DNA from: an uncultured Ruminococcus sp.
Lineage (GTDB): Bacteria; Bacillota; Clostridia; Oscillospirales; Ruminococcaceae
Assembly: GCA_949291125.1 (NCBI GenBank)
Contig: CASEUJ010000004.1
Span: forward strand, 1 to 32,629
Direction: 5' to 3'
Length of the DNA: 32,629 nucleotides
Shown here: positions 1 through 32,629 of the stretch, one piece after another
How positions within the stretch are numbered: position 1 is the stretch's first letter
How the letters are laid out: each line of letters starts with the position of its first letter
Made by a program: the position numbers and the translations under genes
The notes under the pieces: model-generated
Seen by the model: only the letters and a program-made list of their open reading frames with translations
Told to the model about the DNA's origin: nothing
The model's database searches: none

Positions 1-141
1 AATATATTGATTTCTACAACAATCAACGTATTCAGCTAAAAACAAAACTGACTCCGTCTGAATTACGAAGTCAGTATGTTACTTAATATTGTTATACCAT
101 AGAGGCTTTTTTGTGCTGTCCGTACAATTTGGGGCGGTTCA
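1..141 (+). mobile_element. Right end of an IS3-family insertion sequence (truncated by window edge)
   Basis: The first 86 bases encode the C-terminus of an IS3-type transposase. About 55 bases further on lies a sequence that reads, on the minus strand, TGAACCGCCCCAAATTGTAC followed by GGACAGCAC. A 5'-TG terminus, a C/G block and a GGACAG core are typical of IS150/IS3-group terminal inverted repeats, so the element probably ends near 141 with ...GGTTCA. The left end and target duplication are outside the window, so the exact boundary is inferred. Confidence 0.7.
3..86 (+). CDS. IS3-family transposase OrfB, C-terminal fragment
   Basis: Frame 3 from the window edge gives 27 residues ending in TAA at 84-86. 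It contains YIDFYNNQRIQLK followed by LTPSELR, the usual C-terminal signature of the DDE integrase (rve) domain of IS3-family OrfB proteins (YxxFYNxxRxQxxL...LTPxExR). Only the tail is present, so catalytic residues cannot be checked and it cannot be decided whether the full gene is intact upstream. Confidence 0.75.
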   Translation, partial: YIDFYNNQRIQLKTKLTPSELRSQYVT

Positions 142-277
142 CATGTGCCTGAAAGGCTTTTTTCACTCCGTGTTTTTGTGTATTGTCAGATTAAACAATA
201 TTCAATATCGGATGATCAGAAGCACAGTGATCAAATTCATTCTGAGATAAATTGCTCTGTATGTTGGTGAATCATGA
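142..277. other. Intergenic between IS end and S41 protease
   Basis: A short hairpin GCCT-GAA-AGGC at 147-157 followed by six T could be a weak rightward terminator for the insertion sequence. A pair of TGATCA palindromes lies near 205-226. No coding region or strong leftward terminator for the protease gene is evident. Confidence 0.4.
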
Positions 278-1456
278 TCAATGTCCTAAAATTTTCAACG
301 CCCGTGCCAACTGTGGATCCGCCTCTGCATTGGGATTATCATAATCCACTGCCGTATCGCTTGGTTCTACCACTTCGTCTGGCGTAATTCCCACGCCATG
401 ATAGCATTCGCCTTTTGTTGTCTGATAGGTCGCGGTAGTTAGCGTCAAAGCACCGCCGTCTGGCAGCTGTCGCGTTATCTGCATAATTCCTTTTCCGAAC
501 GTGGTCGTACCGACAATGGTCGCTTTCCCAAAATCATGCAGTGATGCAGTGAACAGTTCTGCTGCGCTGGCGGTGTTCTCATTGACCAATACCACCATGG
601 GCAGATTGCATTCTTCTGCATCCGATTCGACCAGTGTTTTGGTTGAGCCATCCCGATATGTTGCAATGGCGATCTTGCCCTCTGGCAGAAGGGGATCGAG
701 GATCTGTTCCAGACTTGTGACAAGACCGCCGCCGTTGTCACGAACGTCAAATACTAGGGAAACCGCACCGTCTGCAAGTAGCTTATCCAGAACAGTTTGG
801 AATTGTTCCGGTGTATTCTCTTTGAAGGAACTGATCCGGATATAGCCGATCTGACCATCCAGCATCTGTCCCTGTGCGGACACTACATCCATGCTCTTAC
901 GAGCCACCTCTATGTCAAGGTTTTCTCCATTGCGGAGAATGGTAAGGGTGACGGTGGTATTTTCTTCCCCTCGTACATTGCTGACTGCCTGTGCATAGCC
1001 TAAGTCTGCCACATCTTCGCCGTTAATGGCGATGATTCGGTCACCTGCCAGGATGCCGGCTTCTTCTGCCGGGGAATTCTCTGTGACGCTTTCCACTTGT
1101 AAAAAGCCCTCTTCGTTCCATGTGACTGTTACGCCGATGCCAATCATCTGTCCGGCTTCGTTAGTCTGATAGGCGGCATATTCCTCCTCTGTCATATATT
1201 GGGAATATGGGTCATCCAGCCCTGCTACATATCCTTTTTTGGCGCCATCCATAGCGGCATCGGTATCTACTTCGGTATAATAATTTGCTTCGACCGCTGC
1301 TGCAAGCTGTGAGAGTTCGCCATATGTTTGCTGTGTCCGATAATTGCGGTATGCCAATGTGCCTGTTCCGACTGCCAACACTGCATATAGGCAGAGAATC
1401 AGTGTCATGGTCGTCTTTCGTACTTGGATGGTGTTTTGATTGGTTTCCTGTTTCAA
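278..1456 (-). CDS. S41-family C-terminal processing peptidase (CtpA-like)
   Basis: A 392-residue membrane-anchored serine protease. Residues 17-36 form one hydrophobic segment, so the rest faces outward. A PDZ domain spans about 105-185 (GIGVTV, ENSPAEEAGILAGDRIIAING) and the S41 core about 200-365. The Ser-Lys dyad is visible as Ser297 in NTASAAEL and Lys322 in FGKG. The start codon is TTG at 1456, chosen because AAGGAAG sits 9 nt upstream and no ATG lies before the membrane segment. It is the last gene of the ftsE-ftsX-M23 series, a conserved Firmicute arrangement. S41 proteases of this kind process or degrade envelope proteins, so the M23 hydrolase or its partners are plausible substrates (inference). 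A terminator lies just before it. Confidence 0.9.
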   Translation of the reverse strand: MKQETNQNTIQVRKTTMTLILCLYAVLAVGTGTLAYRNYRTQQTYGELSQLAAAVEANYYTEVDTDAAMDGAKKGYVAGLDDPYSQYMTEEEYAAYQTNEAGQMIGIGVTVTWNEEGFLQVESVTENSPAEEAGILAGDRIIAINGEDVADLGYAQAVSNVRGEENTTVTLTILRNGENLDIEVARKSMDVVSAQGQMLDGQIGYIRISSFKENTPEQFQTVLDKLLADGAVSLVFDVRDNGGGLVTSLEQILDPLLPEGKIAIATYRDGSTKTLVESDAEECNLPMVVLVNENTASAAELFTASLHDFGKATIVGTTTFGKGIMQITRQLPDGGALTLTTATYQTTKGECYHGVGITPDEVVEPSDTAVDYDNPNAEADPQLARALKILGH

Positions 1457-1476
1457 AAGTCAACACTTCCTTTTAC

Positions 1477-1510
1477 AAAAAAGGACAGCGGTTTTTGTTA
1501 CCCCTGTCCT
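1477..1510 (-). terminator. Intrinsic terminator between M23 gene and S41 protease gene
   Basis: Read leftward, AGGACAG (1510-1504) pairs with CTGTCCT (1488-1482) around a 15-nt loop and runs into TTTTTT (1482-1477). The protease start codon is only about 20 nt further on and I see no promoter in between. The hairpin should therefore lower protease expression relative to ftsEX and the hydrolase. Confidence 0.75.
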
Positions 1511-1568
1511 CCATATCCTATGCATTGCCTCGTGCATCTATGCGCGGGCTGGTGTGTAATGGTCAATT

Positions 1569-3041
1569 TTATAGATACTGCATCGGATCGACATACGAGC
1601 CATTAACACGGATCTCAAAGTGCAGATGGAATCCGGTCGAAAATCCTGTGCTACCCACATATCCGAGCGTTTGTCCCTGGCTGACTTCGTCGCCGACGGA
1701 AACGGCAACAGATGCCATATGTCCATATAATGTGGAATATGTACCGTCATGCTGGATGACAACATAGTTGCCATAGCCCCCGCCGCAGCCACAGCTTGAG
1801 TTTTTAGCATAGTTATGGGTACAGCTGCTGACAACACGTACGACCGTACCGCTGCGAGATGCTGTAACTGCTGCACCGGCATTGCCGCCAGCAATGTCAA
1901 TGCCATTGTGGTTAGTACCCCAACGTCCGCCATAACCGCTTGAGATAACATAATATCCCGGACACGGCCATGCAAAGCTTGCGCTTCCGGTAGAGATCTG
2001 ATCCGATGGCTGTTGTTGGGTGGTGTTTTCCGATGCTGAATTCTCATTTGATGTACTGTTGTCAGATGTATCAGAGCTACTGCCGGAATTGCTGTTTTGA
2101 TTTGTGCTGGAATTGCTGCTGCTTTCCTCACTGGACTGTTGCTGCTGTTGTTGCTGTGCTTGTGCTGTCGCTTCCTGTTTCTTTCTCTCTTCTTCCTCTT
2201 GGCGCTTTTTCTCTGCCGCTGCTGCGATTGCCGCTTTGATTTCTTTCTCCTGCGCTTCTAGGTCTGCATTGTTCTTTTCCAGCGTTTCAACGTCCTGATT
2301 GAGCTGATCCTGTTCACGCTGCATGATCTCCTGTGCTTCTGTGGTTTCAGAATAGGTATCCTGAAGGTCAGCAAGTGCTTGTGTGAATTCATCCTTCTTT
2401 GCCTGCTGTTCTGCCTGCTGTTGATCCAGCGTTGCCTTTTCTGATTCAAGCTGTGCCTTTTTTTCATTACAAGCTTCCAGATCTGCCTTTAGTCCGTTGA
2501 CCAGATCATTGTCGTGTTTCGCCACGCGGGACATCAACTCATATTTTGACAATAGATCATAGAAGTCTGTTGCACCAACAAGTGCCGAAGCTAAGCTGTC
2601 GCTGCCCTGCATATACATGGCTCGCAGCCGCAGTTTGAATTCTTCCAGACCGATCTCAATGTCGGCTTCCATTACAGTGATTTCGTCCTGCGTTTCTGTA
2701 ATTGCTGCTGTTGTTTCGTCAATGGAATCATTGATTCGGTCGAGTTCTTCGACAACAATATCCAAATTTTGCTGCTGCAGAGCAATCTTATCCTGTAATA
2801 CTTCCTGATACGCTTCGTTTTCATCTAAATCGGATTGAAGCGCATCCAGTTCCTTTTGCTTTTCCGTGATTTTTTCTTCATTCGCTTTGCGCTCTTGTTG
2901 GAGCTCATCAAGCGTCTTTGCCGAAACCGGAACATCTCTGAGCGGCGACCAGTTTCCGACCATCCCTGTTGTCAGTACTGACAGGCAGAGCATTATGCCA
3001 ATCAGACGCATTCCTGTATTCTTTTTTCCTTTCAGACTCAT
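1569..3041 (-). CDS. Secreted coiled-coil M23 peptidase (EnvC/PcsB-like murein hydrolase)
   Basis: 490 residues starting at ATG 3041, preceded by GAGGAGG that overlaps the ftsX stop. A longer in-frame start inside ftsX lacks a ribosome binding site. Residues 11-40 form a signal or anchor segment ending VSA-K. Two long coiled-coil blocks cover about 43-290. A low-complexity Q/S/N linker covers 294-352, and the M23 domain lies at about 355-490. Zinc and catalytic residues are visible: H378-x3-D382 in NHNGIDIAG, H441 in YGH, and H472/H474 in FHLHFEI. The domain also carries an unusual Cys cluster (C407, C417, C419). FtsEX-linked coiled-coil M23 proteins cleave septal peptidoglycan under ATPase control, and the adjacency with ftsX strongly suggests this role here. 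Confidence 0.92.
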   Translation of the reverse strand: MSLKGKKNTGMRLIGIMLCLSVLTTGMVGNWSPLRDVPVSAKTLDELQQERKANEEKITEKQKELDALQSDLDENEAYQEVLQDKIALQQQNLDIVVEELDRINDSIDETTAAITETQDEITVMEADIEIGLEEFKLRLRAMYMQGSDSLASALVGATDFYDLLSKYELMSRVAKHDNDLVNGLKADLEACNEKKAQLESEKATLDQQQAEQQAKKDEFTQALADLQDTYSETTEAQEIMQREQDQLNQDVETLEKNNADLEAQEKEIKAAIAAAAEKKRQEEEERKKQEATAQAQQQQQQQSSEESSSNSSTNQNSNSGSSSDTSDNSTSNENSASENTTQQQPSDQISTGSASFAWPCPGYYVISSGYGGRWGTNHNGIDIAGGNAGAAVTASRSGTVVRVVSSCTHNYAKNSSCGCGGGYGNYVVIQHDGTYSTLYGHMASVAVSVGDEVSQGQTLGYVGSTGFSTGFHLHFEIRVNGSYVDPMQYL

Positions 3042-3058
3042 AAAAGTGATATGCCTCC

Positions 3059-3964
3059 TCAGACATTCAGATGCTTTCGCATCGAAATCATACTGCCGCA
3101 TGCGCCGAAAAATGTGCCCGCCAGCAAATATGCCGCTGCCACTTTCCACGCAAGGGATTGGAACGAAATAATGCTTCCCATACCGATGACAGACAGAATG
3201 TCCGTCTGTCCGGTCAGTAAGCCTACCATGGAATCATAGCCGAACCATGTGATCACAAGTGCCACACTGCCCGCTAAAAATCCTGTGATCATACCCTCTA
3301 CAAAAAACGGAATCCGAATAAAGGAATTCGTTGCCCCAACATACTTCATAATCTGGATTTCTTCTCGTCGCATGAATACACTTGCTTTGGTCGCATTTGA
3401 AACGATGACAACGGAAATCACGATCAGCGCTGCAATGACAACGCCAAACACGATGCTGACGATCTGCCTTAGTTCCGTCAGGATATTGACAAAGTCCATC
3501 GGCGCACGGATGGAATCGATGTGATCGAGCTGACTGATTTGTGCGATCGTGCTCGAGATCTGTGAAACATCCGCTACTTGGATACGATAGCTGTCTGGAA
3601 GCGGATTATCATCACCGAGTGAGTCAAATAGCATGCCGTAATCGGTCATACTTTCCTGTAGATCCTCAAATGCCTGTTCTTTGGAATAGAACCGGATGTC
3701 ACTGATATTGTTGATCTGCTGAAGCTGCGACTGGAAATTGACAAGCGCCTCTTGTGAGGTATCGTCACGCAAATAGATGATAACTTCGTTTTTGTTTTCC
3801 ACGCCACCGATCATGGAGTTTAAGTTGATGTATAACAGCGCTGACATGCCGACCAGGAGCAGGGAAACGAGGATGACACAAAATGAAGCAAAAGCCATCA
3901 TCTTGTTCTTCCAGATATTTTCAACGCCCTGCCCAATCAGATAGCGAAAGCCACTAAGCTTCAT
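3059..3964 (-). CDS. ftsX: Cell-division ABC transporter-like permease FtsX
   Basis: 301 residues with FtsX topology: membrane segment at about 22-46, a large extracellular loop at about 50-165, then three more segments near 167-190, 218-242 and 275-295. The stretch MRREEIQIMKYVGATNSFIR at about 198-217 is the characteristic cytoplasmic loop of FtsX/MacB-type permeases (ExxxMKxxGAT). The ATG overlaps the end of ftsE by 11 bases, indicating translational coupling. FtsX does not transport. It passes ATP hydrolysis by FtsE across the membrane to a murein hydrolase, here most likely the M23 protein encoded next. Confidence 0.95.
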   Translation of the reverse strand: MKLSGFRYLIGQGVENIWKNKMMAFASFCVILVSLLLVGMSALLYINLNSMIGGVENKNEVIIYLRDDTSQEALVNFQSQLQQINNISDIRFYSKEQAFEDLQESMTDYGMLFDSLGDDNPLPDSYRIQVADVSQISSTIAQISQLDHIDSIRAPMDFVNILTELRQIVSIVFGVVIAALIVISVVIVSNATKASVFMRREEIQIMKYVGATNSFIRIPFFVEGMITGFLAGSVALVITWFGYDSMVGLLTGQTDILSVIGMGSIISFQSLAWKVAAAYLLAGTFFGACGSMISMRKHLNV

Positions 3965-4643
3965 GGATCAGATTCCCCCCAACCACTTCGTCAAAGACAA
4001 TACGTCCCTGATCGATATTAATGATCCGGCCGCCGAACTGTCGTACCAGATTATGTTCATGGGTGACCATCAGGATGGTGGTTCCGATGTCATTGATCCC
4101 CTGTAAAAGCTCCACAATCTCATAGGAAAGCTCTGGGTCGATGTTGCCCGTCGGCTCGTCCGCGATAATTAGCTGCGGGTCATTGACGAGTGCTCTGGCG
4201 ATTGCCACGCGCTGTTTTTCGCCGCCGGACAGTTCGTCCGGATAGGCGTTGGCTTTATCCTCCAGACCGACAAGCCCGATCACATACGGTACACGTTTAC
4301 GGATATACCGCATCGGCGAATCAATCACGCGCAGAACAAACGCTACGTTTTCGTATACCGTCATAGATGGGATCAGCCGGAAGTCCTGGAAGACAAAGCC
4401 GATTGTTCGCCGCAGTGCCGGAATCCGGCGTTTGCGCAGACGGTTCAGGTTATAGCCGTTGACGGAGATCGTACCACTTGTTGGGTTGATCTCTTTGAGG
4501 ATTAACTTGATCATCGTACTTTTTCCGGCGCCGGATGCGCCGACAACAAAGGCAAAGTCGCCATCATTGATTTTTAAGTCTACATTATGCAGTGCATCTA
4601 CGCCGCTGGAATATGTTACAGAAACATCTTTCAATTCTACCAT
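3954..4643 (-). CDS. ftsE: Cell-division ATP-binding protein FtsE
   Basis: 229 residues with a complete ABC ATPase: Walker A GASGAGKST at 35-43, Q-loop Gln86, signature LSGGEKQR from 138, Walker B LIIADE at 158-163 and H-loop His195. I place the start at ATG 4643, because AAAGGA lies 10 nt upstream. An in-frame GTG three codons earlier would touch the same Shine-Dalgarno sequence and is unlikely. It is the first gene of the ftsE-ftsX-M23-S41 group. FtsE drives FtsX in septal peptidoglycan hydrolysis. I see no convincing SigA promoter in the 240 bp upstream. Confidence 0.95.
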   Translation of the reverse strand: MVELKDVSVTYSSGVDALHNVDLKINDGDFAFVVGASGAGKSTMIKLILKEINPTSGTISVNGYNLNRLRKRRIPALRRTIGFVFQDFRLIPSMTVYENVAFVLRVIDSPMRYIRKRVPYVIGLVGLEDKANAYPDELSGGEKQRVAIARALVNDPQLIIADEPTGNIDPELSYEIVELLQGINDIGTTILMVTHEHNLVRQFGGRIINIDQGRIVFDEVVGGNLIHEA

Positions 4644-4781
4644 AATTCCCACGTCCTTTCCGGACTGACAGCATATGTCGGTCCGTTATTGTGTCCCGAT
4701 GTGATGTTTTACATACGAATCCCCGATGAAGAAGCGCGTTTATAACCTGAATGTAAGCTGTTGTTTTCCCGCACAAGGATA

Positions 4782-4820
4782 CCGCCGATGCAAGATCTTT
4801 GGATAGAGCGGCATCGGCGG
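4782..4820 (-). terminator. Inverted repeat after the PucR-type regulator, possible terminator
   Basis: CCGCCGATGC (4782-4791) and GCATCGGCGG (4811-4820) are perfect 10-bp arms with a 19-nt loop, just downstream of the regulator gene in the leftward direction. There is no T-run, so termination is uncertain. It may instead be a processing or regulatory hairpin upstream of ftsE. Confidence 0.4.
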
Positions 4821-4883
4821 CAGACGGAAAGGATCAAGCCGCCATAATTCTTGTTCCAGCTTCTGTGACGTATATTTCCCGAC

Positions 4884-5969
4884 TCAGAACTTTGCCGGAT
4901 TCGCAGAGAGGTATTTCTTTACCATCAATGCGATCTTGAAGATAATGGCATGATCGAATTCACGTAGGTCAAGCCCGGTGAGCTTCTTGATTTTTTCCAG
5001 ACGATACACAAGTGTGTTGCGGTGTACAAACAGCTTGCGTGATGTTTCAGATACATTCAGGTTGTTTTCGAAGAACTTCTGGATCGTGAAAAGTGTTTCA
5101 TGATCCAGCGATTCAATGCTGCCGCGTTTGAATACCTCGTGCAGAAATGTTTCGCACAAAGTGGTTGGGAGGTGATAGATCAATCGTGCAATCCCTAAAT
5201 TCTCGTAGCTGACAATTGCTTTGTCAGTGTCGAACACCTTTCCGACTTCGAGTGCCATCTGTGCCTCTTTGAACGAGCGCGAAAGCTCCTTGACGCCGGT
5301 CACAATCGTACCGATTCCCACATTGACGCGTGTATAGAATTCGCTGCTGAGTGTATCCGCGATCGAACGCGCTAGCTTTTCAAGATCCTTGGTATCTACA
5401 GTCCCCTTGATCTCCTTGACCAAGACAATATCTGTTTCGGAAATGGTGAAGACAAAGTCCTTATTCTTATCCGGGAACAAGTTCTGAATCACATCGTATG
5501 CAGAAACATCATTCATCGATACGATCCGGATCAGCAGTACTACGCGACTCACTTCCGAATTGAAGTGGAGTTCTCTTGCTTTGATAACAATATCTCCCGG
5601 CAGGACATTGTCTAAAACAACATTTTTAATGAAATTATTGCGGTCATATTTTTCATCATAATACTGCTTGATATTGAACAGCGAGATCGCAAGGATGTTT
5701 GCATACTTTGCCGCTGTGTCGTCCATGCCTTCCACAAATACGGCGTATTCGGGCTTTGAACGCGAACCAAACGGCTTATATGTATAGCCATCGCGGATGA
5801 AAATATCATGCACATCGCCGAGATCGAGTGAAACAAACTCATTGGTCATGCCCACCCGGGTCAGGTCGCTGCACGCGATGACTGTACCGGTATCATCGAC
5901 AACGCCGACAGTCGCGTCGATTGTGTCGCGCATCTGGTGTACCAAACCTTGAAATAATCTGTTAGACAT
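4884..5969 (-). CDS. PucR/CdaR-type transcriptional regulator
   Basis: 361 residues from ATG 5969, with AAGGAAG upstream. The C-terminal part, about 295-348, matches the PucR-type helix-turn-helix (HTH_30): FFENNLNVSETSRKLFVHRN, then TLVYRLEKIKKLTG and LREFDHAIIFKIAL. The middle, about 115-245, has the GGDEF-like fold region seen in CdaR proteins (VNVGIG, followed by SFKEAQMALEVG). The N-terminal 1-110 resembles a small-molecule sensing domain (GVVDDTGTVIACSD). CdaR itself responds to sugar diacids, but no diacid genes are nearby, so the ligand is unknown. It sits alone between argS and ftsE, with its own probable promoter and a palindrome that could be an autoregulatory site. Confidence 0.85.
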   Translation of the reverse strand: MSNRLFQGLVHQMRDTIDATVGVVDDTGTVIACSDLTRVGMTNEFVSLDLGDVHDIFIRDGYTYKPFGSRSKPEYAVFVEGMDDTAAKYANILAISLFNIKQYYDEKYDRNNFIKNVVLDNVLPGDIVIKARELHFNSEVSRVVLLIRIVSMNDVSAYDVIQNLFPDKNKDFVFTISETDIVLVKEIKGTVDTKDLEKLARSIADTLSSEFYTRVNVGIGTIVTGVKELSRSFKEAQMALEVGKVFDTDKAIVSYENLGIARLIYHLPTTLCETFLHEVFKRGSIESLDHETLFTIQKFFENNLNVSETSRKLFVHRNTLVYRLEKIKKLTGLDLREFDHAIIFKIALMVKKYLSANPAKF

Positions 5970-6025
5970 AGTGGAACTTCCTTTCTTCCGGAATCCTGCG
6001 TTTAGACAATCTCCGCCTGTTCAAT

Positions 6026-6053
6026 ATATTACAAATTGTAACACATCTCGCAA
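6026..6053 (-). promoter_or_regulatory. Possible promoter of the PucR-type regulator with overlapping palindrome
   Basis: Read leftward, TTGCGA (6053-6048) and TAATAT (6031-6026) are separated by 16 bp. A perfect 13-bp palindrome TTACAAATTGTAA (6029-6041) covers part of the spacer and the edge of the -10 box, a normal position for a repressor site. Promoter quality is moderate. Confidence 0.4.
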
Positions 6054-6195
6054 CTTTGTTTGTGGACACAGTGTTAAACTTTAATGTTGTTTTTTTGCAC
6101 CACGCGGTTTTTGCATTATATTGGCAAGATTCCTGCTTGATTTTGACTTTTGTTGTAATCGTTTTGTAATAAAGCCGCTCATATCAGCTGTTATA

Positions 6196-7887
6196 TTACA
6201 TTTTTTCCGGACAAGTTACTTTTAAGATACGTAGTACATTTGCGATTGTCTGCCGCACTGCATCACATAGTAGCAGCCGTGCTTGTTTGAGTGAATCAGA
6301 GTCTGCATACTTGATACTGCACATATCGTAGAACTTATGAAAGAGCGTTGCAAGCTCGATTACATACTTTGTCATCTTGGACGGATCATACTGTTTTGCT
6401 GCCAGATCCAGCTCAGACGGCAGTGCTGCCAAGTGGCGGATCAGTTCAAGTTCTGCCGGGGCGGTCAGAAGTGTGAGATGCTTGTGGTCGCTTTTCTGCG
6501 GCGAAAATCCCTCTTCGGCCATGGTGCGCAGCAGGCTGCAAATTCTGGCGTGGGCATATTGCACATAATACACTGGATTCTGCGAGGACTTTTCCACTGC
6601 CAGATCGAGGTCAAATTCAAAGTGGGAATTTGCCTCTCTGGTATTGAAGAAAAAGCGTGCCGCATCCAGCGGGATTTCATCGAGCAGTGTCACAAGTGTG
6701 ATCGCCTTGCCGCTGCGTTTCGAGAGCTTAACGACTTCGCCGTCCCGCATCAGCATAACCATCTGCATCAGCACCACATCCAACCGGTCTGCGTCTGCGC
6801 CGAGTGCTGTCAGCGCTGCTTTCAGCCGCGGCACATAGCCATGGTGGTCAGCGCCCAGGATGTCAATTGCCTTATCGAACTTGCGCACCATAAGTTTGTC
6901 ATAGTGATAGGCAATATCCGGTACAACATAGGTCGGAATGCCGTTGGCACGTACTAACACAAAATCTTTATCCGCGCCGAATTGCGTTGCTGTGAACCAG
7001 ACTGCGTCTTCTTTTTCATACGTATAGCCGCGTTTGGTGAGTTCATCGACCACCCACTGGACTCTGCCGTTCTTGTGGAGCGTACTCTCGCGAAACCAGT
7101 TGTCGTAGACAATCCGGTATTTTTTCAGATCGCGCTCCAGTCCGACGATATTCTTCGGGAGTGCAAAAGCTACGAGTGCATCTCTTCTGGTCTTAGCGTC
7201 TGTGTCGACATATTTGTCACCATTTTCGGCAATGAAGTTTTCAGCGTGTTCTACAATATCTGTGCCGTGATAAGCATCCTCCGGCATTTTCACTGATGGG
7301 TCAAAGTGCTGTAAATAGCGCACTTCCAGTGAAGTCGCAAACTTTTCGATCTGGTTGCCGGCGTCGTTGACATAGAATTCCCGTTCGACCTCCCAGCCTG
7401 TCCAGTCGAGGATCTCGGCGAGGCTGTCGCCGAGTGCGCCGCCACGTGCATTGCCGACGTGCATCGGTCCCGTGGGATTTGCGGAAACGAATTCCACCAG
7501 TGCGCGCTTTCCTGCGCCGCTTTGGGTTCTGCCATAGGCATCTTTTTCGGTCAGAACCGTTTCCACGACGTCGGCGAACCAATCCTGTTTCAAGAAAAAG
7601 TTCATAAATCCCGGTCCTGCGATCTCTGCGCGGTCAAAAATTGTCCCTTCCAGCGGTGTTGCCTCTAAGACAAGTTCAGCGATCTTTCGCGGCGCCATTC
7701 GAAACGTCTTTGCACTTACCATCGCCAGATTTGCCGCAAAGTCGCCGTGTGATTTATCTGCTGGCACTTCCACCCGGAATGATGGTGCTGCAACGGCAGG
7801 AATCTTCTCTTCTGCCACCAGTCTGCCAAGTCCGTCCAACAACATTTGATAGAGCATTTCTGATGCTTTTTTCATGCAATCCGCCAT
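6196..7887 (-). CDS. argS: Arginyl-tRNA synthetase
   Basis: 563 residues, normal for the family. Class I signatures are present: the HIGH-type motif HVGN at 143-146 (in ANPTGPMHVGNARGG) and KLSKR at 387-391. An N-terminal Arg-tRNA synthetase domain precedes the catalytic core, and a DALR anticodon-binding domain occupies roughly 440-563. It charges tRNA-Arg in the cytoplasm. ATG 7887 is supported by AGGAGG upstream. It follows the DUF1934 gene by 48 bases, the same neighbour relation as B. subtilis ywiB-argS, and is probably the last gene of the ddl-murI-DUF1934-argS operon. No T-box leader precedes it. Confidence 0.97.
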   Translation of the reverse strand: MADCMKKASEMLYQMLLDGLGRLVAEEKIPAVAAPSFRVEVPADKSHGDFAANLAMVSAKTFRMAPRKIAELVLEATPLEGTIFDRAEIAGPGFMNFFLKQDWFADVVETVLTEKDAYGRTQSGAGKRALVEFVSANPTGPMHVGNARGGALGDSLAEILDWTGWEVEREFYVNDAGNQIEKFATSLEVRYLQHFDPSVKMPEDAYHGTDIVEHAENFIAENGDKYVDTDAKTRRDALVAFALPKNIVGLERDLKKYRIVYDNWFRESTLHKNGRVQWVVDELTKRGYTYEKEDAVWFTATQFGADKDFVLVRANGIPTYVVPDIAYHYDKLMVRKFDKAIDILGADHHGYVPRLKAALTALGADADRLDVVLMQMVMLMRDGEVVKLSKRSGKAITLVTLLDEIPLDAARFFFNTREANSHFEFDLDLAVEKSSQNPVYYVQYAHARICSLLRTMAEEGFSPQKSDHKHLTLLTAPAELELIRHLAALPSELDLAAKQYDPSKMTKYVIELATLFHKFYDMCSIKYADSDSLKQARLLLCDAVRQTIANVLRILKVTCPEKM

Positions 7888-7935
7888 AATTTCAGTTTCC
7901 TCCTGTTTTTTCGCCTATGTCTGTTTATGCCGCGC

Positions 7936-8382
7936 TCAGACGGATTCTGCCTGAACAGGATCTGCGCGGAATTCCCAGCGCAGATCGATCGTATTTTCAG
8001 ACATAAAGACTGCGTTGATATCGATGACATATACCATGTGCAGCGTTCCGCACATCTCTTCCGGTTCGAAGAGGATCTCCTTTGCCTGTACGCCGATTGT
8101 CATCTCACCGAACGGCGTGCTGTACAGACAAAAGTGTTTTTTACCGGTTTCCAGCGTCAGGTTGGAATTTGCCGTTCCTGAACGCAGGATCGAAACGAGA
8201 AGATCCGGATCTATGCGGATTGTGGTTGTTGCACCGGCAAAACCAGTGGCATCTGTGTCCTCATAGGACAGCGTTAGGACTGTATCTTCCCACTGGCATG
8301 TGCCTATGGTGATCAGTTCGGTTTCCTCTGCATCATCCGCTGTAACCTGCCGGCTTTTCATGGTAATCAGAACCGTATCCAT
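7936..8382 (-). CDS. DUF1934 (YwiB-like) beta-barrel protein
   Basis: 148 residues from ATG 8382, 30 bases after murI. The composition is strand-rich with alternating hydrophobic residues (VLITMKSRQV, FCLYSTPFGEMTIGVQAKEI, GTLHMVYVIDINAVFMSEN), fitting the calycin-like DUF1934 fold, in which a small cytoplasmic barrel ends in the strand of a YxLDINxxxxSxNxxxI-type motif. The position directly before argS supports the assignment, since ywiB sits next to argS in B. subtilis. The molecular role is not established for the family. It has no signal peptide. Confidence 0.75.
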   Translation of the reverse strand: MDTVLITMKSRQVTADDAEETELITIGTCQWEDTVLTLSYEDTDATGFAGATTTIRIDPDLLVSILRSGTANSNLTLETGKKHFCLYSTPFGEMTIGVQAKEILFEPEEMCGTLHMVYVIDINAVFMSENTIDLRWEFRADPVQAESV

Positions 8383-8412
8383 TTGTCCTTGCTTCTCCTT
8401 TATTTTTTATAG

Positions 8413-9240
8413 TTACATCCTGCACCGGAACACCTTACCTACAACATCCTGATGCAGAAAATGTCCGGCGTTTTCAATAAACATCTCTGTGCTGTCGCTA
8501 ACGTAGTATGTATTCTCACCCGGTTCGTTGCGATCTGTCAAAAGATCCAGTCTTGCCAGACGGTGTCGAGCATATTTAGCAGCCTCTGCGCCGGAAGAGA
8601 TCAGCGTCACGCCATCTCCCATAAGATCTGCAATAATATCCCGGATTACTGGATAGTGCGTGCATCCTAAGATCAGCGTATCCACACCGGCGCGCCGTAT
8701 CGGTTCGAGGTATTCCTCTGCCACAAGCCGCGTGACAGGATTGTGAAAATCGGTATAGCCATTTTCCACCAGATGAACAAACAGCGGACATGCTTGTGCT
8801 GTGACCTGGATATCCGGGTCGATCTTTTCGATCGCCTTTTCATAGCTGCCGCTGCGCACTGTTGCCGGAGTGCCGATGATGCCGACCTTTTTGTTTTTTG
8901 TCGCCGTACATGCCGCATGCGACGCCGGAATTACTACGCCGGTAAACGGCAGGTCCGTGATAAACGGGCTATCACCTACGACGGAGCTTACTGTGCCGCA
9001 CGCCGCAATGATCATTTTCACAGCATGTTGGCGCAAAAACGCCGCATCTTCTCTGGCATATCGCATGACCGTTTCCGGACTGCGACTGCCGTAGGGGATT
9101 CTTGCAGTATCCCCGAAGTAGATGATATTTTCATGTGGCAGAATGGCATTGAGCTCTTTTACCGCCGTTAGTCCGCCCATTCCGGAATCAAATACGCCGA
9201 TCGCATCATTTTTCCGGATCGCTGCGCCGCCTATTTTCAT
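8413..9240 (-). CDS. murI: Glutamate racemase
   Basis: 275 residues. It interconverts L- and D-glutamate for peptidoglycan precursors. The substrate loop FDSGMGGLT (17-25) and GDTARIPYGSRS (43-54) are clear. The two catalytic cysteines are Cys81 in AACGTVSS, the clostridial variant of ACNT, and Cys193 in LGCTHYP. A short basic N-terminal extension (MKIGGAAIRK) precedes the core. ATG 9240 has AAAGGAG about 11 nt upstream. It lies 48 bases after ddl, so two enzymes supplying D-amino acids for cell wall synthesis are co-transcribed. Confidence 0.95.
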   Translation of the reverse strand: MKIGGAAIRKNDAIGVFDSGMGGLTAVKELNAILPHENIIYFGDTARIPYGSRSPETVMRYAREDAAFLRQHAVKMIIAACGTVSSVVGDSPFITDLPFTGVVIPASHAACTATKNKKVGIIGTPATVRSGSYEKAIEKIDPDIQVTAQACPLFVHLVENGYTDFHNPVTRLVAEEYLEPIRRAGVDTLILGCTHYPVIRDIIADLMGDGVTLISSGAEAAKYARHRLARLDLLTDRNEPGENTYYVSDSTEMFIENAGHFLHQDVVGKVFRCRM

Positions 9241-9288
9241 ACGCGAACGTACTCCTTTCTCCCATTTCAGCGAATCGAATTTGCCGCC

Positions 9289-10359
9289 TTAGCTGCGCGC
9301 TGTGTTTTCCATCGCCTGTTCAATCAGTTTATCTACCAGATATTCTTGGCTCATGCCGAGGTGTTCCATGAGTTTGGGATACATGCTGATGTTGGTAAAG
9401 CCCGGCATAGTATTGATCTCATTAAGAATGATCGTGCCGTCGTTCGCAAGGAAAAAGTCCACGCGCGCCAGACCTTTACAACCGAGTTTTGTGTACGCAC
9501 GTACTGCGATCTCCCGGATTCGGTCGGCATCCTTTTCCGGGATTCGTGCCGGAATGTAAAGCTTGGAAGTACCATTGACATATTTGTCATCAAAGTCATA
9601 GAATTCTGCTGCCGGTTCGATCTCGCCAACATACGAGGCAAACGGTGCGTCATAGCCGAACACAGCAACTTCCAATTCTCTGCCCTCAATATATTCTTCG
9701 ATGATGACTTTTTCATCATGGGTGAATGCGATTTGTACGGCCTCTTTTAGCGATTCTACATCCGTTGCCTTATTGACGCCAACAGATGATCCGGCATTTG
9801 CCGGCTTAACAAACAGTGGGAAACCAAGTGTTTCGGCAATTGCTTCGCATTTTTCATCGAGTTTATTCAGTTCACGCTGATGTACACATGTCCACTTTGC
9901 CGTATGGATATCGAAGTGTTCAAGGACGATATGAGTCATCCCCTTATCCATGCATACCGCACTGCTCAGCACGCCGCAGCCAACATATGGCAGGCGTGCC
10001 ATTTCCAAGATGCCCTGGATTCTACCATCTTCTCCGTTTCTGCCGTGCAATACCGGGAAGACAACATCTACCTTTTTAATATAAGTTTCACCGTTTTCAA
10101 TCGTCACGATGCCGCCATGGATCGGATCGGGCGAGAGGATCGCCGCGCTGCAATCCGGATTCTGTTCCCATGCACCGGTGGAGATTTCGGAATAGTCGCC
10201 CGGAAAGTAGAGCCAGCGTCCTTTTCGGGTGATGCCGATGCAAAGTACCTCATACTTGTTTTTCGGAATGCTGCGGATGACATTTTCTGCAGACATTAGA
10301 GAAATCTCGTGTTCACTGGATACGCCGCCAAATAATACTGCCACTCTGATTTTTGCCAT
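9289..10359 (-). CDS. ddl: D-alanine--D-alanine ligase
   Basis: 356 residues with the ATP-grasp ligase layout. The substrate-binding SSEHEIS contains Glu16. Other blocks are LHGRNGEDG at 104-112, KPANAGSSVGV at 185-195, EEYIEGRELEVAVFG at 221-235 and NEINTMPGFTN at 313-323. The omega-loop reads EFYDFDDKY (252-260), the Tyr/Lys form of true D-Ala-D-Ala ligases rather than the D-Lac or D-Ser types, so vancomycin-resistance specificity is not expected. It is the first gene of ddl-murI-DUF1934-argS, with a promoter near 10553-10581 and an untranslated leader of about 190 nt. Confidence 0.96.
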   Translation of the reverse strand: MAKIRVAVLFGGVSSEHEISLMSAENVIRSIPKNKYEVLCIGITRKGRWLYFPGDYSEISTGAWEQNPDCSAAILSPDPIHGGIVTIENGETYIKKVDVVFPVLHGRNGEDGRIQGILEMARLPYVGCGVLSSAVCMDKGMTHIVLEHFDIHTAKWTCVHQRELNKLDEKCEAIAETLGFPLFVKPANAGSSVGVNKATDVESLKEAVQIAFTHDEKVIIEEYIEGRELEVAVFGYDAPFASYVGEIEPAAEFYDFDDKYVNGTSKLYIPARIPEKDADRIREIAVRAYTKLGCKGLARVDFFLANDGTIILNEINTMPGFTNISMYPKLMEHLGMSQEYLVDKLIEQAMENTARS

Positions 10360-10552
10360 TTATTCAAAAACACCCTTTCTTTTTTGCAGGAGTCTGATAT
10401 CGTTTTGCTGAACTTGTACAGACATGACACTACGTGTATGATTAAATTTTATGATGAAATCATGCATAGCAGAACATGCCGCCGGACAGCTCCGATTATT
10501 ATCCCGACGTTTTCTCCGGCTCGAATCTGTCTTTGCCGGGTCATTCTTTTCT

Positions 10553-10581
10553 ATTTTATCATAATTCACAAAAATCTGCAA
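10553..10581 (-). promoter_or_regulatory. SigA promoter for the ddl operon
   Basis: Read leftward, TTGCAG (10581-10576), a 17-bp spacer, then TAAAAT (10558-10553) with an extended -10 TGA before it. It points to ddl. The interval to the start codon is long, but I recognise no riboswitch class in it. Confidence 0.6.
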
Positions 10582-10713
10582 GCTTTTTTTTGCAAAAAGT
10601 ATAGGAACGGACGAAAAAATCTGATAAAACATGGACTGGGCGAAGTCAAACAGGGTGTTTTCGGTGTTGCGGCAAAAAAAACGGTTTTAATTCGAAAAAA
10701 ATTGCAAAAAGAC

Positions 10714-10742
10714 TTGACTTTTTTCCGGAGATGTGGTATACT
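10714..10742 (+). promoter_or_regulatory. SigA promoter for rpmG-secE-nusG-rplKA
   Basis: TTGACT (10714-10719), a 17-bp spacer and TATACT (10737-10742), with TGG giving an extended -10. Transcription should start near 10749, about 200 nt before rpmG. Together with the leftward promoter at 10553-10581 it forms a divergent regulatory region. Confidence 0.8.
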
Positions 10743-10876
10743 AATTTCACCTCTTTGCACGGGGCTATTTTTTTGCGCGGATTTCGGAAAAGTTGTTCTG
10801 CTTTTTGTTCCTGCCAAAAAAAGCATCTGTGTGAAAAACGGCAAGCGTCGTTTTGGAAAGAGGGAGGCAAACGATC

Positions 10877-10930
10877 ATGGACGCCGGCAAGTGTCCGACC
10901 GTCCACTTTCGCATAAAGCGGAAGAAGTAA
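10877..10930 (+). CDS. Possible 17-residue leader peptide upstream of rpmG
   Basis: ATG at 10877 opens a frame of 17 codons, [17 protein letters not shown], ending in TAA at 10928-10930. A good Shine-Dalgarno GGGAGG (10862-10867) sits 9 nt before it, and the rpmG ribosome binding site follows immediately after the stop. The peptide is very basic at its C-terminus. It lies within the 5' untranslated region of the L33 operon, so it could be a regulatory upstream frame. No homologue is recognised and chance is possible. Confidence 0.35.
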
Positions 10931-10952
10931 ACGAGCAGGAGGTGCCGAACAA

Positions 10953-11102
10953 ATGAGAGTGAAAATTACACTGGCTTGTACAGAATGCAAGCGCCGCAAT
11001 TATGTAACCAAGAAGAACAAGCGGAACAATCCGGAGCGGATTGAAATGAACAAACACTGCAAGTTCTGCCGGAAGCATACGCTGCACAGAGAAACAAAGT
11101 AA
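10953..11102 (+). CDS. rpmG: Ribosomal protein L33 (bL33)
   Basis: 49 residues, normal length. The sequence is L33-like ([17 protein letters not shown]..., ...[16 protein letters not shown]). Four cysteines at 9, 12, 36 and 39 make it the zinc-binding C+ form. AGGAGG precedes the ATG. It heads rpmG-secE-nusG-rplK-rplA, the standard arrangement in Firmicutes, and is a component of the large ribosomal subunit near the E site. Confidence 0.96.
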
Positions 11103-11118
11103 TGGGGGTCTAAGCGCA

Positions 11119-11430
11119 ATGGCGAACAAGGAAAAAAACGCCGAGCAGAATGCTGTTGAAAAAAAAGCGGCAAAAGCTGCGGCGAAGAAAGACTCCGGCA
11201 AATCCGGCAGCAAGAAAAATGCCGAAAAGAAAAACATTTTTGTGCGGATCAAAGATTGGTTTAAGGATCTGCGCAAGGAATTCAAGAAAGTTGTGTGGCC
11301 GGATCGGAAAAAGGTGTTCAATAACACATTGGTCGTTTTGTGTGTTGTGATCATCGGTTCAGTTCTGGTCGGCTTGATCGATACCGGTCTGTTGCGGCTG
11401 ATGCAGTATCTGATGGGACTTTCGAATTGA
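11119..11430 (+). CDS. secE: Preprotein translocase subunit SecE
   Basis: 103 residues. The N-terminal 40 are Lys/Ala-rich and probably disordered. The SecE core follows: amphipathic helix VRIKDWFKDLRKEFKKVVWP (42-61) with the conserved Trp60-Pro61, then one membrane segment at about 70-90. SecE clamps SecY in the membrane. A single-membrane-span SecE is typical of Gram-positive bacteria. It lies 16 bases after rpmG and 30 before nusG, in one operon. Confidence 0.95.
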   Translation: MANKEKNAEQNAVEKKAAKAAAKKDSGKSGSKKNAEKKNIFVRIKDWFKDLRKEFKKVVWPDRKKVFNNTLVVLCVVIIGSVLVGLIDTGLLRLMQYLMGLSN

Positions 11431-11460
11431 ATCCAGTGACCAGAACAGAAAGGAAATGTT

Positions 11461-11988
11461 ATGTCAGAAGCAGCAAAATGGTATGTCATTCACACCTATT
11501 CCGGCTATGAAAATAAAGTGGCAAAGGATATTGAAAAGGTAGTGGAAAACCGAAAGCTTCACGACCTCATCCTGGAAATTCAGGTCCCCACCGAAAAGGT
11601 GACGGAGATCACTGACGGCAAGGTCAAAGAGGTGGAACGCAAAGTGTTCCCCGGTTATGTCCTGCTGAAAATGGTCTACACGGATGATACCTGGCATGTG
11701 GTCAAGAATATCCGCGGTGTGACCGGCTTTGTCGGGCCGGGATCCGAGCCGACACCACTTTCGGAAAAAGAAGTCGCTGCGCTGGGTGTTGACTTAGAGG
11801 GCAGCGTTGAGGTAAATTACGCTGTCGGCGATACAGTCATGATCTCAGGTACGGCGATGGATGGATTTACCGGTACAGTACAGAATATTAACTTAGAAGA
11901 CGGCACTGTGGATGTGGCGATCTCAATGTTTGGTCGCGAAACGGCTGCAACATTACAGCTCAACCAGGTGATCCGTCAGGATGATTGA
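11461..11988 (+). CDS. nusG: Transcription termination/antitermination factor NusG
   Basis: 175 residues. The NGN domain begins WYVIHTYSGYENKVAKDIE and includes RKVFPGYVLLKM, WHVVKNIRGVTGFVGPG and P(T)PLSEKEV. A C-terminal KOW domain at about 122-173 reads VGDTVMISGTAMDGFTGTVQ. It binds RNA polymerase and couples elongation with Rho or the ribosome. AAGGAAA precedes the ATG. The gap of 87 bases to rplK contains a structured RNA motif. Confidence 0.97.
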   Translation: MSEAAKWYVIHTYSGYENKVAKDIEKVVENRKLHDLILEIQVPTEKVTEITDGKVKEVERKVFPGYVLLKMVYTDDTWHVVKNIRGVTGFVGPGSEPTPLSEKEVAALGVDLEGSVEVNYAVGDTVMISGTAMDGFTGTVQNINLEDGTVDVAISMFGRETAATLQLNQVIRQDD

Positions 11989-12015
11989 TTGTTTTGAGGC
12001 CGCATTCCGGCTTCA

Positions 12016-12057
12016 GTGGGAGAGACGCATTCCATATGCGATCTCGCCATTAACCAC
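12016..12057 (+). promoter_or_regulatory. Structured leader motif before rplK, candidate L1-binding autoregulatory site
   Basis: GTGGGAG (12016-12022) and CCAC (12054-12057) can form an outer GTGG/CCAC helix. Inside it, GAGACGCAT (12022-12030) pairs with ATGCG-A-TCTC (12036-12045) around a 5-nt loop. The rplK ribosome binding site follows at 12063. The same GTGGGAG...TTAnCCAC frame recurs before rplA. L1 is known to repress the L11-L1 operon by binding mRNA that mimics its rRNA site, so this is the likely ligand (inference). Confidence 0.5.
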
Positions 12058-12075
12058 AATATGGAGGTGTGCAGT

Positions 12076-12501
12076 ATGGCACAGAAAGTAACAGGTTTTA
12101 TTAAGCTTCAGATCCCAGCAGGTAAGGCAACACCTGCTCCTCCGGTTGGCCCGGCGCTGGGTCAGCACGGTGTAAATATTATGGCGTTCACGAAGGAATT
12201 CAACGAACGCACCAAGAATGACATCGGTATGATTATTCCGGTTGTGATCACGGTTTATGCAGACCGTTCGTTCACATTTGTTACCAAGACACCGCCGGCG
12301 GCCGTTCTGATCAAGAAGGCTTGCGGCATTGAAACAGCATCCGGTGAACCGAATAAGAATAAAGTTGCAAACATCACTAAGGAACAGATCCAGAAGATCG
12401 CAGAGCAGAAGATGCCGGATCTCAATGCCGGCTCTCTTGAAGCTGCAATGAGCATGATCGCCGGTACTGCCCGTTCGATGGGTGTCGTTGTTGTTGACTA
12501 A
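12076..12501 (+). CDS. rplK: Ribosomal protein L11 (uL11)
   Basis: 141 residues from ATG 12076, exactly the usual length. GGAGGT lies 7 nt upstream, whereas the in-frame upstream ATG at 12016 would run through the leader hairpin. L11 blocks are clear: [44 protein letters not shown] and the C-terminal [10 protein letters not shown]. It forms the GTPase-associated centre with 23S rRNA. Confidence 0.97.
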
Positions 12502-12520
12502 GATCGGGCGTAAGACGTCG

Positions 12521-12575
12521 GTGGGAGGAAATTTCCGCTAACCGGTTTTGCGTGTGAGCAGACCGGTATTACCAC
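12521..12575 (+). promoter_or_regulatory. Second structured leader motif, between rplK and rplA
   Basis: GTGGGAGG (12521-12528) and TTACCAC (12569-12575) frame an inner hairpin ACCGGT (12541-12546)/ACCGGT (12562-12567). The outer GTGG/CCAC helix has the same layout as the motif before rplK, and again stands just before the ribosome binding site (AGGAGG near 12582). This supports a shared ligand, most likely L1. Confidence 0.5.
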
Positions 12576-12598
12576 TACTGTAGGAGGAAAGAATCATC

Positions 12599-13294
12599 AT
12601 GAAACACGGAAAGAAATATAATGACAGCCGCAAGGCGATCGATAGTGCAAAGCAGTATGCTTCGGAAGAGGCGCTGGCTTTGGTATGCTCCAATGCGAAG
12701 GCAAAGTTCGATGAGACCGTAGAGGCACACATCCGTCTGGGTGTTGACTCGCGTCATGCCGACCAGCAGGTTCGCGGTGCAGTTGTTCTGCCGAACGGCA
12801 CTGGTAAGAAGGTTCGCGTTTGTGTATTCTGCAAGGAAGATAAGTATGAAGCTGCGCAGGCAGCTGGTGCAGACTATGCCGGCGGTCAGGATCTGGTGGA
12901 TAAGATCACCAAGGAAAACTGGATGGACTTTGACGTTGTCATCGCTTCTCCAGATATGATGGGTCTGGTTGGCCGTCTGGGTAAAATCTTAGGTCCGCGC
13001 GGTCTGATGCCGAACCCGAAGGCGGGCACCGTTACACCGGATGTTGCCAAGGCTGTGACTGAGGCAAAGGCTGGTAAGATCGAATATCGCCTTGATAAGA
13101 CCAATATTATTCACTGCCCGATCGGCAAGGCTTCTTTCGGCGCAGATAAGCTGGTGCAAAACTTCGAGACCTTGATGGATGCAATTGTGAAGGCAAAGCC
13201 GGCTGCGGCAAAGGGTACCTACCTTAAGTCCTGTACAGTTGCTTCTACCATGGGCGTTGGCGTGAAGGTTTCGACCAGCAAGTACGGCGTATAA
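12599..13294 (+). CDS. rplA: Ribosomal protein L1 (uL1)
   Basis: 231 residues, typical. Core L1 sequence is present: [53 protein letters not shown] and the C-terminal SSTMGxGV-like segment ([13 protein letters not shown]). It binds 23S rRNA at the mobile stalk and usually represses its own operon. AGGAGG precedes ATG 12599. A strong terminator follows 50 bases after the stop, so rplJ and rplL are not in this transcription unit. Confidence 0.97.
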
Positions 13295-13345
13295 GCCATA
13301 TTTGAAATAGGGGTTTTGCTCCCGTATAATGAGAAGAAGAGAATG

Positions 13346-13383
13346 GCCATTCCTGCGGATGCATAGTAGGAATGGCTTTTTTT
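13346..13383 (+). terminator. Terminator of the rpmG-rplA operon
   Basis: GCCATTCCT (13346-13354) pairs with AGGAATGGC (13368-13376) around a 13-nt loop, followed by seven T. The signal is strong and rightward. Confidence 0.93.
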
Positions 13384-13412
13384 GTGGAGTGGTGCTCGAT
13401 ATAAATTTTTTC

Positions 13413-13441
13413 TTGACAAATGGCTGTAAACCATGTATAAT
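13413..13441 (+). promoter_or_regulatory. Consensus SigA promoter for the zinc-ribbon gene
   Basis: TTGACA (13413-13418), a 17-bp spacer and TATAAT (13436-13441): both boxes match consensus exactly. Confidence 0.9.
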
Positions 13442-13502
13442 AAATTTATGTGAATATTACTATGCCACTAGAGAACGACGTGGGGAATAGGAGCAATTAA
13501 AA

Positions 13503-13856
13503 ATGGGCTTATTTGATAAGATGAATCAGGTTAGTAAAAGTGTAACGGAAACTTCAAGAAGTGCGGCGGAAACAAGTAATCTGAAAAAGAAGATTGCTTA
13601 TGAAAAAGAACGGATTCAGGAGATTTATCTGGAAATCGGTAAGAAATTTTATGAAAATCCGAATGGTGCACATAAAGAAGAATTGGCACTTTGCGCGGAT
13701 ATCGACGACAGAAAGCGCAGAATTCTCAGCATGCAGGGGGATCTGAGTCAGCTCAAGGGTATCCGCATTTGTAAGAACTGCGGCGCGCGGTTTGACGAAA
13801 AATATACATTCAGCTTTTGCGGCAACTGCGGTGCAAAATTAGATGCAGAAGAATAA
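13503..13856 (+). CDS. Zinc-ribbon protein with coiled-coil region
   Basis: 117 residues, function unknown. The N-terminal 1-85 is helical and charged with coiled-coil character (LKKKIAYEKERIQEIYLEIGKKFYE). The C-terminus is a zinc ribbon with Cys90-x2-Cys93 (ICKNCGARF) and Cys106-x2-Cys109 (FCGNCGAKL). Similar small proteins with a terminal zinc ribbon are common in clostridia and usually unnamed. There is no signal peptide or membrane segment. It is monocistronic with a consensus promoter and probable downstream terminator, so it may be strongly expressed. TAGGAG precedes the ATG. Confidence 0.8.
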   Translation: MGLFDKMNQVSKSVTETSRSAAETSNLKKKIAYEKERIQEIYLEIGKKFYENPNGAHKEELALCADIDDRKRRILSMQGDLSQLKGIRICKNCGARFDEKYTFSFCGNCGAKLDAEE

Positions 13857-14000
13857 GGATCAAAATCAGAATCGATTCGTTGATCTGGGCTATGCGTCTT
13901 TTTTATGCGGAATGATAGCGATCCGCATTCAATAAGGAAGACATTTTACCTTGCCGGCTGCACGGGAATCAATCGTGCGGGAAATCGGGTCTGATATGGG

Positions 14001-14033
14001 ACAGCACAGCTCGTGATGGGATGTGCTGTTTTT
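14001..14033 (+). terminator. Terminator after the zinc-ribbon gene
   Basis: ACAGCACA (14001-14008) pairs with TGTGCTGT (14022-14029) followed by five T. It lies 145 bases past the stop. Between them are a GAATCGATTC palindrome near 13870 and a GCACG/CGTGC hairpin near 13959. Within the 277-bp gap 13857-14133 I see no further gene. Confidence 0.8.
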
Positions 14034-14133
14034 GTGTGTACACAGATGTGATTATGATTATGTAATATGTAAATATTGTATAAATTTTTTATAGCTTTTG
14101 GCAATGCCTTAGTCCAGAAAGGAATGCAAAATC

Positions 14134-14451
14134 ATGGATACGACAACGTTGTTTGAATGGGATAGTGTATTGATCACAGCATCCGAAGCGATTGCACTCA
14201 TGCGAAAATATCGTGGGAAACCACTTGAGATCATCTTTGCCTATGGTGGGGAATGCTACCGCATGGGTGTAGATGCAAAAAATCCGAGAGAACCTTTTTT
14301 TATGGACGATCAGACTTATCCGTCCATGCTGGCGTTTTGCAGCAGTGCCTGTATTGAGGGCGGTTTCTTGCTGCCGGATCTGCAGGATAAACTGGAGATT
14401 CTGGCGATCAATCGTGAGGAACCGATGCAATATTTAGAGAATTATACATAA
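14134..14451 (+). CDS. Hypothetical protein, 105 residues, upstream of FNT channel
   Basis: I do not recognise a family. The frame begins at ATG 14134 with AAAGGAATG upstream and ends 19 bases before the channel gene, so the two are probably co-transcribed. The protein is mixed alpha/beta and soluble, with notable stretches EIIFAYGGECYRMGVDAKNP and PSMLAFCSSACIEGGFLLPD. Its three cysteines (one in GGECYR, two in AFCSSAC) suggest a possible metal or redox role, but this is only suggestive. Codon use resembles the neighbours. It is likely a real gene because of its ribosome binding site, spacing and length. Confidence 0.65.
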   Translation: MDTTTLFEWDSVLITASEAIALMRKYRGKPLEIIFAYGGECYRMGVDAKNPREPFFMDDQTYPSMLAFCSSACIEGGFLLPDLQDKLEILAINREEPMQYLENYT

Positions 14452-14470
14452 CAGTTGGAGGAAATCAGGG

Positions 14471-15157
14471 ATGGAAGAAAAGATGCAGAAAAATAAATGG
14501 CTGTCGTTTTGGGCAGATGGAATGCTTTCCGGACTTATGATCGGAATCGGCGGTATTGTCAATTTATCGTGTGAAAACCGAATTTTGGGCGCATTGCTGT
14601 TCTCGTTGGGTTTATTTTGTATTGTGCAGTTTCAGTATGGTTTGTATACCGGAAAGGTCGGATATATTATCGGTCGAGATCGGGCATATCTGGCGGAAAC
14701 ATTTTTTACCCTTCTGTCGAATGCTGTTGGTGCTGCACTGACGGCAGGACTGGTTCTGCTTACGCGCTTTGCGAATGATACGCCTGTGCATGGGATGGAT
14801 GTGGCACTTATGGGACGTGCGCAGACGACTATGGAAACAAAGCTTGGCGATAGTCTGCTCAGCAGCTTTATTCTTGCGATTTTCTGTGGCATTCTGATGT
14901 TTACGGCTGTGGATGGCCATCGCCGCTGTGCTGCAAAGGGAAACTTTATCGGTGGAATACTTTTGGTCGTGATGCCGATCATGGTGTTTATCCTGTCTGG
15001 CTTTAATCACTGTGTGGCAGACTTGTTTTATTATTTTCTAGCGGGATGCCCAGATGTACTGCGTGCACTGCTCTATTTTCCGGCGGTTATTCTAGGGAAT
15101 ATGGTCGGCGGTATTCTGATCCCGCTTTTGAAACGGTTTTCAAATCATCCGCTTTGA
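14471..15157 (+). CDS. Formate/nitrite transporter (FNT) family channel
   Basis: 228 residues with about six membrane segments. Family landmarks are AD-GMLSGLMIGIGGIVNLS near the N-terminus, LYTGKVGYI (58-66), an LAIFCGILMF segment and SGFNHCVADLFYY at 176-188, the equivalent of the FocA GxxHxxANM motif with the central His at 180. It is shorter than typical FNT proteins (about 260-280), mainly in loops and the C-terminus. FNT channels pass formate, nitrite, hydrosulfide or similar small anions. Formate is plausible for a fermenting anaerobe, but the substrate cannot be read from sequence. GGAGG precedes ATG 14471. Confidence 0.8.
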   Translation: MEEKMQKNKWLSFWADGMLSGLMIGIGGIVNLSCENRILGALLFSLGLFCIVQFQYGLYTGKVGYIIGRDRAYLAETFFTLLSNAVGAALTAGLVLLTRFANDTPVHGMDVALMGRAQTTMETKLGDSLLSSFILAIFCGILMFTAVDGHRRCAAKGNFIGGILLVVMPIMVFILSGFNHCVADLFYYFLAGCPDVLRALLYFPAVILGNMVGGILIPLLKRFSNHPL

Positions 15158-15171
15158 GTGTATCATGAGAG

Positions 15172-15204
15172 GAACTGCTTTTGTCAAAGCAGTTCTTTAT
15201 GTTT
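15172..15204 (+). terminator. Terminator after the FNT gene
   Basis: GAACTGCTTT (15172-15181), 4-nt loop, AAAGCAGTTC (15186-15195), then TTTATGTTT. The perfect 10-bp stem with interrupted T tract is a probable rightward terminator. A possible weak promoter for crcB, TTGTCA-17-TATGAG (15181-15209), overlaps it. Confidence 0.7.
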
Positions 15205-15238
15205 ATGAGGGGATGGGAAGAAAAAGGAGTGAGATGAA

Positions 15239-15610
15239 ATGGGAGATTTAATTTTAGTAGGATGTGGCGGCGCAGTCGGTGCGATGCTGCGCTATCTGAT
15301 CGGGCTGATCCCAACGCCCGGTGATTTTCCGCTGATGACGCTCTGTATCAACTTTCTGGGTGCTGTTGTGATCGGATTGATTGCAGAAGCTGCACAGGGG
15401 AACCGGCTTGCCCCGAAAAGCGTATTATTTTTGAAAACAGGTGTTTGCGGCGGCTTTACGACGTTTTCTACTTTTTCACTGGAAACGGTGACGCTTTTTC
15501 AGATGGGAAAGTGGTTTTCTGCAAGTGCATATATCGTGCTGAGTGTTGTGGGCAGTTTTTGCGGCGTACTGTTGGGGCAAATGCTGTATCGCTGGATATT
15601 TGCAGTATAG
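15239..15610 (+). CDS. crcB: Fluoride channel CrcB/Fluc
   Basis: 123 residues, four membrane helices. Signatures: GGAVGAMLRYLIG with Arg18, the conserved Asn38 in INFLGA, and the phenylalanine-box segment GVCGGFTTFSTFSLE (68-82). Fluc dimers export fluoride and protect against its toxicity. Only one copy is visible here. Homodimeric Fluc needs one gene, while some Firmicutes use two. AAAGGAG precedes the ATG. No fluoride riboswitch is seen in the 80 bp upstream. The downstream metalloprotease gene starts 16 bases later. Confidence 0.92.
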   Translation: MGDLILVGCGGAVGAMLRYLIGLIPTPGDFPLMTLCINFLGAVVIGLIAEAAQGNRLAPKSVLFLKTGVCGGFTTFSTFSLETVTLFQMGKWFSASAYIVLSVVGSFCGVLLGQMLYRWIFAV

Positions 15611-15626
15611 GCAGGAAGGGAACAGG

Positions 15627-16370
15627 ATGAAAACAAAAGTCACAACGTGTGAGATCGTGCTCGACGGCGAGATTGTTTCCTATACATTTACGCGAAAGCC
15701 TGTGAAAAATATCAATATGCGCATTCGACCCGATAGTGGGCTATCGGTGTCGGCGCCGTTTTCAGTGCCGATGCAGCAGATCGAGGATGTGCTCCGACAG
15801 AACCGCCTGAAGATCCTACACGCACTCCATCAATATGCACAGCAGAAGCGGGATCAGGTACAGCAATATCCTACGGAATACAAAAATGGTGAAACTGTTC
15901 TCTATCTAGGAAAACATTATACGCTGCAAGTGGCGTACAGCCGGACAGAGGGCGTAAAACTAGAACGGGAATGTTTGATGCTTTTGACGCATGATCCCAA
16001 TGATGCGGCAAGGCGAAAACGCATTTTTGATACATGGTGGAATGATACCTGTTCAAAGGCAGTGTGCAATCTGTGCCGTGCGGTCTATCCTATTTTTGCA
16101 GCACATGGTGTGAAATTTCCGATGATTCGTTTCCGGGCAATGGTATCACAGTGGGGAAATTGCCGCCCTGAGCGTGGAGTTCTAACTTTTAATACACGTC
16201 TGCTTGCTGCGCCGCTGCGCTGCATGGAATATGTGGTGATTCATGAATTTACGCATTTTCTCTATCCGAATCATTCATCGGCATTCTATCATTTTATTGC
16301 AGAAGAATTACCTGATTGGAAAAAGCTTCAGGAAACGCTGCAAAATGAGGTGGAAACGCGTGTTTTTTAG
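15627..16370 (+). CDS. YgjP-like zinc metallopeptidase (WLM/M48-related)
   Basis: 247 residues from ATG 15627, with AGGAAGG upstream. An earlier in-frame start would lie inside crcB. It has the YgjP/DUF45 pattern: a beta-rich N-terminal half (SYTFTRKPVKNINMRIRPD), then SQWGNCRPERGVLTFNTRLL at 174-193 and the zinc site HEFTH at 206-210 with third ligand His216 in YPNHS. No signal peptide, so it is cytoplasmic. Family function is poorly defined. The gene is translationally close to crcB but a functional link is not evident. Confidence 0.85.
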   Translation: MKTKVTTCEIVLDGEIVSYTFTRKPVKNINMRIRPDSGLSVSAPFSVPMQQIEDVLRQNRLKILHALHQYAQQKRDQVQQYPTEYKNGETVLYLGKHYTLQVAYSRTEGVKLERECLMLLTHDPNDAARRKRIFDTWWNDTCSKAVCNLCRAVYPIFAAHGVKFPMIRFRAMVSQWGNCRPERGVLTFNTRLLAAPLRCMEYVVIHEFTHFLYPNHSSAFYHFIAEELPDWKKLQETLQNEVETRVF

Positions 16371-16493
16371 CTATGAAAGATAAAATGGATGAAATTGAGA
16401 AGCGGTAACGCGAGAATTCCAACAATTTCACTAAATTACCATTTGCCAATTTGTATACAATGCATATAAATTCTACGCATTTTGAAAAAATAG

Positions 16494-16522
16494 TTGCAAT
16501 TTTTATATGATTATGCTAAAAT
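16494..16522 (+). promoter_or_regulatory. SigA promoter of the first GH9 gene
   Basis: TTGCAA (16494-16499), a 17-bp spacer and TAAAAT (16517-16522) with extended -10 TGC. Transcription would start near 16529, 80 nt before the ATG. A 10-bp palindrome TTGTATACAA at 16451-16460 lies about 35 bp upstream of the -35 box and could bind a regulator. The rest of 16371-16608 is AT-rich with no further gene. Confidence 0.7.
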
Positions 16523-16608
16523 AAACGTTAGGTAAAAAATCTACCGGAATGCGATCGGTCTGTCTTTTCAGAATGATCCGTTCTAAATCCACCGGAAGGA
16601 GTTCTTTT

Positions 16609-19600
16609 ATGAAAAAACACAAGTTCGGAAAGCGGTTGCTCGCCTGCGCTGTCAGTGCGGCAACGATTCTGACCGGCACAACCATATTGTCAGCCATGAC
16701 GAAAACAACAGGAGTGACGGCTTCTGCGGCGTCATATGACAATTATGCAAAGCTCTTGCAGTATTCGCTTTATTTCTATGATGCGAATATGTGCGGTGCA
16801 GATGTCGGGGAAACCTCACAGCTGGAGTGGCGCGATGACTGTCATACGGAAGACGCTGTAACTGGCGGCTTCCACGATGCAGGGGATCATGTTAAGTTTG
16901 GTTTGCCGGCAGGTTACTCCGCATCGACACTCGGATGGAGCTATTATGAATATAGCGATGCGTTTGATTCGCTGGGACAGACAAGCCATCTGAAGACGAT
17001 CACGGATCATTTTTGTCAGTATTTTAAGGATTGTACTACGCTGAGCGGCAATACGGTCACCAACTTCTGTTATCAGATCGGTGACGGCGATGCAGACCAT
17101 GCAGTATGGTGTGCGCCGGAAGTGCAGGATGCAAGCACACGTAAGGCATATTACACTACAAATGGCGCAAGTGATATTGCGGCTGCTTATGCAGCAGCGC
17201 TTGCGGTCAACTACATTAACTTTGGCAATCAGGAAGACCTGACATATGCAAAGGCGCTGTATGATTTTTCATTGCAGTATAACACCTGTGCGACAGATGG
17301 ACCGAATTCGTTCTATCAGTCGTATGATTATTATGACGATCAGGCATGGGCAGCAGGCTGGCTGTATTTGGCCACCAATGATAGTACCTATAAGACATTT
17401 CTTAATACCTTTATGAATGCTAATGGTCAAGGCGCATCCGGTAATTCTGGCTGTAAATGGGGCGTTTACAGTACCATGAGTTGGAACAACGTCAGCGCTG
17501 GTGCGGCGATCCTTCAGGCAGAGATCACCGGAAGCAACAGCGACTGGGCAAAGCTTGGTAACTATATGAGCGGTAAATGCACCAGCGAAAGCACATATTA
17601 TTGTGAAGCGTCCTGGGGCAGCTGTCGATATAACACGGCAATGCAGATGATGGCACTGGTAACGGCAGATCACTGCAGCTCGATCAATTATTCTTCCTGG
17701 GCAAAGAGCCAGATGGCCATGATCCTGGGTAACAACCCGATCAACACATGTTTTGTCACTGGGTTTGCGGATAATTCTGCAAAATACCCGCATCACCGTG
17801 CAGCATCTGGCTATGACAACTTTGACGATATGACTGATCAGATCGGCTTTGCAAGCGATGGTCATACCCTGATCGGTGCACTGGTTGGTGGTCCGTCGGA
17901 TTCCAACTTTACATACAAAGACTCGGTTAATGATTACGAGTCGAACGAAGTTGCGATCGACTATAATGCAACACTCGTTGGTGCAGCAGCAGCCCTGTAT
18001 GCAAGATATGGCACAGGCTCACTCGATTCTTCCATTGAAGGCGTTGGCTCGACAGTAACAACACCGGCAACAACAGAGGCAACGACAACAGTTTCTACAA
18101 CACTGGGAACCACCTCTGCAACCAATGCACCGGCAACAACAGCTTCGTCTTCCCGTGCAACTGCGGCAACAACACAGGCGACTACAGCTGTATCAAATAC
18201 AGGCGATACCATCTTGACACCTACCAATGGGACAGATACAGGTATAGACGGCACACTCTATAAATATGTGGAATTCACGCCGAACGGTGCAGATTCTGTT
18301 ACAGTAAACTTCAACGTTTCCTCTAACGACAAGACAGCCTCTGTCTCCTTCGGCTATTGGAATGGCAGTGAGTGGATTCAGTCTGACGACAATGTGTCCA
18401 TTTCTAATGGACAGGTAAGTGTAGACTTTACAGTTCCTGATGATGTATACAACACTGTGAAGTTCAGCGTATACTATCCGGGTGCAGATTCTGTGAACAT
18501 TACTCAGGTGGCGCTTCACAACGGAACAAGCTCGAATCCCACCACTACAACGATCAACAACGGTAACACCGGCAATACTGGTAGCGGTGACACAGTCCTG
18601 ACACCGACCAACGGCTCAGAAGTGGGTGAAGATGGCGCACTCTATAAGTATGTAGAATTCACACCTGGGGATGCTGACTCTGTAAATGTATATGTAAATG
18701 TTTCCTCGAACGACAAAACAGCTTCCGTATCCTTTGGCTACTGGAATGGCAGTGAGTGGGTTCAGTCCGACGACAATGTTTCTATTTCCAACGGTCAGCT
18801 GAGTGTAGATTTCAAAGTTCCGGATGATGTATATGACAAGGTGAAGTTTAGCGTATACTATCCAGGCGCGGATTCTGTAGATATTACTCAGGTAGTACTC
18901 CACAGCGGCAGCACATCTGTGGTTACAACTGTTACAACAGCAAGAACGACTTCCAATCATAACAATACGACGACCACGAAGACAACTACCGCAAACGGCA
19001 ACAGCGGCGACACTATTTTGACGCCCACCAATGGGACAGAAACTGGTATAGACGGCACGCTCTATAAATATGTAGAATTTGTGCCGGGCGGCGCTGCTTC
19101 CGCAACAGTATACTTTAACGTTTCCTCGAACGATAAAACAGCTTCCGTTTCCTTTGGCTATTGGAATGGCAGCGAATGGATCCAGTCTGACGACAATGTT
19201 TCCATTTCAAATGGCACAGCCAGTGCTGATTTCGTCATCCCCAGTGATGTATACGACAAAGTGAAGTTGAGCGTATACTATCCAGGTGCAGATTCTGTGG
19301 ACATTACCCAGGTGGTGCTCCACAGCAGCAGCACTGCTGTCACCACCACAACTGCCAACAGCAGCGGCGGCGACACCATTTTGACTCCGACCAATGGCTC
19401 GGAAGCGGGTGTTGACGGTACCATTTATAAGTACGTAGAATTCACACCGGGCGATGCGACCTCTGCAACTGTATACTTTACTGTATCCTCAAACGATAAA
19501 ACAGGCTCTGTTTCCTTTGGCTATTGGAACGGCAGTGAGTGGATTCAGGATGACCAGAGCGTACGCCTTAACGGCGGTGAGGTGAGCGTAGATTTCACCA

Positions 19601-20049
19601 TTCCGGATGATGTATACGACAAGGTGAAGTTCAGCGTATACTATCCGGGCGCAGATTCTGTGGATATCACACGAGTAGTACTCCATAGTGGCACAAGCTC
19701 GGATCCGAATCCGACTACGACTGCGGCAACAACTACCAGAGTGACCACAACGACACGTGCAACCACCACAACAACGCAGGCAACACAGCGCCCATCAACA
19801 ACAACAGCACAGCAGCAGTTTAGCGGTACGCTGTGCGGCGATATTAACCTTGACGGCGAAGTAACGCTGGCGGATAGCATCATGCTGAATAAGGCCGTTG
19901 TGAATATCATTGACCTGACCGGCACTGCAAGAGCAAACGCAGATGTCTGCTCGAATTCGTCGGATATCGACGGCAATGATGCAATGGTGCTGCTGCGATT
20001 TGTTGTACAGCTTGAGTCCAGCATTCCGACAACACTCAATGCATCTTAA
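16609..20049 (+). CDS. Cellulosomal GH9 endoglucanase with four repeated modules and dockerin
   Basis: 1146 residues from ATG 16609 (AAGGAG 7 nt upstream). Signal peptide is about 1-41 (ends TASAA). The GH9 catalytic domain, about 42-468, starts directly after it, with Asp90 and Asp93 in GGFHDAGDHVKF, the His-Arg motif HHR at 395-397 and proton donor Glu447 in NEVAIDYNA. A Thr-rich linker follows. Then four 107-residue modules at 532-638, 660-766, 800-906 and 921-1027 are separated by Thr/Asn/Ser linkers. A dockerin lies at about 1076-1136 (GDINLDGEVTLADSIMLNK; DIDGNDAMVLLRF). The enzyme should cleave beta-1,4-glucan outside the cell and attach to a scaffoldin cohesin. Lack of an N-terminal Ig or CBM and the YDNYAKLLQYSLYFYDA start suggest an endo-type GH9. 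Confidence 0.94.
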   Translation: MKKHKFGKRLLACAVSAATILTGTTILSAMTKTTGVTASAASYDNYAKLLQYSLYFYDANMCGADVGETSQLEWRDDCHTEDAVTGGFHDAGDHVKFGLPAGYSASTLGWSYYEYSDAFDSLGQTSHLKTITDHFCQYFKDCTTLSGNTVTNFCYQIGDGDADHAVWCAPEVQDASTRKAYYTTNGASDIAAAYAAALAVNYINFGNQEDLTYAKALYDFSLQYNTCATDGPNSFYQSYDYYDDQAWAAGWLYLATNDSTYKTFLNTFMNANGQGASGNSGCKWGVYSTMSWNNVSAGAAILQAEITGSNSDWAKLGNYMSGKCTSESTYYCEASWGSCRYNTAMQMMALVTADHCSSINYSSWAKSQMAMILGNNPINTCFVTGFADNSAKYPHHRAASGYDNFDDMTDQIGFASDGHTLIGALVGGPSDSNFTYKDSVNDYESNEVAIDYNATLVGAAAALYARYGTGSLDSSIEGVGSTVTTPATTEATTTVSTTLGTTSATNAPATTASSSRATAATTQATTAVSNTGDTILTPTNGTDTGIDGTLYKYVEFTPNGADSVTVNFNVSSNDKTASVSFGYWNGSEWIQSDDNVSISNGQVSVDFTVPDDVYNTVKFSVYYPGADSVNITQVALHNGTSSNPTTTTINNGNTGNTGSGDTVLTPTNGSEVGEDGALYKYVEFTPGDADSVNVYVNVSSNDKTASVSFGYWNGSEWVQSDDNVSISNGQLSVDFKVPDDVYDKVKFSVYYPGADSVDITQVVLHSGSTSVVTTVTTARTTSNHNNTTTTKTTTANGNSGDTILTPTNGTETGIDGTLYKYVEFVPGGAASATVYFNVSSNDKTASVSFGYWNGSEWIQSDDNVSISNGTASADFVIPSDVYDKVKLSVYYPGADSVDITQVVLHSSSTAVTTTTANSSGGDTILTPTNGSEAGVDGTIYKYVEFTPGDATSATVYFTVSSNDKTGSVSFGYWNGSEWIQDDQSVRLNGGEVSVDFTIPDDVYDKVKFSVYYPGADSVDITRVVLHSGTSSDPNPTTTAATTTRVTTTTRATTTTTQATQRPSTTTAQQQFSGTLCGDINLDGEVTLADSIMLNKAVVNIIDLTGTARANADVCSNSSDIDGNDAMVLLRFVVQLESSIPTTLNAS
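18202..18522 (+). repeat. Module repeat 1 of 4 in GH9 enzyme
   Basis: Encodes residues 532-638, GDTILTPTNGTDTGIDGTLY to ITQVALH. Predicted all-beta with exposed aromatics (YWNGSEW, YYPGADSV). The position after a catalytic domain and linker suggests a carbohydrate-binding module, but I do not recognise the CAZy family. Confidence 0.8.
18586..18906 (+). repeat. Module repeat 2 of 4 in GH9 enzyme
   Basis: Encodes residues 660-766. Conserved core SSNDKTASVSFGYWNGSEW is identical to repeat 1, while the start (EVGEDGALYKYVEF) and FTPGDADSVNVYVNV differ. Confidence 0.8.
19006..19326 (+). repeat. Module repeat 3 of 4 in GH9 enzyme
   Basis: Encodes residues 800-906. The opening TPTNGTETGIDGTLYKYVEF is closest to repeat 1. 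The segment NGTASADFVIPSDVYDKVKL is the most divergent part. Confidence 0.8.
19369..19689 (+). repeat. Module repeat 4 of 4 in GH9 enzyme
   Basis: Encodes residues 921-1027. It keeps FGYWNGSEWIQ and VYYPGADSVDIT but has DDQSVRLNGGEVSVDF in place of SDDNVSISNG, so the loop after the aromatic strand is the variable one. Confidence 0.8.
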
Positions 20050-20084
20050 GTGAATCATTGTCAGATCAGATCTGATTGACTGAG

Positions 20085-20135
20085 TTATGGGATGTCCCGA
20101 TGGGGAAGTCCCATAATTTTTTCGAAAATTATGGG
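20085..20135 (+). terminator. Terminator after first GH9, with overlapping alternative hairpin
   Basis: TTATGGGA (20085-20092) pairs with TCCCATAA (20109-20116) before six T, a normal rightward terminator. The second arm can instead pair downstream: CCCATAATTTT (20110-20120), loop TTCG, AAAATTATGGG (20125-20135), a perfect 11-bp stem. The two hairpins cannot form together. Confidence 0.8.
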
Positions 20136-20196
20136 CAAATAGCACAAAAACAAGGCAACTTGTTTAGTTGTTTTTACTGAAATTCGAAAAATCAGC

Positions 20197-20225
20197 TTTA
20201 CAAGAAAAACCACGTGTGCTATAAT
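20197..20225 (+). promoter_or_regulatory. SigA promoter of the second GH9 gene
   Basis: TTTACA (20197-20202), a 17-bp spacer and TATAAT (20220-20225) with extended -10 TGC. Start of transcription is expected near 20232, leaving about 300 nt before the ATG at 20531. Confidence 0.8.
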
Positions 20226-20231
20226 AAATGT

Positions 20232-20530
20232 GACGAGTAGGTGATACTGTTGTGAGGGGATTCTCTTCGGCAGTATCCGCGACGGTCGGTTTGCCGACAG
20301 GGAAGATCGTTATGAACAGGGGCTTTTTTGTCACTGTGAAAGGGCATTTTTGTAAGAAGTGCTGCGGCTTTTGTAGACGGGTTTGTGTCAGATCGGATGG
20401 ACATGCAGGCTGGGATATTTCCGGCGGGTGTGTCGAATTGCAGATCAGGTTTCTTGTTTGAAAGCTGGGCATTTTTTGTGGAGAGGCTCAAAAAATCCAT
20501 TATTTCTATTCTTTTCAAGGAGGACATTTT
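20232..20530 (+). other. Long 5' leader RNA of the second GH9 gene, unidentified
   Basis: It contains a hairpin GATACTG (20243-20249)/CAGTATC (20271-20277), and GTCGG (20285-20289)-TTTG-CCGAC (20294-20298). Three look-alike T tracts of the form GGGC(A)T5-6GT lie near 20319, 20342 and 20468. A possible 49-codon Cys-rich frame lies at 20312-20461. I compared it by eye with SAM, c-di-GMP, THF, fluoride and T-box patterns and found no match. AAGGAGGA ends the leader. Confidence 0.5.
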
Positions 20531-23500
20531 ATGCTGAAGAAAAAACTCGGCAAGAAGATTGCTGCGTTGGCTTCTGCTGCTGTGATGGCGGTGACAGCGT
20601 CTGCGACAGGCATGGCTGCGATCACTTCACTGTCTGCATCCGCAAGCACAGAAACCGGCGAAGGCACCTTCGAGAACGGCAAGGCACTGCCGTGGCACAT
20701 CTGTGAAAGTGCAACCGCTTCCATGAAGTTCGATATCACAGATGGCATCTATGCCGTATACCTCGAGAAGGTCGGCGGTGTTGGTCAGGGCGGTGAAGGA
20801 CGCTGGGACTGCCAGTTCCGTCACAGAAATCTGACAATTGAAGAGGGTCATAAGTATCGTCTGACATATAGTGTCAACCCGTCTGTATCGGGTACATTCT
20901 ATTCGAAGATCGGTGATATGACTGATGACGATTATGAAGTATGGCACATGAACGGTCAGCCGCTGAACATGTCGTATACACCGAACATCGGACTTGATGA
21001 GCTGGAATCTCAGCTGAGAAGTGCTTCCGCGAATGGTGCAGAAGTTCCATATTATGTGGGCTGGGATGCATGGAAGAGCGTAACCGTTCCGGCAAATCAG
21101 TGGTCCACTTATGCGTATGAATTCACTGCAACTGAAACAAATAGTGACCATGTCACAACGGCTACTGGTGAGTGGACATTCCACCTTGGCGGTACGACTC
21201 CGCAATACAACCAGAGCTTTGAGTGCTTCCCGGATGGTACAATCGTGCTGTTCGACAACTTGATGCTGATCGATGTAACTGACAGCAATACCGACTATGT
21301 AGAAGAAGCTGAGTATGTAGAAACTGGCGTTGAGCTGAACCAGGTTGGTTATTATCCGAATGCAAAGAAGCTTGCAACTCTGGTAGTGGAACAGGGCGAT
21401 ACCACACAGTATGACTATGAGATCAAGGATGCTTCCGGCTCTGTTGTATATAGTGGTACAACCGACGGCAACGTGATCTATGACGAAGCAGCTTGGAACT
21501 ACAACCAGGTGATCGATTTTACGGACTTTACTACTGAGGGTACAGATTATACCCTGACTGTAAACGGTAAGACTTCATTGCCGTTTGATATTAATCAGAA
21601 TCTGTATCAGACCTATTACAGTGAGGGCTTGCTGACATATGCACTGAACTACTTCTACCAGAACCGTTCTGGTGTGGAAACGTTGGATCAGTACATTCCG
21701 TCTCCGCAGACACAGGAAGGAAGCGGCGCGACACTCGGTCGTAAGGACTGCCACAACCCGGATACAGCTTATATCGCAGATGAGTGGGTATACATCTACT
21801 CTTCTCTGCCAACCTATACACAGGATATTGACCTGACCGGTGGTTGGTATGACGCGGGTGACTATGGTAAGTACGTTGTAAACGGCGGTATCTCACTGTG
21901 GACACTCATGAATATGTATGAGAGATCGCTCATGGTCGGTAAGGGCGACAAGTGGGCAGATGGCTCTGGTACCATGGTACTGCCTGAAGCAGGTAATGGT
22001 ATTCCGGATATCCTCGACGAGTGTAAGGTTGAGCTCGACTTCTTCATGAAGATGCAGCGCAGCGATGGCATGGTATACCACAAGATGCACGACTATAAGT
22101 GGACTGGTCTGGCAGTTGCTCCGTATGAGCAGGATGATGAGAACCCGCTGAAGAGTGATGGTTCACTGCGCCCGATGCGCATCGTAAAGCCGGTAACACT
22201 GGCAGCTACACTGAACTTTGCAGCTTCTCTCGCACAGGCATCCCGTCTGTTTGAAGATTATGATGCAACTTACGCATCCACACTGTTGACAGAGGCGAAG
22301 GAATCTTATCAGGCAGCAGTAGATAACTATGTACCGTTTAGCGAAGTTGGCTTTACTGATACTGGCGTATATGCTCCGCTGGATCAGAACAAGGGCGGTG
22401 GCCCGTATGGTGACTCGGAAGTCAGCGATGAATACTACTGGGCAGCTTGCGAACTCTATATCACCACTGGTGATTCCTACTACTATGATGAACTGAAGAA
22501 GTACGGCACAAACGCTTATGGCGTGGACAACGCTGCTGCATTTGAAATCTCCACGACTCTGGTCGGCGGTGAAAACGAAGGTACATGCTCGCTCTTTACA
22601 TGGGGCACTCTGAACAGCGTTGGTTCGATTTCGCTGTATGTAAACTCTGCTGAGATGCTTGAAAAGGGTCTTCTGAGCCAGAGTGAAGTTGACATGCTGA
22701 AGGATCAGGTTGTCAACGCAGCAGACTACTTCCTGGATGTACAGTCTGAATCTGCATATTCGACTCCGTATCGTGGCATGACTTATGACGCAGACGTATG
22801 GTCTTACGACTACAATGGCTCGAACGGCGGTACCGGTAGCATGACCTCTGAACAGCTCGAAGGCGGTTATGAGTGGGGTTCGAACTCCATGGTTATTAAC
22901 AACACCATCGCAATGGCTCTGGCTTATGACGAAACACAGGATGTCAAGTACATCGACGGTGTTACTACGGCTTTTGACTACCTGATGGGTCGCAACTGCA
23001 TCGAGCAGTCCTTTGTAACTGGTTACGGCGAACACTCTACCGCTTATCCGCACCACAGATGGTGGTCTGGTCAGCTGGATAGCGAAGAATTCCCGTATGC
23101 TCCGTACGGTGTTCTTTCTGGTGGTCAGAACTCCAACATGAATGACCCGATGGTTCAGGGTCAAGGTTACAAGATCGGTGAAATTGCACCGATGGCTTGC
23201 TATCTCGATAACGTAGAAGCTTGGTCTGTAAACGAATGTACCATCAACTGGAACTCGCCGCTCTGCTGGGTTGTATCCTTCATCGATGACGAAGCTCCGA
23301 ACATTCCGGATCGTGACGGTTCGTCTACAACTCCGGTTACCACAGCTCCATCTGATGATACAACAACTACTACTGATGCAGACAGCACGACAACTGCTGA
23401 TCCAGACAGCACAACAACTGCTGATCCTGACAACACAACAACTGTTGATCCGGATAGCACAACTACAGCTGATCCTGATTCTACAACGACCACAGTAAGC

Positions 23501-23737
23501 GGAACTGTTGATCCGAATGGTGGTCTGTTGGGTGACGTAAACCTTGATGGTAATGTCAACATGTCTGATAGCGTTTTGCTGAACAAGTACACTGTAAACG
23601 CAGTTGACTTCGTTGCACAGCAGGAGGCAAATGCAAACTGCTTCGATGATGGCACAAACAACATTGATGGTAACGACGCAATGTCTCTGCTGAAGTTCCA
23701 GGTACAGATCCTGAGCGCTCTGCCGGAAACTCCATAA
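20531..23737 (+). CDS. Cellulosomal GH9 cellulase, CbhA/CelK-like, with CBM4-like, Ig-like and dockerin domains
   Basis: 1068 residues with AAGGAGGA before the ATG. Signal peptide about 1-38 (SLSASAS). Domains in order: CBM4/9-like module about 43-250 (GEGTFENGKALPWHI start, VLFDNLMLIDV end); CelD_N Ig-like about 265-355 (VELNQVGYYPNAKKLATLV); GH9 about 357-918; Asp/Thr repeat linker 949-988; dockerin about 1000-1062. Catalytic residues: Asp441 and Asp444 in GGWYDAGDYGKYV, HHR at 841-843, and acid Glu902 in WSVNECTINWN. The CBM4-Ig-GH9 order is that of CbhA/CelK cellobiohydrolases, so a processive exo or mixed mode is likely but unproven. The codons look more strongly biased than those of nearby housekeeping genes, suggesting high expression. 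It has its own promoter and terminator. Confidence 0.95.
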   Translation: MLKKKLGKKIAALASAAVMAVTASATGMAAITSLSASASTETGEGTFENGKALPWHICESATASMKFDITDGIYAVYLEKVGGVGQGGEGRWDCQFRHRNLTIEEGHKYRLTYSVNPSVSGTFYSKIGDMTDDDYEVWHMNGQPLNMSYTPNIGLDELESQLRSASANGAEVPYYVGWDAWKSVTVPANQWSTYAYEFTATETNSDHVTTATGEWTFHLGGTTPQYNQSFECFPDGTIVLFDNLMLIDVTDSNTDYVEEAEYVETGVELNQVGYYPNAKKLATLVVEQGDTTQYDYEIKDASGSVVYSGTTDGNVIYDEAAWNYNQVIDFTDFTTEGTDYTLTVNGKTSLPFDINQNLYQTYYSEGLLTYALNYFYQNRSGVETLDQYIPSPQTQEGSGATLGRKDCHNPDTAYIADEWVYIYSSLPTYTQDIDLTGGWYDAGDYGKYVVNGGISLWTLMNMYERSLMVGKGDKWADGSGTMVLPEAGNGIPDILDECKVELDFFMKMQRSDGMVYHKMHDYKWTGLAVAPYEQDDENPLKSDGSLRPMRIVKPVTLAATLNFAASLAQASRLFEDYDATYASTLLTEAKESYQAAVDNYVPFSEVGFTDTGVYAPLDQNKGGGPYGDSEVSDEYYWAACELYITTGDSYYYDELKKYGTNAYGVDNAAAFEISTTLVGGENEGTCSLFTWGTLNSVGSISLYVNSAEMLEKGLLSQSEVDMLKDQVVNAADYFLDVQSESAYSTPYRGMTYDADVWSYDYNGSNGGTGSMTSEQLEGGYEWGSNSMVINNTIAMALAYDETQDVKYIDGVTTAFDYLMGRNCIEQSFVTGYGEHSTAYPHHRWWSGQLDSEEFPYAPYGVLSGGQNSNMNDPMVQGQGYKIGEIAPMACYLDNVEAWSVNECTINWNSPLCWVVSFIDDEAPNIPDRDGSSTTPVTTAPSDDTTTTTDADSTTTADPDSTTTADPDNTTTVDPDSTTTADPDSTTTTVSGTVDPNGGLLGDVNLDGNVNMSDSVLLNKYTVNAVDFVAQQEANANCFDDGTNNIDGNDAMSLLKFQVQILSALPETP
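23375..23494 (+). repeat. Five 8-residue DPDSTTTA linker repeats
   Basis: Residues 949-988 consist of five units DADSTTTA, DPDSTTTA, DPDNTTTV, DPDSTTTA, DPDSTTTT between GH9 and dockerin. The acidic Pro-Thr linker is probably extended and possibly glycosylated. 24-bp units could allow length change by slippage. Confidence 0.9.
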
Positions 23738-23799
23738 GGAAATATTATGATTTTCATGTGATTGCATAAATATAATGCATTCATAGAGAGCAAAAAAGG

Positions 23800-23838
23800 A
23801 TGCCGCAGCTCACTAGAAGGGCTGTGGCATTCTTTTTT
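23800..23838 (+). terminator. Terminator of the second GH9 gene
   Basis: ATGCCGCAGC (23800-23809) pairs with GCTGTGGCAT (23821-23830) with one G-U, loop 11 nt, followed by TCTTTTTT. Confidence 0.9.
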
Positions 23839-23866
23839 GGATCTAAAAAGAAAAATGCGATTTTTC

Positions 23867-23895
23867 TTGACAAATGATGTTTTATGCAGTATAAT
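23867..23895 (+). promoter_or_regulatory. Consensus SigA promoter for metK
   Basis: TTGACA (23867-23872), a 17-bp spacer and TATAAT (23890-23895); exact consensus boxes. The riboswitch starts about 30 bp downstream. Confidence 0.92.
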
Positions 23896-23923
23896 AAAAG
23901 AAAGCGTCATACGCTAATCTTAT

Positions 23924-24066
23924 ACCTTATCAAGAGTGGTGGAGGAACAGGTCCTGTGAAACCCGGCAACCGGTCGGAATTGATACGGTGCCAATTCCTG
24001 CGGTATAACCGAAAGATGAGGGTTTGTACAAAAGGCGAAGGCATCCCTCTATGGGGTGCCTTTTTT
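23924..24066 (+). promoter_or_regulatory. SAM-I (S-box) riboswitch with terminator, upstream of metK
   Basis: The core sequence is classical: CTTATCAAGAG from 23926, GGTGGAGGAACAGG, CCTGTGAAACCCGGCAACC, GGTGCCAATTCCTGC and GAAAGATGAG (24011-24020) closing the P1 helix. The expression platform is a terminator: GGCATCCC (24040-24047) pairing with GGGGTGCC (24053-24060), then TTTTTT. Known behaviour of this class is that SAM binding favours termination, so metK is shut off when its product SAM is abundant. Confidence 0.96.
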
Positions 24067-24096
24067 GATGATTTCGGTAAGAAAGGAACGAATCAT

Positions 24097-25275
24097 ATGG
24101 CAAAAACATTATTTACATCGGAATCCGTCACTGAAGGGCATCCGGACAAAATTTGTGACCAGATCTCGGATGCGGTGCTTGATGCGATCTTAGCACAAGA
24201 CCCAAAAGCACGCGTGGCGTGTGAAACGGCGGTTTCAACCGGACTTGTGCTGTGTATGGGTGAGATTTCTACATCGGCAAAAGTCGATGTTCCGCAGATT
24301 GCACGTGATGTGATCGTGGAGATCGGCTATGATCGTGCGAAGTATGGATTTGATGGGTACACCTGTTCAGTGCTAACAGCGCTCAATCACCAGTCTCCGG
24401 ATATCGCAATGGGAGTCAACGATGCCCTCGAAACCAGAAATGGCGAAAAAACCGAGACTGGCGCTGGTGACCAGGGCATGATGTTCGGCTATGCCTGTGA
24501 TGAAACGAAAGAGCTGATGCCGCTTCCGATTTCGCTGGCGCATAAGCTGACACTCAAACTGTCAGATCTGCGTAAAAATGGCACACTGCGTTATCTACGT
24601 CCGGACGGCAAGGCACAGGTGACGGTGGAATATGAGGATGACAAGCCGGTGCGGATTGATACCGTTGTGATTTCTACCCAGCATGCACCTGAAGTGAATA
24701 TCGAAACAATACGCCGCGATATGCTCGCTTATGTGATCCCGGCAGTGTTGCCGAAGGAACTGCTTGATGAAAACACCAAATATTTGGTGAATCCCACCGG
24801 ACGCTTTGTGATCGGCGGACCGCAGGGCGATTGTGGCGTAACCGGACGCAAACTGATCGTCGATACATACGGCGGTTACGCAAGACATGGCGGTGGTGCA
24901 TTCAGCGGAAAGGATCCGACAAAAGTTGATCGTTCCGGTGCATACGCAGCGCGTTATATTGCCAAGAATATTGTGGCAGCTGGCCTCGCCAAACGCTGTG
25001 AAGTACAGCTTGCCTATGCGATCGGTGTGGCAAAGCCTGTTTCAGTACGTGTGGATACATTCGAGACCGGAACAGTGCCGGAAGATGTGCTGGCAAAAGT
25101 CGTGCCACAGGTGTTCTCGCTGACGCCGGATGGGATGATCGAAATGCTTGATTTGCGCAAACCTCAGTACCGCAAGCTTGCAGCATATGGACATATGGGT
25201 CGAGAAGATCTTGGCGTGGCTTGGGAAAAGTGCGATCGGATAGATGCGTTGAAAAAGGCAATCGCAAACGCCTGA
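24097..25275 (+). CDS. metK: S-adenosylmethionine synthetase (methionine adenosyltransferase)
   Basis: 392 residues from ATG 24097 (GAAAGGAA upstream). An earlier in-frame start would extend through the riboswitch. Makes SAM from methionine and ATP in the cytoplasm. Family motifs: [19 protein letters not shown] with His15 and Asp17, [16 protein letters not shown] at about 122-137, and [20 protein letters not shown] with the ATP-binding loop. The C-terminus ([16 protein letters not shown]) is complete. Regulated by the upstream SAM-I riboswitch. Confidence 0.98.
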
Positions 25276-25290
25276 CAATTGAAGAGAGCA

Positions 25291-26574
25291 TTATGACCGC
25301 AGCAATGAACGGATTGCTGCGGTTTGTTCTGCCATGGCGTCTTTTGCGGTATCGGGACAAAATGTAGCGTCATAGTCATAGATGGCGACACCGTCTACGG
25401 AATCCTGTTCCAGTAAAAACGCTACCTGTTGCTGTGGAATGTCGAGATTTTTGATCCATTCGTCGTTTCCTGTACCCGCCCAGATATCTTCTTCTCCGAT
25501 CTTGTAAGTGCAGATTCCGACGACAAGAGAAACAGCCTCACAGCTGGTTGCTTCTGCCCAGATGGACACGGTGTCGGAAAACGGCGCAGTTTCATTTTCA
25601 AAGCCATAATAGATCTGCGGGATTATCATATCGCAATAGCCCGGCTCGCTTGCCCAACGTTTTACGTCCGCGAACTGCTGATCATAGTTGCCCTGCATTG
25701 TGCCCTGTGGACTGATGCTGAACATGCAGCCGCTGTCGATGGATTTTGTGGTGTCATACATGAGTTTTACCATTTCATTGGTTTGGGATAGACGAAATGC
25801 AGCTAAGTCTGTTTCACCGCTTGCCTGGAAGGCAGCACTGTCAAAATCCGCATCTGTCGTGGGGTAGAAATAATCGTCAATGTGAATGCCATCTACATCA
25901 TACTGTGTGAGAATCTCGGCGATGCCATCTGCCGCAAGCTGGCGAACCTCTGGATAGGCTGGATTTAGCCACCAGTTTCCCCCGACTTGCACTAGATATG
26001 TACCATTTGTATCGGGGTTATCGTACCACTTTTTGATTTGATAGGAACGATTCATTTCATCAAGCGCCTTTGTCCCAGGGCCACGCAGTGGATTGACCCA
26101 TGCATGTGCTGAAAGTCCAAGTGCGTGTGCTTCTTCCAGCATGATCGCGAGCGGATCAAAATTCAAATCTGGGTCGGCATATGCTCCCATCGGGAATAAC
26201 TCAGAAGGATAATATGCGTCCTGATATGCGCGTACATGTAAGAAAACTGTATTGATGCCGAGTTCCGCGGCGTTTTGAAAACGTGTCTGCATTTCTGTGC
26301 GGAATTCGTTCTCGGATTTGCCGCGCAGTGTATCCGCATAGTCCATTGCAGAAAACCACATGGCATAGGTGGTGTCGTATTGGATGTGAGTAGAAGCATC
26401 GGTCAGGGCACTAACACTTGTTGCTATATGGAGTTGTTCGACGCTTTGTACTTGGTCAGCGATATTGTCACAAAACAGCGCGTCATCCGGTGTAGAGTGT
26501 TCGACTTCAGTCGTACAACCGAACAGAGATGGAAAAAACAGCAAGGCAAGAATAAGGCAGTGAATGTTTCGCAT
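25291..26574 (-). CDS. Lipoprotein of the glycosyl-hydrolase-like 10 (PF02638, YngK-like) family
   Basis: 427 residues from ATG 26574, with AAAGGA 11 nt upstream; a longer in-frame start lacks a site. The N-terminus is a lipoprotein signal with lipobox LFGC and Cys20, so it is anchored on the outer face of the membrane. The (beta/alpha)8-like domain covers about 68-390: YAMWFSAMDY, NAAELGINTVFLHVRAYQDA, GLSAHAWVNPLR, and VDGIHIDDYFYP at 228-238 with paired Asp233-Asp234. The family is thought to act on polysaccharide or peptidoglycan glycans (one characterised branch cleaves denuded glycan strands), but the substrate here is unknown. It is convergent with metK, with a 15-bp gap. Confidence 0.85.
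   Translation of the reverse strand: MRNIHCLILALLFFPSLFGCTTEVEHSTPDDALFCDNIADQVQSVEQLHIATSVSALTDASTHIQYDTTYAMWFSAMDYADTLRGKSENEFRTEMQTRFQNAAELGINTVFLHVRAYQDAYYPSELFPMGAYADPDLNFDPLAIMLEEAHALGLSAHAWVNPLRGPGTKALDEMNRSYQIKKWYDNPDTNGTYLVQVGGNWWLNPAYPEVRQLAADGIAEILTQYDVDGIHIDDYFYPTTDADFDSAAFQASGETDLAAFRLSQTNEMVKLMYDTTKSIDSGCMFSISPQGTMQGNYDQQFADVKRWASEPGYCDMIIPQIYYGFENETAPFSDTVSIWAEATSCEAVSLVVGICTYKIGEEDIWAGTGNDEWIKNLDIPQQQVAFLLEQDSVDGVAIYDYDATFCPDTAKDAMAEQTAAIRSLLRS
25296..25323 (+). terminator. metK terminator hairpin inside the end of the convergent lipoprotein gene
   Basis: ACCGCAGCAA (25296-25305), 8-nt loop, TTGCTGCGGT (25314-25323), then TTGTTCT. The perfect 10-bp stem lies 20 bases after the metK stop, fully within the last codons of the opposite-strand lipoprotein gene. 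The T tract is short, so efficiency is uncertain. Confidence 0.65.
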
Positions 26575-26610
26575 GATTTGGATCGTCCTTTCCGGAAGCG
26601 GATTGAAATT

Positions 26611-26631
26611 GCATATCATTCTATGATATGC
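26611..26631. promoter_or_regulatory. Perfect 9-bp inverted repeat upstream of the lipoprotein gene
   Basis: GCATATCAT (26611-26619), 3-nt gap, ATGATATGC (26623-26631). It lies 37 bp before the lipoprotein start in the divergent region with fhs. Could be an operator or an mRNA hairpin. No strong leftward promoter is visible nearby (best TTGCTT-17-GATAGT near 26670-26710). Confidence 0.45.
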
Positions 26632-26753
26632 AGCATCATACCGCTTTAGAACCGACTGGGATCATTTTTCTGCATGTGTAACTATCACTTGTGCATAAAA
26701 ACAAAGCAAAAGGATGTGGAAATACAGCGAATCACCGAAAAGAGAAAACCTCC

Positions 26754-26782
26754 TTGCAATCATGCAAGAAAAATGGTATAAT
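26754..26782 (+). promoter_or_regulatory. SigA promoter for fhs-tsaE-tsaB
   Basis: TTGCAA (26754-26759), a 17-bp spacer and TATAAT (26777-26782), extended -10 TGG. About 45 nt of leader before the fhs ATG. Confidence 0.85.
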
Positions 26783-26834
26783 AAAAGTATGTTTTTCCGT
26801 ATAAGCCTGATGGAAATAAAGGAGTGTATTGTAA

Positions 26835-28505
26835 ATGCTGACGGATATTGAAATTGCACAGAATGCCGAAATGAAACCGATCCAGGAGATCGCGGATGGT
26901 CTTTCAATCGATGCGACAGATGTGGAATATTATGGACATTATAAGGCGAAGCTTTCTGAGGCACTGTATCAGAAGCTCGAGGATGAGCCGGACGGTAAGC
27001 TGATTCTTGTGACGGCGATCAATCCTACACCCGCGGGGGAAGGAAAAACGACCGTGAGCGTTGGTTTGGCAGATGCACTGCGTCAGATCGGCAAAAAATC
27101 CGTGCTAGCACTGCGCGAACCGTCACTCGGTCCGGTCTTTGGCATTAAGGGTGGTGCAGCTGGTGGCGGCTATGCGCAGGTTGTGCCGATGGAAGACATC
27201 AATCTCCACTTTACTGGCGATATGCATGCGATTACGGCGGCAAACAACCTGCTTTGCGCAATGCTCGACAACCACATGCAGCAAGGAAATGTGTTGCGTA
27301 TCGACCAGCGCCGCGTGATGATCAAGCGTGTATTGGATATGAATGATCGTGCACTGCGCAATATTGTCATCGGTCTGGGAGGCAAGGTGGATGGTATCCC
27401 ACGCAGTGACGGATTCCAGATCACAGTGGCATCGGAAGTGATGGCGATTCTCTGCCTAGCGTCTGATCTTGAAGACTTGAAAGAACGTCTTGGCAAGATC
27501 CTTGTGGCGTACGACCTTGACGGCAATCCGATCTATGCAAAGGATCTCCAGGCGCAGGGCGCTATGACTGCGCTGCTCAAAGATGCGATCAAGCCGAATC
27601 TGGTACAGACCCTGGAGCATACGCCGGCACTTATCCATGGTGGGCCGTTTGCGAATATTGCGCATGGCTGTAATTCTCTGCGTGCCACAAAGTTGGCACT
27701 GAAGCTGGGGGATTATTGTGTTACAGAAGCTGGCTTTGGTTCGGATCTTGGTGCGGAAAAGTTCTTTGATATTAAGTGCCGCTGCGGCGGGCTGCACCCG
27801 GACTGCGTGGTACTTGTGGCAACGGTGCGTGCTTTGAAATACAACGGCGGTGTGCCGAAGACAGAATTGACAACAGAAAATCTCGATGCGCTGAAACAGG
27901 GTATTGTCAATCTTCAGGTGCATATTGAAAATATGCAGAAGTATGGCGTACCGGTTGTTGTAGCGATCAATCGGTTTGCAAGTGATACAAAGGCAGAACT
28001 GGATTTTGTCCAGAAATTCTGTGAAAATCTTGGCGCAGAATTTGCGTTGACCGAAGTCTTTGCAAAAGGTGGTGCCGGTGGCAAGTTACTCGCAGAAAAA
28101 GTCTGCAAGACCATTGAAACAAAGCCGTCGAAGTTCCACATGATGTATGATACCAACTGGTTTGTAAAGGAAAAGATCGAAAAGATCGCGAAGGAGATCT
28201 ACCGTGCAGACGGCGTGACATATACTGTTCAGGCGGAAAAGGCGCTGGCACAGATCGAAGCGCTCGGCTGTGATAAGCTTCCGATCTGCGTAGCAAAGAC
28301 ACAGTATTCGCTGTCTGATGATGCCGCTAAGCTTGGCAAACCAGAGCATTTCACGATCACGGTGCGCGATGTGACGCTTTCCAATGGCGCGGGCTTTATC
28401 GTTGTCCTCACCGGTAATATCATGACGATGCCGGGGCTTCCGAAAGCACCAGCGGCACAGAAGATCGATTGCGACAAGAATGGTGAGATTACTGGCTTGT
28501 TCTGA
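26835..28505 (+). CDS. fhs: Formate--tetrahydrofolate ligase
   Basis: 556 residues, the normal length. ATP-dependent activation of formate to 10-formyl-THF in one-carbon metabolism. Signatures: phosphate loop TPAGEGKTT at 65-73, [20 protein letters not shown], and [10 protein letters not shown] with [23 protein letters not shown] precedes the ATG. In a fermentative non-acetogen it would mainly supply purine, formyl-Met and serine pathways. The possible formate channel at 14471 is a separate unit. tsaE starts 37 bases later in the same operon. Confidence 0.98.
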
Positions 28506-28542
28506 TCGGTTTTGTGCGGCAATAAAAGGAGATGAACGCGAT

Positions 28543-28992
28543 ATGGTGAAACAGAAAATCTTCACTTCTTCTCCTGAAGAGACGATCGCACTCGCAGAGA
28601 AGATTGGGAAGCGACTGCATCCCGGTGATCTGATCGCCTATTTTGGCGGACTCGGTGTCGGAAAGACGACTTTTACTCGCGGTCTTGCCAAAGGGCTTGG
28701 ACTGCCGGATGTGGTGTCGTCACCGACTTTTGCGATCGTGCAGGAATATCACGGAGATGGACTGTCGCTGTATCATTTTGATATGTATCGTGTGGATGGG
28801 GCAATGGATCTGGAATCGACTGGATTTTATGATTATCCTTTGGAGGAGAGTGTGTTTGCCATTGAGTGGGCGGAGAATATTGTGTCACAACTGCCGCCGG
28901 AGATGATCCGCATCACATTCGAACGATGCTCCGATACCGTACGAGAAATCACTATAGAAGGAGATGAACGCTTTGCGGATCTTGGGAATTGA
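28543..28992 (+). CDS. tsaE: tRNA t6A biosynthesis ATPase TsaE
   Basis: 149 residues from ATG 28543 with AAAGGAGA upstream. P-loop GGLGVGKTT at 35-43, SSPTFAIVQEY (59-69), LYHFDMYR (76-83) and the IEWAEN block (107-112) are diagnostic. TsaE works with TsaB and TsaD to put threonylcarbamoyl on A37 of ANN-decoding tRNAs. It overlaps tsaB by 20 bases if the TTG start is used. tsaD is not in the window. Confidence 0.96.
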   Translation: MVKQKIFTSSPEETIALAEKIGKRLHPGDLIAYFGGLGVGKTTFTRGLAKGLGLPDVVSSPTFAIVQEYHGDGLSLYHFDMYRVDGAMDLESTGFYDYPLEESVFAIEWAENIVSQLPPEMIRITFERCSDTVREITIEGDERFADLGN

Positions 28993-29653
28993 TACTTCCG
29001 GCAAAGTTGCGGCGGCAGCGCTCTATGATAGTGTATTGTCATGTGTGCTGGCACAACAGGTACTCTATACCAAACGGACGCATTCTCAAGTGATCATGCC
29101 GCTTGTGGAGCGAATACTGTCGGACACGGGAATGACATGGCAGGATATCGATGGCATTGCGGTGGCAAATGGTCCTGGCTCGTATACAGGGTTGCGGATC
29201 GGCGTTGCGGCAGTAAAAGCGATGACGTTTGCACTCGATATTCCGTGCATTGGCATTTCGACGTTAGAAGGGCTGGCATGGCAGAGCCTGACGTGGCAGG
29301 GATATCTTTGTCCGGTGATGGCGGCAAGACAGACACTGTTGTATACTGGACTATATAAAAGTGATGGCAAGACGATTACATGTGTCTGGGATGATCAGAT
29401 TTGCGAGATTTCTGCGCTGCTAGAACGTCTGGCGACACTCGATCAGCCGGTAGTACTGACCGGAGATGCAGCAGGACTTGTGGAGTCAGATGCATTTTGT
29501 ACTGCATCCCCGGCGGTGCGTTTGCAAAATGGCATAGGGTTGTGCCTGGCGGCAGCGTCCAGGGAATGCTGGTCGCGTCCGGAGTCGCTGATGCCAGAGT
29601 ATTTACAGTTGGTAAAGGCCGAAAAAGATCTGCGTGATCGGAAGAAAGCATAA
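28973..29653 (+). CDS. tsaB: tRNA t6A biosynthesis protein TsaB
   Basis: 226 residues with start at TTG 28973. AAGGAG ends directly against an in-frame ATG at 28964, too close to use, but is 8-9 nt from the TTG, which also gives the standard N-terminus MRILGIDTSG. ASKHA-type fold: ILGIDTSGKVAAAALYD, THSQVIMPLVERIL, and IAVANGPGSYTGLRIGVAAV. TsaB is the non-catalytic partner that dimerises with TsaD. rimI, which often follows, is absent. Confidence 0.94.
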   Translation: MRILGIDTSGKVAAAALYDSVLSCVLAQQVLYTKRTHSQVIMPLVERILSDTGMTWQDIDGIAVANGPGSYTGLRIGVAAVKAMTFALDIPCIGISTLEGLAWQSLTWQGYLCPVMAARQTLLYTGLYKSDGKTITCVWDDQICEISALLERLATLDQPVVLTGDAAGLVESDAFCTASPAVRLQNGIGLCLAAASRECWSRPESLMPEYLQLVKAEKDLRDRKKA

Positions 29654-29688
29654 TTGCACGGATTTTCTGTTGAATTCAGATAAAATGC

Positions 29689-29717
29689 TTGCAAAGATTG
29701 TGGAGTTATGATATAAT
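29689..29717 (+). promoter_or_regulatory. SigA promoter for rpiB-upp-rmuC
   Basis: TTGCAA (29689-29694), a 17-bp spacer and TATAAT (29712-29717), extended -10 TGA. No terminator separates it from tsaB, so some read-through is possible. Confidence 0.85.
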
Positions 29718-29774
29718 AAAGACATACATAATGACGATTGTATCAAAGAACGTTGGACGAAGGAGTCAGAGGAT

Positions 29775-30212
29775 ATGAGAATTTGGATCGGTTGCGACCA
29801 TGCTGGCTATGAACGAAAGATGGAAGTCATCGCACTTTTGAAAAAACGCGGACTGGAAGTAGAGGATTGTGGCTGTCAGGGAGAGCGCACAGATTATCCG
29901 ATGATTGCAAAAACAGTTGCCGATGCAGTTGTAGCAAATCCCGGTGATCGTGGTATTTTAATCTGCGGTACAGGGATCGGCATGTCGATCGCGGCGAATA
30001 AAATTTGCGGTGTACGTGCGGCTTTGTGTGCAGATGCATTTTCAACTAGATACACGCGCCTGCATAACGATGCGAATATTATGTGTATGGGTGCAAGAAC
30101 GCTTGGGAGCGGTGTGGCGCTGGAATTGGTCGAAATCTTTCTCGATACGCCGTTTGAGGGCGGTCGCCATGAAACGCGTGTGAATATGATCACACAGATG
30201 GAACAAGAATAA
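29775..30212 (+). CDS. rpiB: Ribose-5-phosphate isomerase B
   Basis: 145 residues. Interconverts ribose 5-phosphate and ribulose 5-phosphate. RpiB/LacAB family motifs: IGCDHAGYE (5-13) with His9, TDYP (39-42), [14 protein letters not shown] (63-76) with the catalytic Cys64, and [11 protein letters not shown] (96-106). LacA/LacB or related sugar isomerases share the fold, but the neighbours (upp) favour a pentose-phosphate/nucleotide role. First gene after its own promoter; upp follows by 16 bases. GAAGGAG precedes the ATG. Confidence 0.94.
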
Positions 30213-30228
30213 ACAGGAGGATAGGATA

Positions 30229-30858
30229 ATGGCTGGGATTCATGTAGTAGATCATCCATTGGTACAACATAAAATCTCGCTGATGCGAGATAAAACCACG
30301 GGTGTAAAGGAGTTTCGCGAGCTGACCGCAGAAACGGCAATGCTCATTTGTTATGAAGCGACACGCGATCTGCCACTGAAAGAAGTGACGATCGAAACAC
30401 ATCAGGGGATTGCGCGCACAAGTCTGATCTCCGGCAGAAAGCTTGCATTTGTGCCGATCCTGCGCGCTGGGCTCGGGCTGATCGATGGTGTGACAAAGCT
30501 CATTCCGGCGGCAAAGATCGGGCATATTGGTATCTTCTGCGAGCCGGGAACACATGATGCAGTGAAATATTACTCTAAAATGCCGGATGATATTGCAGAG
30601 CGTGAAGTGATCGTCGTAGATGCAATGCTGGCGACAGGTACATCGGCAATTGCCGCATTGCAGGATCTGAAGGATATGGGCGTGAAGAGCATCAAGTTTC
30701 TGTGTCTGCTTGCTTGTCCGGAGGGATGCGATGCACTGTTGGCGGCGCATCCAGATGTTGACATTTATTGCGGTGGTGTAGATGAAACATTGAATGAACA
30801 AGGGTATATCGTGCCGGGTCTGGGCGATGCTGGTGACCGCATGTTCGGGACAAAGTAA
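30229..30858 (+). CDS. upp: Uracil phosphoribosyltransferase
   Basis: 209 residues, typical. Salvages uracil with PRPP to UMP. Diagnostic blocks: [15 protein letters not shown] near the N-terminus, [14 protein letters not shown] (74-87), the PRPP loop [12 protein letters not shown] (129-140) and C-terminal [18 protein letters not shown], which binds uracil. AGGAGG precedes the ATG. Pairing with rpiB is common in Firmicutes and links ribose-5-phosphate supply to PRPP use. Confidence 0.98.
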
Positions 30859-30876
30859 AATTGGAGATACGACGAG

Positions 30877-32376
30877 ATGGATATTGTCATTGTGATTCTT
30901 GAAATCCTCATTCTCGTTTTGTTGGGCGTGCTTTTTCTGCGGAAAAATGGACGCCCTTCTTCGGATCATGCAGAGATCGCAGAGCTGCAAAAACAAATCG
31001 AGCTGATGGGACATCGGATGGAACAGCAGAGCAATCTTTTGCTCGATCAAGCGGCAAGGCAGGAGAATACGACTGTCAATCAAATCGCTGCATTGGGCAA
31101 TGGTCTGCGCGATGTGCAGCAAAAGCAGCAGGTGCAGCAAGATGGATCACTACGGCGCATGGAAGTGCAGCTTCAGACGATGCGGCATGAAAATCAGGAA
31201 AGTCTCGATAAAATTAACCGTTTTATCACAGAAAAAATGCAGGCACTGTTGGATGAAAAGCTCAACCTAGCATTTGAAACTGTTGTCAAGAATATGTCTG
31301 AACTCGGACGCAGTTTGAATGAAGGACAGGAAAAACAACAGATAGCAACCACACAGAGTCTATTGAAACTGGAACAGGGCTTTGATAAGATCCGTACAGA
31401 GCTGCTTGCAACGCTTGATGACATGCGAAGATCCAATGCGGAAAGTCTTGAAAAGCTGCGTCGGGATAATCAGGAGAGTCTGGACAAAATTAACGGTACA
31501 GTGAATGAAAAATTGCAAAAGACGCTTGACGATCGAATCACCAAATCTTTTGAACTTGTCAATAAACGTTTGGCAGAGGTCTATGAAGGACTCGGTGAAA
31601 TGAAGAATGTGGCATCAGGCGTATCAGACCTCAAACAAGTATTATCCAATGTCAAAACGCGTGGCGTTTTAGGCGAAATTCAGCTCGGCGCAATCTTACA
31701 GGAGATTCTTGCACCGGAACAATATGGAGAGCAGGTTGCAGTTGTGCCGGGGTCATCGCTGCATGTGGATTTTGCCGTCAAGCTGCCTGGTGCAGAGGAG
31801 GGGGCGTCGATCTGGCTGCCGATTGATTCGAAATTTCCGGGGGATACCTATGCTAATCTTTTGGATGCCTATGAAACGGGTGATGCGAATATCCTAAAAG
31901 AAAAGCGCATGATCCTGGAAACGGAAATCAAACGCAGTGCCAAGAGCATTCATGATAAGTATATTGTACCGCCGTATACGACTGACTTTGCAATGCTATT
32001 TCTGCCTTTTGAAGGGCTCTATGCAGAGGTTATCAATATGGGATTGGTAGAGGTGTTGCAGCGGATGTATCATGTGAATGTTGCAGGACCTTCCACGATG
32101 GCGGCAATGCTCAATAGTTTGCAAATGGGATTCCGGACGCTTGCCATTCAAAAGAAAAGCGGAGAAGTTTGGAAAATCTTGGAGGCAGCTAAGAAGGAAT
32201 TTGGGACATTTGAAGCCGTCTTGAATAAGACGCGGGATCGCCTACGACAGGCTGATGAAGAACTCGACCGGCTGATTGGAACGCGTACGCGTGCCATCAA
32301 TCGCAAGTTGCAACACGTGGCGGCACTTGAAACAGAAACAGAAGCAAATGCACTTCTGGAATTGGAAAATGGTTGA
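30877..32376 (+). CDS. rmuC: DNA recombination protein RmuC homologue
   Basis: 499 residues. Residues 3-21 are one membrane segment, 30-250 a long coiled coil, and about 255-440 the RmuC domain (GVLGEIQLGAILQEIL, VDFAVKLPG, LPIDSKFPGDTY, KYIVPPYTTDFAMLFLPFEG). E. coli RmuC limits inversions at short inverted repeats, and the domain resembles nucleases of the PD-(D/E)xK type. The Asp and Lys of PIDSKFP would fit that (inference). A 44-residue unit is duplicated in the coil (104-147 and 196-239, both starting xNQESLDKIN). It starts 18 bases after upp. Confidence 0.93.
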   Translation: MDIVIVILEILILVLLGVLFLRKNGRPSSDHAEIAELQKQIELMGHRMEQQSNLLLDQAARQENTTVNQIAALGNGLRDVQQKQQVQQDGSLRRMEVQLQTMRHENQESLDKINRFITEKMQALLDEKLNLAFETVVKNMSELGRSLNEGQEKQQIATTQSLLKLEQGFDKIRTELLATLDDMRRSNAESLEKLRRDNQESLDKINGTVNEKLQKTLDDRITKSFELVNKRLAEVYEGLGEMKNVASGVSDLKQVLSNVKTRGVLGEIQLGAILQEILAPEQYGEQVAVVPGSSLHVDFAVKLPGAEEGASIWLPIDSKFPGDTYANLLDAYETGDANILKEKRMILETEIKRSAKSIHDKYIVPPYTTDFAMLFLPFEGLYAEVINMGLVEVLQRMYHVNVAGPSTMAAMLNSLQMGFRTLAIQKKSGEVWKILEAAKKEFGTFEAVLNKTRDRLRQADEELDRLIGTRTRAINRKLQHVAALETETEANALLELENG

Positions 32377-32474
32377 GTCTGAAATGAAAGGACATAAGCT
32401 GTACTTGCCTGCAAGAGCAGGGATGAAATAAAAAAAGATTGAAATAAAAGGAACAGACAATCTGCGATTCCGGT

Positions 32475-32509
32475 ATTCTGGGTCTATCTCAAAGAGTCTA
32501 TCCCAGAAT
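32475..32509 (+). repeat. Inverted repeat ATTCTGGG...CCCAGAAT after rmuC
   Basis: ATTCTGGG (32475-32482) and CCCAGAAT (32502-32509) frame CTC-AAA-GAG, with TCTAT repeated directly on both sides. The right half is part of the likely insertion-sequence end. It may work as a terminator, although only TTTG follows. Confidence 0.5.
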
Positions 32510-32515
32510 TTGTGT

Positions 32516-32563
32516 AAACCTCTGAAGTAGTGTAAAATAGAAGAGACACTACTTCGGAGGTTT
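32516..32563 (+). promoter_or_regulatory. 18-bp hairpin hiding the transposase ribosome binding site
   Basis: AAACCTCTGAAGTAGTGT (32516-32533) pairs with ACACTACTTCGGAGGTTT (32546-32563), with one G-U and a 12-nt loop. The right arm contains GGAGG (32556-32560), the ribosome binding site for ATG 32569. Transcripts entering from rmuC should fold and block translation. A -10-like TAAAAT (32533-32538) at the edge of the loop could give shorter transcripts that lack the left arm. Confidence 0.7.
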
Positions 32564-32568
32564 TAATT

Positions 32569-32629
32569 ATGAGCAGAAGAGGAAGAAAAGGAACAGAAGA
32601 ACAGCAGGCAAGACGAGCGCTGATAAGTG
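32569..32629 (+). CDS. Start of a probable transposase (partial)
   Basis: ATG 32569 with GGAGG 8 nt upstream opens MSRRGRKGTEEQQARRALIS and continues past the window. The basic start and the RRxLI segment fit N-termini of IS256/Mutator-type transposases seen in clostridia, and the terminal-repeat-like sequence just upstream agrees. Twenty residues are too few to be sure. Confidence 0.5.
   Translation, partial: MSRRGRKGTEEQQARRALIS

Follow-up and report, generated by a model that had tools for sequence, protein, structure and literature searches.

Four tandem repeats follow the catalytic domain of a cellulosomal GH9 enzyme in the 32,629-nucleotide stretch of DNA analyzed here (the window), and their remote homology makes it highly probable that they are carbohydrate-binding modules (CBMs). 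The account that we favor, with a probability of about 0.65, is that they belong to the group of CBM80 and CBM79, form a clade of their own beside CBM80, and would present an aromatic platform to a beta-1,4-glucan, with the copies acting by avidity. The repeats themselves, the purifying selection on them, the protein architecture, the remote homology, and the aromatic conservation are observed, whereas the fold, the ligand, and the avidity are inferred.

All four modules are encoded in frame in an open reading frame (ORF) at positions 16549 to 20049 (1,166 amino acids), which contains, in this order, a signal peptide, the GH9 domain, a Thr-rich linker, the four modules of ~106 residues, and a dockerin. 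The ATG at 16609, preceded by GGAAGGAG at 16594 to 16601, is a likelier start than the first ATG of the ORF at 16549; this start and GGAAGGAG were judged by eye, as was the signal peptide, recognized by a hydrophobic N terminus (probable start and signal peptide region, 16609 to 16743, forward strand, as are all features given here). The catalytic domain (16744 to 17985, residues 66 to 479) is assigned with certainty to GH9 by Pfam (PF00759, E = 4e-96) and contains DAGD at residue 110 and NEVA at residue 466. The type I dockerin (19837 to 19998, residues 1097 to 1150) scored 17.6 bits in Pfam, below the cutoff of 22.9, and is matched by solved dockerins (PDB 2ccl_B, E = 2.3e-5; 1ohz_B, E = 4.2e-5). 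A second GH9 protein is encoded next door (20531 to 23737); according to Pfam, it consists of CBM4, a CelD_N Ig domain, GH9, and a dockerin (20.5 bits, below the cutoff), and it lacks the module. This adjacent gene pair (16549 to 23737) is kept, with a relative of the second GH9 on the same stretch as one of the first in at least five loci; among the matches listed by blastp, the relatives of the second GH9 in L039, L040, L041, L045, and L155 are 71 to 81% identical over 471 to 688 residues.

The modules extend from 18202 to 18519, 18586 to 18906, 19006 to 19326, and 19369 to 19689. Their DNA forms four direct repeats of 300 nucleotides each, beginning at 18202, 18586, 19006, and 19369, with 75 to 81% nucleotide identity to the first, and the protein identity to module 1 is 81% for module 2, 83% for module 3, and 74% for module 4. 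The repeat unit comprises 106 residues (GDT..LH) and one variable residue, in agreement with the four copies of ~107 residues at 18202 to 19689 noted initially. The motifs YWNGSEW and YYPGADSV, described there as strictly kept, are present in all four modules, and the linkers described as Thr-rich measure 22, 34, and 15 residues, with 32 to 41% Thr. A search of the window's own genome (2.2-Mb assembly, 87% complete) with module 1 retrieved the other three modules at E values of 1.2e-56 to 5.5e-52 and no further match at E = 0.001. The six copy pairs showed dN values of 0.10 to 0.15, dS values of 0.90 to 1.61, and dN/dS ratios of 0.07 to 0.15; the copies are under purifying selection, with silent sites near saturation while the protein has been held. 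In the tree described below, the four form one clade (support 100/99) and therefore arose, or were homogenized, after the split from the sampled congeners. The dS values of 0.90 (modules 1 and 3) and 0.95 (modules 2 and 4), versus 1.45 to 1.61 in the other four pairs, hint at a block duplication from modules 1 and 2 to modules 3 and 4, but the tree lends no support to such an event, which is not claimed.

The description of the module as unrecognized holds for Pfam, which matched none of the four modules credibly, and for NCBIfam as far as scanned, where the module region of the whole protein and modules 1 and 4 had no match. The CBM79-type profile PF18522 (cutoff, 25 bits) matched neither P0001 nor any module at E values up to 1. 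Compared with the PDB, module 1 alone retrieved nothing but 8ic1 (E = 0.0046 for the chain and 0.61 for the best stretch), a match to the word YWNG that was dropped. Also dropped as unrelated, each judged by eye, were YWNGSEW matches in long repeat surface proteins of Isoptericola and Cellulosimicrobium and a match in genome G131 that resembles an F5/8-type stretch. There was no relative among the 83 pattern matches on viral contigs, and a literature search, largely without full texts, yielded no account that we recognized as a module of the window type.

In a family sample of 197 genomes, a profile of the four copies had three matches at E = 0.01, namely, in the window's own genome, in the congener G138, and, spuriously, in G131; searching the genus yielded many more. 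For a wider profile, A2, 21 members were taken from 29 modules gathered in the genus; for convenience, it omits the eight on minus-strand loci (two in L041, one each in L046 and L047, two in L048, and one each in L052 and L054), which were put back for the tree. A further set of 30 modules, A5, combines 19 of the 21 members of A2 with 11 modules that A2 found in genera g20, g28, and g108; the third modules of L042 and L043 as well as L151, L152, L153, L154, and L155 stand outside it.

Among all PDB sequences, the best four matches to A5 were 5aot (E = 5.5e-4), 5aos (5.9e-4), 5fu4 (0.016), and 4d3l (0.024); A2 ranked 4d3l, 4v1k, and 4v1l first, yet at an E value of 0.17. We take 5aot to be CBM80, which fits its GH5 origin, and 4d3l to be CBM79, and both assumptions agree with review passages. 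The DUF5620 module of L039 matches the 4d3l entry at E = 4.1e-29, which makes DUF5620 the family of 4d3l. In hhalign comparisons, A2 matched ten CBM80 modules of other genera, found with the 5aot fragment, at 97.1% (E = 7e-11; score, 62.7) and five PF22579-type modules at 96.9% (E = 1.6e-10; score, 61.0), two sets that are not independent of A2 because L164 and L165 in the former and L049 and L053 in the latter match it directly. Two other sets are independent of A2: 12 CBM79 modules (95.0%; E = 4e-8; 83 columns; score, 48.4) and the seven g20 modules among the ten of CBM80 (80.4%; E = 1.3e-5; score, 35.1). The profile of the four window modules alone reached 83.0% with CBM80 and 83.3% with CBM79 (scores of 35.1 and 35.6). 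Column shuffles, made for the CBM79, PF22579-type, and ten-member CBM80 sets alone (40, 40, and 60, respectively), gave best scores of 17.6, 17.9, and 19.7, which the real scores exceed 2.7- to 3.4-fold; reversed sets scored 13.5 and 15.8, and eight other domains of these proteins scored 8.9 to 19.3. The single 5aot fragment scored 21.6 against A2 (15.7%), barely over the best unrelated domain, and 43.5 against A5, and the CBM79 set matched the ten CBM80 modules weakly (23.1%; score, 25.4).

At position 61 of A5, Trp is found in 29 of the 30 members (L150 has a gap), and all 30 have aromatic residues at positions 94 and 95. Trp61 aligns with NGDW and Tyr94-Tyr95 with IWW of the CBM80 member 5aot; in 5fu4, the second Trp of IWW is changed to Ala, the sole difference within the compared stretch. 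Every aligned position is aromatic in the window modules, but Tyr-Tyr takes the place of Trp-Trp, and such a replacement of the Trp pair of CBM80 and CBM79 could mean weak or lost binding. This remote, shuffle-controlled homology to solved CBM80 and CBM79 structures and the kept aromatic positions support the initial reading of the modules as CBMs; the accompanying statement that they cannot be placed was too strong, since the profiles put them beside CBM80.

CBM80 (PDB 5aos, 5aot, and 5fu2 to 5fu4, labeled CBM74-RFGH5; Pfam PF22579, Cbm74) is a module of a Ruminococcus flavefaciens GH5 enzyme. It shares with the window modules ~80 to 100 alignable columns, an NGxW hairpin plus an aromatic pair, and, according to passages of PMC7480376, an occurrence in dockerin enzymes of ruminococci; the window modules, in contrast, sit in four copies on a GH9 enzyme, whereas passages of PMC10992016 list CBM80 with GH5. 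CBM79 (PDB 4d3l, 4v1k, and 4v1l; PF18522, DUF5620) resembles the modules in its GH9 partners and in its FGxS..W and GVWW motifs, which are in register, but Pfam detects it well, as a separate family. The two kinds are distinct, as CBM79 stands beside a window-type module in L039, L044, L045, L052, and L144. The same passages of the review PMC10992016 name CBM80RfGH5 and CBM79-1RfGH9, with beta-glucans and xyloglucan as ligands, and those of the rumen study PMC7480376 describe GH5_4-CBM80-dockerin and GH9-CBM79-dockerin proteins in a Ruminococcus and state that both families had until then been found in ruminococci only.

At E = 0.001, A2 matched 14 of the 16 genomes of the genus, G198 and G204 being without a match. 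In the wider family sample, matches were obtained in 20 of 396 genomes and 5 of 126 genera, and in the order (1 of 394) and phylum (1 of 398) samples in the window's own genome alone. As A2 also catches CBM80-like modules, a match in g6, g28, or g108 need not be of the window type; outside the genus, only g20 modules joined that type in the tree, which does not include g6. Among 18 genus regions, 16 had an ORF matching the four-copy profile; the wider profile added one more, in L055, and L056 has none. Of these 16 ORFs, six encode the orthologous GH9 protein (L039, L040, L041, L044, L045, and L046), four are CttA-like (L042, L043, L048, and L052), and the other six encode short secreted proteins that end in a dockerin-like domain (L047, L049, L050, L051, L053, and L054), as labeled by Pfam for some (GH9, DUF5620, and dockerin in L039; dockerin in L049) and by reading the sequences for others, with GH9 in L040, L041, L044, and L045 also seen by blastp. 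The module is borne by a carbohydrate-active enzyme both in the window and in 6 of the 16 genus ORFs, and it is not peculiar to the window's enzyme.

A reading of the CttA-like proteins as cohesin scaffoldins was dropped because Pfam gave CttA_N and no cohesin among the three scanned (L043, L048, and L052); CttA_N was found in L048 (E = 8e-9), below the cutoff in L052, and not in L043, whose ORF runs off the contig. Passages of PMC5301203 describe R. flavefaciens CttA as CBM-CBM-X-Doc and thought to aid substrate targeting and adhesion. The congeners' proteins with XDoc-like ends carry one to three window-type modules, a likeness of architecture, and the window's protein differs in being an enzyme. 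All four CttA-like proteins also have two tandem domains of ~200 residues that separate the modules from the XDoc-like end and had no Pfam match in L043, L048, and L052. Some short dockerin-type proteins have a second, CBM80-like N-terminal domain (L049, 2145 to 2498; L053, 3362 to 3640; L051, 793 to 1131), matched by PF22579 at E = 2.5e-12 in L049, and a further domain ahead of the dockerin, which had no Pfam match in L049.

That the modules are plain CBM80, too divergent for the PF22579 model, would agree with 5aot as the best PDB match, with the similar size of 106 residues, and with the PF22579 matches to 4 of the 30 A5 members at E = 0.01 (best, 1.7e-4). We consider this unlikely, since PF22579 (cutoff, 27 bits) matched none of the four window modules even at E = 1, and a tree of 46 modules separates 34 window-type rows (29 from the genus and 5 from g20) from 12 CBM80-like rows with a support of 100/99, leaving the window modules outside the clade of the solved member 5aot. 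The CBM80-like rows are 5aot, here a 67-residue fragment, three GH9 modules each from g28 and g108, and five PF22579-type modules; two of these rows end in long branches. Moreover, the g20 genomes G636, G677, G715, and G747 hold the window type plus CBM80 proper elsewhere (one CBM80 ORF, L160, reads by eye as GH5-like, CBM80, and dockerin-like), which makes the window type a paralogous clade and not CBM80 drifting in one species. In g28 and g108, the CBM80-like modules sit between GH9 and the dockerin, the same place as the window modules. Most likely, judging from these comparisons, the window modules represent a sister clade of CBM80 that has no Pfam or NCBIfam name as scanned.

Two further explanations would deny the modules a plant glycan ligand. 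As Ig- or X2-type structural spacers, they would part GH9 from the dockerin or stabilize the enzyme, as might be expected of tandem beta-type repeats on linkers of a cellulosomal enzyme whose platform Trp pair has been replaced by Tyr-Tyr; this is improbable, given that no Ig or X-module profile matched them, that the hhalign score with the neighbor's CelD_N Ig domain (16.1) is at shuffle level, that the aromatics at 61, 94, and 95 are kept over the 30 members, and that the module also occurs on CttA-like and short dockerin-type proteins without a recognized catalytic domain. The latter occurrence would suit modules whose ligand is another protein or a glycan of the cell's own envelope, for cellulosome assembly or attachment, but the detectable homologues bind plant glucans and no cohesin or X-module similarity was detected, and we give this explanation very little credence.

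In the favored account of glucan-binding modules, each module would offer an aromatic platform made of Trp61 on the YWNGSEW hairpin and Tyr94-Tyr95 on the YYPG strand, which may meet a beta-1,4-linked glucan chain, for example that of xyloglucan, mixed-linkage beta-glucan, or amorphous cellulose. Through the avidity of four copies strung on flexible Thr-rich linkers, the GH9 enzyme would stay on its substrate, and the dockerin would plug it into a cellulosome. The ligand is probably a beta-1,4-glucan or xyloglucan, held by avidity, and avidity for a repetitive or soluble glucan, as proposed initially, is plausible.

Among the GH9 proteins read, six have a single WW module (L142, L144, L146, L148, L150, and L152), and FY or YY modules number two to four (FY plus YY in L039; four YY in the window). 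L143 has WW plus FW, FW or YW is single in L145, L147, and L149, and YW is double in L040, L041, and L044; L155 and L056 contribute no module to this list, and L046, with one YW module, stands outside it. L045 (FY) and L141 (FW) each show half a module cut by runs of N, with further copies in neighboring frames. The relation between copy number and platform is a lead only and is confounded by kinship. A tentative extension is that the modules constitute a novel CBM family and the sister of CBM80; in it, Trp-Trp would have been given up for Tyr and affinity per site traded for copy number, providing a glucan grip common to enzymes, CttA-like proteins, and dockerin proteins that lack an enzyme. 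The cellulosomes of ruminococci are noted for having their own CBM families, and the present one is blank in Pfam. Naming the module would tie cellulases to CttA-like proteins and annotate 36 profile matches in 14 of the 16 genomes of the genus; two of these matches lie in the N-terminal, CBM80-like domains of L049 and L053, and runs of N reduce two others to halves. In nature, the copy number runs from one to four and the platform aromatics vary, a series that makes avidity versus affinity in fiber binding testable.

The runs of N in the GH9 genes of L045 and L141 lie inside the module repeats, as if the assemblies had collapsed there, and draft genomes may understate the number of copies. 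The window's own genome (G000) has one PF22579 module (L095; contig C16, about 160386 to 160568), distant from any cellulosome enzyme, in a 3,756-amino-acid open frame that by eye resembles a wall-anchored Cna_B-type surface protein. Contig C1 of the same genome (L071 and L092) encodes a protein with two DUF5620/CBM79 modules followed by a GH5-like domain, the latter judged by eye, which resembles the CBM79-CBM79-GH5_4 architecture listed in passages of PMC7480376.
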